Below, in pieces: positions 1 through 64,000 of a DNA stretch of 64,000 nt. The translations under genes were made by a program, and so were the position numbers. Source of the DNA: Ectothiorhodospiraceae bacterium BW-2 (GTDB lineage Bacteria > Pseudomonadota > Gammaproteobacteria > Thiohalomonadales > Thiohalomonadaceae); NCBI GenBank assembly GCA_008375315.1, contig CP032507.1:3620071-3684070 (forward strand), given 5' to 3'. The notes beneath the pieces are model-generated. The model saw only the letters and a program-made list of their open reading frames with translations, was not told the origin of the DNA and made no database searches. Position 1 is the stretch's first letter. The number at the start of each line of letters is the position of its first letter.

Positions 1-15
1 CCGACTGATCCCCTA

Positions 16-1344
16 ATGTCAAACTATTCGCCCCGCCCCCCCCACTATAGTGGTCTAAAGTGGCTACAAACACCCCTACCCACCACTATCGAGCCGTGGT
101 TGGAGGGCAAGAAATGGTCGCTAAGACAGCGCTCTAGCAGCCATAAAAAGGCACAACAGCAGCTACAGCAGCAGCTCGAACGCTACCCTTGGCGCTGGCC
201 GACCCACCCGATCCACTTTATTACCGATCTCCACGCCGATGCCGAAGCGTTATCGGCCTCTCTGGTCGCCTCGGGCCGAGTTAAACGGCTCGGCAGTCGC
301 GCCACAGACATTAAGTTAAAAAAAGGCGTTCGTGATGACGAGTTTCTCATCGGCGGGGACTGTTTTGATAAGGGACCGAGCAATCTACAACTACTTCGTA
401 CCCTAAAAAAACTTAAATCTCAGGGGGCTAGATTGGCGATTCTGGCCGGCAATCACGATATTAGGGTGCTGTTAGGCATGCGCTATGCGACGAATCGGGA
501 GAATCCTGGTCACGAGCATCTATTTATTCGTATGGGCACCAAGGTCATCCCACTGTTAAGCGAGCTTGAGCGCTACTATCTGCGCTATCCACACGCTCTG
601 CGCGATACGCCATCTAATAGGCGCTGCCGCCGCGAGCTATTTCCCTCGCCCCAGTGGTTTAAACAGTTTCCCGCCTATGCCAAAGCAACGCTTACGACCA
701 AAACCATCGCCAAGGAGCTAGAGCGAATTGAGGAGAAGATGGCCACCTTCGAACAGCAGTTACAACAGGCGGATCTCACTCTGCGTCAAGTCTATGCCGC
801 TATCTTAATATGGCGCAAACTCTTCTGCTCTAAAAAGGGGGAGTTCCACTGGTTCTATCACACCATGCGATTAGCTGTTCGTCGCGGTTCGATGCTCTTT
901 CTCCACGCCGGTATCGATGATCAGACCGCGCTCCATATCAAGCACCACGGTGTTAAGGCACTTAACTTACAGTTTAAGCAGCAACTCTATGGCGATAACG
1001 CCTTTGAGTTCTACTACGGCCATATCGCCAATACCATTCGTACTAAATATCGACCCGTTGATAAGCCGCTCTCGCTTCGCGGTACCGATACGCTCCATCA
1101 GAGCCATATCCACCTGCTAGTTCATGGCCATCGCAATCTGTTGCACGGCCAGCGACTGGTGCTGCGCAAAGGCATTTTACATTTAGAGTGTGATACCACC
1201 CTCGACCGTAACTCGCGCCAAAAAGAGGGGTTAACTGGGGTAGGCGCTGCGGTCACCACCATCGATCCGGCCGGTACGATTTTTGGTATTAGTAACGACT
1301 ACCCGCGGATTAAACTACTACAGCCACAACAGCTACTAACATAG
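16..1344 (+). CDS. Metallophosphoesterase (calcineurin-like fold)
   Basis: This 442-residue protein carries the metal-binding motifs of calcineurin-type phosphoesterases in the expected order: D-L-H at 71-73, GGDxxDKG at 113-120, GNHD at 145-148, and a late V-H-G-H-R motif near residue 370. These would hold a two-metal centre that hydrolyses phosphate esters. A charged, Gln-rich helical stretch (about 225-260) separates the early and late motifs and is longer than in minimal enzymes. There is no signal peptide, so it is probably cytosolic. The amphi-Trp gene follows after 9 bp, suggesting co-transcription. The substrate cannot be read from sequence. Fold assignment is confident; protein phosphatase versus nucleotide phosphatase activity is open. 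Confidence 0.8.
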   Translation: MSNYSPRPPHYSGLKWLQTPLPTTIEPWLEGKKWSLRQRSSSHKKAQQQLQQQLERYPWRWPTHPIHFITDLHADAEALSASLVASGRVKRLGSRATDIKLKKGVRDDEFLIGGDCFDKGPSNLQLLRTLKKLKSQGARLAILAGNHDIRVLLGMRYATNRENPGHEHLFIRMGTKVIPLLSELERYYLRYPHALRDTPSNRRCRRELFPSPQWFKQFPAYAKATLTTKTIAKELERIEEKMATFEQQLQQADLTLRQVYAAILIWRKLFCSKKGEFHWFYHTMRLAVRRGSMLFLHAGIDDQTALHIKHHGVKALNLQFKQQLYGDNAFEFYYGHIANTIRTKYRPVDKPLSLRGTDTLHQSHIHLLVHGHRNLLHGQRLVLRKGILHLECDTTLDRNSRQKEGLTGVGAAVTTIDPAGTIFGISNDYPRIKLLQPQQLLT

Positions 1345-1353
1345 GAGAGAGCC

Positions 1354-1626
1354 ATGAAGCGCAGTAAAAGTAGTACTTTTCGCCACCAATCACTGCAAGA
1401 TAGCGACTCCATTGCCACTATTCTCTCAGCTCTACAGGAGGGATTTGCTAAGGGGAAGCTGGTGTTAAGTGATGAGAGTGGCGAGATAAAACTCACCCCC
1501 TCAGGGCTGCTAAATGTCAAACTTAGCGCCGATGAGGAAGAGCATCGTCACAAACTCACTCTGCGTATTAGCTGGCAGAGTCCTAGTCAATTACCAGCCA
1601 AAAAAGGGAGTTTAAAGGTCGAATGA
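1354..1626 (+). CDS. amphi-Trp domain protein
   Basis: A 90-residue protein with the pattern of the amphi-Trp family: an early F-x-H-x-S-L-Q-D segment, a helix ending in ALQEGFAKGKL, an LxPxGLLxVKLxA strand, and a closing hydrophobic L-R-I-S-W stretch. Family members are small and of unknown function. A good Shine-Dalgarno (AGGAGAG) lies just before the ATG. Its stop overlaps the next start as ATGA, so translation of the downstream DUF4198 gene is probably coupled. It lies 9 bp after the phosphoesterase gene, and the three genes look like one operon. Confidence 0.7.
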   Translation: MKRSKSSTFRHQSLQDSDSIATILSALQEGFAKGKLVLSDESGEIKLTPSGLLNVKLSADEEEHRHKLTLRISWQSPSQLPAKKGSLKVE

Positions 1627-2462
1627 GCTGCATAGTTGGTATGACTCGACGACTCTGGCTAGCGTCGCTGCTGCTAACCGCCCCGCTCGCCACAGCGCAC
1701 GATTTCTGGATAGAGCCTACGCCCGCCTCTGTCACGGCCGGAGAGTCGGTCTCGCTGGCTCTTTGGGTCGGACAACATTTTCAGGGCACAACTCAACCCT
1801 ATATCCCCGCTTGGTTTCGCCGTTTTGAACATTTCGCCCCCGACGGCAGCCGCTCACCAATCGTAGGGAGTGAGCTAGGCGATGATCCGGCTGCTCGGCT
1901 CACCCTGTCGCAGCTGGGGAGCCACTGGATTATCTACAGCAGTGAATTTAGCACCGCTAAGATGGATCGGGAAACTTTTACTGACTATGTGATGGAACGG
2001 GGACTTGAGTATGCCGTTAAGGGCGTTGATCCCTCTTCCATACTCTATCCGGTGAGTGATCGCTATCGTCGTTGTGCTAAGGCGCTGATTCGTGCCGCTA
2101 GTGATCATGATCATGGTCGTAGCCACAGCGCCATACTCAACCAGCCGCTAGGGTTAGAGCTAGAGTTGGTGTTACTAAACTATCCTCTCTCATCGGAGGA
2201 TAATAGCAATACCATTGAGCTGCAACTGCTCTATCAGGATAGGCCATTAAGTGGGGTAACGGTGACGGCTCAGAGGCGTTCACTTCCTAAACAGAGACGC
2301 AAAGAGCAGAGTGATAGTCACGGTCGGATCAGTTTTACCTCAATTGAGGCCGATGATTGGCTCTTTAGTGCGGTTCATCTCTACCCTCATAGGGGCAGCA
2401 GCGGTAGCGGAAGTGATTGGGAGAGTCTTTGGGCAAGTTTGCGGCTTACTATTGCCGATTGA
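1623..2462 (+). CDS. Exported DUF4198 family protein
   Basis: The protein starts with a clear signal peptide (basic residues after Met7, a Leu/Ala core, likely cleavage after ATA near residue 25). The mature protein then begins with the HDFWIEP signature of DUF4198 proteins. These are beta-rich periplasmic proteins; some relatives are annotated as parts of nickel or cobalt uptake, but no transport partner is next to this one. A His-rich patch (DHDHGRSH) near residues 162-169 could bind metal. Start choice is between ATG 1623, overlapping the upstream stop, and ATG 1641, which gives a tidier signal peptide. It ends just before a bidirectional terminator. Family assignment is fairly sure; function is not known. 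Confidence 0.7.
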   Translation: MSCIVGMTRRLWLASLLLTAPLATAHDFWIEPTPASVTAGESVSLALWVGQHFQGTTQPYIPAWFRRFEHFAPDGSRSPIVGSELGDDPAARLTLSQLGSHWIIYSSEFSTAKMDRETFTDYVMERGLEYAVKGVDPSSILYPVSDRYRRCAKALIRAASDHDHGRSHSAILNQPLGLELELVLLNYPLSSEDNSNTIELQLLYQDRPLSGVTVTAQRRSLPKQRRKEQSDSHGRISFTSIEADDWLFSAVHLYPHRGSSGSGSDWESLWASLRLTIAD

Positions 2463-2494
2463 GGGTGGGTTAGAGCGACTGATATTTTTTAGAT

Positions 2495-2522
2495 AAAAAA
2501 ACCACCCCGAGGGGTGGTTTGT
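2495..2522. terminator. Bidirectional intrinsic terminator
   Basis: A perfect 8-bp GC-rich stem (ACCACCCC / GGGGTGGT) with a 2-nt loop has an A-run on its left and a short T-run on its right. Read on the minus strand it is followed by a strong U-tract, so it mainly ends the convergent lipoprotein gene. It can also serve the plus-strand operon ending at 2462. Confidence 0.85.
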
Positions 2523-2550
2523 CATTATGCTAACTGAATGGCGTTAAATC

Positions 2551-3939
2551 TTAGAAAGAGGTACCACCCGTCACGCCTGAGGGAATATTTGAACAAATAT
2601 CGGCATATGTTTGCGCGAATGTCGGTTCGGGAGCACCACTTCTTTCAGTACAGGCTATTTTCACTCGAGCCTCTTTGGCAGCTTCATCGCTTCCAGCCCC
2701 ATTAACATAGGTTTTCCAATCCTCTAGGGTATATTGATCTAGCGTCTTGGCTGTCTCTGTGCTGGTAGCAGATGGAGTAGTTGTCGTCCCTCCAGTTGTA
2801 CCAGTATTAGTTGCTGTAGCTGTAGCTGTAGCTGTATCGGTAGTTGTGGCTGTATCGGTAGTTGTGGCTGTATCGGTAGTTGTGGCCGTACCCGTATCAG
2901 TAGCCGTTCCAGTATCTGTTGCCGGAGGCGCAACAACGACTACCTTCTCTTGAATCGCAGCCGCCTCATTCACTAAGTTATCCAACTCTGCTTTACCTGT
3001 AGTCTCAATGTTATCAGTGGTAATTTCGCCTGTTACAATCTTGGCCGAAACCTGCTCTTTAACAATTTTGGTAATAGCAACCGCTTGTGAAATCGCTGTA
3101 GCGTCATTGTCATCAAGCGCAACGATGGCAGCCACTGCCTGCTTGGTCGCAGCCTTAACTACCTCTCTTTTGTCCTCTGTTACGCCGGAAGATTCCATCA
3201 CCTCGCTCAGCACAGTATCATCACTTAGCTGACTATCCAGTGTCACCGGTGCCTCAGCCGTTGAAGCGGCGAGCTTCTCGGCAACATTTGTCAACGCAGC
3301 AGCCGCATTACCACCGTTATCACCGACTAGCTGTACTAACGAGACAATTTTAGCCGCTGCCTTTTGAAGCTTAACATTTTCAACCGGCTGCTTATCAAGA
3401 TCATCAACCCCAACCCCTAAAGCAGATGCGGCAATTGTTCTCGCCTCCTCTGGGGTTTTTCCGGTCGCAGTAATCATCTCGACCATCGAGGTAATAGGTG
3501 TGACAACTTCCGCCCCTTCGGAGTCATTAAAATCACCATCTGACATTAAGTCACCGACATCAGCGCCTGAGACGGTATCGACACAGGTGGTTGCTTTAAG
3601 CTGACCTGTAGCCGCAGCAATAACTCGGTACTGCCCATCAGCAACAAAAGTTGCCGTATCTGTCCCTACCACCACGGTGGCACAATTGACGGCCGGATCA
3701 GAGATGATAATCCCCTTTAAGCTGACACTAGTGCCTGTATCCGTAGCTGTCGAAGTACCTGTATCCGTAGCTGTCGAAGTACCCGTACCCGTAGCTGTCG
3801 AAGTACCCGTACCCGTAGCTGTCGAAGTACCTGTATCCGTTGGAGCGGGATCATCGTCACTACTACATCCTACCGCCATAGCGACCGCACCTGCAATCAG
3901 CGTCATTTTCGCTAGCTGCTTAAAACTCATCTTTTGCAT
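2551..3939 (-). CDS. Repeat-rich predicted lipoprotein of unknown function
   Basis: The 462-residue protein has a lysine-bearing N-terminus, a short hydrophobic segment and a lipobox-like A-V-G-C at 22-25, so it is probably lipidated at Cys25; the following S-D-D-D could act as an inner-membrane retention signal. Two low-complexity Thr/Asp/Gly/Ala tracts (about residues 34-72 and 340-390) flank a folded-looking helical middle rich in Ala, Val and Asp. A cysteine-containing tail (CTER, DICSN) follows. The tracts are encoded by in-frame tandem repeats, so allele length could vary. A GAGGG Shine-Dalgarno lies 8 nt before the ATG. I do not recognise the middle domain. The gene stands alone and ends at the terminator at 2495-2522. 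Confidence 0.7.
   Translation of the reverse strand: MQKMSFKQLAKMTLIAGAVAMAVGCSSDDDPAPTDTGTSTATGTGTSTATGTGTSTATDTGTSTATDTGTSVSLKGIIISDPAVNCATVVVGTDTATFVADGQYRVIAAATGQLKATTCVDTVSGADVGDLMSDGDFNDSEGAEVVTPITSMVEMITATGKTPEEARTIAASALGVGVDDLDKQPVENVKLQKAAAKIVSLVQLVGDNGGNAAAALTNVAEKLAASTAEAPVTLDSQLSDDTVLSEVMESSGVTEDKREVVKAATKQAVAAIVALDDNDATAISQAVAITKIVKEQVSAKIVTGEITTDNIETTGKAELDNLVNEAAAIQEKVVVVAPPATDTGTATDTGTATTTDTATTTDTATTTDTATATATATNTGTTGGTTTTPSATSTETAKTLDQYTLEDWKTYVNGAGSDEAAKEARVKIACTERSGAPEPTFAQTYADICSNIPSGVTGGTSF
2810..2925. repeat. In-frame 18-bp tandem repeat tract in lipoprotein gene
   Basis: About 115 bp made of 6-bp and 18-bp tandem units; on the plus strand the 18-mer is GGTAGTTGTGGCTGTATC with about three near-identical copies. 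It encodes TATTTD-type units. The unit length is divisible by three, so slippage would change protein length without a frameshift. Confidence 0.85.
3734..3840. repeat. In-frame 24-bp tandem repeat tract in lipoprotein gene
   Basis: Four near-identical 24-bp units, built on GTAGCTGTCGAAGTACC plus GTATCC or GTACCC, encode the TGTSTATD/G octapeptide just after the lipobox. Unit length is divisible by three. Synonymous differences between copies show some age. Confidence 0.85.
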
Positions 3940-4104
3940 CTATCTACCCTCATTTGGAAGTTCGGTTAAAGTTAATTTTCAAGAAAAAAAATCTAAATAA
4001 AGTTGTTCAAATCACGAACCAACCCACGATTTACGCGATTAGGACCGAATCCTACTGCAATCTCTCCGTTTAGTCTAGCCCTTTGTCGAATAAATGTGAG
4101 CCCG

Positions 4105-5892
4105 TTAACTCTTCTCCGCCTGCTGTCGCTGCAACTGCCACAACCCAGCGTAGTGGCCATGATACCCTAACAGCTCGGCATGGCTACCCCGCTCGATAAT
4201 CTCCCCCTGAGACATCACCAAAATCTCATCGGCATCAACAATAGTGGAGAGGCGGTGGGCAATGACTAGAGTCGCATGGTGACTTGCAAGCTGGCGCAGT
4301 GAGTGGAGGATGCTCTGCTCGGAGCGGGAGTCGAGTGAGGAGGTCGCCTCGTCAAAAATCAGGATTTGTGGCCGCTTTAAGATGGCTCTGGCGATAGCGA
4401 TGCGCTGCTTCTCGCCGCCAGAGAGCTTCAGCCCCCGCTCACCTACCATGGTCTCATAGCCATCGGGCAAGGAGGTGATAAAGTTATCGATATCGGCCGC
4501 TTTAGCCGCTGCGATAATCGCCTCCCTCTCGGCCTCGGGGTTAGCGTAGCCGATATTGTAGGCGATGGTGTCGTTAAACAGCACCGTATCTTGCGGGACG
4601 ATGCCGATGACCCGCCGCAGACTCTCCTGAGTCACTCGACGGATATCGGTGCCATTGATAGTAATCTCCCCCTGCTGAATGTCGTAGAAGCGGTAGAGCA
4701 GCCGCGCTAAAGTCGATTTACCCGAACCACTATGACCAACGACTGCGACCTTTTTACCGGGCTCTACCCGCAGACTAATCTGCTTTAAAATCGGCCGCTC
4801 TGGCTGATAGTGAAAGGAGACACGATTGAAGATAATTTCACCTCTCCCCACCTCTAGCTCGGTCGCATCGGGCGCATCGACAATGTCTGGTATTTTTTGC
4901 ATTAGCTCAAACATCTGCGCCATATCGGAGAGGGCGTGTTTTACCTGACTATAGACCACACCTAAGAAATTGAGCGGGATAAAGACCTGCAGCATTAGTG
5001 CGTTAACCAGCACCAGATCGCCCATACTCATGTCGCCGTTAATCACCCCCTCGGCAGCGAGCACCATAATCATGCTTACCCCGAGTGCGATGAGCGCTCC
5101 TTGGGCGATGTTGAGCCCCGACATTGTCGTTTGGCTCATCACCGCTGCATCTTCCCACTGCGTTAATGTCTGACGATAGCGCCGATTTTCGTAGATTTCA
5201 TTATTAAAATATTTAACGGTCTCGTAGTTAATGAGGCTATCAATCGCAATTGAGTTTGCCTCTGAATCGAGCGCATTCATCTTATGACGAAACTGCATCC
5301 GCCATGCGGTGATTTTAAAGGTAGTCAAGATATAGACCACCACGATCGCTAAGGTAATGATCGCAAACCATGGGGTGTACTGCTGCAACATAATTAGCGC
5401 CACTAGCAGTAGCTCCACCAGCGTTGGAATAATGTTGAATAGCATAAAGTTGAGCAGAGAGGCGGCGCTGCGGGCACCTCGCTCCATATCCCGTGCCAAG
5501 GCTCCGGTTTTGCGCTCCAGATGGTAGCGCAGCGAGAGCCGGTGGAGCTGATCTAGCGCTCGCAGCGAGAGCTGTTTCATGGTGCCGTGCCGAACTCGGG
5601 CAAAGACGACATCTCGTAGCTCATTAAAGAGCGATCCGGCTAGCCGCAATACCCCATAGGCAACCAGTAGCGAGATCGGCAGTGCCAGCTCGGCCACTGT
5701 ATCGCTATCGAGATAGTCAACGATCTCCTTCATCATTAACGGTACACCGACGATAGCCGTTTTCGAGAGCACCAAAAACAGTAGCGCCAGCCCAGCTCGG
5801 CCACGATAGTCCCACAGATAGGGTAGCAGCGATTTTAGGGTGTCGAGATCGCGGCAATCCTCACGCGGCGGTTCGGTATGAAAGGTACGCAT
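4105..5892 (-). CDS. Atm1-type ABC exporter (fused permease and ATPase)
   Basis: A 595-residue half-transporter with an N-terminal six-helix permease followed by an ABC ATPase. The ATPase has Walker A GHSGSGKST, signature LSGGEKQR, Walker B ILIFDEAT and switch His in AHRLST. The loop DSLINYETVKYFNNE is characteristic of the Atm1/ABCB7/HMT1 group, whose members export glutathione-linked sulfur or metal species. It would act as a homodimer in the inner membrane. I chose ATG 5892: the reading frame is open further upstream, but that part overlaps the histidine kinase gene and does not resemble a transporter. It follows the kinase gene after 25 bp, so the two may share a transcript. The exact substrate is unknown. 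Confidence 0.88.
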   Translation of the reverse strand: MRTFHTEPPREDCRDLDTLKSLLPYLWDYRGRAGLALLFLVLSKTAIVGVPLMMKEIVDYLDSDTVAELALPISLLVAYGVLRLAGSLFNELRDVVFARVRHGTMKQLSLRALDQLHRLSLRYHLERKTGALARDMERGARSAASLLNFMLFNIIPTLVELLLVALIMLQQYTPWFAIITLAIVVVYILTTFKITAWRMQFRHKMNALDSEANSIAIDSLINYETVKYFNNEIYENRRYRQTLTQWEDAAVMSQTTMSGLNIAQGALIALGVSMIMVLAAEGVINGDMSMGDLVLVNALMLQVFIPLNFLGVVYSQVKHALSDMAQMFELMQKIPDIVDAPDATELEVGRGEIIFNRVSFHYQPERPILKQISLRVEPGKKVAVVGHSGSGKSTLARLLYRFYDIQQGEITINGTDIRRVTQESLRRVIGIVPQDTVLFNDTIAYNIGYANPEAEREAIIAAAKAADIDNFITSLPDGYETMVGERGLKLSGGEKQRIAIARAILKRPQILIFDEATSSLDSRSEQSILHSLRQLASHHATLVIAHRLSTIVDADEILVMSQGEIIERGSHAELLGYHGHYAGLWQLQRQQAEKS

Positions 5893-5917
5893 AGAGTCCG
5901 ATCTATATTTTAAGTCG

Positions 5918-7432
5918 CTACAGCGTCTGGTGGAAGGGTAACTGCACCCGCAGCACCACCTCACCCTCACGACAGTTTTCGGCCCATATTTTACCCCGAT
6001 GGCGCTGCACAATGGCGCGACAGATCGGCAGATCCAGATCGATGTTGTCCGTTTGGGTGCCAAAACGGTTCAAGTCGAATAGATGGCTTAGCTGCTCATC
6101 GCTCAACGGTTCGGAAGGGTAGGCGAGGCTCATTAATAGCACTCCATCGCCCCGCTCAACAGTTAGCCTAACGGTAGCGAGGTGCTGTCGCACTACCCTC
6201 GTGAGCAACAACTGCAATAGCTGCTGTAACCGCCCCTCATCCCCCTGCATTAACGGTAAATTGTCGGCCATCACTAGCGAGACGCCCCCCCCCTGTTGTG
6301 CCATCTGCGGTAGCAACCGATTCCACTCCTGCTCTATTAATCTATCCACTTGAAGTGGCGTTAAATTAATCTGTGCTTGTGCCCCTTCCAGCTCAGCTAA
6401 CTCATGGATATCGTTAATAAACTGCAATAGTCTAACGCTGCTTTGGTTAATATTGTCGAAGTAGCGGCGCAACTTCTGTGGCGGCGCACTCTCTGCCCGC
6501 CGCTGTCCAAGGCTGGAGAAGCTAATGATTGCATGCATGGTATTGCGCAGCTCGTGGGAGGTATTTAGCATAAAAAGCGCCTTAATTTCGCTGTTACCTA
6601 GGGCTAAATCTTTTTCGTACCGCATACGGTTAAGCTCTAAACGGTCGCTAATCTCGCGCGATACGCCATAAAAACCGCCAAAAGCGCCGTTACTATCGAA
6701 AATCGGTACGGCATTGGTCTGCACTACGACCAGATTGTCTCTTTTCGATTGCAGATGGTTAGTCAGTCCTGTGATAGTGGCCAACTCGGCGGAATATGTC
6801 TGCAACACAACCTTCAGTGCCTGCTGCTCAGCGACGGTCGCTAGCTCATAGAACGGCCGCCCCATCACCTCGTTAACACTGTAGCCGGTCAGGGAGTGAA
6901 TACGGGGGGTGATATAGCTGATATGTAGCTGCTCATCGCACTCCCAGATAATATCGGGCGAGCTATCGACTAGAGTACGAAAGCGTTTTTGGTGCCGTTT
7001 TAGTGCCTCCTCTGCCATCCGCTGTGAGGTCACATCCTGCAACACTCCCTCGTAGCAGATCGCCTCCCCTATCGCATTACGGTAAAAAGTGCCAAACATT
7101 GATATCCAGCGCTCCCCTCGCGGGTGGTGAATGCGATACTGAAAATCGAACTGCTCCTCCTGTAGCTCAAGCTGGCGCTCGAAGGCGTGGATCACCTCCT
7201 CTCGGTCGAGCTCAACAATTAACTCTCGCCAAAGCGAATAGTTAAGCGACTGTTTAGCTTCGACGCCTAACAGGCGACGACAATTATCGTCACAGTGGTA
7301 GTCGCCAGAGACGATATCGAGCGAAAAGAGCCCGGCACCGGCCACACCTAGCGCCTGAAACAGCCGGTATGGTTCGGTTAACAGCCTCTCAATACGGTTT
7401 GTTGCCGTGGTGGTAATGGGGCTATCCTCCAC
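5918..7432 (-). CDS. PAS-domain histidine kinase-like protein, probably inactive
   Basis: This 504-residue protein has two PAS/PAC units (about 25-140 and 148-265), a short coiled linker, then a HisKA-like region with His293 in TSHELRN, followed by an ATPase-like domain. No membrane segment is evident. The ATP-binding boxes are eroded: the N-box reads LLTRVVRQH without the usual Asn, the Gly-rich G1 box is absent, and the G2 position reads LDLPICR instead of GLGLAICR. The residues after the His are NTM rather than TPM. It resembles the intact kinase at 55432-56961 in the surrounding sequence. It may be a pseudokinase sensor or a phosphotransfer partner. The start is a GTG without a clear Shine-Dalgarno, so it is uncertain. 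Confidence 0.75.
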   Translation of the reverse strand: MEDSPITTTATNRIERLLTEPYRLFQALGVAGAGLFSLDIVSGDYHCDDNCRRLLGVEAKQSLNYSLWRELIVELDREEVIHAFERQLELQEEQFDFQYRIHHPRGERWISMFGTFYRNAIGEAICYEGVLQDVTSQRMAEEALKRHQKRFRTLVDSSPDIIWECDEQLHISYITPRIHSLTGYSVNEVMGRPFYELATVAEQQALKVVLQTYSAELATITGLTNHLQSKRDNLVVVQTNAVPIFDSNGAFGGFYGVSREISDRLELNRMRYEKDLALGNSEIKALFMLNTSHELRNTMHAIISFSSLGQRRAESAPPQKLRRYFDNINQSSVRLLQFINDIHELAELEGAQAQINLTPLQVDRLIEQEWNRLLPQMAQQGGGVSLVMADNLPLMQGDEGRLQQLLQLLLTRVVRQHLATVRLTVERGDGVLLMSLAYPSEPLSDEQLSHLFDLNRFGTQTDNIDLDLPICRAIVQRHRGKIWAENCREGEVVLRVQLPFHQTL

Positions 7433-7595
7433 TGAAAAAATCCTCTAAAAATACTCTAAAGCGGCGTTAGTGTAACACGACAGCCCTTCCCATAGGGGTA
7501 ACCGTTGCCTGCTCTTACCGCTTTTAACAGTTGCCACCACCGCCACGCTTCACTACCATTAGCGCTGTTATCCCCTATAGCGATGGAGATCACCT

Positions 7596-8255
7596 TTGAC
7601 TGAGAAGAGAATTACCACTGTGCTATTCGATCTTGACGGCACTGTTGTCGATACCGCGCCCGATCTGACCGCCGCACTGAATCGGGTGTTAGCACAGCAC
7701 CAAAAGCCCCCTCTGCCACTAGAGGAGGTTCGTCCGCACGCCTCGGATGGCACGGTAGCCCTAGTTAAGCTCGGTTTTGGCTACCACCGCGACGATCCTC
7801 GCTTCGAACCACTTCGAGAGGAGATATTGGCCAGTTATCGCGACCATATCGCCGATCACTCCACCCTATTTCTCGGCATGGGCGAGCTGCTGCTGCAACT
7901 ACAGCAACAGCAGCTTAGGCTCGGCATCGTTACCAATAAACCGACCGCACTCACCCTGCCACTACTACAGCAGCTACAACTAACCTCGCTATGGGGTACC
8001 ATCGTCTGTGGTGATACTCTACCACAGAGCAAACCCGATCCGGCCCCCCTGCTCTACGCCTGCCACCAACTTCGGACCGAAGCTGAGGCCACCCTCTATG
8101 TAGGCGATGCCCCTCGCGATATCGACGCTGGCAACCGCGCCGGCATGACGACCATCGCCGCAGCGTGGGGCTATCTCACCTCGCCGGAGCAGTGCCGCCA
8201 CTGGGGGGCCTCTGCCACGATTCACCACCCGGGAGAGTTATTGGCGCTTATTTAA
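7596..8255 (+). CDS. mupP: HAD phosphatase, MupP/Gph type
   Basis: A 219-residue HAD hydrolase with motif I DLDGTVVDT, motif II Thr in VTNKP, the motif III Lys in SKPDP and motif IV GDAPRDID. Gph (phosphoglycolate phosphatase) and MupP (MurNAc-6-phosphate phosphatase of peptidoglycan recycling) are close relatives. The segment around residues 75-90, the WGYL tail region and the nearby yciK gene fit MupP as arranged in Pseudomonas (ubiG-mupP-yciK). I therefore prefer MupP, with Gph as the alternative. The start is TTG 7596, decided by a GGAGA Shine-Dalgarno five bases upstream; the ATG at 7583 runs into a stop at once. hpnC follows after 8 bp. Confidence 0.75.
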   Translation: MTEKRITTVLFDLDGTVVDTAPDLTAALNRVLAQHQKPPLPLEEVRPHASDGTVALVKLGFGYHRDDPRFEPLREEILASYRDHIADHSTLFLGMGELLLQLQQQQLRLGIVTNKPTALTLPLLQQLQLTSLWGTIVCGDTLPQSKPDPAPLLYACHQLRTEAEATLYVGDAPRDIDAGNRAGMTTIAAAWGYLTSPEQCRHWGASATIHHPGELLALI

Positions 8256-8263
8256 CTCCCACT

Positions 8264-9142
8264 ATGCCCTCTAACTCGCCACAACTACAACAGAGCCGCC
8301 GCCAAGCGCTGCGCTGCGCTCAAAACCACTACGAAAACTTTCCAGTCGCCCCGCGACTACTCTTCGACTCTAACCGCCGCTACGCGGTAGCCGCCATCTA
8401 CCGCTTCGCCCGTGAGGCGGACGATATTGCCGACGAGCTCACTCTACCCGCCGCCCAACGCCTGCAACAGCTAACGCTGTTCGAACAGCAATTTTTAGCA
8501 CAACTACAACAAAACACCCCCCCTACTCCGCGCTTTGCGGCCCTCATTGCCGCCATTGAGGCGTTTAACCTCAATCCACAGTGGCTGCTCGATCTACTGC
8601 ACGCCTTTAAGCAGGACTGCACCCAGCAGCGTTATGCCGATATGGCCGCCGTGATGGCCTATTGTCGCTACTCGGCCAACCCTGTCGGCCGACTGCTGCT
8701 AGAGCTACACCAGATCACCCATCCGGCTGCCATCACTGCCTCCGATAGCCTCTGTAGTGCGCTACAGCTACTCAACTTTTTACAGGATTTAGCCCAAGAT
8801 TGGCACGAAAACCGACGGCTCTATCTCCCCCTGCAACAGCTACAGCAGTTTGGGGTAACCGATACCCACTTCGAACAGCAGCTCAATGATCCCCCCATGC
8901 GCCAACTACTCCAGTGGCAACTAGCCCAAATCGCCCCCCTCCTAGCGCAAGGAGAGCAGCTACCGAACTATCTTCAGGGCCGTTTTCGGTGGCTAATACG
9001 ACTGATTCTGGCCACGGCGACGACGCTCTACCACAAGCTCCACCACCAACCCCACCCCTTTAGCCGCCCGCGACTCTCGTTTGGCGATGCCCCCCGTATC
9101 GGCTACTATCTACTCCTCGGTTCCCCCTTTTCAACCCCCTAG
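8264..9142 (+). CDS. hpnC: Hydroxysqualene synthase HpnC
   Basis: A 292-residue trans-isoprenyl diphosphate synthase of the squalene/phytoene synthase family. It has both Asp-rich motifs that bind Mg-diphosphate: DDIADE in the READD context near residue 55, and NFLQDLAQDW near residue 175 followed by RRLYLP. In the HpnCDE route HpnD makes presqualene diphosphate, HpnC turns it into hydroxysqualene and HpnE reduces that to squalene, feeding hopanoid synthesis. Assignment to HpnC rather than HpnD rests on the unusual NFLQD second motif and its position first in the trio. The start ATG 8264 lies 8 bp after the mupP stop; upstream in-frame codons only overlap mupP. Confidence 0.85.
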   Translation: MPSNSPQLQQSRRQALRCAQNHYENFPVAPRLLFDSNRRYAVAAIYRFAREADDIADELTLPAAQRLQQLTLFEQQFLAQLQQNTPPTPRFAALIAAIEAFNLNPQWLLDLLHAFKQDCTQQRYADMAAVMAYCRYSANPVGRLLLELHQITHPAAITASDSLCSALQLLNFLQDLAQDWHENRRLYLPLQQLQQFGVTDTHFEQQLNDPPMRQLLQWQLAQIAPLLAQGEQLPNYLQGRFRWLIRLILATATTLYHKLHHQPHPFSRPRLSFGDAPRIGYYLLLGSPFSTP

Positions 9143-9158
9143 GTATGCCCGTTTCACC

Positions 9159-10037
9159 ATGACTCCCCCTCCTACTCAAAGAGCGGTATCGCTATCGCAG
9201 GCTGATCGCTACTGCTGGCAGCTTTTAGCACAGAGCGGCAGCACCTTTCGTATCAGCTTCTACTGGCTCAAACGAGAGAAGCGGCGCGGTATGAGCGCCC
9301 TCTACGCCTTCTGTCGCCTCATCGACGACTGCGTCGATAGTCACCTCCCCCCCGCTGACGCGGCAGCCGAACTAGCGAGATGGCGCGAGGAGCTACAGCA
9401 TCTCTACCACGGCTCGCCACGACATCCGGTCATGGTAGCGCTCGCGCCCCATGTGGCGAGGTTACAGCTCCCCCAAAGCCATTTTGAGGCGCTGATTGAG
9501 GGGATGGAGATGGATCTTATACCGCAAAACTATGCCACCTTCGATGAGCTCTACCGCTACTGCTACCGCGTTGCCGGTGTAGTCGGCCGGCTCAGCGCCA
9601 CCCTCCTCTCCCCCCAGCGGCACGACTTAGGCGAGTATGCCGAAGCGCTCGGTATCGCGCTGCAGTTGACCAACATACTGCGTGATTTAGAAGAGGATCG
9701 GCAGCGACAGCGACTCTATCTACCGCAACAGGAGCTACAGCACTATCGACTCACTCCCGCCGATTTGAGGCTGCGCCACCACCCTAGCGTCATCGAACTG
9801 CTACAATGTCAGGCCGAACGGGCTCAATCGTACTACCGCAAGGCGATTAGCGCTCTCCCCCTTGAGTGCCGTCATGAGCAGCTAAGCGCCCTAATGATGG
9901 CCGCCCTCTACCACCGCCTCCTACAGAAGATGGTGCGACAGCGCTTTGCCCACCCCGCCCCCTCGTTGAACAAAAGGGAGAGGCTCGCCGCTATTATTAG
10001 CGTGTGGCGTCAACAAAAGTCACAGAGTCTGTTTTGA
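9159..10037 (+). CDS. hpnD: Presqualene diphosphate synthase HpnD
   Basis: A 292-residue squalene/phytoene synthase family protein. The first Asp motif is in YAFCRLIDDCVDS and the second is NILRDLEEDRQRQRLYLP, the standard form for presqualene diphosphate synthase. It would condense two farnesyl diphosphates. I start it at ATG 9159, giving a family-length protein, although the frame is open back to 9081 inside hpnC and no clear Shine-Dalgarno marks 9159. It is followed directly by hpnE with overlapping frames, consistent with tight operon packing. Confidence 0.87.
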   Translation: MTPPPTQRAVSLSQADRYCWQLLAQSGSTFRISFYWLKREKRRGMSALYAFCRLIDDCVDSHLPPADAAAELARWREELQHLYHGSPRHPVMVALAPHVARLQLPQSHFEALIEGMEMDLIPQNYATFDELYRYCYRVAGVVGRLSATLLSPQRHDLGEYAEALGIALQLTNILRDLEEDRQRQRLYLPQQELQHYRLTPADLRLRHHPSVIELLQCQAERAQSYYRKAISALPLECRHEQLSALMMAALYHRLLQKMVRQRFAHPAPSLNKRERLAAIISVWRQQKSQSLF

Positions 10038-11326
10038 TCTACGATACTGCCATCATTGGTGCCGGCTGGGCCGGCCTTGCCGCTGCGCTCATATTGGCCC
10101 CCGAACAGAAGATTGTCCTCATTGAGGCCGGCAGAGATGCCGGTGGCCGAGCCAAGAGCGCCCAGCTACTCGACGACCACCTCGATGCCGGCCAACATCT
10201 GCTCATCGGTGCCTACCAACAGACACTACAACTGTTACAGAGCCTCGGCTCACACTCAGACTACCAGCGCCTGCCGCTCCAGCTCCACCTTGAATCGACT
10301 ACCGCCCCCCCGCTACGACTTACCCCCCCCAAAATCGCCGCACCACTCCACCTACTGCTAGCGATCATGAACGCTCAAGGGGTGAGCCGTCGGGAGCGCT
10401 GGCGTTTAATTCAGGGAAGCCTGCATCTAGTCAACCATCGCCATAGCGCCAAGCTAACCGTCGCTGAGCTATTAGAGTCACTCAACCAACCACAGTCGCT
10501 GCGCCAACGCTTCTGGTCGCCGCTCTGCCTTGCCACTCTAAACACCCCCATTGAGTCGGCCTCCGCCACCCTGTTTAGCACTGTCTTAAAGCAGAGTTTC
10601 AGCCACAGCCATCGCCACAGCGATCTTATTCTCCCGCAGCAAAATTTGACCCAGCTCTTTGTCACCCCCGCCCTCTATCGTCTGCGGCAGTTACGACAGC
10701 ACATTATGCTCTCGCAGCGAATCGAGTCGATTCAACCGCACCACGGCACCTTTCTACTACAGAGCCACCACCGCACGATTCATGCCCGCGAACTCATTAT
10801 CGCCACCGCCCCCTGGCACCTGCCGCCACTACTTCGATACCTCCCCCCGCTACAGCCACTCGGCCAGCAGCTAGCCAAGTGGCCGGTACACGCCATTGCG
10901 ACCCTCTATCTGCGCTACCCTCCCCAAATCGAACTGAGCTACCCGTTTATCGGCCTGCTAGAGGGGCCGGCAGAGTGGCTGTTTGATCGCCGTTTCAATG
11001 GCCAACGAGGCGTCATGGCGGCGGTAATCAGCCACCCCACAGCCACTACCGAGCGGCAACGCCTACTACAGCAGACGCTACAGCAGTTACAACACCACTT
11101 CCCCCACTGGCCGACACCACTAAAAACAACTCTAGTGGTAGAGAAACGGGCCACATGGGCCGCCACCCCCGAGGTGGAAGCAGAACGCCCGAACAATCGC
11201 AGCGCCGTAGAGCGACTCTGGCTCGCAGGCGACTACACCCAAGGCCCCTACCCCGCCACGCTGGAGGGCGCGGTGCGCAGCGGAGTGGAAACCGCACAGC
11301 AGATCCTCCACAATAGCGGCCACTAA
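10004..11326 (+). CDS. hpnE: Hydroxysqualene dehydroxylase HpnE (FAD)
   Basis: A roughly 440-residue flavin amine oxidase-type protein. The N-terminal dinucleotide-binding motif IIGAGWAGLAAAL is followed by the acidic end of beta-2 (VLIEAG) and GGRA. The C-terminal FAD-contact motif is LAGDYTQGPYPATLEGAVRSG. HpnE completes squalene synthesis by removing the hydroxyl of hydroxysqualene. The start is either GTG 10004, 34 bp inside hpnD, or TTG 10034, which overlaps the hpnD stop as TTGA; no strong Shine-Dalgarno separates them. No squalene-hopene cyclase gene (shc) lies in the window. Confidence 0.85.
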   Translation: MASTKVTESVLIYDTAIIGAGWAGLAAALILAPEQKIVLIEAGRDAGGRAKSAQLLDDHLDAGQHLLIGAYQQTLQLLQSLGSHSDYQRLPLQLHLESTTAPPLRLTPPKIAAPLHLLLAIMNAQGVSRRERWRLIQGSLHLVNHRHSAKLTVAELLESLNQPQSLRQRFWSPLCLATLNTPIESASATLFSTVLKQSFSHSHRHSDLILPQQNLTQLFVTPALYRLRQLRQHIMLSQRIESIQPHHGTFLLQSHHRTIHARELIIATAPWHLPPLLRYLPPLQPLGQQLAKWPVHAIATLYLRYPPQIELSYPFIGLLEGPAEWLFDRRFNGQRGVMAAVISHPTATTERQRLLQQTLQQLQHHFPHWPTPLKTTLVVEKRATWAATPEVEAERPNNRSAVERLWLAGDYTQGPYPATLEGAVRSGVETAQQILHNSGH

Positions 11327-11365
11327 CCCCCCATACGCTTAACCTAACCCGATGGAAACTATACG

Positions 11366-12127
11366 ATGTCTATACCACACCCCCTCATGAGCTACCAGCC
11401 ACCACCACAGCTACTTGAGCAAAAGGTGATCCTAATTACCGGTGCCGGAGAGGGTATCGGTGCCGCCACCGCTCGGGCTACAGCTCGCCATGGCGCGACC
11501 ACCATCCTGCTTGGCCGCACCATCGCCAAACTGGAAGCGGTCTATGATCAGATCGTTGAGAGCGGTGCCCCACAACCGGCCATCTACCCGCTCGATCTCG
11601 AAGGAGCGACAGTTAAAGATTATCACGACCTTGCCGCTACCCTGAGCAAGGAGTTTGGTCGTTTAGATGGCTTGGTACATAACGCTGCTCAACTCGGAGC
11701 GCTCTCCCCCATTGAACACGCCAACCCCGAACGCTGGTTAAAGGTAATGCAGGTCAATTTAAATGCCCCGTTTTTGCTAACTCAAGCGGTGCTAGGCCTG
11801 CTAAAGGCAGCTGAGGAGGCCTCTATTATCTTCACCGCCTCTAGTGTGGGACGCCAAGGTCGCGCCTATTGGGCCGGCTACGGGGTCTCGAAGGGGGGAG
11901 TTGAGATCTTGATGCAGACCTTAGCCGCAGAGCTAGAGAGTCATACCCGCATTCGGGTCAATTCACTCGATCCCGGTGCGGTGCGTACCAGTATGAGGGC
12001 TCGCGCCTACCCTGGCGAGGATCCCCAGCAGCTACCCGCTCCCGACGCCCTCAGCGGTAGCTATCTCTATCTGCTCGGCAGCGATAGCCGCCACCTAACT
12101 GGACAGCAGCTAACCGCCCAGTCATAG
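11366..12127 (+). CDS. yciK: YciK-type short-chain dehydrogenase
   Basis: A 253-residue SDR-family oxidoreductase. The Rossmann motif TGAGEGIG sits near residue 27, HNAAQLG replaces the usual NNAG segment, the catalytic Ser lies in FTASSVGRQGRA, and Tyr/Lys occur as YGVSK. The SVGRQGRAxW segment and the MRARAYPGEDPQ tail closely match YciK of enterobacteria and pseudomonads, whose physiological substrate is not established. The gene lies near the mupP-like gene, as in Pseudomonas, but hpnCDE sits between them. Start 11366 has GGAA seven bases upstream; an in-frame ATG at 11387 fits the usual YciK N-terminus (xYQPxxxLL) equally well. Confidence 0.85.
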   Translation: MSIPHPLMSYQPPPQLLEQKVILITGAGEGIGAATARATARHGATTILLGRTIAKLEAVYDQIVESGAPQPAIYPLDLEGATVKDYHDLAATLSKEFGRLDGLVHNAAQLGALSPIEHANPERWLKVMQVNLNAPFLLTQAVLGLLKAAEEASIIFTASSVGRQGRAYWAGYGVSKGGVEILMQTLAAELESHTRIRVNSLDPGAVRTSMRARAYPGEDPQQLPAPDALSGSYLYLLGSDSRHLTGQQLTAQS

Positions 12128-12133
12128 CCTCGA

Positions 12134-12162
12134 CCGGTGCGTCAAATTGTTGACGACACCGG
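12134..12162 (+). terminator. Stem-loop after yciK (terminator-like)
   Basis: CCGGTGCGTCAA pairs with TTGACG-A-CACCGG across a 4-nt loop, giving twelve base pairs with a single bulged A. It begins 7 bp after the yciK stop. There is no U-run, so it may only stabilise the 3' end or end transcription weakly. Confidence 0.5.
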
Positions 12163-12171
12163 CGTTCCCCC

Positions 12172-12219
12172 TCGAAAAAACTTAATAAAAACATTTATAA
12201 TTAATTACTTAAAGTAATT
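12172..12219 (+). promoter_or_regulatory. Predicted sigma-70 promoter with palindromic operator
   Basis: A perfect -10 box TATAAT (12196-12201) lies 18 bp after a -35-like TCGAAA (12172-12177). Immediately downstream, AATTACTT-A-AAGTAATT (12203-12219) is a perfect palindrome that would cover the transcription start. That placement fits a repressor site controlling the GGDEF gene that begins at 12268. The binding protein is unknown. Confidence 0.55.
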
Positions 12220-12267
12220 GGCATGCTCTTCGCTAATTCGAGTACAGGCAACGAAGAGGATGGAATA

Positions 12268-13158
12268 ATGGCTTTACAACTAGCAACCCTAAATGAAGGA
12301 CTCCCCCTAACCGCTCCTAAGCGGCATTCGCGTCTGCGCGAGGATAGCCTCGCAATCACACTCGCGTTACAGACCACACTAGAGTTAGAATCGATGCTCA
12401 AAATTCTGTTAAATGAGCTGCGACACGCGGTGCCGATCGACGGCATGGGGTACCGTCACAACGACTACGGCCTCGCCTATCAGCTCGATGGCGTAGGGCG
12501 CCATAGCTGTAGCTATCGACTAGAGCTGCTAAAGCAGCCTTTAGGCGAAATTACCTTCAGCCGCAAGCGTCGTTTTAACCGCGAAGATATGGCTCGGCTA
12601 GAGAGGCTGCTAGTAGCCGCTCTCTACCCGCTCAATAACGCCCTACATTACCGTGAAGCGCTCCAGCAGGCGCAGTGCGACGCCCTAACCGGCGTCGCCA
12701 ACCGTCACGCCTTTAACGATACCCTATTACGAGAGCTCAACCGCAGCCAGCGCACTCAGGAGCCACTGTCGCTTATGGTGCTCGATATCGACCACTTCAA
12801 ACGAGTTAACGACACCTTTGGCCACCAAGTCGGTGATGAGGTGCTGTGTCGAGTTGCATCGGTTATCGAACAGACCATTCGGGTTACCGATCGCCTGTTT
12901 CGCTACGGCGGAGAGGAGTTTGTGGCCATTTTGCCCAACACTAGCCGCGAAGGGGCGGTGGTCATTGCTGAGCGAATCAGACAAGCGGTAGCCGAGCTAA
13001 CACTCACACAGCAACAAAAACCACTACCGGTCACGATTAGTATCGGCGTTAGCCACTATCGTATCGGGGAGGCGTCTGCTGCGATCTTTGAACGAGCCGA
13101 TCAAGCACTCTATCGCGCTAAAAATGGGGGAAGAGATCGGGTGGAGAGCGAGAATTGA
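12268..13158 (+). CDS. Diguanylate cyclase with N-terminal GAF-like region
   Basis: A 296-residue protein: residues 1-125 look like a GAF-type sensor, and the rest is a GGDEF domain. The active site is GGEEF in RYGGEEFVAILPN. An RVTD sequence five residues upstream forms an intact inhibitory I-site (RxxD). It should make cyclic di-GMP with product inhibition. No membrane segment is visible. I chose ATG 12268 because AGAGGA lies seven bases before it; ATG 12223 in the same frame sits close to the predicted transcription start and lacks a ribosome site. It has its own promoter and palindrome at 12172-12219. Confidence 0.85.
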   Translation: MALQLATLNEGLPLTAPKRHSRLREDSLAITLALQTTLELESMLKILLNELRHAVPIDGMGYRHNDYGLAYQLDGVGRHSCSYRLELLKQPLGEITFSRKRRFNREDMARLERLLVAALYPLNNALHYREALQQAQCDALTGVANRHAFNDTLLRELNRSQRTQEPLSLMVLDIDHFKRVNDTFGHQVGDEVLCRVASVIEQTIRVTDRLFRYGGEEFVAILPNTSREGAVVIAERIRQAVAELTLTQQQKPLPVTISIGVSHYRIGEASAAIFERADQALYRAKNGGRDRVESEN

Positions 13159-13243
13159 ATCGAGTTGCAAATAGAGTGAGGTGCTCACGGCTAGTCGATG
13201 CTAGGGTGCCCTGAACTTAGCGTAACTGTCAACCTCAATGGGA

Positions 13244-14398
13244 TCACGCGGGTTTAATCGACCCCCACTGATGGCAGCCAGGACAGTGCCAGTGGAGCTG
13301 TTGCAGTGTCAGACCACACTGCTCACAGCGGTAGAGTAGCTCTCGGCGACAGAGCTGTTCAATGAGCTGCCGCAGTGAGTGGTAGAGCGGGCTCTGCGGT
13401 GCTAGCGGCGAGGTAGCCCCCTCCTCACTCTCATAAGATAGCAGGCACTTTAGCGCCCACAGTGAGGGGTGATGACGAATAAGCTCCCGTAGTAGCGCCG
13501 GGATCTCGCTGGCTATCGGCTCTGGAAATCGGATCGCGTCCATCGCCGCCACGACCGAAGAGTGGCGGTGACAGAGCAGTTGCCGCAGCAGCGGAATCAC
13601 CTGCTCCGGCTGCTGTAGCGCCAAATAGCAGCGGGTTAGCGGTGCCACTATTTCAGCGACAAAGAGGCTATCTTGCTGCACCACCCGTCGATAGGCCGCT
13701 ATCGCCGTCAAAAACTCCGCCGCCTCCTCGGCCAACGCCCCTTGCAACAGACTCGCCCGTACCGAACCGCTATCCCACTCCAGTGCCAGTGCGATATAGC
13801 GCCGCCGCTCAGCTACCGAGCCACTCTCCTCCGCCAGTTGGCAGTAGTAGTGGGCCAAAATTCTGCCATAGTGGGACTGATGCTGACATAGCCGCTCGCA
13901 GATGGTTGCCGCTCGTGGCCAGTCGCGCTCCTGATCATAAAGCCGCAGTAACTGTTGCAGCGCAACCCAGCGATAGGGAGTCGTACTCAGCTGGTAATAA
14001 AGCTTTTCGGCCCGATCAAATAGCCCCGCCTGCCTATAGCCATTTGCTAACTCCATACGCGCCTTATCTCGAACGGCGCTCTCTAGGGTGTAGTCGTTTA
14101 GTAACGACTCATAGAGCATAATCGCTTGACTGATCTCTCCTCGGCGAAGATGGAGAGCCGCCAGAACAAAACGCAGCGCCACCGATGGGCTAGTCCCCTC
14201 CCCTAGATGGTGCAGCAGTGATAGCGTCTTCTCCTCGTCATGCTCTAACAGATGGTTTAGCCCCTGCAGATAGCTATCAGAGAGTCGATCTTGTTCGGTC
14301 AGACTGCGCTTTCGTGCCACCCGCATCCCCAGATACCACCCTGAGAATGCAGCGACTGGCAGAAGTGCGGTAACTAGATGGAACAGTAACTCACTCAT
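13244..14398 (-). CDS. lapB: LapB (YciM) lipopolysaccharide assembly protein
   Basis: A 384-residue protein with one N-terminal membrane anchor (about residues 5-25), a run of TPR repeats through most of its length, and a C-terminal rubredoxin-type metal knuckle (CEQCG near 360 and CPGC near 374). This is the LapB architecture; LapB adjusts LPS synthesis by presenting LpxC to FtsH. The start ATG 14398 has GGGAG just upstream and removes an eight-residue extension. It is directly downstream of rpsA; ihfB and lapA, which often lie between the two, are absent from the 82-bp gap. Confidence 0.88.
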   Translation of the reverse strand: MSELLFHLVTALLPVAAFSGWYLGMRVARKRSLTEQDRLSDSYLQGLNHLLEHDEEKTLSLLHHLGEGTSPSVALRFVLAALHLRRGEISQAIMLYESLLNDYTLESAVRDKARMELANGYRQAGLFDRAEKLYYQLSTTPYRWVALQQLLRLYDQERDWPRAATICERLCQHQSHYGRILAHYYCQLAEESGSVAERRRYIALALEWDSGSVRASLLQGALAEEAAEFLTAIAAYRRVVQQDSLFVAEIVAPLTRCYLALQQPEQVIPLLRQLLCHRHSSVVAAMDAIRFPEPIASEIPALLRELIRHHPSLWALKCLLSYESEEGATSPLAPQSPLYHSLRQLIEQLCRRELLYRCEQCGLTLQQLHWHCPGCHQWGSIKPA

Positions 14399-14480
14399 AA
14401 CACTCCCTGCCATAAACGGCAAAGCCGCCTCCCTAGGCTGGGGAAACGGCTTACCGAATCGACAATCTTGCTAGCGCAGC

Positions 14481-16148
14481 TTACTGGTTATTCATCTGCT
14501 CTTTAATGAGATCGCCTAAGGTCGGAGTTACCGGAGCGGAGCGGTTGTAATCGTTAACCGCAGCCTGCTCTTCGGCCACATCCTTCGCTTTAATGGAGAG
14601 GTTAATGATGCGATTTTTACGATCAACGCCGATAAATTTCGCCTCGACCGCATCGCCCGGATTGAGCAGATTACGCGCATCATCGACTCTTTCACGCGAG
14701 AGCTCAGAGGCGCGAACATACCCCTCCACCATATCGGCCAGATCGATAACCGCCCCACGACCATCGACTTCGCGCACGGTACCGGTAACGACACTCCCCT
14801 TCTCATGCTCGGCAACATAGTTGGAGAAGGGATCGATATCGAGCTGCTTGATTCCCAACGAAATCCGCTCCCGCTCAGCGTCGATAGCCAGAATAACCGC
14901 CTCGACCTCTTCACCCTTTTTAAAGTTACGCACCGCATCATCACCGGTATCGTTCCAAGAGATATCGGAGAGGTGTACCAGACCATCGATCCCCCCGTTA
15001 AGACCGATAAAGATACCAAAATCGGTAATCGATTTAATATTACCGGAGATTTTATCCCCCTTGTTATGTGAGGTAGCAAACTCCTCCCAAGGGTTAGGCA
15101 CACACTGCTTCATGCCGAGTGAGATACGGCGTCTGTCGGGGTCGATATCGAGTACCATCACCTCGACCTCAAGACCCGCAGAGACCACTTTAGAGGGGTG
15201 GATATTTTTGTTAGTCCAATCCATCTCAGAGACATGAACTAGCCCCTCAACTCCCTCCTCAATCTCGACAAAGCAGCCATAATCGGTCAAGTTAGTGACT
15301 TTGCCAAAGATGCGAGTCCCTTCAGGGTAGCGTCGCGCGATATCGGCCCACGGATCTTCGCCTAACTGCTTCAGGCCGAGAGAGACACGGTTGCGCTCGC
15401 GATCAAACTTAAGCACTTTAACCTCAATCTCATCACCGACCGCGACCACTTCACTCGGATGTTTAACCCGTTTCCAAGCCATATCGGTAATGTGTAACAG
15501 ACCATCAATCCCACCGAGATCGACAAAGGCACCGTAGTCGGTCAAATTCTTAACCACGCCGATGACCACCTTGCCATCTTCGAGACTCTCAAGCAGCGCT
15601 TCACGCTCTTCACTATTCTCGCTCTCCACCACGGCTCGGCGGGAGACCACCACATTATTGCGCTTGCGATCGAGCTTAATCACTTTAAACTCAAGCTCTT
15701 TATTCTCCAGATAGGCGGTATCGCGCACCGGACGAACATCGACTAAAGAGCCGGGTAAGAAGGCGCGAATATCTCTAAGCTCAACCGTAAAGCCACCTTT
15801 GACCTTATCGATAATTCGACCAGAGACAATCTCATCCTCTTCATGAGCCCGCTCCAGACGGCCCCACATTTCAGCCCGTTTCGCCTTCTCTCGTGAGAGG
15901 CGGGTCGCTCCAAAACCGTCTTCGACTGCTTCCAGAGCCACATCGACCTCATCACCGACAGCAATCTCCAGTTCGCCGTTCTCATTTATAAATTGCTCTA
16001 CGGGGATCACCCCCTCCGACTTCAGGCCAGCATTGACCATAATCACATCGGGGCCTATAGAGACAACGGTACCTGTGACAATAGTACCGGGACGCATTTG
16101 GGTATCTTTTATGCTCTCTTCGAACAGTTCAGCAAAGCTTTCGCTCAT
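14481..16148 (-). CDS. rpsA: 30S ribosomal protein S1
   Basis: A 555-residue protein of six S1 OB-fold repeats, the usual length for gammaproteobacterial S1. The repeats contain hallmark strings such as [22 protein letters not shown], here cited by its first seven residues, and several LGxKQL ends. S1 binds mRNA at the 30S platform and is needed to start translation on most messages. The C-terminus is Asn/Gln-rich. It is separated from cmk by an intrinsic terminator, so it likely has its own promoter between 16149 and 16230. Confidence 0.97.
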
Positions 16149-16230
16149 GATCGTCTATTAACCAATTAAATATTCAGCTTCAGACCGAGTCAGACTCGCA
16201 TCAGAGTTTGACCGGGTGAAAGTTACAAAT

Positions 16231-16253
16231 AAAAATACAGGCTAACGCCTGTA
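16231..16253 (-). terminator. Intrinsic terminator after cmk
   Basis: On the minus strand TACAGGC-GTTA-GCCTGTA forms a 7-bp stem followed by TTTTTATTT. It begins 7 bases past the cmk stop, so it would end the gyrA-to-cmk transcript and isolate rpsA. Confidence 0.85.
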
Positions 16254-16259
16254 CACCTG

Positions 16260-16925
16260 TTAAGTCATGCACTCAACCACACGACTCACCACCTCATTCA
16301 GTGTCAGCTGCGAAGTATCTATCACCAAGGCATCCTCCGCCGGCCGCACTGGCGAGACACTACGCTGGCTATCGCGCCTGTCACGCTCTTCAATATCACG
16401 CACAAGGCCGGATAGGGTAACATTGAGCCCTTTGTCGTTCAACTGTTTATAGCGCCGTTTGGCACGAACTTCACTCGATGCGGTTAAAAAGAACTTATAA
16501 TCGGCCTTAGGAAAGATGGTTGTGCCCATATCTCGACCATCGGCAACCAGCCCAGGTGGGCTAGCAAAGTCGCGCTGTCGCTGCAATAACGCCTCTCGTA
16601 CGGCCGGTAAGGCGGCTACCATAGAGGCCTGTTTGCCTACCGTTTCGCTCCGAATGTGTGCCGAGACATCAACGCCTGCTAACCACGCGGTCACCAGCTC
16701 CTCTGCCGGATTGAGACGAAACTCGATATCGAGCTCTCGTGCTAGCGCCGCCACCGCCCCCTCATCCTCTAAGGCCAGTGCGTTATCTACCGCAGCTAGG
16801 GCTGTCAGACGATAGAGCGCTCCGCTATCGAGCAGATGCCAGCCAAAGCGGGCGGCTAGTTGCCGTGCAACCGAGCCCTTACCAACACCACTGAGGCCAT
16901 CAAGCGTCACAATGGTCACGCTCAT
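16260..16925 (-). CDS. cmk: Cytidylate kinase
   Basis: A 221-residue nucleoside monophosphate kinase with P-loop GLSGVGKGS at the N-terminus and the cmk-specific DGRDMGTTIFP segment. It phosphorylates CMP and dCMP. ATG 16925 overlaps the aroA stop as ATGA, so the pair is probably translationally coupled; the frame is open upstream but only within aroA. The aroA-cmk-rpsA order is classical for gammaproteobacteria. Confidence 0.95.
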   Translation of the reverse strand: MSVTIVTLDGLSGVGKGSVARQLAARFGWHLLDSGALYRLTALAAVDNALALEDEGAVAALARELDIEFRLNPAEELVTAWLAGVDVSAHIRSETVGKQASMVAALPAVREALLQRQRDFASPPGLVADGRDMGTTIFPKADYKFFLTASSEVRAKRRYKQLNDKGLNVTLSGLVRDIEERDRRDSQRSVSPVRPAEDALVIDTSQLTLNEVVSRVVECMT

Positions 16926-18235
16926 GCGAAAAGCTCCTGTAACGGCAACCCACACTCGGTCGCTAAGTTGACAAAACCGGGAAATGAGGTCGCCACATTA
17001 GCACAATCGGTAATCGTTATCGCCGCTTTCGCTCTGAGGCTAGCCATCGCAAAAGCCATCGCAATACGGTGATCCCCCTGGGAGTGAATCGTCCCCCCAC
17101 CCCAAGCGCTCTGCCCCTGAATCACGATCCCATCCTCGGTTACCCGATGGGTAACGCCCAGCGTCGTTAAGCCAGCGGCCATCACCGCAATACGATCACT
17201 CTCTTTAACCCGCAGCTCTGCCGCACCGGTTAATACCGTCTCCCCCTCCGCTGCCGCCGCCGCGATAAAGAGCGCCGGAAACTCATCGATAGCAAGCGGT
17301 ACCTGATCCTCAGGAATAGCGATGCCGTGGAGCCGACTCTGTGTCAGACGCAGATCGGCTACCGGCTCCCCCCCTACCTCTCGTTGATTAAAGAGCTCGA
17401 TAGTCGCCCCCATCTGCCGCAGGATGTTAATCACCCCAATACGGGTCGGATTGATGCCGACATGGCGCAGGGTCACCTCCCCCTCTGCTGCAATGAGCGC
17501 ACCGACCATAAAGAAGGTCGCCGAGGAGATATCGGCCGGCACATCGATATCGCAGCCGCTTAACTCTCCACCCCCTTTCAGGCTCATCGACGCCCCTTCA
17601 GTCAGCACCTCATACCCAAAACCGCGCAACATCCTCTCGGTATGATCGCGAGTCGGTGCCGGCTCACTCACCCGCGTCGTCCCCTCAGCATAGAGTCCTG
17701 CTAGTAGCAGCGCCGATTTAACCTGCGCTGAGGCGACCGGCAGCCGATAGTCGATCCCCCGTAGCGCCACCCCCCCACGAATCTGCAGCGGCGGGGTTCC
17801 ACTACAGCTACTATCGATAACCGCCCCCATGTGAGTGAGAGGCTCGGTCACCCGTCGCATCGGCCGCTTGGTTAACGAGGCATCGCCAATTAAGGTCGAA
17901 TCGAACGACTGCCCCGCTAACAGCCCCGCCATGAGCCGCATTGAGGTGCCGGAGTTCCCCAAATTGAGCTCGCCTTGAGCGCCCCTTAACCCCTCCCGAC
18001 CAACGCCGTGAATGATCACCTCCCCCGCGCCAGCGAGCTCAATCGTCACCCCCAGACGCCGAAACGCATTGAGCGTAGCCAGACTATCCTCCCCCTGTAG
18101 AAAACCGCGCACGCAGGTCACACCGTTAGCAATCGATCCGAGCATAATCGAGCGGTGCGACATCGATTTATCCCCAGGTACCCGAATATCGCCTAGTAGC
18201 GCGGTGGCCGGTTGTAGTTGATAGTTCAGTGACAT
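16922..18235 (-). CDS. aroA: EPSP synthase (3-phosphoshikimate 1-carboxyvinyltransferase)
   Basis: A 437-residue enzyme of the shikimate pathway. PGDKSMSHR near residue 20 and LGNSGTSMRLMAG near residue 93 bind phosphoenolpyruvate and shikimate-3-phosphate, and RVKESDR occurs in the second half. The residue after LGNSGT is Ser rather than the Ala common in class I enzymes. It is separate from tyrA, unlike the TyrA-AroA fusion of Pseudomonas and Acinetobacter. It follows tyrA after 80 bp and overlaps cmk by four bases. Confidence 0.96.
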   Translation of the reverse strand: MSLNYQLQPATALLGDIRVPGDKSMSHRSIMLGSIANGVTCVRGFLQGEDSLATLNAFRRLGVTIELAGAGEVIIHGVGREGLRGAQGELNLGNSGTSMRLMAGLLAGQSFDSTLIGDASLTKRPMRRVTEPLTHMGAVIDSSCSGTPPLQIRGGVALRGIDYRLPVASAQVKSALLLAGLYAEGTTRVSEPAPTRDHTERMLRGFGYEVLTEGASMSLKGGGELSGCDIDVPADISSATFFMVGALIAAEGEVTLRHVGINPTRIGVINILRQMGATIELFNQREVGGEPVADLRLTQSRLHGIAIPEDQVPLAIDEFPALFIAAAAAEGETVLTGAAELRVKESDRIAVMAAGLTTLGVTHRVTEDGIVIQGQSAWGGGTIHSQGDHRIAMAFAMASLRAKAAITITDCANVATSFPGFVNLATECGLPLQELFA

Positions 18236-18315
18236 GGTAAAAAGACTCCGTAGGGTAGGATTAAGAGGGGGAGATACATACGGTCAAGTCCATTGCTGTT
18301 AATTGCTCTGCGTGC

Positions 18316-19191
18316 CTATATCTGTCCGTGACGGTCGATATAGCTGTCGCGCTCCGCTTTAGCGTGCCGATAGAGTGTTAATACCGCCTCACTATCACCA
18401 CGCTCAATCGCTAATGAGAGCTCTGTTAACTGCTGCTGAAACTGTGCGACCACCTGCAACAGCGCAGCGCGGTTACTGAGGGTAATATCGTGCCACATCT
18501 GCGGATCACTCGATGCAATACGGGTAAAGTCCCGAAAGCCGCCGGCGGCAAAGCGAAAAATATCGTCGTGATCATCCAGCTTAGCCAAGGTATCGACTAG
18601 CGTAAAGGCGAGTAGGTGGGGCAGATGGCTCGTCGCCGCGAGCACCTCATCATGCTTAGCCGCAGCCATCTTGACCACCTCAGCTCCAGCCATCTGCCAC
18701 AGGCGGCTCACCTGTTGCAGCGCCTTTGGCTCGGTCTTCTCTAACGGGGTTAAAATCGTTTTTCGTTGATAGAACAGCGTCGCCTCTGCCGCCTCCACCC
18801 CGCTCTGCTCCTTGCCGGCAATCGGATGCCCCGGTACAAATCGAGCCGGGATCTCCCCCCACGCCGCTCTAGCCGCTGCGATCACCGACAGTTTAGTGCT
18901 GCCCATATCGGTAATAAGCAGATCAGGCCGCAAAAATGGCTGTAAGTCGGCAAAGATTGCCGCCATCGTCCCGACCGGTGTCGCTACCACTATGAGATCA
19001 CTAGCGGGTACTAAGTCGGCTAGATCGGTACTGTAGTGATCGATGACCCCAAGCTCTACGGCTCGGCGCAGCGCTGTTTCAGAGCGGCCATAGCCATAGA
19101 TCGTGCCCTCATAACCGCCTCGGCGCAGTGCTAGCGCAAAGGAGCCGCCGATCAGGCCGACACCGATAAGGGTGATGCAGGTCACAGCCAC
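18316..19191 (-). CDS. tyrA: Prephenate dehydrogenase
   Basis: A 291-residue NAD-dependent dehydrogenase. The Rossmann motif GVGLIGGSFA is at the N-terminus, and the GHPIAGKEQSG segment near residue 120 is the prephenate-binding signature. It makes 4-hydroxyphenylpyruvate for tyrosine synthesis (or uses arogenate). No chorismate mutase domain is fused. It lies 17 bp downstream of aroF in the aromatic operon. Confidence 0.93.
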   Translation of the reverse strand: MAVTCITLIGVGLIGGSFALALRRGGYEGTIYGYGRSETALRRAVELGVIDHYSTDLADLVPASDLIVVATPVGTMAAIFADLQPFLRPDLLITDMGSTKLSVIAAARAAWGEIPARFVPGHPIAGKEQSGVEAAEATLFYQRKTILTPLEKTEPKALQQVSRLWQMAGAEVVKMAAAKHDEVLAATSHLPHLLAFTLVDTLAKLDDHDDIFRFAAGGFRDFTRIASSDPQMWHDITLSNRAALLQVVAQFQQQLTELSLAIERGDSEAVLTLYRHAKAERDSYIDRHGQI

Positions 19192-19208
19192 ACGCTAACA
19201 GCCATTCT

Positions 19209-20225
19209 CTATAAAATACGATCTATCGCAGTGGCAATCTGTCGCAAACAGCCCATTAATTGATTAATCTCTGACGGAGAGATGGCTTGATCGGCATCAC
19301 ACCAAGCATCACACGGTGTGGGATGCACCTCAATTAACAGCCCATCGGCACCGGCGGCGACCGCTGCGCGGGAGAGCTCCGGCACCATCCACGCTTTGCC
19401 ACCTGCGTGGCTCGGATCGACAATCACCGGCAGGTGGGTCTCTCGCTTTAACACCGGTATCGCGGTTACATCGAGCATATTGCGATAGTAGGTCTCAAAG
19501 CTGCGCACCCCGCGCTCGCAGAAGATAATATTGTGGTTGCCGCCGGCAGCGATATACTCGGCCGCCATCAGCCACTCGTTAATAGTCGCCGCCATACCGC
19601 GTTTTAAGATCACCGGTTTATGCACCCGCCCCACCTCTTTGAGCAGATCAAAATTCTGCATATTACGGGTACCAATTTGAATCACATCGACATCGTGCTC
19701 CATAAAGGTATCGAGCATCCGAATATCCATCAGCTCGGTCACAATCGGCAAGTTGTGGCGTTTGGCGGCGTTGCGAAATATCTCTAACCCCTCAACCCCC
19801 TTCCCCTGAAAGCTATAGGGGCTAGTACGCGGTTTAAAGGCACCGCCTCGCATTAGCCGACAGCCGGCAGCGGCTACCGCATCGGCAGCGGCATCCATCT
19901 GCGCTTGGGTCTCGACCGAACAGGGACCTGCAATGACCTGAATCTCTCTCCCCCCTAAGGGCACCCCGTTAATATCGATAAGGGTGTCCTGCTCGTGGTA
20001 GGAGCGGGCGACAATTTTATACGGCTTCATGACCCGAATCACCTGTTCGACTCCCGGCAGCGCCTGCAGCAGCTCCTTATCGGCCAGATTCTCATCCCCA
20101 AGCGCCCCGATCACGGTGCGCTCAACGCCCCGAGAGACATTGCTCTCTAGGCCAAACTGTTGCAGTTTGTTAACCACGCCTTCGACATCGGCATCGCTAA
20201 CTTTTGAGTCCATAATAATAATCAT
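19209..20225 (-). CDS. aroF: DAHP synthase, AroF (I-beta) type
   Basis: A 338-residue 3-deoxy-7-phosphoheptulonate synthase of the Thermotoga/Bacillus type. An N-terminal ferredoxin-like regulatory domain (residues 1-68) precedes the barrel with AGPCSVET, MRGGAFKPRTSPYSFQG and DPSHAGG. It joins PEP and erythrose-4-phosphate in the first step of the shikimate pathway. The N-terminal domain usually gives feedback control by tyrosine. It sits between hisC and tyrA, so the operon holds both the entry and the exit steps of aromatic synthesis. Confidence 0.93.
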   Translation of the reverse strand: MIIIMDSKVSDADVEGVVNKLQQFGLESNVSRGVERTVIGALGDENLADKELLQALPGVEQVIRVMKPYKIVARSYHEQDTLIDINGVPLGGREIQVIAGPCSVETQAQMDAAADAVAAAGCRLMRGGAFKPRTSPYSFQGKGVEGLEIFRNAAKRHNLPIVTELMDIRMLDTFMEHDVDVIQIGTRNMQNFDLLKEVGRVHKPVILKRGMAATINEWLMAAEYIAAGGNHNIIFCERGVRSFETYYRNMLDVTAIPVLKRETHLPVIVDPSHAGGKAWMVPELSRAAVAAGADGLLIEVHPTPCDAWCDADQAISPSEINQLMGCLRQIATAIDRIL

Positions 20226-20262
20226 CAGGGCTTCAGTCCTTCACTATAGTCACATAAAAATG

Positions 20263-21375
20263 TTAGGCAGAGAGACTCTGCCGCAAGGCCTCGATAAAGA
20301 GCTGGTTCTCCTCCTCCAGACCGACACTCACCCGCAGAGAGTCGGGCAGCTCGTAGTTGGCCACCGGACGCACAATCACCCCCTGCTGTAACAGTTTTTG
20401 ATAGAGTTTGGCGGCATCTATCGGCGCCCGAAAGGTGATAAAGTTGCCGATAGAGTCGATAAAATCGATCCCCATGGCGTTAAAGCTCTCACTCAAATAG
20501 TCCAGGCCCTGCTGATTGAGTCGAACCGCCCGCTCAATATGGCTTACATTCTCTATCGACGCGGCAGCGGCTGCCAAGGCCAAACTATTGACATTAAAGG
20601 GGGGGCGCAGCCGGTTCATGAGATCAGCTAGCTCCGGTGAGCTAAGGCTATAACCGCAGCGCAGCCCAGCTAGGCCGTGCGCTTTAGAGAAGGTGCGCGT
20701 GACCATCAGATTGGGAAACTCCCCTAGCCATTGGGAGCTATCGGCTATCTCCTGCGGCCTCAGAGAGTGGGCATACTCAAAGTAGGCCTCATCGATAACC
20801 ACCACCACCTCTTCAGGTAGCTGTTTCATAAAGGCGTAGATAGTGCGGCTTGGCAGCCAGGTTCCAGTCGGATTATTGGGGTTAGCGATAAAGATAAGCC
20901 GCGTTTTAGGGCCAACGCTATCGGCCATCGCCGCTAGATCGTGGCCATACTCCCGTGCCGGCACCGCGATGCCGCGACCACCGACAGCGAGGGTCAAGAG
21001 CGGGTAGAGGGCAAAGGCGTGTTGAGAGTAGATCACCTCATCCCCCTGATTCACTAGGGCGCGAAGAATAAACTCCAGTGGCTCGCTAGAGCCATTTCCC
21101 AAGGTAATCTGCGCTAACTGAACACCGTGGTGGGCCGCCAGACGCTGCTTTAAGCGATAGCCGCTGCCATCGGGATAGAGCCAGCACTCCTCTAGCTGCG
21201 CTGCCATCGCTGTTTTAGCGCTTGGCGATGGGCCGAGGGGATTTTCGTTAGAGGCGAGTTTAACCACCCGTTCCAGCCCTAACTCGCGCTGTAGCTCCTC
21301 AATCGGCTTTCCCGGCAAGTAGGGGGTGAGCCGCTGAACCGCCGCCACCGCTTTCGCTCTAAAATCGAGAGCCAT
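20263..21375 (-). CDS. hisC: Histidinol-phosphate/aromatic aminotransferase (HisC)
   Basis: A 370-residue PLP aminotransferase of fold type I. LASNENPLGPSP near residue 40, NPNNPTG, and the PLP lysine in RTFSKAHGLAG are all present. Sitting inside a tyrosine/phenylalanine operon, it probably acts on phenylpyruvate and 4-hydroxyphenylpyruvate as well as histidinol phosphate, as suggested for HisC2 copies in Pseudomonas. It is 8 bp downstream of pheA. Confidence 0.93.
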   Translation of the reverse strand: MALDFRAKAVAAVQRLTPYLPGKPIEELQRELGLERVVKLASNENPLGPSPSAKTAMAAQLEECWLYPDGSGYRLKQRLAAHHGVQLAQITLGNGSSEPLEFILRALVNQGDEVIYSQHAFALYPLLTLAVGGRGIAVPAREYGHDLAAMADSVGPKTRLIFIANPNNPTGTWLPSRTIYAFMKQLPEEVVVVIDEAYFEYAHSLRPQEIADSSQWLGEFPNLMVTRTFSKAHGLAGLRCGYSLSSPELADLMNRLRPPFNVNSLALAAAAASIENVSHIERAVRLNQQGLDYLSESFNAMGIDFIDSIGNFITFRAPIDAAKLYQKLLQQGVIVRPVANYELPDSLRVSVGLEEENQLFIEALRQSLSA

Positions 21376-21383
21376 AGTGCCTC

Positions 21384-22472
21384 CTACATGACCGCCCGCG
21401 GAAAAGAGCCCAAAATCTTAAACAGCGTCGCCTCCCGCTCCAAAATTTGCAGCGTTTTGGCAATCGGCGGATCTTGTGAGTGGCCATCGATATCGACAAA
21501 AAAGAGGTACTCCCACAGCCCGTTACGGGAGGGGCGCGACTCGATACGGGTCATTGAGATACCATGATCGGCCAAAGGTTGCAGTAGCTGAAACAGCGCT
21601 CCGGGACGGTTTCGGGTCGAGAGCAGCAGCACAGTCTTATCATCCCCACTCGGGGGAACATCGCTCCGACCTAAAATAAGAAAACGGGTGGTATTGTCGG
21701 GATTATCTTCGATATTGCGATCGGTAATCGCTAACCCATAGATATCGGCTGCCGTCTCGCCGGCAATCGCAGCGGTATCGGGCTGCTCGCTCGCCCGTCG
21801 CGCCGCCTCGGCATTACTGCTCACCTCAATTAGCTCGACCTCACTGAAGTGGTGGTTCAGCCAGCGCCGACACTGTGCTAGCGATTGGGCATGGGAGTAG
21901 ATACAGCGCGGATCGCCGCGCGACTCGCTACGACGCATCAGGTGCTGATGGATACGAATCGTCACCTCACCCGAGATTTTAAGTGAGGAGTCGATAAGCA
22001 GATCGAGTGTATGGTTCACCACCCCCTCGGTCGAGTTCTCTACCGGAACGACCCCGTAGTCCACACTACCGGAGCTGACTTCACGAAAAATATCATCAAT
22101 CGTCCGCTGTGGCACCGTCACCACCGAGTGGCCAAACTGTTTTAGCGCCGCCGACTGAGTAAAAGTCCCCTCCGGCCCTAAAAAGGCGACCACCATCGGC
22201 TGCTCTAGCGCCAGACAGGCCGACATCACCTCTCGAAACAGCCGCGCCATCTCTTCAGCAGAGAGTGGCCCCTGCTGGCGCTGCTTAACGGTACGCAGCA
22301 CCTCAGCCTCCCTCTCAGGTCGATAGAACTGCACCTCCTGCTCACCGTCTAGCTGCTTGATAGAGGCGACCTCCTGCGCTAGGGTGGCTCGCTCATTTAA
22401 TAGCTGCTGCAACCGCTCATCTAGCACATCTATCCGCTGACGAATCTCGTTTAACCGTCCCACTGCTGCCAC
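21384..22472 (-). CDS. pheA: Chorismate mutase/prephenate dehydratase (P-protein)
   Basis: A bifunctional enzyme: an AroQ-type chorismate mutase in the first 90 residues, prephenate dehydratase with NSTEGVV and TRF in DNTTRFLIL, then a C-terminal ACT domain (RPGALFQLL, ESRP) that should bind phenylalanine for feedback inhibition. I start it at GTG 22472, which has AGGAG six bases upstream and gives 362 residues. The frame also offers GTG 22487, without a Shine-Dalgarno. It lies just after serA. Confidence 0.93.
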   Translation of the reverse strand: MAAVGRLNEIRQRIDVLDERLQQLLNERATLAQEVASIKQLDGEQEVQFYRPEREAEVLRTVKQRQQGPLSAEEMARLFREVMSACLALEQPMVVAFLGPEGTFTQSAALKQFGHSVVTVPQRTIDDIFREVSSGSVDYGVVPVENSTEGVVNHTLDLLIDSSLKISGEVTIRIHQHLMRRSESRGDPRCIYSHAQSLAQCRRWLNHHFSEVELIEVSSNAEAARRASEQPDTAAIAGETAADIYGLAITDRNIEDNPDNTTRFLILGRSDVPPSGDDKTVLLLSTRNRPGALFQLLQPLADHGISMTRIESRPSRNGLWEYLFFVDIDGHSQDPPIAKTLQILEREATLFKILGSFPRAVM

Positions 22473-22494
22473 ACTCAACTCCTGCACATGGCGG

Positions 22495-23664
22495 TTAGGC
22501 CAGATAACGGAGGGCTAACACCCCCTCAATCGACTGTAACTGCTGCACGATCTCAGGCGGGATCGGCTGCTCCACATCGACCAAAGTATAGGCAAGATCG
22601 CCCCGTGAACGGTTGACCATATCGATAATGTTCAGCGATGCAGCCGCTAAGGCGGAGGATATCTGCCCTAGCATATTAGGCACATTACTATTCACAATGG
22701 CAATGCGATACCCCCCATCAACTCGCGGCATCTGTACCTCAGGGAAGTTAACCGAGTAGGTCACATTGCCATTTTCGAGATAGTCACGCACCTGCTCGGC
22801 TACCATAATAGCGCAGTTCTCCTCCGCCTCACGGGTCGAGGCACCTAGATGGGGTAGCGTGATGACTCGCTCATGCCGCTTTAGGAGATTACTAGGAAAG
22901 TCACAGACATAGCCATAGACTTTACCGCTCTTAATCGCTGCGGCAACCGCCACATCATCCACAATGCCGTTACGAGCAAAGTTGAGAATAATGACATTAT
23001 CGCGCATTCGCGCCAGCCGTTCAGCGTTAATCAGATGTTGAGTCGCCTCAACTAGCGGCACATGAAAGGTGACAAAATCGACTCGGCTCAGCAGATCATC
23101 GACACTACCGGCCTGCTCAACGGTCGAGTCGAGCTTTAACGCCCCCTTAACGGTCAGACCGGGATCGTAGCCGATAACCCTCATCCCAAGAGCGATCGCG
23201 GCATTAGCTACCCGCACCCCAATCGCCCCTAAACCGACCACCCCTAATGTGCGTCCGGGGAGCTCGAAGCCGGCGAAACGCCTCTTACCCGCTTCGGTCT
23301 GCTTGTTAATGTCGCTATCCTCGCCCTCAAGTCCTCGGGCAAACTCCCACGCCGGCCCCAAGTTGCGACAGGCCATTAACATACCGGCTAACACCAGCTC
23401 TTTAACCGCATTGGCATTAGCACCCGGGGCGTTAAAGACGCAGATACCGCGTGCGCTCATCTTATCGAGCGGAATATTATTCACCCCAGCACCGGCCCGT
23501 CCGACCGCTTTAAGCGAGGCGGGAAGCGCCATATCGTGCATCTTAAAAGAGCGCAATAGGATCGCGTCGGGCTCATCGTGCTGATCGTCAATCAAATAGT
23601 TTCCAGCAGGAAAGCGCTCTAGGCCGACCGAAGAGATATTGTTCAGAGTCTGAATTTTAAACAT
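22495..23664 (-). CDS. serA: D-3-phosphoglycerate dehydrogenase
   Basis: A 389-residue D-isomer 2-hydroxyacid dehydrogenase with the NAD motif GVVGLGAIGVRVA near residue 150, Arg in NFARNGIVDD, a later Glu, and a His in TLPHLGAST. A C-terminal ACT domain follows (IAIVNSNVPNMLGQIS onward), typical of serine-regulated SerA. It performs the first step of serine synthesis. ATG 23664 was chosen because the upstream extension overlaps serC and is not family-like. It directly follows serC, so the first two serine steps are adjacent. Confidence 0.93.
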   Translation of the reverse strand: MFKIQTLNNISSVGLERFPAGNYLIDDQHDEPDAILLRSFKMHDMALPASLKAVGRAGAGVNNIPLDKMSARGICVFNAPGANANAVKELVLAGMLMACRNLGPAWEFARGLEGEDSDINKQTEAGKRRFAGFELPGRTLGVVGLGAIGVRVANAAIALGMRVIGYDPGLTVKGALKLDSTVEQAGSVDDLLSRVDFVTFHVPLVEATQHLINAERLARMRDNVIILNFARNGIVDDVAVAAAIKSGKVYGYVCDFPSNLLKRHERVITLPHLGASTREAEENCAIMVAEQVRDYLENGNVTYSVNFPEVQMPRVDGGYRIAIVNSNVPNMLGQISSALAAASLNIIDMVNRSRGDLAYTLVDVEQPIPPEIVQQLQSIEGVLALRYLA

Positions 23665-23677
23665 CAGCACCGCTCTC

Positions 23678-24754
23678 CTAGCCGTGACGCTTTTCAAAAT
23701 CGGCCATAAAATCGACCAGCGTCGCCACCCCTTCAAGCGGCATGGCATTGTAGATACTCGCCCGCATACCGCCTACCGAACGGTGCCCTTTAAGGGTTAC
23801 CAAACCGGCGGCAGCGGCCTCGGAGAGAAAGCTTTTATCGAGCGCTGCATCGGCGAGCGTAAAGGGCACATTCATCCAAGAGCGGCTCTCTTTGGCCACC
23901 GGATTGGCATAAAAACCGGAGTTATCGATAGCGCCATAGAGCAGCTCAGCCTTACGCCGGTTCACTTCGGCCATCTTCTCCAACCCGCCGAGCTCTTTTA
24001 GCCACTCAAAGACCAGACCGGCTAGATACCAGCTATAGGTCGGCGGCGTGTTATACATCGATTCGTTATCGGCATGGGTCTGATAGTTCAACATCGCCGG
24101 CACTGCGGCATCTGCCTGACCTATCAGATCGTCGCGAATAATCACCAAGGTTAACCCCGCCGGGCCGATATTCTTCTGTGCACCGGCGTAGATAATGCCG
24201 TAGCGGCTCACATCGATAGGCCGCGAGAGGATAGTCGATGACATATCGGCCACTAGCGGTGCACTACTCTCGGGCAGGTAGGGGAACTCTACCCCACCAA
24301 TGGTCTCATTCGGGGTGTAGTGGAGATAGGCGGCCCCCTCGGTCAACTCTAGCTCTGCCTGTGTCGGGGTGGTGCTAAAGTGGGTCGCCTCAGTGGTGGC
24401 GGCGATATTGACCGACCCTAAACGCTTCCCTTCGCCAATCGCCTTTTTTGACCAAGCACCGGTATGGATATAGTCGGCCGTCGCCCCCCCGCCCAACAGA
24501 TTGAGCGGCACCATCGCAAACTGAGTCGAGGCCCCCCCCTGTAGAAAAAGGACTTTATAGTTAGTCGGAATCGCCATTAACTCGCGAATATCGGCCTCGG
24601 CTTTGGCCGCAATAGCCATAAACTCTTTACCACGATGGCTCATCTCCATGACCGACATGCCACTCCCCCCCCAATCGATTAGCTCCTGCTGCGCCCGTAC
24701 CATGACGGCCTGGGGCAGCATCGCCGGCCCTGCACTAAAGTTATAGATCGTCAC
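23678..24754 (-). CDS. serC: Phosphoserine aminotransferase
   Basis: A 358-residue fold-type I aminotransferase starting with the typical [11 protein letters not shown] and carrying the PLP lysine in [12 protein letters not shown]. It makes 3-phosphoserine and also serves pyridoxine synthesis. Its start lies 14 bp inside the end of gyrA, so the two are probably translated from one message. The gyrA-serC order is shared with Pseudomonas. Confidence 0.96.
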
Positions 24755-27371
24755 TGTTTTCTATCCCCTCACTTGTGGTTATCTCAGTCGCGGTGGCTGA
24801 CTCTGGCAGCTCACCCTCCTCTTCATCCTCATCCCCGTTAGCGGCATCACTCTCGGCGATCCGCTCTAGGGCAATCAACTTTTCGCTATTGCCCAAATTG
24901 ATCAGTTTAACCCCTTGGGTATTGCGTCCGACCACCGAAATCTCATCGACTCGAATACGGACTAAAGTACCACCGTTGGTAATAAACATCACCTCATCGC
25001 TGCTATCGACCAGCGTCGTGGCAATCACACGGCCATTGCGTTCTGAAGTCTGAATCGCAATCACCCCCTTAGTTGCCCGCCCCTTGGTCGGAAACTCCTC
25101 CAACACCGTACACTTACCGTAGCCATTTTCGGTCGCACTCAACACTAACAGACCTGGCTGAACGATAATCAGACCAACCACCTGCACCGCTTCAGGCAGC
25201 GCAATCCCCCTCACACCCCGACTGACCCGCCCCATGGAGCGAACATCGCCCTCTCTAAATCGTACCGCCTTACCTTCAGAGGAGAAGAGCATCACCTCCT
25301 GCTCACCATCGGTAATCGCCACGCCGACTAGCTGATCCCCCTCGACCAGTTCGATAGCAATAATACCGATAGAGCGCGGATTGGCAAAGGCCGACAGCGG
25401 GGTCTTTTTGACCGTACCATGTGCCGTTGCCATAAAGACGAACCGCTCCCCCTCATAGCCATCAATCGGCAAGAAAGCGGTAATGCGCTCCCCCTCCTGT
25501 AGGGAGAGCAGGTTGACGATCGGTCGTCCGCGAGAGTTGTGCCCCCCTTGTGGGATCTCATAGACTTTAAGCCAGTAGAGTCGGCCTAAAGAGGAGAAAC
25601 AGAGGATGGTGTCATGGCTGTGGGCGACAAACATCTTATCGATAAAGTCATCATCTTTCGTCGCGGCGGCGCTGCGGCCGCGCCCCCCCCGTTTTTGAGC
25701 CCGATAGTCGGTGAGTGGCTGGGTTTTAGCGTACCCCTCATGCGACAGCGTCACCACTAAATCTTCGCGATTAATCAGATCTTCAATATTGACATCAAGC
25801 TGACTCGCCTGAATCTCAGTCCGGCGCTCATCGCCAAACTGCTCCCGAATCGCAATTAACTCCTCCCGAATCACCTCCATCAGACGCGATTCACTGCCGA
25901 GAATCTCTAACAGCTCCGCAATTCGCTCCAAAATCTGCCGATACTCGGCGACGATTCTATCCTGCTCCAGCCCAGTCAATCGGTGCAGTCTCAGATCGAG
26001 AATCGCCTGCGCCTGTACCGGAGAGAGGCGATAGCGCCCAGCCACCAGACCATAACTCTGATCCATCTCTTCCGGACGCGAGGCGGCAGCCCCTGCTCGT
26101 TCGAGCATATCGAGCACAACACCCGCCTCCCACAGCTGCGCTAATAGCTGCTCTTTCGCCTCCGAGGGGGTCGGAGCGGCCTTAATGAGCGCGATAATCG
26201 GGTCGATATTGGCCAGTGCGACCGCCAGCCCCTCCAGTATATGCGCCCGCTCTCGCGCCTTGCGTAGCTCATAGAGGGTTCGTCGGGTCACCACCTCCCG
26301 CCGATGGCTGATAAAGGCCTGTAGAATCTCTTTTAGCGTCAACAGTCGCGGCTGGCCATTATGGAGCGCTACCATGTTGATGCCAAACACACTCTGTAGC
26401 TGGGTATGCTTATAGAGGTGGTTGAGCACCACTTCGCTCATTTCACCCCGTTTGAGCTCAATGACCATCCGCATCCCCTCTTTATCCGACTCATCGCGCA
26501 GTTCGGATATCCCCTCTAACCGCTTCTCTTTCACCAGTTCGGCGATCTTCTCTAGCAGCTTCGCTTTATTGACCTGATAGGGGAGCTCAGTGACCACAAT
26601 GCGCTCCCGACCACTCTCCATCGACTCAGTATGGTGACGGGCACGCACATAGATTCGGCCACGACCGGTGGTATAGGCCTCTTGAATCCCCTGTTTGCCA
26701 TTAATAATCGCCGCCGTAGGGAAGTCTGGCCCGGGGATATGGCTCAGCAGCGTATTGATATCGATATCGGGAGTATCGATTAACGCTAACGCGCCATTAA
26801 TCACCTCAGTCAGGTTGTGGGGCGGAATATTGGTCGCCATACCGACAGCGATACCGGCGGATCCATTCACAAGCAGATTAGGCAGCCGAGTCGGCAACAC
26901 CTCCGGCTCCTGCTCCGACTCATCGTAGTTAGGGACAAAGTCAACCGTCTCTTTATCGATATCGGTCAGCAGCTCGTGGGCGATTTTGGCCATCCGCACT
27001 TCGGTATAACGCATCGCCGCAGCGTTATCGCCATCAATAGAGCCGAAGTTTCCCTGCCCATCGACCAGCATGTAGCGCAACGAAAACGGCTGCGCCATAC
27101 GCACGATAGTGTCATAGACCGCCGTATCGCCGTGGGGGTGATACTTACCGATAACATCCCCCACCACCCGTGCCGACTTTTTGTAGGGCTTGTTCCAGTC
27201 GTTGCCTAGCTCCCGCATCGCAAACAGGACTCGCCGGTGAACCGGTTTCAGACCGTCACGAACATCGGGCAGCGCCCGACCGACGATAACACTCATGGCG
27301 TAATCGAGATACGATTGGCGCATCTCCTCTTCAATATTAATTGGCAGCGTTTCGGCAGCAGTATCGATCAT
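24741..27371 (-). CDS. gyrA: DNA gyrase subunit A
   Basis: An 876-residue type IIA topoisomerase subunit. The catalytic tyrosine is Tyr122 in MRYTEV. The winged-helix region with [10 protein letters not shown] places Thr at position 83 and Asp at 87 in E. coli numbering. The C-terminal beta-pinwheel contains QKRGGRGRS, a GyrA-box, and the tail is acidic. Thr83 is the natural residue in some gammaproteobacteria and need not imply selected resistance. It heads the serC-serA-pheA-hisC-aroF-tyrA-aroA-cmk series. Confidence 0.98.
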
Positions 27372-27439
27372 CGGCTATCTCTAAAGACCATGTTGTTGTT
27401 ATGTAGTCGGGCGACTAAAGCGGGCAGTGCAGTTAGAAG

Positions 27440-27862
27440 CTATTTGACTACCCGCAGATTGGCGCGTTTCGGTCTATCGCCCCCTTTATCTCCCCCCCCT
27501 TTCAGTAGCTGAGGGCGTGAATCCTCACTCTTTGGCGGGGGTTCATCATCACGACTATCTTCCCCAAACACCATGCCCTTGCCATTTTCGCGGGCGTAGA
27601 TCGCCATCACCGATTCAACAGGGACATAGATGTGCATCGGCTTGCCACTGAAACGGGCATTTAGTTCAACTGCCTCATCGCCTAAATTGAGCTGATGCAC
27701 CGCTTCTAGGCTGATATTGAGCACAATACGCCCCTGTTCGACAAATTTTCTCGGCACAACCACCCCATCACCATCCGCATCGATCAGGAGATAGGGGGTG
27801 AGGTTGTTATCGATAATCCAGTCGTAGAGGGCTCGCAACAGATAGGGGCGGCTGGATGTCAT
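27440..27862 (-). CDS. sspB: ClpXP specificity-enhancing factor SspB
   Basis: A 140-residue protein with the SspB fold: SRPYLLRALYDWI at the start, a hydrophobic core ending in ISLEAVHQLNLGD, then IYVPVESVMAIYARENGKGM. A disordered charged tail ends in LRVVK, the short motif that docks on the ClpX zinc domain. It delivers ssrA-tagged proteins to ClpXP. GGAG lies six bases before ATG 27862. It follows sspA after 12 bp. Confidence 0.95.
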   Translation of the reverse strand: MTSSRPYLLRALYDWIIDNNLTPYLLIDADGDGVVVPRKFVEQGRIVLNISLEAVHQLNLGDEAVELNARFSGKPMHIYVPVESVMAIYARENGKGMVFGEDSRDDEPPPKSEDSRPQLLKGGGDKGGDRPKRANLRVVK

Positions 27863-27874
27863 TAAATACTCCAA

Positions 27875-28504
27875 TTACTCAGGTTGCATCTCTTTTTCGG
27901 CAGTGGTTAGGCTGGCGATAAAAGAGTCTCGTTCAAACATCCGTCTAGCATAACTTTGCAGCGCTGTGGTCTGTTTGGGCAGATTGACGCCCAACACCGG
28001 CAAGCGCCATAACAGCGGTACCAGACTACAATCGACCAGACTAAACTCCTCACTCATAAAGAAGGGCATCTGATCAAAAATGGGACTAACGGCAGTCAAG
28101 TTGTCTCGAATCTCCCGCCGAGCAACCGTTGCTTGGCGCTCACTGCCGGTAGTAATCGTCTGGTAGTGGCGATAGAGATCCTGCTCCACTCGATAGAACA
28201 TCAATCGATTGGAGGCACGAGAGACCGGATCGACCGGCATTAACGGAGGGTGAGGATAGCGCTCCTCCAGATACTCCATAATCACTTGAGAACCATAGAG
28301 CACCAACTCGCGATCTACCAGAGTCGGGGTGTTGTTATAGGGGTTGAGTTGAATAAGATCTTCATTCTCCTCATCAGCAGCCACCGAGATATACTCGGCA
28401 GTCACTACCTTTTCAGCCATCACTAAACGAACACGATGGCTATAAATATCACTATCATCAGAAAAAAGAGTAATCATGGAATGGCGGTTGGCTATGACAC
28501 CCAT
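27875..28504 (-). CDS. sspA: Stringent starvation protein A
   Basis: A 209-residue glutathione S-transferase-fold protein that binds RNA polymerase. The segments DIYSHRVRLVMAEK, NPYNNTPTLVDREL and EYLEERYPHPPLMP match SspA closely, including the PHP surface motif needed for transcriptional activity. ATG 28504 fits the family N-terminus; TTG 28531 or ATG 28477 are alternatives, since none has a strong Shine-Dalgarno. It lies downstream of petABC, the usual gammaproteobacterial order. Confidence 0.94.
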   Translation of the reverse strand: MGVIANRHSMITLFSDDSDIYSHRVRLVMAEKVVTAEYISVAADEENEDLIQLNPYNNTPTLVDRELVLYGSQVIMEYLEERYPHPPLMPVDPVSRASNRLMFYRVEQDLYRHYQTITTGSERQATVARREIRDNLTAVSPIFDQMPFFMSEEFSLVDCSLVPLLWRLPVLGVNLPKQTTALQSYARRMFERDSFIASLTTAEKEMQPE

Positions 28505-28532
28505 CAGTAGTAGAGCCCTGTTAACAGTCAAC

Positions 28533-28560
28533 GGTAGCGATACCCGCTGGTATCGCTACC
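28533..28560 (-). terminator. Perfect 12-bp hairpin between petC and sspA
   Basis: GGTAGCGATACC and GGTATCGCTACC are exact inverted copies around a 4-nt loop. There is no U-tract on either side. It could attenuate read-through from petABC into sspAB or protect an mRNA end; a factor-binding site is also possible. Confidence 0.5.
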
Positions 28561-28615
28561 CCCATCGATAGCTGCGGCTAAAACCGCGCTATGGTATCAC
28601 AAAAGAGAGTTAGCC

Positions 28616-29341
28616 TTAGTGAATATCGCGCCAGTACTCTTTTTTCAGCAGATAGCTGAGCACAAACAGTACCGCAAGAAAGAGCAGTACCCAGACCCCG
28701 ATGCGTTGGCGCTCTAGCTGAATCGGCTCACCCATATAGACGAGGAAGTTAGTCAGATCACGGGCTGCCTGATCGTACTCTCCCGCAGTCATGGAGCCTT
28801 CACGCACCTGCTCAAAGCCCTTAAAGACCCGATGTCCATTCTCCATCTCAAAATTGGCCTTTTTAAACCCCTCTAGCTCCCATAACACATGCGGCATACC
28901 GACATCGGGGAAGACTAGATTGTTAACCCCAAAGGGGCGCTTTTCGTCGATATAGAAGGTGACAAAGTAGTTATAGAGCCAATCGGCACCACGAGAGCGA
29001 GCAATCACCGATAGATCGGGCGGCGGATTGCCGAACCAAGCCTTGGCATCATTGGGTGCCATGGCGATGCTCATCGTCTCGCCGATTTTATCACTCGCCA
29101 GCATCAGGTTACCTTCAACCTCTTTATCGGTCAGCCCCAGATCACGCCCCATACGGTTATAGCGCATATAGTTAGCCGAGTGGCAGCTCAAACAGTAGTT
29201 GATAAAGAGCTGCGCACCGCGCTGTAGTGAGGCGTTGTCACCGACATCGACATTCGCCGGCAGCAAAGGAATCGTGCTGCCAGCAGCGTGTAGCGCCAGC
29301 GGCATCCACGCTGCGACTAATAGTGTTATGACTCGGTTCAT
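28616..29341 (-). CDS. petC: Cytochrome c1 of the bc1 complex
   Basis: A 241-residue membrane-anchored cytochrome. It has an N-terminal signal sequence (to about residue 20), heme attachment C50-LS-CH54 followed by ANYMRYNRMG, a likely axial Met in GMPHVL, and a C-terminal membrane helix ending in KKEYWRDIH. It passes electrons from the Rieske protein to soluble cytochromes. Its start overlaps the petB stop by one base (TAATG). Confidence 0.96.
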   Translation of the reverse strand: MNRVITLLVAAWMPLALHAAGSTIPLLPANVDVGDNASLQRGAQLFINYCLSCHSANYMRYNRMGRDLGLTDKEVEGNLMLASDKIGETMSIAMAPNDAKAWFGNPPPDLSVIARSRGADWLYNYFVTFYIDEKRPFGVNNLVFPDVGMPHVLWELEGFKKANFEMENGHRVFKGFEQVREGSMTAGEYDQAARDLTNFLVYMGEPIQLERQRIGVWVLLFLAVLFVLSYLLKKEYWRDIH

Positions 29342-30570
29342 TATTCTGTCACCCTCTCCGGTACCGGTTTGGTTTTGTCTATTTTGCTATACCACGGCAT
29401 AAGTATAAAAAACGCAAAATAGAGTGCGGTAAAGATTTGTGCTAACAAAGTTTTAAGGGGGGTCGATGACTGCATACCCAGCCACCCTAAGACCACGAAT
29501 GAGATCACAAAGATCACCAGCCAAATTTTGAAAATCGGCCCTTTATAGCGCACCGATTTAACCGGACTTCTGTCGAGCCAAGGCAGCACAAACAGAATCG
29601 CAATCGCCCCAAACATCACCACCACCCCCGGAAACTGGGAGTCAAACATCGGCGGCACCGCCCGCAACATGGCGTAGAAGGGGGTAAAGTACCATACCGG
29701 TGCGATATGTTCTGGGGTTTTAAGCGGATTAGCCGGCTCAAAATTTGGATGTTCGATAAAGAGCCCACCCATCTCCGGCGCAAAGAAGACGATAGCGCAG
29801 AAGATAAACAGAAAGCCGACCACACCCATAATATCTTTCACCGTGTAGTAGGGGTGAAAGGGAATACCATCTTTGGGAATACCGTTCTCATCTTTGTTCT
29901 TCTTAATCTCGATACCATCGGGATTATTCGAACCGACCTTATGCAGCGCCACAATGTGAATAAAGACCAGCGCAGCGAGTACAAACGGCAACAGGAAGTG
30001 GAGCGCAAAGAAGCGGTTTAGGGTCGCATCGGAGATAACATAGTCGCCCCGCACCCAAATCGACAGCTCTTCACCGACCACCGGCACCGCAGCAAAGAGG
30101 TTGACAATCACCTGTGCACCCCAGTAAGACATCTGCCCCCAAGGCAGCAGATACCCCATAAAGGCGGTAGCCATCATCACCAGATAGATAACGACCCCGA
30201 TAATCCACAACAGCTCGCGCGGATTGCGGTAGGAGCCATACATCAGGCCGCGGAACATATGCAGATAGATCACCGCAAAGAAGGCCGAAGCACCGGTAGA
30301 GTGCAGATAGCGCAGCAGCCAACCCCACTCGACATCACGCATGATATATTCGACCGAACCGAAAGCGAGCGTCGCATCGGGCTTATAGCTCATCGCCAGC
30401 CAGACGCCAGTGACGATCTGATTGACCAGCACCAACAGTGCTAACGATCCGAAAAAGTACCAAAAGTTGAAGTTCTTCGGGGCGTAGTATTTGGCTAGAT
30501 GCTCCTCCCAGACCTGAGTCATGGGGTAGCGATCATCTATCCAATTGACCAGTTTTTTTGTCATGCTCAT
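29341..30570 (-). CDS. petB: Cytochrome b of the bc1 complex
   Basis: A 409-residue polytopic protein with full-length cytochrome b topology. The paired heme histidines lie in the RYLHSTGASAFF/YLHMFRG helix and in the ALHFLLPF/IVALH helix. The Qo-site motif reads P-V-W-Y in place of mitochondrial PEWY, a variant common in gamma- and betaproteobacteria. It begins 2 bp after petA and is coupled to petC. Confidence 0.97.
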   Translation of the reverse strand: MSMTKKLVNWIDDRYPMTQVWEEHLAKYYAPKNFNFWYFFGSLALLVLVNQIVTGVWLAMSYKPDATLAFGSVEYIMRDVEWGWLLRYLHSTGASAFFAVIYLHMFRGLMYGSYRNPRELLWIIGVVIYLVMMATAFMGYLLPWGQMSYWGAQVIVNLFAAVPVVGEELSIWVRGDYVISDATLNRFFALHFLLPFVLAALVFIHIVALHKVGSNNPDGIEIKKNKDENGIPKDGIPFHPYYTVKDIMGVVGFLFIFCAIVFFAPEMGGLFIEHPNFEPANPLKTPEHIAPVWYFTPFYAMLRAVPPMFDSQFPGVVVMFGAIAILFVLPWLDRSPVKSVRYKGPIFKIWLVIFVISFVVLGWLGMQSSTPLKTLLAQIFTALYFAFFILMPWYSKIDKTKPVPERVTE

Positions 30571-30572
30571 CG

Positions 30573-31166
30573 TTACGCTGCTCCTTGATCGATACCAATC
30601 ATAATACGGCTATCACTCATGAAGTAGTGCGGCGGAATCACCAAATTGGTAGGCGCCGGCACACCGGAATAGACGCGACCGGCTAGATCGAACAGTGAGC
30701 CGTGACAGGGGCAGAAGAAGCCGCCGCGCCAATTCTCACCTAAATCGGTCGGCGCGATCTCGGGACGGTAGGTCGGTGAGCAACCGAGATGGGTACAGAT
30801 ACCGATGAGCACCACATACTCAGGCTTAATCGAGCGGATCGCATTTTGAGTATAGACAGGCTGTTGATTGACCTCAGAATCGGGATCGACCAGACGGTCA
30901 TTGAGCGTCGGCAGATCCTTGAGGTTCTGCTCGGTTCGACGAACAATCCAGACCGGTTTACCCCGCCACTCTACCGTTACCATTTGACCCTGTTCCATTT
31001 TGCTCACATCCACCTCAACCGGTGCACCAGCAGCCTCTGCCCGCGCACTCGGCTGCATAGATAGGATGAAGGGAGCAGCAGCATAACCGGCTCCGACCGC
31101 ACCGACCACAGTCGTAGCAGCGGTCAGAAAGCGGCGGCGGCCTCTATCAACGCCATCTGTACTCAT
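30573..31166 (-). CDS. petA: Rieske iron-sulfur subunit of the bc1 complex
   Basis: A 197-residue protein with a twin-arginine-like RGRRRFL start and one membrane anchor. The 2Fe-2S ligands are C124-THLGC129 with His126 and C152-PCH155. It accepts electrons from ubiquinol and swings to cytochrome c1. ATG 31166 has AGAGG eight bases upstream; the upstream in-frame extension lacks a Tat motif at its end and is rejected. It is the first gene of petABC. Confidence 0.97.
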   Translation of the reverse strand: MSTDGVDRGRRRFLTAATTVVGAVGAGYAAAPFILSMQPSARAEAAGAPVEVDVSKMEQGQMVTVEWRGKPVWIVRRTEQNLKDLPTLNDRLVDPDSEVNQQPVYTQNAIRSIKPEYVVLIGICTHLGCSPTYRPEIAPTDLGENWRGGFFCPCHGSLFDLAGRVYSGVPAPTNLVIPPHYFMSDSRIMIGIDQGAA

Positions 31167-31311
31167 TATACAGCCTCTTACATTAACACTCGTTACTAAA
31201 CACAATAACAGCAAATACAAAATGTTGTGCTGTTCCAAACTACAACGCACCGGTCACGAATCGAGCTCTTTAGCAAATAAGGAGATTCTAAACCGGAAAA
31301 ATACGGCGCAT

Positions 31312-31341
31312 ATTCTCGACCAATACCCCCTGATAAGTCAA
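31312..31341 (-). promoter_or_regulatory. Possible petABC promoter
   Basis: On the minus strand TTGACT and GAGAAT are separated by 18 bp, about 145 bp upstream of petA. The match to sigma-70 is moderate. The remaining stretch between petA and the Nif3-like gene shows nothing else clear. Confidence 0.35.
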
Positions 31342-31385
31342 GGTAAAATAGGAGAAATCATCACCGTTCAATAAGTTATGCAACC

Positions 31386-32132
31386 CTAGACCGGATTATC
31401 GCTATCGACAAATTGCACTGTTAAATCAAACTGCTGCGATAGACGCTCCCCCACCGCCTGCACGCCGTAGCGCTCAGTCGCGTGGTGACCGGCGGCTAGA
31501 TAGGCGACCCCACTCTCCTGCGCCAGATAGAAACAGGGCTCCGAAACCTCGCCACTAATGAAACAATCAGCGCCCGCCTCAATCGCCGCCTGAAAGTAGC
31601 TCTGTGCCCCGCCACTGCACCAAGCGACCCGCTGCACCCCTCGCCCATCTCCTAGCAACACCTGCACTGCACGCCCTAAATCGTGGCCGATGCGGCTCGC
31701 CAGCGACGACAACGACACCGGCTCTGGTAGCTGTGCGACTGCCACCAGATCACCCTCGCCACAGTAGCTCACCGGCTCTAGCTGCCAGCGTCGCCCTAAC
31801 TGAGCATTATTACCCAGCTCAGGATGGGCATCTAACGGCAGATGGTAGGCTAAAAGCGACATATCGTGCCGCAGTAACTGCTGTAGCCGCCGCTTTTTTA
31901 CTCCCGTGATCACCGCCGCCTCGCCGCGCCAAAAGTAGCCGTGGTGGACTAAAATGGCATCGGCTCCCCTTGCAACAGCCGCCTCAATGAGGCTCAATGA
32001 GGCGCTCACGCCGGTCACCAAGCGCAACACCTCACCTCGCCCCTCGACCTGGAGGCCATTCGGGGCATAATCCTTAAACTGCGCCACACACAATAGCTGA
32101 TCCAGATAACGACAGAGCTCACTCAAAAGCAT
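31386..32132 (-). CDS. Nif3-like dinuclear metal centre protein
   Basis: A 248-residue protein of the Nif3/YbgI family. DYAPNGLQVEG near the N-terminus, the metal-binding pair VHHGYFW near residue 62 and YHLPLDAHPELGNN, the tail element AGHHATE, and FISGEVSE are all in place. These proteins form hexameric rings with two metals per subunit; the role is uncertain, with links to NAD/GTP metabolism and metal handling. It sits upstream of petABC on the same strand but is separated by about 220 bp. Confidence 0.9.
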   Translation of the reverse strand: MLLSELCRYLDQLLCVAQFKDYAPNGLQVEGRGEVLRLVTGVSASLSLIEAAVARGADAILVHHGYFWRGEAAVITGVKKRRLQQLLRHDMSLLAYHLPLDAHPELGNNAQLGRRWQLEPVSYCGEGDLVAVAQLPEPVSLSSLASRIGHDLGRAVQVLLGDGRGVQRVAWCSGGAQSYFQAAIEAGADCFISGEVSEPCFYLAQESGVAYLAAGHHATERYGVQAVGERLSQQFDLTVQFVDSDNPV

Positions 32133-32220
32133 TCGTCAACCTCCATTAGATATTGCAACCCTTGGCTAAACTTCGTACCATGGCGGCCAAGTTACCATGA
32201 AGCCTCAGGAATACCAAACT

Positions 32221-32586
32221 ATGTCCAAAACCATCATGATTGTCGATGATAGTCGCGTCTCTCGTATGATGATTAAAGCCATTGTACAGCAGCGACACCC
32301 CGATTGGGCAATTCAGGAGGCAGATAACGGTGCCTCGGCCCTTGAGTGCGCTCAGGAGGCCAGCATCGATTTCTTTTCGGTTGATTATAACATGCCCGGC
32401 GATGATGGCCTGACGGTGATCGAAAAGCTTCGCGCACAGCACGCCGATAGCCGCTTTGCCCTGCTGACAGCCAATATCCAAGAGGCAGTCCGCTCCCGAG
32501 CCTACGAGCTGCAAGTGCTATGCGTCAATAAGCCGATTACCGAGACGAGTGTCGGCGAGATATTGGAGTATTTCGCTGATGAGTAA
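32221..32586 (+). CDS. Single-domain response regulator
   Basis: A 121-residue receiver domain: acidic pair DD after IMIV, phospho-acceptor Asp in VDYNMP, Thr in LLTAN and Lys in NKPI. It has no output domain, so it probably signals by protein contact. ATG 32221 matches the normal receiver start; an upstream ATG at 32197 is possible. Its stop overlaps the next start (ATGAGTAA), tying it to the CheC-like phosphatase. The same domain pair is fused in the protein at 57916-58914. Confidence 0.88.
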   Translation: MSKTIMIVDDSRVSRMMIKAIVQQRHPDWAIQEADNGASALECAQEASIDFFSVDYNMPGDDGLTVIEKLRAQHADSRFALLTANIQEAVRSRAYELQVLCVNKPITETSVGEILEYFADE

Positions 32587-33190
32587 GGCGCTAGACTTTA
32601 CCGAACTAGAACAGGATCTACTCGCCGAGATGTTTAACTTAGGCGTCGGTAGTGCCGCCGCCTCACTCAGTAAGATGGTGCATCAGGAGGTACTGCTCTC
32701 AGTCCCCCGAGTGGGGTTTATCCCCGAAGGGGAGGTTAACCTGCTTCTGCACACCTCGGGTCGCATCTGCGGTGTCTCACAGCAGCTCGATGGCCCTTTT
32801 CACGCTAACTCGATGCTCATCTTTCCCGAAGAGCATAGCCTGGAGGTAGTCGCACTCATGCTCGGTGATAGCTACTCCCGCGAGATGCTAATCGAACTAC
32901 AACCGGAGGCGTTTGCCGAAATCGGCAATATTGTCCTCAATGCCTGTATCGGCTCCATTGCTAAAATGCTCAACACCCACTTCGATGTCAAACTGCCACA
33001 ATTCAAACTCGGCAATGTCGATGAGCTGTTAGCGCATAGGCCCCACCAAAGCTCAGGCTATATCCTGCTAGTGACTATCGACATGCGGCTCAAGTCGAAC
33101 GATGTGACCGGCTATCTAGCCTTTATTCTCGGCACCGATTCAATGGAGCTGTTACAGCAGCAACTCAAAAAGATATTGACCCACCTGTAG
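32579..33190 (+). CDS. CheC-family phosphatase
   Basis: A 203-residue CheC/CheX-type protein with two copies of the E-x-x-N active motif: EMFN in LLAEMFNLGVG and EIGN in FAEIGNIVLNA. CheC proteins remove phosphate from receiver domains. The likely target is the receiver encoded directly upstream, since the two genes overlap by 8 bp. The PAS-GGDEF gene follows after 10 bp. No chemotaxis genes are nearby, so the module may act on second-messenger signalling. Confidence 0.85.
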   Translation: MSKALDFTELEQDLLAEMFNLGVGSAAASLSKMVHQEVLLSVPRVGFIPEGEVNLLLHTSGRICGVSQQLDGPFHANSMLIFPEEHSLEVVALMLGDSYSREMLIELQPEAFAEIGNIVLNACIGSIAKMLNTHFDVKLPQFKLGNVDELLAHRPHQSSGYILLVTIDMRLKSNDVTGYLAFILGTDSMELLQQQLKKILTHL

Positions 33191-33200
33191 CCTCCTTGTC

Positions 33201-34625
33201 ATGAGCTCTCGTTCGCTGCTGCCGCCCCATCAGCTCTGGTCGATTATTAATGCCATTCCTAGCGGGATTGTGATCGTTAACCAAGATTTGACCATCCTCT
33301 ACTGGAACGAGTGGATCGAAAACTATAGCCAGCTCCCCCACAAACTGGTCCTCAACCAGTCGCTAGAGGCGGTCTTTCCGATGTTAGACGATAGCCACCT
33401 GCTACAGCGCATCGAAAGTGCGATTGAGTTTCAGCTACCGGTCTATGTCTCCCACATCTTCAGCCACTCACCGTTACCACTATTTAACGCTAACGGGGAG
33501 CCGATTGAGCAAGATTTTCTAATCCACCCGTTTCGGATCCACCACAAAGTCTATGCCCTAATTCAGATTAACGATGTCACCCCCTCGGCTCGGCGTGAGC
33601 AGCGGCTCGAAGAGGAGATTCGCCAAAAACGGGAGGCCGAGAGGCAGCTACTCGCCGAACGCAAGCTATTTATGTCCGGCCCGAGTGTGATGTTTAAATG
33701 GTCTAATGAGCCGCTATCGCCGGTACTCTATGTCTCCTCCAATGTTGAAACCCTATTCGGCCACTCACCACAGCAGCTCACCTCACGCCAACTTCTGTTT
33801 GAGCAGCTCATCCACCCCGACGATCTGCACCAAGTACAGAACAATACGACCGCACAGCTACTACTAGGCGCCAACAGCTTTGAGAAGGAGTATCGTCTGC
33901 TCTGCGCCGATGGCAGCTACCGCTGGGTGTTTGATCGCACCATTGTGGTACCGGAAGAGGAGAGCACCGATGTGGACTACTATCTCGGTTATCTCATCGA
34001 TATTACCGCCCGCAAAGAGATTGAGCACCAAATTAGCCACATGGCGTTTCACGACGCCCTGACCAACCTGCCCAACCGCCGAATGCTACTCGAACAGCTA
34101 CAGCACGAGTGCGCCCGTGCCCAGCGCAATCGCTACTACGGTGCCCTGCTCTATCTCGATCTCGATCGCTTTAAACTCATTAACGATACCCTCGGCCACG
34201 ATGTCGGCGATGAGCTGCTAAAGGGTGTCGCCTCACGCTTAACTCAAACCATTCGCGGCGAGGATAGCGCCGCTAGAATGGGAGGCGATGAGTTTGTCGT
34301 CCTGCTCTCCAGACTCGATGTCAACCCGATCAGAGCGAGTGCCGATGCCAAAATTGTCGCGGCCAAACTGGTTACCGCGCTATCGCGCCCCTATCAGCTC
34401 TTAGGGCATCAAGTCGAGACCACCCCTAGTATTGGCATCACCCTCTATCCGGGTATTAACCAGCCATTGAGTGATGAGGAGCTACTGAAACAGGCCGATG
34501 ATGCCATGTACCGCATCAAACACGGTGGCCGCTGCGGCTACGCCCTCTATGGCGAGGATCGGCTCTATCAGTGCGATGAATCGCTCATAGATGAGAGAGC
34601 CCCGCCCGCTAGGAGACTCTCCTAG
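33201..34625 (+). CDS. PAS-PAS diguanylate cyclase
   Basis: A 474-residue protein with a first PAS (about 10-130), a coiled linker, a second PAS/PAC (about 155-275) and a GGDEF domain. The active motif is intact (RMGGDEFVVLLSR) and an RGED I-site lies five residues ahead of it. It should make cyclic di-GMP under the control of the sensors. There is no membrane segment. It is the third gene of the receiver-CheC-GGDEF operon. Its last codons lie in a perfect hairpin. Confidence 0.9.
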   Translation: MSSRSLLPPHQLWSIINAIPSGIVIVNQDLTILYWNEWIENYSQLPHKLVLNQSLEAVFPMLDDSHLLQRIESAIEFQLPVYVSHIFSHSPLPLFNANGEPIEQDFLIHPFRIHHKVYALIQINDVTPSARREQRLEEEIRQKREAERQLLAERKLFMSGPSVMFKWSNEPLSPVLYVSSNVETLFGHSPQQLTSRQLLFEQLIHPDDLHQVQNNTTAQLLLGANSFEKEYRLLCADGSYRWVFDRTIVVPEEESTDVDYYLGYLIDITARKEIEHQISHMAFHDALTNLPNRRMLLEQLQHECARAQRNRYYGALLYLDLDRFKLINDTLGHDVGDELLKGVASRLTQTIRGEDSAARMGGDEFVVLLSRLDVNPIRASADAKIVAAKLVTALSRPYQLLGHQVETTPSIGITLYPGINQPLSDEELLKQADDAMYRIKHGGRCGYALYGEDRLYQCDESLIDERAPPARRLS

Positions 34626-34630
34626 CGGGC
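34604..34630. terminator. Hairpin overlapping the stop codon, between convergent genes
   Basis: GCCCGCTAGGAG and CTCCTAGCGGGC form a perfect 12-bp stem with loop ACT; the TAG stop of the PAS-GGDEF gene is inside the right arm. No U-run follows on either strand. It separates that gene from the convergent ppdK end at 34643. Confidence 0.55.
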
Positions 34631-34642
34631 TCAGGGGGTGGG

Positions 34643-37402
34643 CTATTCGGCCAGCAGTTTAGCGTGTGCTGCCGCTAACCGCGCCACCGGGATCCGTGGC
34701 GCTGAACAGGAGACATAGTTCAACCCGGCACGATGGCAAAAGGCGATCGACTGCGGATGGCCGCCATGTTCGCCACAGATACTGACCGTCAGCTCCGGTT
34801 TAGTCTTACGACCCCACTCTACCGCTAACTGCATCAGCTTACCGACACCGTTCTCATCTAACACCTCAAACGGGTTGTCGTGCAGAATCTCGTTATCGTT
34901 ATACATCGGTAAGAACTTATTCTCAGCATCCTCGCGTGAGAAGGAGAAGGTTGCCTGGGTCAGATCGTTAGTGCCGAAAGAGAAGAACTCCGCCTCCTCG
35001 GCCAGTTTATCGGCTCGCATACAGGCACGAACCACCTCAATCATGGTGCCGAAGCGGAACTTCAGTTTCAGCCCATATTTGGCCTCGACCTCAGTGCGAA
35101 TCCGCTCGACATACAGCTTCACCCGCAGCAGCTCCTGCACGGTACAGACCTGCGGCACCATCATCTGTGGGCTCACCTCGATCCCCTTTTTGGCGCACTC
35201 CGCCTCGGCCTCCAGAATCGCCCGAATCTGCATTTGATAGATTTCAGGGAAGGTGATCCCAAGCCGCACCCCGCGATGGCCAAGCATCGGGTTGGTCTCA
35301 GAGAGCTGGCGCACTTTTCGTAGCATCTGCTCTTTGCGGGTAATCGTCTCCTCCACTAACTGGGTGCTAATCTGCTGTCGCATCTGCTGTACGCCGCCGG
35401 TCTCCATCGAACCGCCGAGCAGGTTGACGCTATTGGCTAGCACCTCGACACCATAGACCGAGCTTCTCAGATGGTAGAGCTTCTCTAAATCGTCTAGTAG
35501 CTGCCGTTCGGTCGGCAAGAACTCATGAATCGGTGGATCGAGCAGTCGAATCGTCACCGGCTTAGGTGCCATCGTCTCGAACAGCGCCTGAAAGTCGCTG
35601 CGCTGCATCGGCAGCAGCTTATCGAGCGCAGCCTGGCGCTGCTCCGGCGTCTCGGCCATAATCATCTCGACCACCACCGGCAGCCTATCCACGGCATTAA
35701 ACATCCGCTCGGTACGGCAAAGGCCGATCCCCTGAGCGCCATAACGCAGCGCACGGCTCGCATCCTCTTCCGTATCGGCGTTGGCCATCACCTTGAGCGT
35801 TGCCGTCTCATCGGCCCACGCGAGCAGGATGCTTAGCTCATGGGTAAAGTCCGGCTCTACGGTCGGGATTTCGCCCAAATAGACATTGCCGCTAGTACCA
35901 TCAATGGTAATCATATCCCCCTCTTTAATGACCCTCTCACCCACCGTCGCTTCACGGCGGGCGACATCGACGCTAATCCCCTCAGCCCCAGCCACACACG
36001 GCTTGCCCATTCCACGCGCCACTACTGCCGCATGAGAGGTCTTACCGCCACGGCTAGTTAAAATCCCCTCAGAGGCGAAAAAGCCGTGAATATCCTCCGG
36101 CTTCGTCTCTTCGCGCAGCAAAATCACCTTACGCCCCCCCTCCTTACCGATCAGTTCGGCGCGATCGGCGTCAAATACGGCAATACCGGCAGCCGCTCCG
36201 GGGGAGGCGGGTAGGCCATGCGCTAACGCCTCAGCCTTGTAGCGAGAATCGAGCCGTGGATAGAGCATCTGCTCTAAGTGTTGCGGATTAATGCGCAACA
36301 GCGCCTGTTCACGGCTAATAATCCCCTCCCGCTCCATCTCCACCGAGGTTCGCACCATCGCAGTCGCATTCATCTTACCGTTACGGGTCTGCAGGCAGTA
36401 GAGGGTGCCTCGTTCAATAGTAAACTCAAAATCCTGCACCTCTTTATAGTGCGATTCGAGCCGCTGCCGCAGTTCGGCTAACTGCCTAGCCATCTCCGGC
36501 ATCTCATCGGTAAGCCTATCGATCGACTTAGGGGTACGAATACCGGCCACCACATCCTCCCCTTGGGCGTTGATTAGGTACTCGCCATAGAGCTTATTTT
36601 CGCCGGTGCCGGGGTTACGGGTAAAGGCGACCCCAGTGGCCGAGTCGTTACCACGGTTACCGAACACCATCGTACAGACATTGACCGCCGTACCATTGGC
36701 CATCTCGGGGGTGATATGAAACTGCTTGCGATAGTCAACCGCTCGCCGCCCCATCCAAGAGTTAAAGACCGCTTTAATGGCAATTTCGAGCTGCTCATAA
36801 GGGTCTGAAGGGAAGGGGCGACCGGTCTGCTCCAGCACCACCTGCAAAAAGGCCTCGGCAATCTCTTTGAGATCATCCGCCGAGAGGCCGACATCTTCAG
36901 TCACATGGGCGCGTTGCTTCACCTCCTCAAATTTAGTATCGAAGTGCTCATCGTCGATACCGAGCGCCACCTTACCAAAGAGCTGAATAAAGCGGCGATA
37001 GGCGTCATAACCGAAGCGGGGATCGCCGGTCTGGGCAATCTCTCCGGCGAGCGTCTCGCTATTTAACCCAAGGTTAAGAATCGTATCCATCATCCCCGGC
37101 ATCGACATCGCCGAACCGGAGCGCACCGAGACAAGCAGTGGGTTATCGGGGTTCCCGAAGCCCTTGCCGGTCGCCTCTTCAACGGCGGCCATTTGCGCTC
37201 GCACCTCGTCCATTATCCCTGCGGGTAGCTGACGGCTCTCGCTAGCTAAATACTCTAGGCAGCTTTCGGTGGTAATCACAAACCCCGGCGGCACATTGAG
37301 TCCGATTTGGGTCATCTCACACAGATTAGCCCCTTTGCCCCCTAGTAACTTTTTGTTCTGCCCATCGCCTTCAGAGAAGGCATATACCCGTTTAGTTGTC
37401 AT
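34643..37402 (-). CDS. ppdK: Pyruvate, phosphate dikinase
   Basis: A 919-residue enzyme with an N-terminal ATP-grasp domain (GGKGANLCEM at the start, SGSAMSMPGMMDT loop), the swivelling phospho-His domain (GGKTSHAAVVARGM) and a C-terminal PEP/pyruvate barrel with the catalytic Cys in SICGEHGG. It interconverts pyruvate, ATP and phosphate with PEP, AMP and pyrophosphate, allowing gluconeogenesis or pyrophosphate-linked glycolysis. It is a single gene converging on the PAS-GGDEF gene. Confidence 0.97.
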   Translation of the reverse strand: MTTKRVYAFSEGDGQNKKLLGGKGANLCEMTQIGLNVPPGFVITTESCLEYLASESRQLPAGIMDEVRAQMAAVEEATGKGFGNPDNPLLVSVRSGSAMSMPGMMDTILNLGLNSETLAGEIAQTGDPRFGYDAYRRFIQLFGKVALGIDDEHFDTKFEEVKQRAHVTEDVGLSADDLKEIAEAFLQVVLEQTGRPFPSDPYEQLEIAIKAVFNSWMGRRAVDYRKQFHITPEMANGTAVNVCTMVFGNRGNDSATGVAFTRNPGTGENKLYGEYLINAQGEDVVAGIRTPKSIDRLTDEMPEMARQLAELRQRLESHYKEVQDFEFTIERGTLYCLQTRNGKMNATAMVRTSVEMEREGIISREQALLRINPQHLEQMLYPRLDSRYKAEALAHGLPASPGAAAGIAVFDADRAELIGKEGGRKVILLREETKPEDIHGFFASEGILTSRGGKTSHAAVVARGMGKPCVAGAEGISVDVARREATVGERVIKEGDMITIDGTSGNVYLGEIPTVEPDFTHELSILLAWADETATLKVMANADTEEDASRALRYGAQGIGLCRTERMFNAVDRLPVVVEMIMAETPEQRQAALDKLLPMQRSDFQALFETMAPKPVTIRLLDPPIHEFLPTERQLLDDLEKLYHLRSSVYGVEVLANSVNLLGGSMETGGVQQMRQQISTQLVEETITRKEQMLRKVRQLSETNPMLGHRGVRLGITFPEIYQMQIRAILEAEAECAKKGIEVSPQMMVPQVCTVQELLRVKLYVERIRTEVEAKYGLKLKFRFGTMIEVVRACMRADKLAEEAEFFSFGTNDLTQATFSFSREDAENKFLPMYNDNEILHDNPFEVLDENGVGKLMQLAVEWGRKTKPELTVSICGEHGGHPQSIAFCHRAGLNYVSCSAPRIPVARLAAAHAKLLAE

Positions 37403-37632
37403 AAATCCCTCATTTGTTTAGGTTGGTTAGTCATTAATTCATCGCGTTGCGTTGCGTTGACAGTGACACTGCGGTAGATGAAGATACCACAGAGAGCTTG
37501 CCACGCACAGCTCGTATGCGTTGGTCGATAGGATTAGTGGCGGCAGCGATGTTTATCGGCGATTACCCCACCGCCTGAGAAGAGTGGGCGCTTCACTAAG
37601 CTATTGATCTGCCTTGCTGTGGCCTTTTTTCT

Positions 37633-37648
37633 TGTGACAGGCGTCACA
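37633..37648 (+). promoter_or_regulatory. CRP/Vfr-type binding site
   Basis: TGTGA-CAGGCG-TCACA matches both half-sites of the CRP consensus exactly with a 6-bp spacer. Its centre is about 60 bp upstream of the transcription start predicted from the boxes at 37665-37693, the classical class I activator position. In Pseudomonas the CRP homologue Vfr controls type IV pili, which fits the pilin gene downstream. Confidence 0.65.
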
Positions 37649-37664
37649 AAATGGCACGAATTAA

Positions 37665-37693
37665 TTGATTTCACGCAATTTTTGCTGTAGTGT
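37665..37693 (+). promoter_or_regulatory. Weak sigma-70-like promoter for the pilin gene
   Basis: TTGATT and TAGTGT are separated by 17 bp. The -10 box is poor, which would suit an activator-dependent promoter with the CRP-type site upstream. The 5' leader would be about 65 nt. Confidence 0.4.
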
Positions 37694-37764
37694 CGCCCGA
37701 CTACTTGTAGTTAATTAACCACCGAGCTGCGGCTCAACCAACTCAATTTTGTTAGGAGACGGCG

Positions 37765-38151
37765 ATGCAAATGCAACAGATTCAAACCAGACAGGGCGGT
37801 TTCACCCTCATCGAACTGGTTATGGTAATCGTGATTTTGGGGATTTTGGCGGCTACGGCGCTGCCGAAGTTTGTGAATTTGAAGGGGGATGCGAGCCAAG
37901 CTGCCGTGGAGGGCGTAGCTGGAGCTCTTAGTTCAGCTTCGGCAACAAACTATGCATCCAGAACAATCACGACGAGCAATGGGGTCGCTATAGTTTCTTG
38001 TAGTGATGTTGCGGATGCATTACAGGGCGGTACTTTGCCATCGGGCTATAGCATTACCGACGCTGCGGTTACTGCAGGTGAGGTTGTTAATTGCACTGTT
38101 AACGGCCCCCAAAGCACCTCGGCCGCATTTACCGCTTACGGTATCAGCTAA
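37765..38151 (+). CDS. Type IV pilin-like protein (prepilin)
   Basis: A 128-residue prepilin: short basic leader, cleavage between Gly12 and Phe13, FTLIELV with Glu at mature position 5, and a hydrophobic helix. The globular part is rich in Ala, Thr and Ser and has two cysteines (VSCSD and VNCTV) that could form the usual disulfide loop. The N-terminal region resembles MSHA-type major pilins. AGGAG precedes the ATG by six bases. It stands alone, with no assembly genes in the window, and ends at a strong terminator; glycosyltransferase genes follow. Confidence 0.88.
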
Positions 38152-38181
38152 TATTGCTGAATACGGTCAGATTTACCATGT

Positions 38182-38213
38182 AACCCCGCCCGCTAAGGCG
38201 GGGTTCGTTTTTT
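38182..38213 (+). terminator. Intrinsic terminator after pilin gene
   Basis: AACCCCGCC and GGCGGGGTT form a perfect 9-bp stem with a 6-nt loop, followed by CGTTTTTT. It is a strong factor-independent terminator that separates the pilin from the downstream AT-rich gene set. Confidence 0.92.
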
Positions 38214-38236
38214 ATATTTTTGTATAGCGCTGAACT

Positions 38237-38533
38237 ATGTCTGCAATTCACTCCATTTGTGACACCATTCTCAAGCGATTAACCAGCTTCTGCCCTCCTC
38301 CATCACAACGCCAGCACAAAAAAATTCGTTACCAAATAATCCAAACTCAATTAGAGGGGTTAGCTCAAGAACTTAATACCCAAATCTATGCAAGGCGCAT
38401 AGGCTGGATAGGTCGCATAAAATTAATCTACCGCCTGCAAAAACAGCTTCATCAAAATCAATATGAGCCGGAACTTGTGCGCCGTTTAACGACTCTCTTT
38501 ATCTTTGCTGCAGTTCAGCGACCCAACTCCTAA
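38237..38533 (+). CDS. Hypothetical small basic protein
   Basis: A 98-residue, mostly helical and basic protein with no signal peptide, membrane segment or motif that I recognise. It has a Cys at residue 8 and another at 19. It begins 24 bp after the pilin terminator and is followed 22 bp later by the TPR glycosyltransferase gene, so it may be the first gene of that operon. Base composition is more AT-rich than the housekeeping genes upstream. Confidence 0.5.
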   Translation: MSAIHSICDTILKRLTSFCPPPSQRQHKKIRYQIIQTQLEGLAQELNTQIYARRIGWIGRIKLIYRLQKQLHQNQYEPELVRRLTTLFIFAAVQRPNS

Positions 38534-38555
38534 CAGTAAATAATATGTAACCACT

Positions 38556-40550
38556 ATGGGATGGTTATACTATTTGCTTGCTCAACTCCTACTGCGATAT
38601 GACCAAAAAGCAGCAGCCCTAAGGGTATTGCGGGAGGCCGCTAATAAGCATCTTTGGCCACAATCGCTTACACTCTCTCTTCTCGGAAAACAACTTCTGC
38701 AACAAGGAGAGAGTCGTGAGGCTGCGTTGTGGCTACGGCAGGCCGTTCTTCACAAACCAAGTTTTGCTAACCGGCTCGCTCTAAGCTCGGCTCTGTTACT
38801 TGAAGGCGCACTCCATGAAGCCCAGCCGTTAATAATGCAATTGTGCGAACAGCAACCGAATAACCCCCGTCCACAACGCAATGCTGGCCTCTATTATGAA
38901 TTACAGGGCGATATAGATACTGCTCGTCGCTACTACGAACAGATTATAATCCACCACCCTACCTACCTACCTGCTCAATTATCGCTAGGTATTGTAAAAA
39001 GAGATGAAGGTGACTTTAGTGGTGCCATATCTATTTTCCTTCAAATTATTAATCATGAGCCCAACAATATTCATTGTTTAATTAATTTAGCGGAAACCTA
39101 CAAGTCAAATCACGACTATAATCAAGCAATCTACTTCTATAAAAAAGCTTTATTAATTCAACCAACTCAATATAACGCAAGAGTTGGTGTAATTCGCGCA
39201 TTACTAGAAGTAAAGCATCCTGATGAGGCTATTAATTACGCCTATGATGCCAAAACTCTATTTCCAAATGATCCATTGATAGGATGCTTAGTCGGTGATA
39301 CGCTACGAATGCGACATTTTTTTGATTTGGCTCAACAACAGTATCAAATTATTATTGAACAACACAGTTCTTTCACAAGAGCCTATGTGGCATTAGCACA
39401 GCTCTTACGAGATAGGCGTCAGTTCACAGTAGCTCTTAAAGTATTAGATGATGCTTTACAGCGAAGGCTTACCGATGACACATCTATACATGATTCTCGA
39501 GGACAAATCTTAACCGATATGGGCGAATTCGATGCAGCCCGCCAAGCATATCATGCCGCATTTGCTATTGCTCCGACAAATCCAACCATTGCATTCAATA
39601 AAGGCCTATGCGATCTATTGACAGGCCACTATCAAGAGGGTTGGCTAGGTTATCAACACCGTTTTGCTTCACATGCGGCAAGAGAGCGCAAAGCACCCGA
39701 ATATTCCCTCTGGCAAGGTGAACCACTGGGCGGTCGCTATCTACTTATTTTGGCTGAACAGGGCATTGGTGATGAGATGATGTTTGCCTCCTGTTTTAAC
39801 GATATTGCTCGAATCAGTGGCGCACGGCTGATTATCGAATGTGCGAAAAAATTAGCACCGATATTTGAACACTCGTTTCCCCAATATGCTATCTATGCTG
39901 CCAATCAGAAAGATGAGTATGGTTGGACAGAACAGTACGATATTGCTGCATGGATCATGCTCGGTGATCTACCTAGATTTTGCCGCAATCACCGTGAGTC
40001 TTTTCCTAACCATCAAGGCTATCTCTCCGTTGATGCTGAACGAGTATATTATTGGCAAGAGCGGCTTAATCAATTAGGACATGGTTTGAAAGTTGGTCTC
40101 TCTTGGGTCGGCGGAACCAAAGATACGCGGCGTAAATGGCGCTCCATTGCGCTCCATCGCTTAAAGACTCTGTTTAAAATCGATCATGTTCATTTTATCA
40201 GTCTGCAATATACCAATTGCCAGCCCGAAATTAATGCACTGAAGAGACGCTACGGTTATACTGTTCACCACTGGCAGGAGGCAATTGATGACTATAACGA
40301 AACTGCAGCCCTAGTCTCTGCACTCGATGTAGTGATTAGTGTACAGACCGCTGTTGTCCATTTGGCTGGCGCACTTGGCAAAGAAGCGTGGGTCATGGTT
40401 CGGGCTAACCCTGAGTGGCGGTACGGCCTAGAACCAGAGACAATTGCTTGGTATCCTTCAGTACGCCTATTTCGACAGAGCGATAAGGAGAATTGGGACA
40501 GCGTGATTCATTGTATAGCAGATGAATTGGTGAAAAATGGCTTACGGTAA
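38556..40550 (+). CDS. TPR protein with C-terminal GT9-like glycosyltransferase domain
   Basis: A 664-residue protein. Residues 1-345 form about ten TPR repeats. The rest resembles GT-B glycosyltransferases of the heptosyltransferase (GT9) type, with LAEQGIGDEMMFASC, VGLSWVGG and the nucleotide-sugar-side motif SVQTAVVHLAGALG. Such TPR-GT fusions commonly decorate proteins or build surface glycans. Its closeness to the pilin gene makes pilin glycosylation a possible role. The start has only a weak ribosome site. Its end overlaps the next gene by 14 bp. AT-rich codon use sets it apart from the upstream genes. Confidence 0.8.
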   Translation: MGWLYYLLAQLLLRYDQKAAALRVLREAANKHLWPQSLTLSLLGKQLLQQGESREAALWLRQAVLHKPSFANRLALSSALLLEGALHEAQPLIMQLCEQQPNNPRPQRNAGLYYELQGDIDTARRYYEQIIIHHPTYLPAQLSLGIVKRDEGDFSGAISIFLQIINHEPNNIHCLINLAETYKSNHDYNQAIYFYKKALLIQPTQYNARVGVIRALLEVKHPDEAINYAYDAKTLFPNDPLIGCLVGDTLRMRHFFDLAQQQYQIIIEQHSSFTRAYVALAQLLRDRRQFTVALKVLDDALQRRLTDDTSIHDSRGQILTDMGEFDAARQAYHAAFAIAPTNPTIAFNKGLCDLLTGHYQEGWLGYQHRFASHAARERKAPEYSLWQGEPLGGRYLLILAEQGIGDEMMFASCFNDIARISGARLIIECAKKLAPIFEHSFPQYAIYAANQKDEYGWTEQYDIAAWIMLGDLPRFCRNHRESFPNHQGYLSVDAERVYYWQERLNQLGHGLKVGLSWVGGTKDTRRKWRSIALHRLKTLFKIDHVHFISLQYTNCQPEINALKRRYGYTVHHWQEAIDDYNETAALVSALDVVISVQTAVVHLAGALGKEAWVMVRANPEWRYGLEPETIAWYPSVRLFRQSDKENWDSVIHCIADELVKNGLR

Positions 40551-41142
40551 CTTCGCTACTTATGAAGAGGTGGCACTTAAATTTAAGATAAAATTTAGAG
40601 AGGAGTCGTTTATTAAACAAAAACCGCTTGTGGTTGACTCTGCGCTCTACCAATTTATTCATGATAATTTAACTACAAAGCGAAGTTACATTAGTGAAAA
40701 TGCGATCTGTGAAGCGATTATCTATCCAATCTTAAGTATTGTTGCGAAGCATCACCAACTGCCACTCTGGTCGCATATCCGCTTAGATATCTCTGAAGAG
40801 GAGGGCTTGATGGGTGTGCCCGATTTTATTATTGCTCCGGCCTCTGATATTGGCACTACATTCCGCAATCCCATAGTCTGCATTGCAGAGGCAAAACGAG
40901 ACAACTTTAATGAGGGTTGGGCTCAGGTATTAGCTGAGATGATTGCGGCACAGAAAATGAATCAAGACCCTTCATTGGGGATATTTGGTATCGTTACTAC
41001 AGGCAATTTTTGGCAATTTGCTAAATTAGAAGAGAACATATTTACCATGGAAATCATCTCTTACTCAGCCTCTGAAGATCTACAGCAGCTATTTGATCTG
41101 CTGAATTGGCTGATTATGGTTGCCAAAAAAATTATTTTATAA
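40537..41142 (+). CDS. PD-(D/E)XK nuclease-fold protein, uncharacterised
   Basis: A 201-residue protein whose conserved pattern fits the PD-(D/E)XK fold: Glu59 in the helix of NAICEAII, Asp96 in GVPDFII, Glu118-Ala-Lys120 in CIAEAKRD, then Gln130 in WAQVLAEM. That is the order of metal-binding and catalytic residues in many restriction and repair nucleases. No methyltransferase or helicase of a restriction system is adjacent; its neighbours are glycosyltransferases and a small methyltransferase. It overlaps the TPR-GT stop by 14 bp, so expression is likely coupled. Nuclease activity and target are inferred from motif order only. Confidence 0.65.
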   Translation: MAYGNFATYEEVALKFKIKFREESFIKQKPLVVDSALYQFIHDNLTTKRSYISENAICEAIIYPILSIVAKHHQLPLWSHIRLDISEEEGLMGVPDFIIAPASDIGTTFRNPIVCIAEAKRDNFNEGWAQVLAEMIAAQKMNQDPSLGIFGIVTTGNFWQFAKLEENIFTMEIISYSASEDLQQLFDLLNWLIMVAKKIIL

Positions 41143-41153
41143 ATAGTAGATTA

Positions 41154-41723
41154 ATGTTAATCAGTGAATCATATAAAGAAGAACAGAGAAAGCTGCACCA
41201 ACAGCGAGAAGATTATGGTGTGGCATCTCTCTCGTATGCGCCATTAGTATCTCAAATTATAGACACTTATAAAGTGTCAGAACTTTTGGATTATGGTTGT
41301 GGTAAAGCTCGATTAAAAGATGCACTCATAACGGAAAGAAATATCTCATATATTGGTTATGATCCAGCTATTTCAACCATCGATAGCTTACCAAGTCCAG
41401 CAGAAATGGTCACTTGTATTGATGTATTAGAACATATTGAACCGTCATTGTTAAATGCAGTACTAGACGATTTGAAACGAGTTACACTTAAAGTTGCATT
41501 TATTACAATTCACACAGGTGCTGCAGTAAAAACACTATCAGATGGCAGAAATGCTCATTTAATTCAGCAGAACTATCAGTGGTGGCTACCTAAAATATGG
41601 AAAAGATTTCACATGATTAAATACGAAAAAACCAAAGGGGGATTTTATCTTATTCTACAACCAAAACCGGAACAAAATAGAAAAAATTTACTAGAGCGAT
41701 TATACTATAAATTAGTTAACTAA
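41154..41723 (+). CDS. Class I SAM-dependent methyltransferase
   Basis: A 189-residue protein with SAM-binding motif I LLDYGCGKARL, an acidic residue after YIGYDP, and a CIDVLEHIEP motif IV/V region, the pattern of Methyltransf_11-like small-molecule or sugar methyltransferases. I start it at ATG 41154, since the upstream TTG extension overlaps the PD-(D/E)XK gene. There is no target-recognition domain, so it is unlikely to be a DNA methylase. It probably methylates a surface sugar in this cluster. AT-rich. Confidence 0.78.
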   Translation: MLISESYKEEQRKLHQQREDYGVASLSYAPLVSQIIDTYKVSELLDYGCGKARLKDALITERNISYIGYDPAISTIDSLPSPAEMVTCIDVLEHIEPSLLNAVLDDLKRVTLKVAFITIHTGAAVKTLSDGRNAHLIQQNYQWWLPKIWKRFHMIKYEKTKGGFYLILQPKPEQNRKNLLERLYYKLVN

Positions 41724-41738
41724 AACGGCGCAAAAATC

Positions 41739-42419
41739 ATGCTAAAAATAAATATTTTCATCGGCTTCGACCCCCGCGAAACGGTCGCCTACCATGTGCT
41801 CTGTCATAGTATTTTAGCCAGAAGTTCACAGCCGGTCTCGATAACACCGATCAGTTTGCGCCATGTTGGAGCGATATTTAGCCGAGAACGCAACCCACTG
41901 CAATCGACCGACTTCTCATTTACACGCTTTTTAACACCTTACCTCTCTGACTACCAAGGCTGGTCGATTTTTATCGATTGCGATATGTTGGTACTCGATG
42001 ATATTGCTAAATTGTTGGCGTTGCGTGATCAGCGTTATGCAGTTCAAGTAGTTAAACATCAGCATATACCTAAAGAGGAGAGCAAATTTTTAGGCGCGGT
42101 TCAGACTAAATATGAGAAGAAAAACTGGTCGAGTGTGATATTGTTTAATAATGCAAAGTGTCACGCTTTAACCCCTGAATATGTGAATAGCGCTACAGGT
42201 TTAGAACTACATCAATTTAAGTGGCTTGAATCAGACGACTTAATTGGCGAAATTCCATATCAATGGAACCACCTTGTCGGTTATGATGCACCTAATCCCG
42301 ATGCTTCACTAGTTCATTACACATTGGGTGGGCCTTATTTTGATGAATACCGTAACTGTGAATACAGTCAAGAGTGGTTCGCAGAACGAGAGCAGATGCT
42401 CTTTGCTGAACAACGTTAA
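41739..42419 (+). CDS. GT-A type glycosyltransferase
   Basis: A 226-residue protein with a DxD-like motif in FIDCDMLVLDD near residue 81, the metal and nucleotide-sugar site of GT-A enzymes, and a start (IFIGFDPRETVAYHVL) typical of a GT8-like family found with surface-glycan genes. A late QWNHLVGY and HYTLGGPYF contribute to the acceptor side. It has no membrane segment. It follows the methyltransferase after 15 bp and fits a surface or pilin glycosylation pathway. Confidence 0.8.
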   Translation: MLKINIFIGFDPRETVAYHVLCHSILARSSQPVSITPISLRHVGAIFSRERNPLQSTDFSFTRFLTPYLSDYQGWSIFIDCDMLVLDDIAKLLALRDQRYAVQVVKHQHIPKEESKFLGAVQTKYEKKNWSSVILFNNAKCHALTPEYVNSATGLELHQFKWLESDDLIGEIPYQWNHLVGYDAPNPDASLVHYTLGGPYFDEYRNCEYSQEWFAEREQMLFAEQR

Positions 42420-42466
42420 CTGATTATCTCTTTACAATATCACTATTGCATAGAGTACTCGTTAAT

Positions 42467-42949
42467 ATGAATCCCAAAAAACTATACGGCTTCAATGCCT
42501 ATGATGAACACTTTAATCTTAAGGTACCAATCGCAATCCGCTTTGCAATTTTGTTCGGAATTAAAAATCTATTTCTTATCTTCCTCGCATTTAATCCTTC
42601 ACAGCGGCTATCAGGTTCAGGGATAGGGCTATTTAAAGATATCGTTAACCCATGGATATTATTTTCGGATCTATTTGCGGCTATCGTCCTATTAAGCTGG
42701 ATAAAACGCGATATCAAGGCAGGAGAATTGTGGCGTAAATTATGGCTCCACGGTCGAGAATTACTTTTAATTTCATATTTTTATCATATATTATATGTCT
42801 CATTTTTTTTGATAACCTCAACTCGGATTGATGAATCATTAGGCTGGTTTAGCTTGCTAATGGTATTAATTGATATTTTAGTAATACGCTATCTAATTAT
42901 AAGCCCAATTGCCACAGATTTATTCCGAGATTTTCCAGCCAAAAATTAA
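42467..42949 (+). CDS. Multipass inner-membrane protein, DUF2919-like
   Basis: A 160-residue protein with four likely membrane helices (about residues 20-42, 62-82, 98-120 and 125-145). The N-terminus YGFNAYDEHFNLKVPIAIR resembles DUF2919 proteins of the YfeZ kind, where a Y-x-x-x-D/G-x-LK-x-P segment leads into the first helix. Function is unknown. ATG 42467 was preferred to 42446 because it places that motif at the N-terminus. It closes the AT-rich stretch that starts near 38230. Confidence 0.6.
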   Translation: MNPKKLYGFNAYDEHFNLKVPIAIRFAILFGIKNLFLIFLAFNPSQRLSGSGIGLFKDIVNPWILFSDLFAAIVLLSWIKRDIKAGELWRKLWLHGRELLLISYFYHILYVSFFLITSTRIDESLGWFSLLMVLIDILVIRYLIISPIATDLFRDFPAKN

Positions 42950-42973
42950 AATAAAATAACCGGCCAATAGAAA

Positions 42974-43090
42974 ATGACCCAATACCTAACTGCCGCCTAT
43001 CACAGCAACAGAAAAGAGCAGTTTGAACAGCTACGCCAGCGCTGGGGAACTGAGTTTAATGAGGTGACCGGAGAGGTCACACTCCCCTAG
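42974..43090 (+). CDS. Small open reading frame, possible gene remnant
   Basis: A 38-codon frame starting at ATG 42974 and ending at TAG 43090, encoding a charged, Gln/Arg-rich peptide. It fills the gap between the DUF2919-like gene and elyC. No clear Shine-Dalgarno and no recognised family. It may be a true small protein or the residue of a longer gene. Confidence 0.25.
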   Translation: MTQYLTAAYHSNRKEQFEQLRQRWGTEFNEVTGEVTLP

Positions 43091-43103
43091 TCACCCACCC
43101 AGC

Positions 43104-43874
43104 ATGGATCTACTCTTTATTCTCAAAAAAATCATCGGCCACCTACTCATGCCGCTGCCACTACTATTGCTACTATTTGGTGCCGCACTGCTACTACTCT
43201 ATAGCCGCTACTATCGATGGGGACGGCGCTTGACACTACTAGCAGTTTTAGTGCTACTACTGCTCTCCATTCCACCACTCACCCAGCCACTCATTAGCGC
43301 TTATGAACAGCGCTACCCGCCACTCAATCTCAATAAAGAGACAACCGCAGCCCAAGCGATTGTGATACTCGGCGGTGGCACAATTAGCACACCGGCAGGT
43401 GCCTCAGCACTAGCACAACTTAGCTCCGCCGCAAGCGCCCGATTAAGCGAAGGAGTACGACTCGCCCACCGCTACCCGACTCTCCCTCTTATTGTTACCG
43501 GCAGTGGCGTTTTTCATAATCTTAGCAATGCCGAACTCTACGCCTTAGCAGCACAAGAGTTGGGGCTTACAGCTAATCGCCTCATCCCCCTAACCAAACC
43601 CAACGATACCGAGGAGGAGGGGGAAGCGATTGCGGCACAAATAGGCCGAACAACCCCCTTCTATCTAGTCACTTCAGCCAGCCACATGCCACGAGCGATG
43701 CGCATTATGCAGCAGTTAGGACTGCAACCGATAGCCGCCCCTACCGACTATCTTCGTAGCCAAAAGCAGCTCTGGATAGACTATCTACCGACCGAAACAG
43801 CATGGGATGACATGCGCCGCTACTGGCACGAGCAGATCGGTATGCTCTGGTTAACCCTGCGAGGCGTAGATTAA
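43104..43874 (+). CDS. elyC: ElyC/YdcF-type DUF218 envelope protein
   Basis: A 256-residue protein with two N-terminal membrane helices (about 10-32 and 38-58) and a periplasmic DUF218 domain: AIVILGGGT, LIVTGSG, EEEGEAIAAQI and LVTSASHMPRA. This matches ElyC (YcbC), which in E. coli affects peptidoglycan and enterobacterial common antigen assembly. It returns to the higher GC content of the chromosome. It is separated by 211 bp, in which I see no gene, from the adenylate cyclase locus. Confidence 0.85.
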   Translation: MDLLFILKKIIGHLLMPLPLLLLLFGAALLLLYSRYYRWGRRLTLLAVLVLLLLSIPPLTQPLISAYEQRYPPLNLNKETTAAQAIVILGGGTISTPAGASALAQLSSAASARLSEGVRLAHRYPTLPLIVTGSGVFHNLSNAELYALAAQELGLTANRLIPLTKPNDTEEEGEAIAAQIGRTTPFYLVTSASHMPRAMRIMQQLGLQPIAAPTDYLRSQKQLWIDYLPTETAWDDMRRYWHEQIGMLWLTLRGVD

Positions 43875-44085
43875 ATTCGCTGGTGGAGAAAAATAGCAAC
43901 GATCCATCGCCGACGGCACGATCTGCTGCAATCCTTCGGGAAGGTTTTGAAACAAACACCCGCACGCAAATCCGCGTTCTTGTCATACGATCCTGACATA
44001 TATGGGTAGCAACCATCCTGCCTTACGGTATATCATTCTCCGATTATCAACAACGACTCAACTTATAAAAATCGGGAACTAAGGG

Positions 44086-46445
44086 ATGAAACTAGGTTTT
44101 CGTAATGCCATCGCGCTGCTATTTACCCTGCTTCTGGTCGCGACTGTGACCATTGTCACCCTAAATGGCTATCTTCAGGCCCGCAGCGGGGTACTCGATT
44201 TAAGCACTCGAGTCATTGACGGCGCCGTTAGCCGCATGGCGCTACGCACCAATGATATTATTCAGCAGGCGAATAACAGCCTTGAACTGCTAGCATTGGC
44301 ACTACAACAGCACGATTTAGTGTCACAGCAGCAGACGATTCTACCGCTACTATGGCGAATTAATAACCAATCCCCCCTCTACCAATCAGTCTATCTATCT
44401 GATAATCAAGGTAATTTCCTACAGGCGCGAAAACACCCCAAACCTGCCACTCGCTTTAACCCCTTTAGCCAAGGGGGGGATGAGCTGTGGATCTATCGTG
44501 ACGAACACTATCAACCCCTAGCCCATATCACTAAACCACGCGGCTACAATCCGCTTGAACGGCCGTGGTACCAAAACACCGGCAACGAAGTACGCCCCTA
44601 CTGGAGCGATATCTATCTCTACTCTTCAACTAAAGAGCCGGGGATTACCGTCTCCTGGCCAGTGCTGAACTCACAAGGTGAGCGACACGCCGTCGTCGCT
44701 ATCGATATCAGTCTGACTAGTCTGAATCGTTTTGTCGGCGAAGTCTCCTTTGGTGAAGATGCGATACTGCTTATTGTCAACACCAACGATGAGGTGATCG
44801 CCCACCCAGAACAGCTCCCGCTCGCGGCTAATCGAGAGACGAGTCGTCTGCTACAGATAGACGATCTGACGCAGCCGTGGCTACAGGCCGCTTGGCAGAA
44901 GATGAAACAGCAGCTAATTATTGACGATGGCTATAGTCAGCAACCCGACGACTTCTTACAAACCGAGGCGGGGCGCTTCTTTATTCATGCCAAACAGATC
45001 ACCTACGGCTTTGATAACGAGTGGTATCTGTTCCTAAAAACCTAAGCAAAGTTGCTCATGGCGGTTTTTGGTAATTCGCTCTCCGTTGATAACACCCTTG
45101 CGGGCGAGCAACTGGAGTCCTGGTTGAGCAGTCCCAACCGGATGGCCGGTCAACACCGGCAACATGGGCAGTTTCAGCCATCGAAACCCAGCTTGCGCCA
45201 TAAAAATTGCCTCGACATTCATCCTGAACAGAGAACAACCTTGCGATTCGACTTCGACTCTAACCATGGCACGCAAAACTTTCGCGCTTGTAGATAACCT
45301 ATCTACGGTGGAAAATTCTAATGACAAATAAATAAAAAATCAAGAACTGTTTTTTGCTCCTCTTTGTCGTCCCCGATTATGAGGTGATGAATAGCGTCAA
45401 TCGCGGCCTCTACACCTCAATGATGCTCTCGCTGATTATGCTGATTATCGCTCTCATTTCGATTCAGCTCATCGCCCGCCGCCTCACCAAACCGCTAGGG
45501 CAGCTAGTCACTAACGCCCGCCTCCTCTCCCGATTTCGCTTTCATGAGCTACAACCGATCTCCAGCCCCTTCACCGAATTTCAGCGACTCGATGAGAGTA
45601 TGCAGCAGATGAAATGGGGTCTTGATAGCTTTCAGCGCTATGTTCCGACCCAGCTAGTACGCCAGCTACTAGATCAACAGCAGCCGATAAGCCCCGGCGG
45701 TGAACTGACACCGGTGGTGCTGTTTAGCTCTGATATTAACGGCTTTCGCCAACTCACAGAACAGATGACACCACAGCAGAAGGTACTCTATCTCTCCCAC
45801 TATCAGAGCGAGCTAATTCAAACACTGCGCCATAACGGTGCCACCATCGATAAGTTTATCGGTGATCGCCTACTCGCCTTCTGGGGGGCGCCGGAGCGAA
45901 GTGATAACGATATCTACCTCGCTTGTCAGGGGGCGCTCGACTCACTCCAGGCGATAACGCTGCTTAACCGCGATCTACGCCGCAATCATCTACCGACGAT
46001 GCAGATCCGTATCGCCCTCCACTTTGATCACTGTATCGCCGGCAACTTTGGCTCTGAGGAGCGCCTCTTCTACTCCATCTTAGGTGACGGCGTCGAGCTG
46101 TGCCACTGGCTAGAAAAACTCAACAAACGCTACCAGAGTAAGATTATTGTGAGTGAGTCGGTCTATCAACGGATCGCAACCGACTTCAGCTTCCGCTGGC
46201 TTGATCGGTTAACGGGGCCAGATGGCCAGAACTATACCCTCTATGAGTTGATGGCACGGGTCGATGAGGGGGATACTAGTCAGCGGCAGGAGTTTATCAG
46301 CCGCTTTGAACGGGCGCTGCGTACCGATTTAGAGGATAACGATCCAGAGGCAGCACGACAGCAGTTTAAGGAGCTGGCACAACACTACCCCCACGATGGG
46401 GCAACAGCGTGGCACCTACAGCGATTGGAGCAACACCACTCATGA
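44086..46445 (+). pseudogene. Membrane adenylate/guanylate cyclase gene split by an insertion
   Basis: Two reading frames make up one receptor cyclase. The first (44086-45045) has a membrane helix and a periplasmic dCache sensor with RGYNPLERPWYQ and AVVAIDIS. The second (from 45354) resumes with the end of the sensor (FVVPDYEVM), a second helix, HAMP, and a class III cyclase domain with FSSDINGFRQ, GDRLLAFWG and ILGDGVELC. They are in different phases and separated by about 320 bp with stops. The cyclase half could be made only from a TTG at 45354, where no ribosome site is seen. Its stop overlaps the downstream gene as ATGA. In intact form it would make cAMP or cGMP in response to a ligand. 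Confidence 0.8.
45036..45358. mobile_element. About 320-bp insertion of unknown type in the cyclase gene
   Basis: The sequence between the two cyclase halves does not resemble either half, and removing it rejoins the codons for EWYLF and FVVPD. The flanks GTTCCT and GCTCCT could be an imperfect target duplication. Inside is a perfect 7-bp hairpin GTAGATA-ACC-TATCTAC (45291-45307). No transposase frame is convincing. A MITE or a decayed element is the likeliest reading. Confidence 0.55.
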
Positions 46446-46990
46446 GCTATATCGACAATGATAGATTGATAGACGAGGCGCTACAGCGCTTTGACACCAT
46501 TCAGCGCCTACAGAACGATGGCGCTACTGAACTATCGGGACGGGTCACCTTTATCTATCGCGCCACCTTTATCGGTTTCGGCTTGGTGGTCGCAGCCCTC
46601 TTCTTTATGGTGCTGGTGATGACGACCCAAATGAGCCACATGACCAAAGTGATTACCATTATGAACACCCACTTTACCCAAATGAACCGCGATATGAACC
46701 AAATGCTCACCGCCATGGAGCAGATGGATAACCATGTTGAGAGCATGGCGGCGATTGTCCGCCGCATCGACACCATGAACAGCAGCGTCGGCCAGATGAG
46801 TGGCGATATGACGACAATGAACCACACCATGCAGCGACTCGATAGCGATATTGGCCAGCTTAGCAGCGCCGTTACCGATATGCGCTACTCATTTCAGCTA
46901 ATGGATAACAGCATGGGAGTCATGACTCATGATGTGAACAGAATGTCGCAACCGATGCGGCTATTTAACCAGTTCAGCCCATTTCAGTAG
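46442..46990 (+). CDS. Membrane-anchored methionine-rich coiled-coil protein A
   Basis: A 182-residue protein with a cytoplasmic-looking N-terminus (about 38 residues), one membrane helix (about 40-62) and a long helix in which hydrophobic positions recur every three or four residues and are mostly methionine: about 20 Met in the last 112 residues, with frequent Asp, Asn and Ser between them. ATG 46442 overlaps the cyclase stop as ATGA, so the protein was made together with the cyclase. A paralogue follows 10 bp later. I do not recognise the family. The high Met content could serve metal binding, oxidation sensing or simply coiled-coil packing. Confidence 0.7.
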   Translation: MSYIDNDRLIDEALQRFDTIQRLQNDGATELSGRVTFIYRATFIGFGLVVAALFFMVLVMTTQMSHMTKVITIMNTHFTQMNRDMNQMLTAMEQMDNHVESMAAIVRRIDTMNSSVGQMSGDMTTMNHTMQRLDSDIGQLSSAVTDMRYSFQLMDNSMGVMTHDVNRMSQPMRLFNQFSPFQ

Positions 46991-47000
46991 GAGAGTTGTT

Positions 47001-47522
47001 GTGGCAAACCGAGATAATCTGGAGACGATCGTCAACCACCTACGCCAGACTGAAGAGGATATCCGCCAAGATCAGGCTCAGCAGCAGCGGCGGGTTCAGC
47101 GCACCAACCGCATGATACAGCTACTGTTTGGCCTTATCGGCTCAATTGCACTGGTTAATCTCTACTTTGTCGGCGATCTCGCGCAGGAGGTTCAGATCAT
47201 TATTCGCAGCATGACCAAAATGTACACCCAGTTTGGTGAGATGAGCGAACGGATGAGCGGTATGCGCCACCATGTTGACAGCATGAGTGACAATATCGCC
47301 TTCATGCCGATCATGGTAGAGCAGATGGAGATGATGAGTCATAAAATGGGATCGATGGAGCACGATGTCAGCGCAATGCGGCAGAGCGTCACCGAGATGG
47401 GGGGCAATGTTGCAACGATGCGGGGGGATATCGGCACCATGAACGCTCTATTTCGCAGTGTTAACAGCAAAATGGACCTAATGCGCCATCGCGTAGGTGA
47501 AATGTCACGGGTAGTGCCGTAG
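47001..47522 (+). CDS. Membrane-anchored methionine-rich coiled-coil protein B
   Basis: A 173-residue paralogue of the preceding protein with the same plan: a charged N-terminal helix (residues 1-35), one membrane segment (about 37-57) and a Met-studded coiled coil with about 20 Met in 103 residues, often at seven- or eleven-residue spacing. The start is GTG 47001 with TAGGAGAG seven bases upstream. The pair could form a hetero-oligomer in the periplasm. It is the last gene before the remnant region. Confidence 0.7.
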   Translation: MANRDNLETIVNHLRQTEEDIRQDQAQQQRRVQRTNRMIQLLFGLIGSIALVNLYFVGDLAQEVQIIIRSMTKMYTQFGEMSERMSGMRHHVDSMSDNIAFMPIMVEQMEMMSHKMGSMEHDVSAMRQSVTEMGGNVATMRGDIGTMNALFRSVNSKMDLMRHRVGEMSRVVP

Positions 47523-47557
47523 CCACGCTATCCTGCTCGTTTGTAAAAGATATCTTA

Positions 47558-47690
47558 ATGAAAATGATCCACACCTCAGATTGGCATTTAGGCCGCTCCC
47601 TACCACCCCACTCTCAGCTAGCCGTAGCTCACTCTCTGGGCCGGGTGTACAAAGAAGATAAAAACATAGGCATGATCCATTCCGGATGAA
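47558..47690 (+). pseudogene. sbcD: 5' remnant of sbcD (exonuclease subunit)
   Basis: From ATG 47558 the frame reads M-K-M-I-HTSDWHLGRSL, the universal start of SbcD/Mre11 with the first metal ligands Asp and His. Similarity stops after about 15-25 codons and the frame closes at 47690 in unrelated sequence. The rest of sbcD and sbcC are absent here. This is a truncated gene end left by a rearrangement next to the transposase region. Confidence 0.7.
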
Positions 47691-47772
47691 AATGTTTTCA
47701 ATGCCCGAACGGCTTTCGGTCATCCCCGGCATATAGAGGCGAGGGCGTCGGAGGGGGCGTCGGGGCGGGTTT
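47683..47772 (-). pseudogene. Decayed partial RAYT copy
   Basis: About 90 bp repeat part of the intact transposase gene (compare 47949-48048) with many substitutions: the ATGAAAATGTTTT run, the CCGGTAATCC-like run and the following G-rich REP-like sequence are in the same order. It abuts the 3' end of the intact copy and the sbcD remnant, indicating two insertion or recombination events at this site. Confidence 0.65.
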
Positions 47773-47778
47773 CTACAG

Positions 47779-48321
47779 TCAACACCAGATGCTCGGATGT
47801 AATTTATCCAATTCCCATTGGGCAGGATTGTTTTGGATATATTCCCTGAGATGATTCAATTCCATTTCGTTGCGGATGATATGTTCCCAATAATTGCGTT
47901 GCCATAATTTTGTACCCGGGGTTTGGCGCGATTCGTTAATGCGTCGGGATGAAAATGTTTTTAACGCCCGAATGATTTCCGGTAATCCATGGCGTGTAGG
48001 GGCGAGGGGCAGCAGGACAGAGGGGGCAAGTTTGAAACCCGCCTCCACAGAACCCGTCAATAGAATAATGCAGTGAAAATGATTGGGCATCACCACCCAT
48101 TCATCCAATTCAATATGCGGATAGTGGCTGGGCAATGCATCCCATGTCATCTGCAATATTTTTCCTGCATCATTCAATTGCATTTCACCATTTGAAATTT
48201 CCCCAAATAGACACTCCCGATTTTGGGTGCAGATAGTTACGAAATAGGCTCCGGCCTGAGAATAATCATACCACTTCAACCTAATAGAGCGACGATGATG
48301 AATCTCTGGATTATATTTCAT
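47779..48321 (-). CDS. REP-associated tyrosine transposase (RAYT)
   Basis: A 180-residue Y1-type HUH protein. The start SIRLKWYDYSQAGAYFVTICTQ, cited only by its opening WYDY, is typical. The HUH motif is MPN-H81-F-H83, and the C-terminal LWQRNYWEH and HLREYIQNNPAQW motifs include Tyr144 and Tyr161; Tyr161 is the likely nucleophile. RAYTs are single-copy relatives of IS200/IS605 transposases that act on REP palindromes. Residues about 90-111 (AGFKLAP region) are encoded by a degenerate copy of the palindrome found in the adjacent array. The array begins some 13 bp upstream of its ATG. The protein appears complete. Confidence 0.9.
   Translation of the reverse strand: MKYNPEIHHRRSIRLKWYDYSQAGAYFVTICTQNRECLFGEISNGEMQLNDAGKILQMTWDALPSHYPHIELDEWVVMPNHFHCIILLTGSVEAGFKLAPSVLLPLAPTRHGLPEIIRALKTFSSRRINESRQTPGTKLWQRNYWEHIIRNEMELNHLREYIQNNPAQWELDKLHPSIWC
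47991..48048. repeat. Degenerate REP copy inside the RAYT coding sequence
   Basis: The plus-strand text GGCGTGTAGGGGCG, a G-rich 25-nt middle, then GTTTGAAACCCGCC matches the two arms of the array palindrome and its GGCGT left flank. It is translated in frame as part of the transposase, between the HUH motif and the GLPEIIRA helix. Confidence 0.65.
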
Positions 48322-48333
48322 TATCCCACCTCC

Positions 48334-50668
48334 CCGCTAACCCGACGAAACCACCCGAAACCCGCCGATCCAACAAAACCCGAACCCTACAAAACCCAAC
48401 CGCATCAAACCCATTATCGATGACATATTCCTCGGCGTGTAGGGGCGGGTTTCAAACCCGCCCCTACGAAACCCGAAACCCACCTAACCCGACGAAACCA
48501 CCCGAAACCCGCCGATCCAACAAAACCCGAACCCTACAAAACCCAACCGCATCAAACCCATTATCAATGACATGTTCCCCGGCGTATAGGGGCGGGTTTC
48601 AAACCCGCCCCTACGAAACCCGAAACCCACCTAACCCGACGAAACCACCCGAAACCCGCCGATCCAACAAAACCCAAATCCTACAAAACCCAACCGCATC
48701 AAACCCATTATCAATGAGATGTTCCTCGGCGTGTAGGGGCGGGTTTCAAACCCGCCCCTACGAAACCCGACACCCACCTAACCCGACGAAACCACCCGAA
48801 ACCCGCCGATCCAACAAAACCCGAACCCTACAAAACCCAACCGCATCAAACCCATTATCGATGAGATGTTCCCCGGCGTGTAGGGGCGGGTTTCAAACCC
48901 GCCCCTACGAAACCCGAAACCCACCTAACCCGACGAAACCACCCGAAACCCACCTAACCCGACGAAACCACCCGAAACCCACCTAATCCAACGAAACCAC
49001 ACGAAACCCGCCGATCCAACAAAACCCAAATCCTACAAAACCCAACCGCATCAAACCCATTATCGATGAGATGTTCCCCGGCGTGTAGGGGCGGGTTTCA
49101 AACCCGCCCCTACGAAACCCGAAACCCACCTAACCCGACGAAACCACCCGAAACCCGCCGATCCAACAAAACCCGAACCCTACAAAACCCAACCGCATCA
49201 AACCCATTATCAATGACATGTTCCCCGGCGTGTAGGGGCGGGTTTCAAACCCGCCCCTACGAAACCCGAAACCCACCTAACCCGACGAAACCACCCGAAA
49301 CCCACCTAACCCGACGAAACCACCCGAAACCCACCTAATCCAACGAAACCACACGAAACCCGCCGATCCAACAAAACCCAAATCCTACAAAACCCAACCG
49401 CATCAAACCCATTATCGATGAGATGTTCCCCGGCGTGTAGGGGCGGGTTTCAAACCCGCCCCTACGAAACCCGAAACCCACCTAACCCGACGAAACCACC
49501 CGAAACCCGCCGATCCAACAAAACCCGAACCCTACAAAACCCAACCGCATCAAACCCATTATCAATGACATGTTCCCCGGCGTGTAGGGGCGGGTTTCAA
49601 ACCCGCCCCTACGAAACCCGAAACCCACCTAACCCGACGAAACCACCCGAAACCCGCCGATCCAACAAAACCCGAACCCTACAAAACCCAACCGCATCAA
49701 ACCCATTATCAATGACATGTTCCCCGGCGTGTAGGGGCGGGTTTCAAACCCGCCCCTACGAAACCCGAAACCCACCTAACCCGACGAAACCACCCGAAAC
49801 CCGCCGATCCAACAAAACCCGAACCCTACAAAACCCAACCGCATCAAACCCATTATCAATGACATGTTCCCCGGCGTGTAGGGGCGGGTTTCAAACCCGC
49901 CCCTACGAAACCCGAAACCCACCTAACCCGACGAAACCACCCGAAACCCACCTAACCCGACGAAACCACCCGAAACCCACCTAATCCAACGAAACCACCC
50001 GAAACCCGCCGATCCAACAAAACCCGAACCCTACAAAACCCAACCGCATCAAACCCATTATCAATGACATGTTCCTCGGCGTGTAGGGGCGGGTTTCAAA
50101 CCCGCCCCTACGAAACCCGACACCCACCTAACCCGACGAAACCACCCGAAACCCGCCGATCCAACAAAACCCGAACCCTACAAAACCCAACCGCATCAAA
50201 CCCATTATCAATGACATGTTCCCCGGCGTGTAGGGGCGGGTTTCAAACCCGCCCCTACGAAACCCGAAACCCACCTAACCCGACGAAACCACCCGAAACC
50301 CACCTAACCCGACGAAACCACCCGAAACCCACCTAATCCAACGAAACCACCCGAAACCCGCCGATCCAACAAAACCCGAACCCTACAAAACCCAACCGCA
50401 TCAAACCCATTATCAATGAGATGTTCCCCGGCGTGTAGGGGCGGGTTTCAAACCCGCCCCTACGAAACCCGAAACCCACCTAACCCGACGAAACCACCCG
50501 AAACCCGCCTAACCCGACGAAACCACCCGAAACCCACCTAACCCGACGAAACCACCCGAAACCCGCCGATCCAACAAAACCCAAATCCTACAAAACCCAA
50601 CCGCATCAAACCCATTATCGATGAGATGTTCCCCGGCGTGTAGGGGCGGGTTTCAAACCCGCCCCTAC
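48334..50668. repeat. REP-type array with 14 perfect palindromes
   Basis: The core is a 29-nt perfect palindrome, GTAGGGGCGGGTTT-C-AAACCCGCCCCTAC (one copy has ATAGGGG at its left). The A of TAGGGG falls at 48441, 48588, 48735, 48882, 49087, 49234, 49439, 49586, 49733, 49880, 50085, 50232, 50437 and 50642. Spacing is 147 bp (eight times) or 205 bp (five times). The difference is two extra copies of a 29-bp subunit (CCTAACCCGACGAAACCACC plus CGAAACCCA). Between palindromes the plus strand is strongly C/A-rich. All periods except the subunits keep a multiple-of-three or compatible phase, creating long but spurious reading frames. It starts next to the RAYT gene and ends 4 bp from argB. Confidence 0.95.
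50640..50668 (-). terminator. Last array palindrome, possible argB terminator
   Basis: The fourteenth palindrome lies 4 bp beyond the argB stop on the minus strand. Its 14-bp stem with a minimal loop could stop or pause transcription leaving argB, though no U-tract follows. A transcript stem this strong would at least protect the mRNA 3' end. Confidence 0.45.
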
Positions 50669-50672
50669 TCAA

Positions 50673-52669
<1,997 letters not shown>

Positions 52670-52716
52670 TAGTCTATCCTATCTATTTTATTGACAATAT
52701 GAGTATCACGGTCATT

Positions 52717-53172
52717 TTAGTCTCGGCCAGTGTGGCCAAATCCACCCTCAGCTCGATCCGTGGGCGTAAAGTGTGCTACTTGCTGCCAGTGCGGTCTAAC
52801 CACCGGCACAACGATGAGCTGCGCAATACGGTCGCCAATATTGATCGTAAACGGTGTCTCACCCCGATTCCAACAGGAGATCATCAACTCACCCTGATAA
52901 TCTGAATCGATTAAGCCAACCAAATTGCCCAATACAATGCCGTGTTTATGCCCTAATCCAGAGCGGGGTAGAATCATCGCTGCCAGATGATCATCCCCAA
53001 GATGGATCGCTATGCCGGTCGAAATGAGTCGTGTCTCCCCCGATCTGACACACAGCGGCTGCTGCAGACAAGCACGCAGATCAATGCCGGCCGATCCGGT
53101 AGTTGCATAGTCGGGTAGAGGAATAGAGTCCCCTAGACGCGGATCCAGAATCTGATACTCAACTCGATGCAC
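52717..53172 (-). CDS. dut: dUTP pyrophosphatase
   Basis: A 151-residue trimeric dUTPase with all five motifs: [11 protein letters not shown] (1), [10 protein letters not shown] (2), [11 protein letters not shown] (3), [11 protein letters not shown] (4) and [10 protein letters not shown] (5). It hydrolyses dUTP, keeping uracil out of DNA and supplying dUMP. Its start lies 14 bp inside coaBC, and the coaBC-dut order is conserved in gammaproteobacteria. Confidence 0.97.
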
Positions 53173-54382
53173 GACTGCTCTCCAATACCATTTTGCGCAC
53201 CACCTCGGCGAGTAACCGCTGCGCTAGTTGCGATTTAGCCATTAACGGCAGTTCGATCACCTCGCCGCTGCTATCTATTAAAAATAGTTGATTCATCTCA
53301 CGATGAAACCCCCCCTCCTCACGACCCACCCAATTAGCCGCCACCATATCGAGCCGTTTGCGCTCAAGTTTCTGTTGCGCATAGTGGAGCAGGTTATCGG
53401 TTTCGGCCGCAAACCCGACACAAAACGGTCGTTGCGGCGGCGGCAGGGCGGCGACTTTAGCCAAAATATCGACCGTTGGCACCAACTCAAGCGACCAAGT
53501 TAAAGCTCCTTTTTTCATTTTTGTCGTTGAGCTCTCTTTAACTCGATAGTCGGCCACTGCGGCGGCGGCAATAAAGATATCCCCCGGCTGCGCCATTACC
53601 GCCCGATACATCTGTTCGGCACAGGTGACAGCCACCCTTTCAACTCTAGGGGGTGGCGTGAGTGCGACCGGCCCACTCACTAGCCGCACGGTTGCCCCTA
53701 GCTTTTGAGCCGCCGCCGCGATGGCATAGCCCATCTTACCGGAGCTGTGGTTACTGATAAATCTAACCGCATCGATAGCCTCCTGTGTCGGTCCTGCGGT
53801 CACCGTCACAGTGTAGTTAGATAGCGGCCGTTCTTGGGCATTAGCCTCTAAAAGGGAGAGTAACTCATCGACCAGTCGCTCCGGAGCCACCATGCGTCCG
53901 GCCCCCGTTTCACCACAGGCTAGCACACCGCTCTCGGGGCCGATAAAGCGGACACCGCGCTGTTTCAGTGTCGCCACATGGAGCTGGGTCGTCTCCGCCT
54001 GCCACATCTGCAGGTTCATCGCTGGCGCAATCAGCAGCGGCGTGGTGGGCAGAGAGGCGAGCAGCGTGGTGGTCAGGTAGTCATCGGCTAACCCTAGGGC
54101 GAGTCGTGCCAATAGATGCGCTGTGGTCGGGGCAAGTACAATGGCATCCACCCGCCGACTCTGATCGATATGAGACATCGGGGAGTGGCTCTCCCACTCA
54201 GGGCCACTGACCGACACCGCTCCCATCGACCGCAGCGATAGAGGGGTCACAAACTGCAGTGCACTGTGGGTAAGGATAGCCTCTACCCCAATCCCCTCCT
54301 CCACCAGTAGGCGAATGAGTGCCGGTATTTTAACCGCTGCCACTCCGCCGCTTACGCCTAGCAAAATAGTGCGTTGCGCCAT
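53159..54382 (-). CDS. coaBC: Phosphopantothenoylcysteine synthetase/decarboxylase
   Basis: A 407-residue bifunctional CoA enzyme. The N-terminal flavoprotein decarboxylase ([20 protein letters not shown], and the [10 protein letters not shown] loop) is followed by the CTP-dependent ligase ([25 protein letters not shown], cited by first seven residues; VAAVADYR; FAAET). The two steps turn phosphopantothenate and cysteine into phosphopantetheine. It overlaps dut by 14 bp. Confidence 0.96.
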
Positions 54383-54428
54383 CGGGCCACTCTCTCTCTT
54401 TCAGCTTCGGCTAACGTTCATGCTCGCA

Positions 54429-55448
54429 CTAAAATAGAATGCGTAACCCTAGACCATAGGCCGACTCATCCAAATCGGTCTGACTATTCGATGAGCGGGT
54501 CACTCGATAACCACTGTGGACAATAAAGTTTTTCGATAGTGGAAATTTAATGCCTAAATGATAGTAGTCGAGATCATCACCAAGCTTTGATAGCTGCCGC
54601 CCTAGCGCTAGCGACAATTGAATCGCCTCAGCGCTATAGCTGTAGCTCAAATAGCCGTTCCACAGCTCATCGTTGCCAGCGGCCAACGCCTGATCCATCA
54701 CCTCATACTGCAAGGTTAGCGTCGATTTTTGGTAGTGCCAGCGCAGCGCCAATTTAGTCGCTTGGCTCTGGAGTCGTAGCTGATCATCGGTATAGGCTAA
54801 GACCAGATCCCACCGTTTGAGCGGGTAGCGCAGCGAGAGGCTGAAACTGTCGTTGCCATCGACCTCGCCATTACGGTTAAGATCGCTGCGATCAATCGCC
54901 ACCATCGCCCCTAAATCGATCCCCCACCAGTTAGAGTCGTAGCGAATCGCGCCATCAAAGTATCCTAAATGGTGGGCCGAAAAGCCGCCGTTACCTCGTG
55001 CCTGCATAAAGGTTGCGGTAAAGGGATCCCAGCTTAAGGTGACATCTTTGTAGCTGCTACTAAGCCGCCCGATGCGCCATAGGCTCTGTTCACTCCGTAG
55101 CCCTAGATAGAGCTCGCGCCGCTGCCAAAGCTCCTCCCCCTGCCAGTTAAGCCCTAGCGAAGCGTAGCCGATACCGTTATAGCGGTTAGTTAGATGCTGG
55201 CTATGGGCCACCATTAGCTCAGAGGCACCCGCATCGGTATGGGAGAGCGAACTCTCCTCCGCACCATCGTGGTGGGTACCGCCATCACTTAACTGCCACC
55301 CCGATAGCCCCGCCTCACCACTGCTCCAGTCGAGCCACTCCTGCTGTAGTTGACCGGAGAGCGTTGTCTCAGCCTGTACCAAAAGGGTGGGTAAGAGCAG
55401 CACTGCAGCGCCCCAATAGCAGCGAGCACGCTTAAGAGAGATTGTCAT
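54429..55448 (-). CDS. Outer-membrane porin-like protein
   Basis: A 339-residue protein with a signal peptide (cleavage near VQA|ETT), alternating amphipathic strands throughout, and a terminal Phe (LRILF), the usual signal for outer-membrane barrel insertion. A DLNRNGEVDGND loop resembles a calcium-binding dockerin-like turn. ATG 55448, with GAGGA six bases upstream, lies inside the end of the histidine kinase gene, so it is translationally linked to it. The substrate is unknown; a regulated porin is likely from context. Confidence 0.75.
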   Translation of the reverse strand: MTISLKRARCYWGAAVLLLPTLLVQAETTLSGQLQQEWLDWSSGEAGLSGWQLSDGGTHHDGAEESSLSHTDAGASELMVAHSQHLTNRYNGIGYASLGLNWQGEELWQRRELYLGLRSEQSLWRIGRLSSSYKDVTLSWDPFTATFMQARGNGGFSAHHLGYFDGAIRYDSNWWGIDLGAMVAIDRSDLNRNGEVDGNDSFSLSLRYPLKRWDLVLAYTDDQLRLQSQATKLALRWHYQKSTLTLQYEVMDQALAAGNDELWNGYLSYSYSAEAIQLSLALGRQLSKLGDDLDYYHLGIKFPLSKNFIVHSGYRVTRSSNSQTDLDESAYGLGLRILF

Positions 55449-56961
55449 CACTATCCTCAGTTATCTGTGGCGCCATGGGGAGGCAGAACTGAAATTTCGC
55501 CCCACCACAGCTGCGGTTTTCTGCCCAAATTCGACCTTGATGGGCTCCAATAATTTCACGACAAATCGCCAGTCCCAGCCCCGTCCCCGCAATATTGGAG
55601 TAACGGCTCCTCTGAGCCTGTTCAAATTTGTCAAAAATAGCCTCCAGGGCCTGCTCCTCGACCCCCTCGCCTTGATCCTCAATCGAGACACAGGCGCTAT
55701 CTAGCCCCACGCTCTCGCTCTGGCGCCAGAGGGTAATGAGAATCTCCCCCTCTTGCGGTGAGAACTTAATCGCATTAAACAGCAGGTTGGTGACCACTTG
55801 AGAGAGGCGCATTCTATCAAAACAGAAGCGTAAATTCGCCTCTTTTATCTCCAGCACCGGGCGGATATGTCGCTCCTGCAGCAGCGGTTCTAGCTCCTGC
55901 ACTACACGACGCACCACCTCCTCTAGTGTTGCCGGTTGTAGCGCAAGGCAAAATTTGCCCGACTCCATTTTGGAGATATCGAGTAGATCCTCAATTAGCC
56001 GCATCAGCCTCTGCCCGCTGCTGTGGATATTGCCAAAATATTTTTGCAGTTTCGCTAGCTCGATGGCGTTAGCACGACGCTCGCCTAGCGCCGAGAAGCT
56101 TAAAATGGAGTGCATCGGCGTGCGTAGTTCATGCGAGACTTTGGCCAAAAACTGCCCCTTAGCGTGGTTCGCCGCCTCGGCAGCCTGTTTCGCCGCTAAC
56201 AGAGCATCCCGTTCGGCAATGAGCTCTCGGGTATAGAGTCGAACTCGCTGCTCTAGCGTCTGATTGGCGGAGTTAAGCGCACTATTTTGGCGCAAAATGA
56301 GCCGCCGTTCATGCCAAAATAGCCATAAACCACTCACAATAGAGGACAAAATAATCGCTACCGATAGCAGTAACTGTCTGGTCACCCACTTCATGTGCTG
56401 CTGCTGTTGCCGCTCATAGTGGAGACTCTTTTGCTCCATTTTACCCTTCACATACTGCAGCAGCTCATCCATTAACTGCTGGTTACTCTGCTGCCCATGG
56501 AGCAGATGCTCAACCACAAACTCGACCCGTTGTACTACCGTTTCCTCAGCTATCAGTCGCTGGTGGTAGTTAAACATCTGCTCTCTGACGGCAACGCTGT
56601 TGGTAGTTATCCTCTCTATCTGCTGCTGTTCAAAGCGATCCAGTGGCAGGCTATGTAGGCGGTTATTGAGCACAATATACTCTGAACGCAGTGCCGAAGT
56701 TCGCTGTAACAGCTCATCGAGCTCAAACGGATCGACTATCCTCACCGAGGAGAGGTAGCCCCGCGCCGAGGCCTGCATATTGGCGAGCATCTGGTTCACC
56801 AACGACAGTTTATCAAAGTTAAGTTGATACTCCCGCCACGCCTCATCTGCCTGCTGATCAACCATCCATGCCAGACGCAATATATTTCCCAGCAGCAGCA
56901 GAATAACCAGCGCTAGTAGCAGCAGCAGCCCGCGAATTTTACCCGAGTACTGCGCTAGCAT
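55432..56961 (-). CDS. Membrane histidine kinase
   Basis: A 509-residue kinase: membrane helix 11-33, a helical periplasmic domain (about 35-190, CHASE3/4HB-like), membrane helix 197-215, coiled linker, HisKA with His277 in KVSHELRTP, and an intact HATPase domain (N-box NLLFNAIKF, G1 EDQGEGV, G2 GTGLGLAICR). It has no receiver domain of its own. The receiver proteins encoded just upstream (57916-58914 and 58944-59795) are likely partners. It follows the degenerate GGDEF gene after 10 bp and overlaps the porin gene by 17 bp. Confidence 0.9.
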   Translation of the reverse strand: MLAQYSGKIRGLLLLLALVILLLLGNILRLAWMVDQQADEAWREYQLNFDKLSLVNQMLANMQASARGYLSSVRIVDPFELDELLQRTSALRSEYIVLNNRLHSLPLDRFEQQQIERITTNSVAVREQMFNYHQRLIAEETVVQRVEFVVEHLLHGQQSNQQLMDELLQYVKGKMEQKSLHYERQQQQHMKWVTRQLLLSVAIILSSIVSGLWLFWHERRLILRQNSALNSANQTLEQRVRLYTRELIAERDALLAAKQAAEAANHAKGQFLAKVSHELRTPMHSILSFSALGERRANAIELAKLQKYFGNIHSSGQRLMRLIEDLLDISKMESGKFCLALQPATLEEVVRRVVQELEPLLQERHIRPVLEIKEANLRFCFDRMRLSQVVTNLLFNAIKFSPQEGEILITLWRQSESVGLDSACVSIEDQGEGVEEQALEAIFDKFEQAQRSRYSNIAGTGLGLAICREIIGAHQGRIWAENRSCGGAKFQFCLPMAPQITEDSDDNLS

Positions 56962-56971
56962 CCACTAGCAC

Positions 56972-57919
56972 TCAGATCAGAAACATCTGCTTATAGCTCA
57001 TCACGCTCCCCCTACCCTGTTCAAGTGCCTCATTGAGGGCAATATCGACCCGCTCTAACCAGAGCTCTCTCTCGCTACCGAGTGTCGGCCTCTCGGCGAC
57101 ACCGGCAGAGAGTGTTAGGGTAATCGCGTGGTGGCTATAGGTGATCTGCTCTTCACTCGCCGCCTGTTGTAATCTATGTAGAAATATCACTCCCCCCTCC
57201 TCATCAGTATCGGTCAAAATGACCCCGAAACGGCGCTCGCCATAGCGACCCGCCACATCACTGCCGCGCATGCAGGTGGTGATGAGTTGAGCCACAATTT
57301 TAAGCACTTCATCGCCGGCTTGATAGCCATATTGTTGATTTATTTTGTCAAAATCATCTACGGTTACCAGCGCCAGCGTCGAGGTGGTGCCGGTGCGTAG
57401 CGTCCTTCCTAACTCAGCGCCTACCTGCTGCTCCCAAGCGTGAATCGACAGTAGGCGAGTTAGGTGATCGGTACGGCTCTGCTGCTGTAGCTGCATGGTG
57501 TTCATCGCCATATCGGTCACATCGTAGATGATAAGGCAGATCTGTTCGATATCGCTACTCATTCCCGATAGCGGTAAAAAGGTGACATTTTGATACATCC
57601 ACTCCGAGGCCCCCGTTAGCGGCCGATAGCTGCGTAGCTGCACAATGTAGGGTCGCTGCTGCCAAGTGGAGAAGGAGCTGTTTTTGAGAATAAACACCGA
57701 ATCGAGCTTATTTTTCAGCCACTCACGCGGCGTCTCCGGAATCAGCTCAAATAGCTCGCGGCCATTGACCTCATTCGGACTCTTACCGCTGTGGTTCTCC
57801 ATAAAAGCGTTCCAGAGCTTGACCCGATAGTGGCGATCGAGCACGATCAGCCCAACATCGACATGCTGAATAACCCCCAATAACCAGTGGAGATCGACAA
57901 TCGAGTCGTCGCTGCTCAT
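56972..57919 (-). CDS. PAS protein with degenerate GGDEF domain (c-di-GMP receptor candidate)
   Basis: A 315-residue protein with an N-terminal PAS domain (about 10-130) and a GGDEF fold from about 150. The catalytic signature is replaced by GERRF (RYGERRFGVIL), so diguanylate cyclase activity is unlikely. The I-site RxxD is kept as RGSD five residues before it. Proteins with a dead active site and a live I-site often bind cyclic di-GMP as receptors. Its start overlaps the REC-CheC stop as ATGA. It parallels the active PAS-GGDEF gene at 33201-34625. Confidence 0.82.
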   Translation of the reverse strand: MSSDDSIVDLHWLLGVIQHVDVGLIVLDRHYRVKLWNAFMENHSGKSPNEVNGRELFELIPETPREWLKNKLDSVFILKNSSFSTWQQRPYIVQLRSYRPLTGASEWMYQNVTFLPLSGMSSDIEQICLIIYDVTDMAMNTMQLQQQSRTDHLTRLLSIHAWEQQVGAELGRTLRTGTTSTLALVTVDDFDKINQQYGYQAGDEVLKIVAQLITTCMRGSDVAGRYGERRFGVILTDTDEEGGVIFLHRLQQAASEEQITYSHHAITLTLSAGVAERPTLGSERELWLERVDIALNEALEQGRGSVMSYKQMFLI

Positions 57920-58914
57920 AGCTCCTCCCCTACAATAAATCGTGCATGCTGCTGCAACTGGGTAATTGAGGCCTCTGGGAAGAGGAGCAGTTGATCACAC
58001 TTCACCCGCTTTTGACCGATGGTATAGCTCAACTTTATCGTCAGCACCCGCTCGGTGGGAGATAGATTACGAATAATATCCTCATCGCCCTGCATGTGGA
58101 GCGATAGGTGGGGGTGGCTACGACTAAAGGTCACATGGAGTAGATCGGAGACCCCTTTTAAAAACGAACCGACTAGCACATTGGCTAACTCCATGAGCAG
58201 CTCAACCTCGTTATCCCGACTCGCCTGCTCGCCGTAACGCATCGCCTGAGCCAGATTATCAAAGTCGATATCGTGAAATACCACCACAGTTTCACCAAAC
58301 AGCCCCGAACCGGTAAAGCCCTGTACGACATGGGAGATGCCGCGACTATTGGAGGAGAGCAGCGCTCGATTAAGCTCCCGCTCCCCCAACATCGAGACTT
58401 CGGGAATCGAGAGCTCCACCGTATCATCAATGAGCTGCGCTAGTAGATCAGCCGCCCGCCCCATAGAGACATTGGCGATCTCCTGACACCAGTCGTGAAA
58501 CTCAAGCGACTCTTCACGCTGCGGCGGCGGCTGTTCGTGATTGAGTAGCTCTAATACCCCATAGGATTCCAGAATTTGGGCGATCTCTTCGCGATTGACC
58601 GGCTTTTTAATGAAAGCGATAGCACCGAGCTGTTTAACCCGCCGTTGACTCTCGGGCTGAATATCGCCTGAAATGACAATCGGTAGCGTCGGTAGATCTC
58701 TATCGCGAATTCGCTCTAGCACTCCAAAGCCATCGAGTATCGGCATGGTTAGATCGAGAAACAGAATATCCCCCTTACCCGCCTGCAAGGCGGCAACCGC
58801 CTCCTCACCATTGGTTGCAAACGAGATATCGACATCCCACCCCTCAGGTAGCGATCGGGCGACCTGTTTGCGTGCAAAGCTAGAGTCATCACAAATGACT
58901 ATCGGCATTGCCAT
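57916..58914 (-). CDS. Receiver-CheC fusion protein
   Basis: A 332-residue protein: a receiver domain (residues 1-122; DD pair, Asp in LFLDLTMP, Ser in VISGD, Lys in IKKP) joined to a CheC-type phosphatase domain with EIAN and ELAN motifs. The domain could dephosphorylate its own receiver or a partner. The two parts occur as separate overlapping genes at 32221-33190. It lies upstream of the PAS-degenerate GGDEF gene with a four-base overlap. Confidence 0.85.
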   Translation of the reverse strand: MAMPIVICDDSSFARKQVARSLPEGWDVDISFATNGEEAVAALQAGKGDILFLDLTMPILDGFGVLERIRDRDLPTLPIVISGDIQPESQRRVKQLGAIAFIKKPVNREEIAQILESYGVLELLNHEQPPPQREESLEFHDWCQEIANVSMGRAADLLAQLIDDTVELSIPEVSMLGERELNRALLSSNSRGISHVVQGFTGSGLFGETVVVFHDIDFDNLAQAMRYGEQASRDNEVELLMELANVLVGSFLKGVSDLLHVTFSRSHPHLSLHMQGDEDIIRNLSPTERVLTIKLSYTIGQKRVKCDQLLLFPEASITQLQQHARFIVGEEL

Positions 58915-58943
58915 AGATTCTCTACTCCCTCTTTGACCCTAAC

Positions 58944-59795
58944 TTAGCCATTCTCTTTGATGTAGGCCTCTAGCTGTTTGCGTTTACTCTCATCGTTTTG
59001 ATCGACATTCACAATGGTAATATTGAGAAAGTCGGCCGCCGCCCCCCCCTCTCGACACTCTAGCAGATGAATGTAACCGTTAATTCGAGCTACCGCACCG
59101 GCCGCCTGCACATCGATCACGACCTGCTCCTGAATATGGGGCACCATCTCACCCGCTTTAATCACCCCTAATAGCTGGGTGCAGGAGAGCTCCCGTACCA
59201 AAATATGGGTCTGAGACCCTTTGCCGGTACGAATCGGGATTAATAGCTTCCCCTTCGGGCGCAACACCAGTTCGTGAGCGCCTCGCTCCTCCTTGGGTTT
59301 GCCGATATCACTCGATATCTGTAGTGCTTCGGAGAAGCCCCCCCGTGCGCCGCCGGTTAATCGTGCCCCCTGAGTCGAACCGCTTAAGCGAACCAGCTCA
59401 TCTTGGGTGAGTGAGTAAGCCTTCATAATGACGCCGCTCACCACCTTACCAAATTTATCGTTACTAAACGGCTTAACCAGATAGTTACTCACCTTTAGCT
59501 TCAGCGCCTCTACGACATGATCTTTATCTCCTCGGCTCGTCACCATCACAAAGGGGATATTGGCCGTCTTCTCCTGCTCTCGCACCCAGACTAACAGCTC
59601 GGAGCCTGTCATCTTCGGCATCTCCCAGTCACTGAGAATCAGATCGTATTCGTTTTTCAGCAGCAATTTTTGTGCCGCTTCACCATCGTGCGCCTCATCG
59701 CAAGGAAAGGAGGGGAAGAAGTGACGCACCGATTTGCGAATCAGATCGCGGGTAAAAGAGGCATCATCAACAATTAATATTCGCAGCGGTTTCAC
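58944..59795 (-). CDS. Response regulator with PilZ-like C-terminal region
   Basis: A 283-residue protein: a typical receiver (1-125; DD in IVDDASF, Asp in LILSDWEMP, Thr/Ser in MVTSR, Lys in LVKPF), a flexible Gly/Arg-containing linker, and a C-terminal beta-rich domain (about 180-283). The C-terminal part may be PilZ-like, but the RxxxR and DxSxxG motifs of c-di-GMP binders are not clear. It is the first gene of the signalling cluster reaching the porin and probably receives phosphate from the kinase at 55432. Confidence 0.75.
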   Translation of the reverse strand: MKPLRILIVDDASFTRDLIRKSVRHFFPSFPCDEAHDGEAAQKLLLKNEYDLILSDWEMPKMTGSELLVWVREQEKTANIPFVMVTSRGDKDHVVEALKLKVSNYLVKPFSNDKFGKVVSGVIMKAYSLTQDELVRLSGSTQGARLTGGARGGFSEALQISSDIGKPKEERGAHELVLRPKGKLLIPIRTGKGSQTHILVRELSCTQLLGVIKAGEMVPHIQEQVVIDVQAAGAVARINGYIHLLECREGGAAADFLNITIVNVDQNDESKRKQLEAYIKENG

Positions 59796-59819
59796 ATTAA
59801 TTCTTCAAATTGTGTGTAG

Positions 59820-61937
59820 TTAGTCAAACAAATCACTCTGCAGCCACTGTCGGCAGTAGGCACGCAATCGCTCTACCCACTGCCGACGCCCACCGCTCAA
59901 CCGACCTATCTCCTCTGGCGCCGCCCGCTGAAACAGCAGAGCGACCAGCCAAGCACGATCTGACCATGGCGGTAACGAAGATGCAGCATACCAAAGTTTC
60001 GATTGTAGCATAACCTTTAGTGGCAACAGCACGGTTTCCGGCTCGCGTCTGCCGTAGGCAAACGCCTCTAAATCGTCATAATCTTCGCGCTCAAGCCGCT
60101 GTGGTAGCGGCAGATCGGCACCTATCCGCCACACCAGCTCACTCTCTAGGCGCTGTAAAGCACCTAGCAGTAGCTGCCACCACTGCGGGGCGTAACGGGA
60201 TAAAAAGTGGTGCTCGGCCGCTCGGCCCGCCTCAGAGAGGCCATGCAGCATCACTAACGAGCGTCGGCCACTGCTGCGATTTATTTTAAGGGCACAATAG
60301 CCGCAACGCCATGAGAGGCTGTGCCAAAAATCGATTAACGCACTATCCGCGGCAAACAGCGCCCCGATCATATCGATCCCCTGTCGCTGTAGCTGCTGCT
60401 GTAGTGTCGTGATTAACTTTCGCCCCAATCCACGCCGTTGTAGTGATGGCTCGACCGCCACTCGGACGATTCGTGCCCAGCGCAGTCCTCCACTAGAGGC
60501 TAGACCGACATGGTTAATGAGCGTCTGCACCAATAGGTGCCCCCGCGGACGGCGCACATTGAACCGCACCGCCTCGCTCAGCGCGGGCGGCAGCTCCCCC
60601 TCCATCGCCACCATCGCCACCGCAAGCAGGGTGCTCTCTGGCGTCCAGAGGCCAAACAGGCGTATATTTGGCCCATCCAGCAGATGGCGCAGATCGAGCG
60701 GTGTGGTCTGATAATGGGCCGCAACCAGTAACTCAAATAGCTGCTGTAACAGCGGCTCCTGCTGCCATAGCGCCTCGCGGTTAAACTCCCGCAACACCAC
60801 TCTATCGAGATCGGGCACCCAAACCGACTCGGCGCTAGGCTGGCTCTCTAAGAGCAGTAGCTGGCGGCTCCACGGCTCTAACTTATCGTCGCTCAACCAG
60901 CGCTGCGGCTGCTGTAGCTGACATAGCTGCCAGTTCGGTAGCTCCCTCTTAAGCCAAGGCAGTAGTCGCAACTGAAAGCCGCGACCACTGCCCTCATATC
61001 CATCCACGGTGGTCGCTAGTACCAGTCGCGGCAGCGAGATCAACCACTGCTGGAGCCGCTCTAACGGTAGTGTCGCGGCCTCATCCACCACCACCCAGTC
61101 GGCACCGCTTACATCGGCATCTGTGGCACAACAGTAGCGTAGCTGTCGCCCGCGCCAAGTTAGGCCGTTACGATCCAGTCTCGCCCCCGGTAGCTGGCGT
61201 CTCGCCTGTTCAAAGAGCGTTGTCACCATAGAGCGCTGCAACGCCACCACCACGATATGGCCTAGCTTGCGTTTGAGTAGCGCTGCGGCGGCCAACCCTA
61301 GCAGGGTACTCTTCCCCCGCCCGCGATCGGCCAAAATAACCACCGGACGGTAGCGGTGACCGGTCGCGTTGCGCTCTAAATAGGCGAGCGCCCGAATCTG
61401 CTCGGCACGGGTCAAATTGAGTCCTAAGGGGGGCTGCCGTAGCTGCTGTAACAGCGCCAAATTTTGCCAACCCCCTCCCCTCGCAGCGGCCACTTCAGCG
61501 ACAAAGAGCGGCGGTTTCGCGACAGATAAAAAGCGCACTAACCGCTGTTGATACCGCCTATCCAGCGCCTCGGCCTGCCACGGATAGACCGCTAACCGCT
61601 GCTGAACTCGATCTGGCCACCCCTGTGGCCAGCACCGCGTCGGGGGGAGTAACCAGATCAGCACCCCACCCCCTTGCAGCGCCCCGACTGCGGCGGCAAA
61701 CTGGTTCGGATCAAAGTCGTGGTGGCTAGAGAGCAGCAGCAGACGATACTCCGCACCGATAATCGCCTCGGGGCGATCTGAGGGCTGCAAAGAGCGCCAC
61801 AGCAAGGCGGGGAGGTGCCGACAGTACCACTTGGCGATAGCGCGACACTCGTCCTCCTCACCACAGAGCAGCCAGATCGCCCGCTGCCCCTGTTGCAAAA
61901 AGCGGCAGAGCGCGTTGAAATCGAAACTAGCGTTCAA
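59820..61937 (-). CDS. tmcA: tRNA(Met) cytidine acetyltransferase TmcA
   Basis: A roughly 705-residue protein with an N-terminal domain, an RNA-helicase-like ATPase (Walker A DRGRGKST, Walker B VVDEAATLPL), a GNAT acetyltransferase domain (VEPSLQRRGLGRKLI) and a C-terminal tRNA-binding part. It forms N4-acetylcytidine at the wobble base of elongator tRNA-Met. No ATG fits. TTG 61937 has GAGGA six bases upstream and overlaps the ABC gene by 11 bp, so I prefer it; another TTG lies at 62009. Confidence 0.9.
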   Translation of the reverse strand: MNASFDFNALCRFLQQGQRAIWLLCGEEDECRAIAKWYCRHLPALLWRSLQPSDRPEAIIGAEYRLLLLSSHHDFDPNQFAAAVGALQGGGVLIWLLPPTRCWPQGWPDRVQQRLAVYPWQAEALDRRYQQRLVRFLSVAKPPLFVAEVAAARGGGWQNLALLQQLRQPPLGLNLTRAEQIRALAYLERNATGHRYRPVVILADRGRGKSTLLGLAAAALLKRKLGHIVVVALQRSMVTTLFEQARRQLPGARLDRNGLTWRGRQLRYCCATDADVSGADWVVVDEAATLPLERLQQWLISLPRLVLATTVDGYEGSGRGFQLRLLPWLKRELPNWQLCQLQQPQRWLSDDKLEPWSRQLLLLESQPSAESVWVPDLDRVVLREFNREALWQQEPLLQQLFELLVAAHYQTTPLDLRHLLDGPNIRLFGLWTPESTLLAVAMVAMEGELPPALSEAVRFNVRRPRGHLLVQTLINHVGLASSGGLRWARIVRVAVEPSLQRRGLGRKLITTLQQQLQRQGIDMIGALFAADSALIDFWHSLSWRCGYCALKINRSSGRRSLVMLHGLSEAGRAAEHHFLSRYAPQWWQLLLGALQRLESELVWRIGADLPLPQRLEREDYDDLEAFAYGRREPETVLLPLKVMLQSKLWYAASSLPPWSDRAWLVALLFQRAAPEEIGRLSGGRRQWVERLRAYCRQWLQSDLFD

Positions 61938-62706
61938 CCATCGTCCTCGGCAGTAACCACGGTAACTGTAGTGATCGCCCCTGTAGTTCTGGATTGGGCA
62001 CCACGCCAAATAGCTGTGCCATGCGCTCAGGCGTCAACACCTTTGCCGCCTCCCCCTCAGCGACCAGCTTCCCCTGCTGTAACAGCACCACTTTAGAGCT
62101 AAAATGGGCCGCTAGCTGCAGATTATGCACCACAAGAAGCAGAGCCCCCCCCTGCTGGCAAAAGCGCTCTAACTGCTGCATAAGCTGTAGTTGATGCGCC
62201 AAATCGAGCGCCGCCACCGGCTCATCCACCAAGAGAAGTTGCGGCTCACCGACTAGGACTCGCGCTAAGAGCAGCCGCGCCCGCTCCCCCCCCGAGAGGG
62301 TATCGGCACGCCGTTTTCGCAAAGGGAGCAGATCGCACTCGGCCAATACCCGCTCAATGAAGGGGGCCGCCGCCCTCACGCTCTGCATTGAGCCGCCATA
62401 GGGGTAGCGCCCTAGCGCCACCAACTGCTCCACCGAGACCCCCCAGGCGATCTCCCCCTGCTGTGCCAAATAGCCAATTTTTTGTGCCCGCTGCACCAGC
62501 CCCCAGCGATGGAGCGGCTGCCCCTGCAACCAGATCTCGCCGCGACTTGGGGTCAGCAGCCCCGCTAATAGCTTCAACAGGGTCGATTTACCGGCACCAT
62601 TCGGGCCGACCAGCGCCACCATCTCGCCGGCACCAACCCGACAGCTCACCCCCTGTAACAACAGGGTGCGCTGATAGCCAAACGAAATATCTTTAACCGT
62701 TAACAT
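61927..62706 (-). CDS. ABC transporter ATPase, BtuD/HmuV/FecE type
   Basis: A 259-residue ATPase with Walker A GPNGAGKST, signature LSGGERARLLLAR, Walker B LLLVDEP and switch His in VVHNL. The family drives uptake of cobalamin, heme or ferric siderophores together with a FecCD permease, which is encoded just upstream. ATG 62706 is preferred to the TTG one codon earlier. It is followed by tmcA with overlapping ends. Confidence 0.92.
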   Translation of the reverse strand: MLTVKDISFGYQRTLLLQGVSCRVGAGEMVALVGPNGAGKSTLLKLLAGLLTPSRGEIWLQGQPLHRWGLVQRAQKIGYLAQQGEIAWGVSVEQLVALGRYPYGGSMQSVRAAAPFIERVLAECDLLPLRKRRADTLSGGERARLLLARVLVGEPQLLLVDEPVAALDLAHQLQLMQQLERFCQQGGALLLVVHNLQLAAHFSSKVVLLQQGKLVAEGEAAKVLTPERMAQLFGVVPNPELQGRSLQLPWLLPRTMVER

Positions 62707-62730
62707 CAACCCTCAACCACGCCTCCCCAC

Positions 62731-63705
62731 TCAGCGCCGCAAGATTAGCCACAAAAAGAGCGGCGCTCCCAGCAGCGCCGTCACGACCCCCACCTTAAGA
62801 TCGCCATGAGTCGGCAATAGGCGGGTAACGATGTCGGCCAAGAGTAGCAGAGTAGCGCCACCGAGGGCACTCACCCCCAGTAGATCGGAGGGCTGCTCCC
62901 CGACCCAGAGCCGCATCAGATGAGGCACCACCAGCCCGATAAAGCCGATAGCGCCACACACCGCCACCACCGGCCCAACCGTTAAGGCAGTACCCACTAA
63001 GACCACCAAACGCAAGCGAGTTAAATCGACCCCTAACGTCGCTGCACTCTCCTCCCCTAGCGTTAACGCATCAAGCGCTCGACCACTACGCCACAGCAGT
63101 AGCGCCCCCACTCCCACCCCCGGCAGCAGCAGCCAAAACTCGTGCCACGAGAGGTTAGCGAGCGAGCCGAGCAGCCATAACAGCATCTCTTTCACCGCAT
63201 AGGCGCTCGGCGCTAAATTGAGCAGTAGCGAGATTAGCGCCATCGCCAATGAGTTCACCGCAATACCGGCCAAAATGAGCGTTAGCGTAGAGATACCGCC
63301 GCCGGCCAAACGATAGACCACAACCGTCACCAACAGCGCACCGATCACCCCCCCGAGCGGCAGCGCCAACGGCCAGAGCAGATAGAGACCAAAATAGAGG
63401 CTAATGACCGCCCCAAGCGCCGCCCCCGAAGCGCTGCCCATCAGTTCGGGCGCCGCTAACGGGTTACGCAGTAGCCCCTGCATCACCGCTCCGGCTAAAC
63501 CGAGTGCCGCGCCAGCCGTTAGCGCGATGAGCGTGCGCGGTAACCGAATTTCGACCAAAATCGTCACAAAGGGGTGCGCCTCACCCGACCACCAGCGCTG
63601 TAGCGTTTCGAGTAACGGTAGCGGCTCCGCCCCAAGCGTCAATGAGAGTAGCGAGAGCAGTAGCAGCGGCAGCCCCCCCCATACCACTCGATACCCCCCG
63701 ATCAC
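62731..63705 (-). CDS. FecCD-type ABC permease (BtuC-like)
   Basis: A 324-residue permease with about ten membrane helices and family hallmarks: RLPRTLIALTAGAALGLAGAVMQGLLRNPLA (cited by RLPRTL and GLLRNPLA), GSASGA, and the C-terminal GFIGLVVPH and LLPTHGDLKVGVVTALLGAPLF region in which LLPTHGDL replaces the usual P-x-E-L-P-V. The GTG start has GGAGAGG upstream and overlaps the binding-protein stop as GTGA. Cobalamin or heme is the likeliest substrate. Confidence 0.92.
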   Translation of the reverse strand: MIGGYRVVWGGLPLLLLSLLSLTLGAEPLPLLETLQRWWSGEAHPFVTILVEIRLPRTLIALTAGAALGLAGAVMQGLLRNPLAAPELMGSASGAALGAVISLYFGLYLLWPLALPLGGVIGALLVTVVVYRLAGGGISTLTLILAGIAVNSLAMALISLLLNLAPSAYAVKEMLLWLLGSLANLSWHEFWLLLPGVGVGALLLWRSGRALDALTLGEESAATLGVDLTRLRLVVLVGTALTVGPVVAVCGAIGFIGLVVPHLMRLWVGEQPSDLLGVSALGGATLLLLADIVTRLLPTHGDLKVGVVTALLGAPLFLWLILRR

Positions 63706-64000
63706 TGCCTCCTCTCCCTACGAATATGGTAGAGCTGCTCAATCGCCTCGGCGATCTGTGGCGTAGCGCAGATCCAGTAGCGATAGTCGATATCGATCAC
63801 CTGACGCCCCGCCATTAACCGCCTCAGCGCCGGGTGCTGTAGCAGCAGTTCGGCACGAGAGAGGGGTTCGCTACCGTAACGGGAGGTAAAGATTTGGCTA
63901 GGCTCTGCCACCACCAGATGCTCCAGCGCTATCGGCGCATACCCCTCCACCCCTAAATCGGCCGCCACATTACGCCAACCCGCTAGCTCCAGCGCCGTAT
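63702..64000 (-). CDS. Periplasmic binding protein, BtuF-like (partial, C-terminal end)
   Basis: The frame enters from the right edge and has no stop up to 64000, so only the last 98 codons are seen. ELAGWRNVAADLG, LEHLVVAEPSQIF and a late DIDYRYW fit the C-terminal lobe of TroA/BtuF-fold solute receptors (the usual GxxN-x-A and P-D-x-I positions). It belongs with the permease and ATPase downstream. The N-terminus and substrate lie outside the window. Confidence 0.8.
   Translation of the reverse strand, partial: TALELAGWRNVAADLGVEGYAPIALEHLVVAEPSQIFTSRYGSEPLSRAELLLQHPALRRLMAGRQVIDIDYRYWICATPQIAEAIEQLYHIRRERRQ

Follow-up and report, generated by a model that had tools for sequence, protein, structure and literature searches.

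How RAYTs (REP-associated tyrosine transposases) recognise their REPs, and how enzyme and target stay matched while both change fast, is the question raised by a locus in Ectothiorhodospiraceae bacterium BW-2 at which a RAYT gene stands beside a tandem array of REP palindromes. An initial annotation of this DNA had read the array as either a local amplification product or a distinct REP organisation, and had recommended it as a place to study how RAYTs copy their substrates. The window, i.e. the whole stretch of DNA analysed, is 64,000 nt long, and positions below refer to it unless stated otherwise. The array and its two neighbours are laid out as follows.

48337..50668, unstranded: tandem array of 14 REP palindromes, in units of 147 and 205 bp
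48439..48467, unstranded: perfect REP copy closest to the RAYT
48586..48614, unstranded: sole imperfect REP copy, G to A at base 1
50640..50668, unstranded: REP copy closest to argB; the array edge coincides exactly with the end of this REP
50673..51569, minus strand: argB (amino acid kinase family), upstream neighbour of the array
47779..48321, minus strand: RAYT (TnpAREP) gene, 180 aa, intact frame, identified by Pfam, NCBIfam, alignment and fold
47681..47773, minus strand: relic just past the RAYT stop, a degenerate REP-like stretch with a partial copy of the alphaC coding sequence

The palindrome, GTAGGGGCGGGTTTCAAACCCGCCCCTAC, is 29 nt long and GTAG-tagged, and its copies begin at 48439, 48586, 48733, 48880, 49085, 49232, 49437, 49584, 49731, 49878, 50083, 50230, 50435 and 50640. 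The initial annotation was right that a RAYT gene adjoins 14 such palindromes, of which none is expected by chance and none appeared in 100 dinucleotide shuffles. Its finer points need adjusting: 13 of the 14 copies are perfect, rather than all of them, with a single change in the remaining one (48586, G to A); the repeat sequence does adjoin the gene, but begins at 48337, 15 nt before the RAYT ATG rather than about 13 bp, with the first palindrome 118 bp upstream of the ATG; and the spacing, described as regular, is tandem with two intervals, 147 bp in 8 of 13 cases and 205 bp in 5 of 13. The 205-bp intervals contain two additional 29-bp sub-repeats, higher-order repeats of 352 and 499 bp run through the array, and the units vary at 10 of 147 sites. 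The last palindrome ends 4 nt past the argB stop codon, and argB, array and RAYT all point in the same direction. The unit count is that of the assembled sequence, in which the genome is one contig.

Each unit holds one self-complementary REP and all units lie head to tail, an arrangement distinct from the two inverted REPs that make up a REPIN or BIME. The palindrome itself has the foot, the hairpin and the many genomic copies of a REP of the GTAG, double-foot type; as single-stranded DNA its hairpin folds at -15.7 kcal/mol (z -7.1). With the array upstream and the degenerate REP-like relic downstream, in which the alphaC copy is 65 nt long and 80% identical, the RAYT is flanked by its own REPs, as in a REPtron. 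We also considered other descriptions of the array. It is not CRISPR-like, the 'spacers' being copies of one another, and it is not a coding array: ORFs of up to 188 aa cross the 147-bp units, but the 205-bp units disrupt the frame. Nucleotide diversity (pi) is 0.005 in the palindromes versus 0.035 in the spacers, which could mean selection on the palindromes; this is suggestive, yet palindromes and spacers do not differ significantly in their polymorphic sites (P = 0.37).

The RAYT ORF is uninterrupted from start to stop. Its product matches Pfam Y1_Tnp with 37 bits (cut-off 23) and, in two stretches, the NCBIfam model for REP-associated tyrosine transposases with 76.8 bits, just below the cut-off of 80. 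Both the HuH and the Y---NP motif of RAYT/TnpAREP proteins (class 2 Y1 HuH) are present, including N165 and P166, which among 47 aligned proteins are invariant and conserved in at least 90%, respectively; Y---NP is given as the class 2 motif in the available text of Quentin et al. (2018; PMC6006769). The residues and segments on which the argument below depends are these.

48073..48081, minus strand: HuH residues H81-F82-H83, with H81 and H83 invariant in 47 aligned proteins
47839..47841, minus strand: Y161 of the Y---NP motif, putative catalytic tyrosine, invariant in 47 proteins
47996..48048, minus strand: decayed in-gene REP VEAGFKLAPSVLLPLAPT, in frame, 23 of 29 nt as in the array palindrome
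47926..47985, minus strand: helix alphaC (residues 113-132), putative REP-reading helix

W140, Q141, E146, H147 and R150 of the window RAYT match by spacing W94, Q95, E100, H101 and R104 of the E. coli enzyme, residues that the same available text discusses for GTAG contact while calling the role of W94 unclear (PMC6006769). The predicted model (mean pLDDT 84.1) has the E. coli TnpAREP structure 4er8 as its best Foldseek match (E 1.3e-7), and a profile of 47 group members also matches 4er8 (E 5.6e-8). Between beta3 and alphaC lies a variable, in-frame, REP-derived insert as in TnpAREP subclass 2.4. It differs from the array palindrome by 6 mismatches in 29, against 11 in the best of 300 codon shuffles; its hairpin is no longer notable, and the loop that it encodes is predicted with pLDDT below 50 at residues 93-108. 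Judging by the REP-derived insert, the double foot and the taxonomy, the window RAYT fits RAYT group 4, or TnpAREP subclass 2.4, with 'double-foot' REPs. Within the phylum few close relatives exist: 8 of 398 genomes, its own included, have a match at E 1e-20 or better. The BW-2 genome has one intact RAYT of this type. Plasmid relatives amount to 5 records at E 1e-5, all below 60% identity, and none was confirmed among 8 candidate stretches in viral contigs.

Within 3 mismatches, the palindrome occurs at 51 places in the BW-2 genome, 14 in the array and 37 elsewhere. Outside the array, 32 of the 37 copies are bordered on one side by RAYT coding sequence (a match of 14 or more of 20 nt, comparing with the RAYT sequence 3' of the in-gene REP and taking the orientation with the better match). 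In terms of the gene, these RAYT-derived fragments begin at positions 318-322, where the in-gene REP has its 3' end, and continue in the 3' direction for 27 to 134 nt; none derived from the coding sequence 5' of the in-gene REP was found in the genome. Since the segment belongs to the conserved core, it probably moved outward from a RAYT gene. The array REP and the dispersed RAYT-derived copies have only short flanks in common (ACGCC and CGGGTTTC). Spread with RAYT sequence attached is a feature of this genome, and a MITE and gene amplification probably contributed more to it than the RAYT did. Fifteen of the 37 outside copies are RAYT relics with a REP, 13 of them at 2.496-2.526 Mb and 2 at 1.18 Mb, and tandem PDDEXK_2 nuclease genes lie at these sites (Pfam on one representative).

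G000:C1:2496000-2526500 (L035, L036) and G000:C1:1182500-1186300 (L037), genome positions: PDDEXK_2 tandem family

In the larger cluster the unit is about 1.7 kb, with REP-bearing RAYT relics between the copies; the proteins, which we take to be of an Rpn-like nuclease family, end in variable QAERE repeats. In most nuclease units an insert splits the RAYT fragment, the second half of which corresponds to gene positions 370-451. Among the other 22 copies, which are dispersed, 16 have a MITE end within 200 nt (both ends in 8, left only in 3, right only in 5, neither in 6), and an exact 8-bp target duplication surrounds 4 of the 8 with two ends. The MITE is about 260 bp long, with 22-bp ends GGCCTTGTTCATCGTTTCGTCA (e.g. 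L010, L012, L014 and L016), and its end has 107 genomic matches within 3 mismatches, many of them distant from any REP. REPs with neither RAYT sequence nor a MITE end are few (genome positions 3183445 and 3341580). Outside the array, then, the REP is mainly a passenger, either in a MITE into which part of a RAYT gene has been taken up or in a tandem PDDEXK nuclease gene family.

The array has a different context. A query of two units matched the 118-nt spacer in the array only (whole genome; 40 of 51 candidates scored), and at the scored places elsewhere the match went no further beyond the REP than 10 nt to one side and 19 nt to the opposite side. A sensitive blastn search likewise found no spacer outside the array in the 193 kb that holds all 37 other REP places. 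The spacer has been copied together with the REP and is found only in the array, which argues for local amplification, as the initial annotation had allowed. We therefore think it probable that the locus is a REPtron whose array was multiplied by local tandem duplication, and that the REP elsewhere is mainly a passenger. A RAYT with its REP would have arrived at the place adjoining argB, and tandem duplication would have come later. In the 17 relatives with sequence beyond argB we found no RAYT, REP or array there, and the three single GTAGGGG matches beyond argB in relatives all lie inside the next gene. That gene is, in 16 of the 17, presumably TetR/SlmA-like. The duplicated unit, a REP together with some 118 nt of adjacent DNA in the interval from argB to the RAYT start, would have been copied in place by unequal recombination or replication slippage with the aid of the 29-bp sub-repeats; the product would be a small satellite with higher-order 352-bp repeats, into which REPs were not inserted one by one. 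A palindrome-assisted nick by the RAYT could have started the duplications, and the enzyme would most likely recognise the REP as a single-stranded hairpin, through alphaC and the GTAG foot. Both the amplification mechanism and the activity of the RAYT we infer from sequence.

REPs inside RAYT genes are common in this group, as is already published for the in-frame REPs of subclass 2.4 (available text of Quentin et al., 2018; PMC6006769). Our set comprised 80 RAYT genes, namely 79 of the best 80 of 457 homologous stretches and the window gene. Between HuH and alphaC, 70 of the 80 have at least one exact REP foot, and 45 contain the exact GTAGGGG as well as the exact CCCCTAC; outside this segment, feet are seen in 2 of the 80 genes. 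Synonymous recoding gave both feet in 0.18 genes on average, with a maximum of 3 (200 trials). The longest inverted repeat of the linker exceeds all control windows of the same gene in 65 of 79 cases, a count in which the window gene and L115 are uninformative, their linkers having been shortened by the motif search, L116 has no control window, and L132 was unparsed. REP-like coding segments also lie beside the CLFGE stretch in L132 (RAYT residues 34-41) and L115 (about nt 109), so the insertion site may not be unique. In L119, L142, L145 and L084 the in-gene REP segments are tandemly multiplied in frame; L119 has GPRACPD-like units four times, a protein-level echo of the array.

From gene to gene, alphaC residues vary together with the REP core. 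Across the 63 genes in which both feet are present, allowing one mismatch, distance in the C-terminal part of the protein tracks REP-core distance beyond what the N-terminal part accounts for (partial Mantel r 0.27, P 2e-4), and the same holds in 29 symmetric cases (r 0.26, P 4e-4). Nine of the 10 strongest columns lie within residues 105-132, which make up 28 of the 139 tested; the best covarying residues are A119, E115, R118, T122, H111 and F123, and the REP 3' arm gives a similar picture. E115, A119 and H111 remain in the top eight whether the symmetric set (29) or the dereplicated set (30) is used. No association with the REP core is seen for residues 76-90, immediately ahead of the insert (mean z -0.8 vs 5.7 for alphaC), in a 5' flank so conserved that little association could appear there. 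High scores outside alphaC fall on Y67 (full set) and on H66 and L63 (symmetric set). Conserved alphaC positions cannot contribute, so the way in which the scores are spaced along the helix does not prove that they mark a face. Pairs of genes with the same core have 81% of alphaC residues in common vs 59-62% elsewhere, and pairs with at least 4 core differences have 33% vs 50-53%.

Phylogeny was taken into account by partialling out distances and by reducing the set to 30 dereplicated genes, and the covariation extends across phyla. In same-core pairs, codon identity at shared alphaC residues is 0.55, against 0.52 and 0.59 elsewhere in the gene; alphaC is not above the rest of the gene, so there is no sign of recent joint transfer, and linkage is not favoured as the cause of the covariation. 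Among the 80 homologues, only L079 and L097 share the KTF[ST] of the window alphaC, and the in-gene REPs of these two (AGGTTCC and GGGTTCC types) come closest to the array palindrome. At the level of sequence, the covariation thus links the window RAYT to its array independently of their position. The association of enzyme and palindrome that the initial annotation had proposed is upheld: the genome has one intact RAYT of the type, the palindrome was not found within 2 mismatches in 19 relatives, mostly drafts, and the alphaC signature matches. Judged by position in the fold, the helix that stands out in the covariation would be the DNA-binding helix alpha3 of the E. coli enzyme, a residue of which contacts the REP stem bulge according to the available text of Corneloup et al. 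(2021; PMC8266576), and we infer that alphaC contacts the REP directly. We found no report of alphaC/REP covariation in group 4 in the open-licence texts available to us; the available text of PMC6006769 reports neither this covariation nor RAYT fragments on dispersed REPs.

Does the REP inside the gene correspond to REPs in the rest of the genome? Among 9 genomes with complete lists, 5 have at least 3 further copies of the core of their own gene, and none of the 54 other combinations of gene and genome reaches three copies (Fisher P 1.8e-5). This table omits G025, G033 and G044, in which the in-gene REP falls short of a full palindrome of the pattern; none of the three showed exact copies of its own core, giving a fuller count of 5 of 12. 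The own core is found in the gene alone or is absent in G030, G032, G035 and G042; for G042 the other 26 palindromes stood as placeholders, and by eye none equals the core of another genome. In G051 most own-core copies share a contig with the gene and lie no more than about 1 kb away, and in G040 the own core accounts for 3 of the 50 places listed, out of 109. Bare 28-nt REPs with unrelated flanks make up 6 of 8 fetched own-core copies in G046, 4 of 4 in G052 and 2 of 9 in G029. We had considered that dispersed REPs might be bare in all three genomes alike, but this fails for G029: 6 of its 9 fetched copies share a flank at no fewer than 14 of 16 nt, and a seventh, L173, ended by the contig end, looks alike, so that those REPs also sit in a larger repeat. 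The fetched copies in these three genomes show no clear adjoining RAYT sequence, with L204 a weak exception. The nearest relative with such a RAYT is G002, in which a REP with the in-gene core stands just before the conserved part of the protein and the listed ORF reads through it.

L049, 1381-2115: RAYT of G002 (59% identical); REPs sharing a single core lie at its start and within it

The gene ahead of this RAYT is presumably trpE. The array palindrome is absent, within 2 mismatches, from 19 relatives, mostly draft genomes.

Other origins for the array deserve weighing against local duplication. The RAYT itself may have built it, by repeatedly copying REPs into a hot target beside its own gene. 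The array directly adjoins the RAYT, its far boundary next to argB coincides exactly with the edge of a REP, and the bare REPs in G046 and G052 suggest that single REPs are probably mobile in the group. However, the 118-nt spacer is co-copied throughout, and one-by-one insertion would not copy it; we consider this origin unlikely. It also seems quite improbable that the array is kept for a function, such as forming a string of hairpins in the transcript by which the RAYT behind argB is protected or adjusted. None of the 17 relatives has an array at this place and the difference in diversity is not significant, although argB, array and RAYT do run in one direction, the REP folds well as single-stranded DNA (-15.7 kcal/mol) and the palindromes have the lowest diversity.

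The initial annotation had also stated that the link to the RAYT would be accidental if the palindrome were equally abundant near unrelated loci. Most copies (37 of 51) do lie elsewhere, and 16 of the 22 dispersed ones lie by MITE ends, as expected of a general repeat with no relation to its neighbouring enzyme. Yet RAYT sequence flanks 32 of those 37, and the GTAG feet, the absence of the palindrome from 19 relatives, the alphaC match and the degenerate copy inside the gene (6 mismatches, where 300 codon shuffles never fell below 11) all speak for a relation, making mere coincidence very improbable. Finally, near-identical tandem repeats are easily miscounted in assembly, but the units carry distinguishing changes and the genome is a single contig, so that we give an artefactual copy number hardly any credence. 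On the reading that we prefer, a REPtron with an array multiplied by tandem duplication in place, the locus suggests that plain tandem duplication can give rise to a REP array next to a RAYT, and it cautions against taking RAYT-side REP arrays as transposition products. The hope that the array would give a view of how RAYTs copy their substrate is not supported.

The RAYT family around the array is the more interesting object. We suggest, tentatively, that group 4 RAYT genes may carry their own substrate in frame, that alphaC may read its stem, and that an in-gene REP may be able to found a family. If so, enzyme and target specificity would be inherited as one piece of DNA; the REP-derived peptide would be a floppy loop, and alphaC residues 111, 115, 118, 119, 122 and 123 would read the stem. 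The in-gene REP would found the REP family of its genome, leaving together with 3' coding sequence, and each metagenomic group 4 gene would be one enzyme-substrate pair, enough of them for a recognition code. As group 4 genes have their likely target inside, such pairs can be collected from sequence alone.

The closest known system is TnpAREP subclass 2.4, which, in the available text of Quentin et al. (2018; PMC6006769), has the same HuH and Y---NP core as the window RAYT, the same GT[AG]G foot on both REP ends, the same variable in-frame REP-derived insert between HuH and Y, and the same broad, scattered taxonomy; the window differs in its decayed in-gene REP and in the 14-copy palindrome array upstream. 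The E. coli TnpAREP-REP complex 4er8, the best fold match of the window RAYT, is a group 2 enzyme with a bulged REP, unlike the window RAYT, and structural and SELEX work covers RAYT groups 2 and 3 (Corneloup et al., 2021; PMC8266576, available text). Array-like REP clusters have been described in Pseudomonas fluorescens SBW25, where, in the portions available to us, REPs are evenly spaced in tandem as here, REPINs are repeated with their flanks, clusters stand beside RAYTs and a second mechanism is proposed for cluster formation (Bertels and Rainey, 2011; PMC3116915); the largest arrays there have 12 GI/GIII REPs, whereas the window has 14 single double-foot REPs and a group 4 RAYT. In the available text of Di Nocera et al. 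(2013; PMC3733652), clustered GTAG-23 REPs of T. roseum likewise recur in tandem with flanking DNA, and REPs inside genes are described as well; the REP families are other than that of the window, and the REPs mentioned at transposase genes overlap the gene ends rather than lying inside. With even tandem arrays and RAYT-side clusters already described in these two sources, as far as available, the alternative of a distinct REP organisation is weakened; the array adds one more, somewhat larger, case to an arrangement already known, and local duplication accounts for it best.
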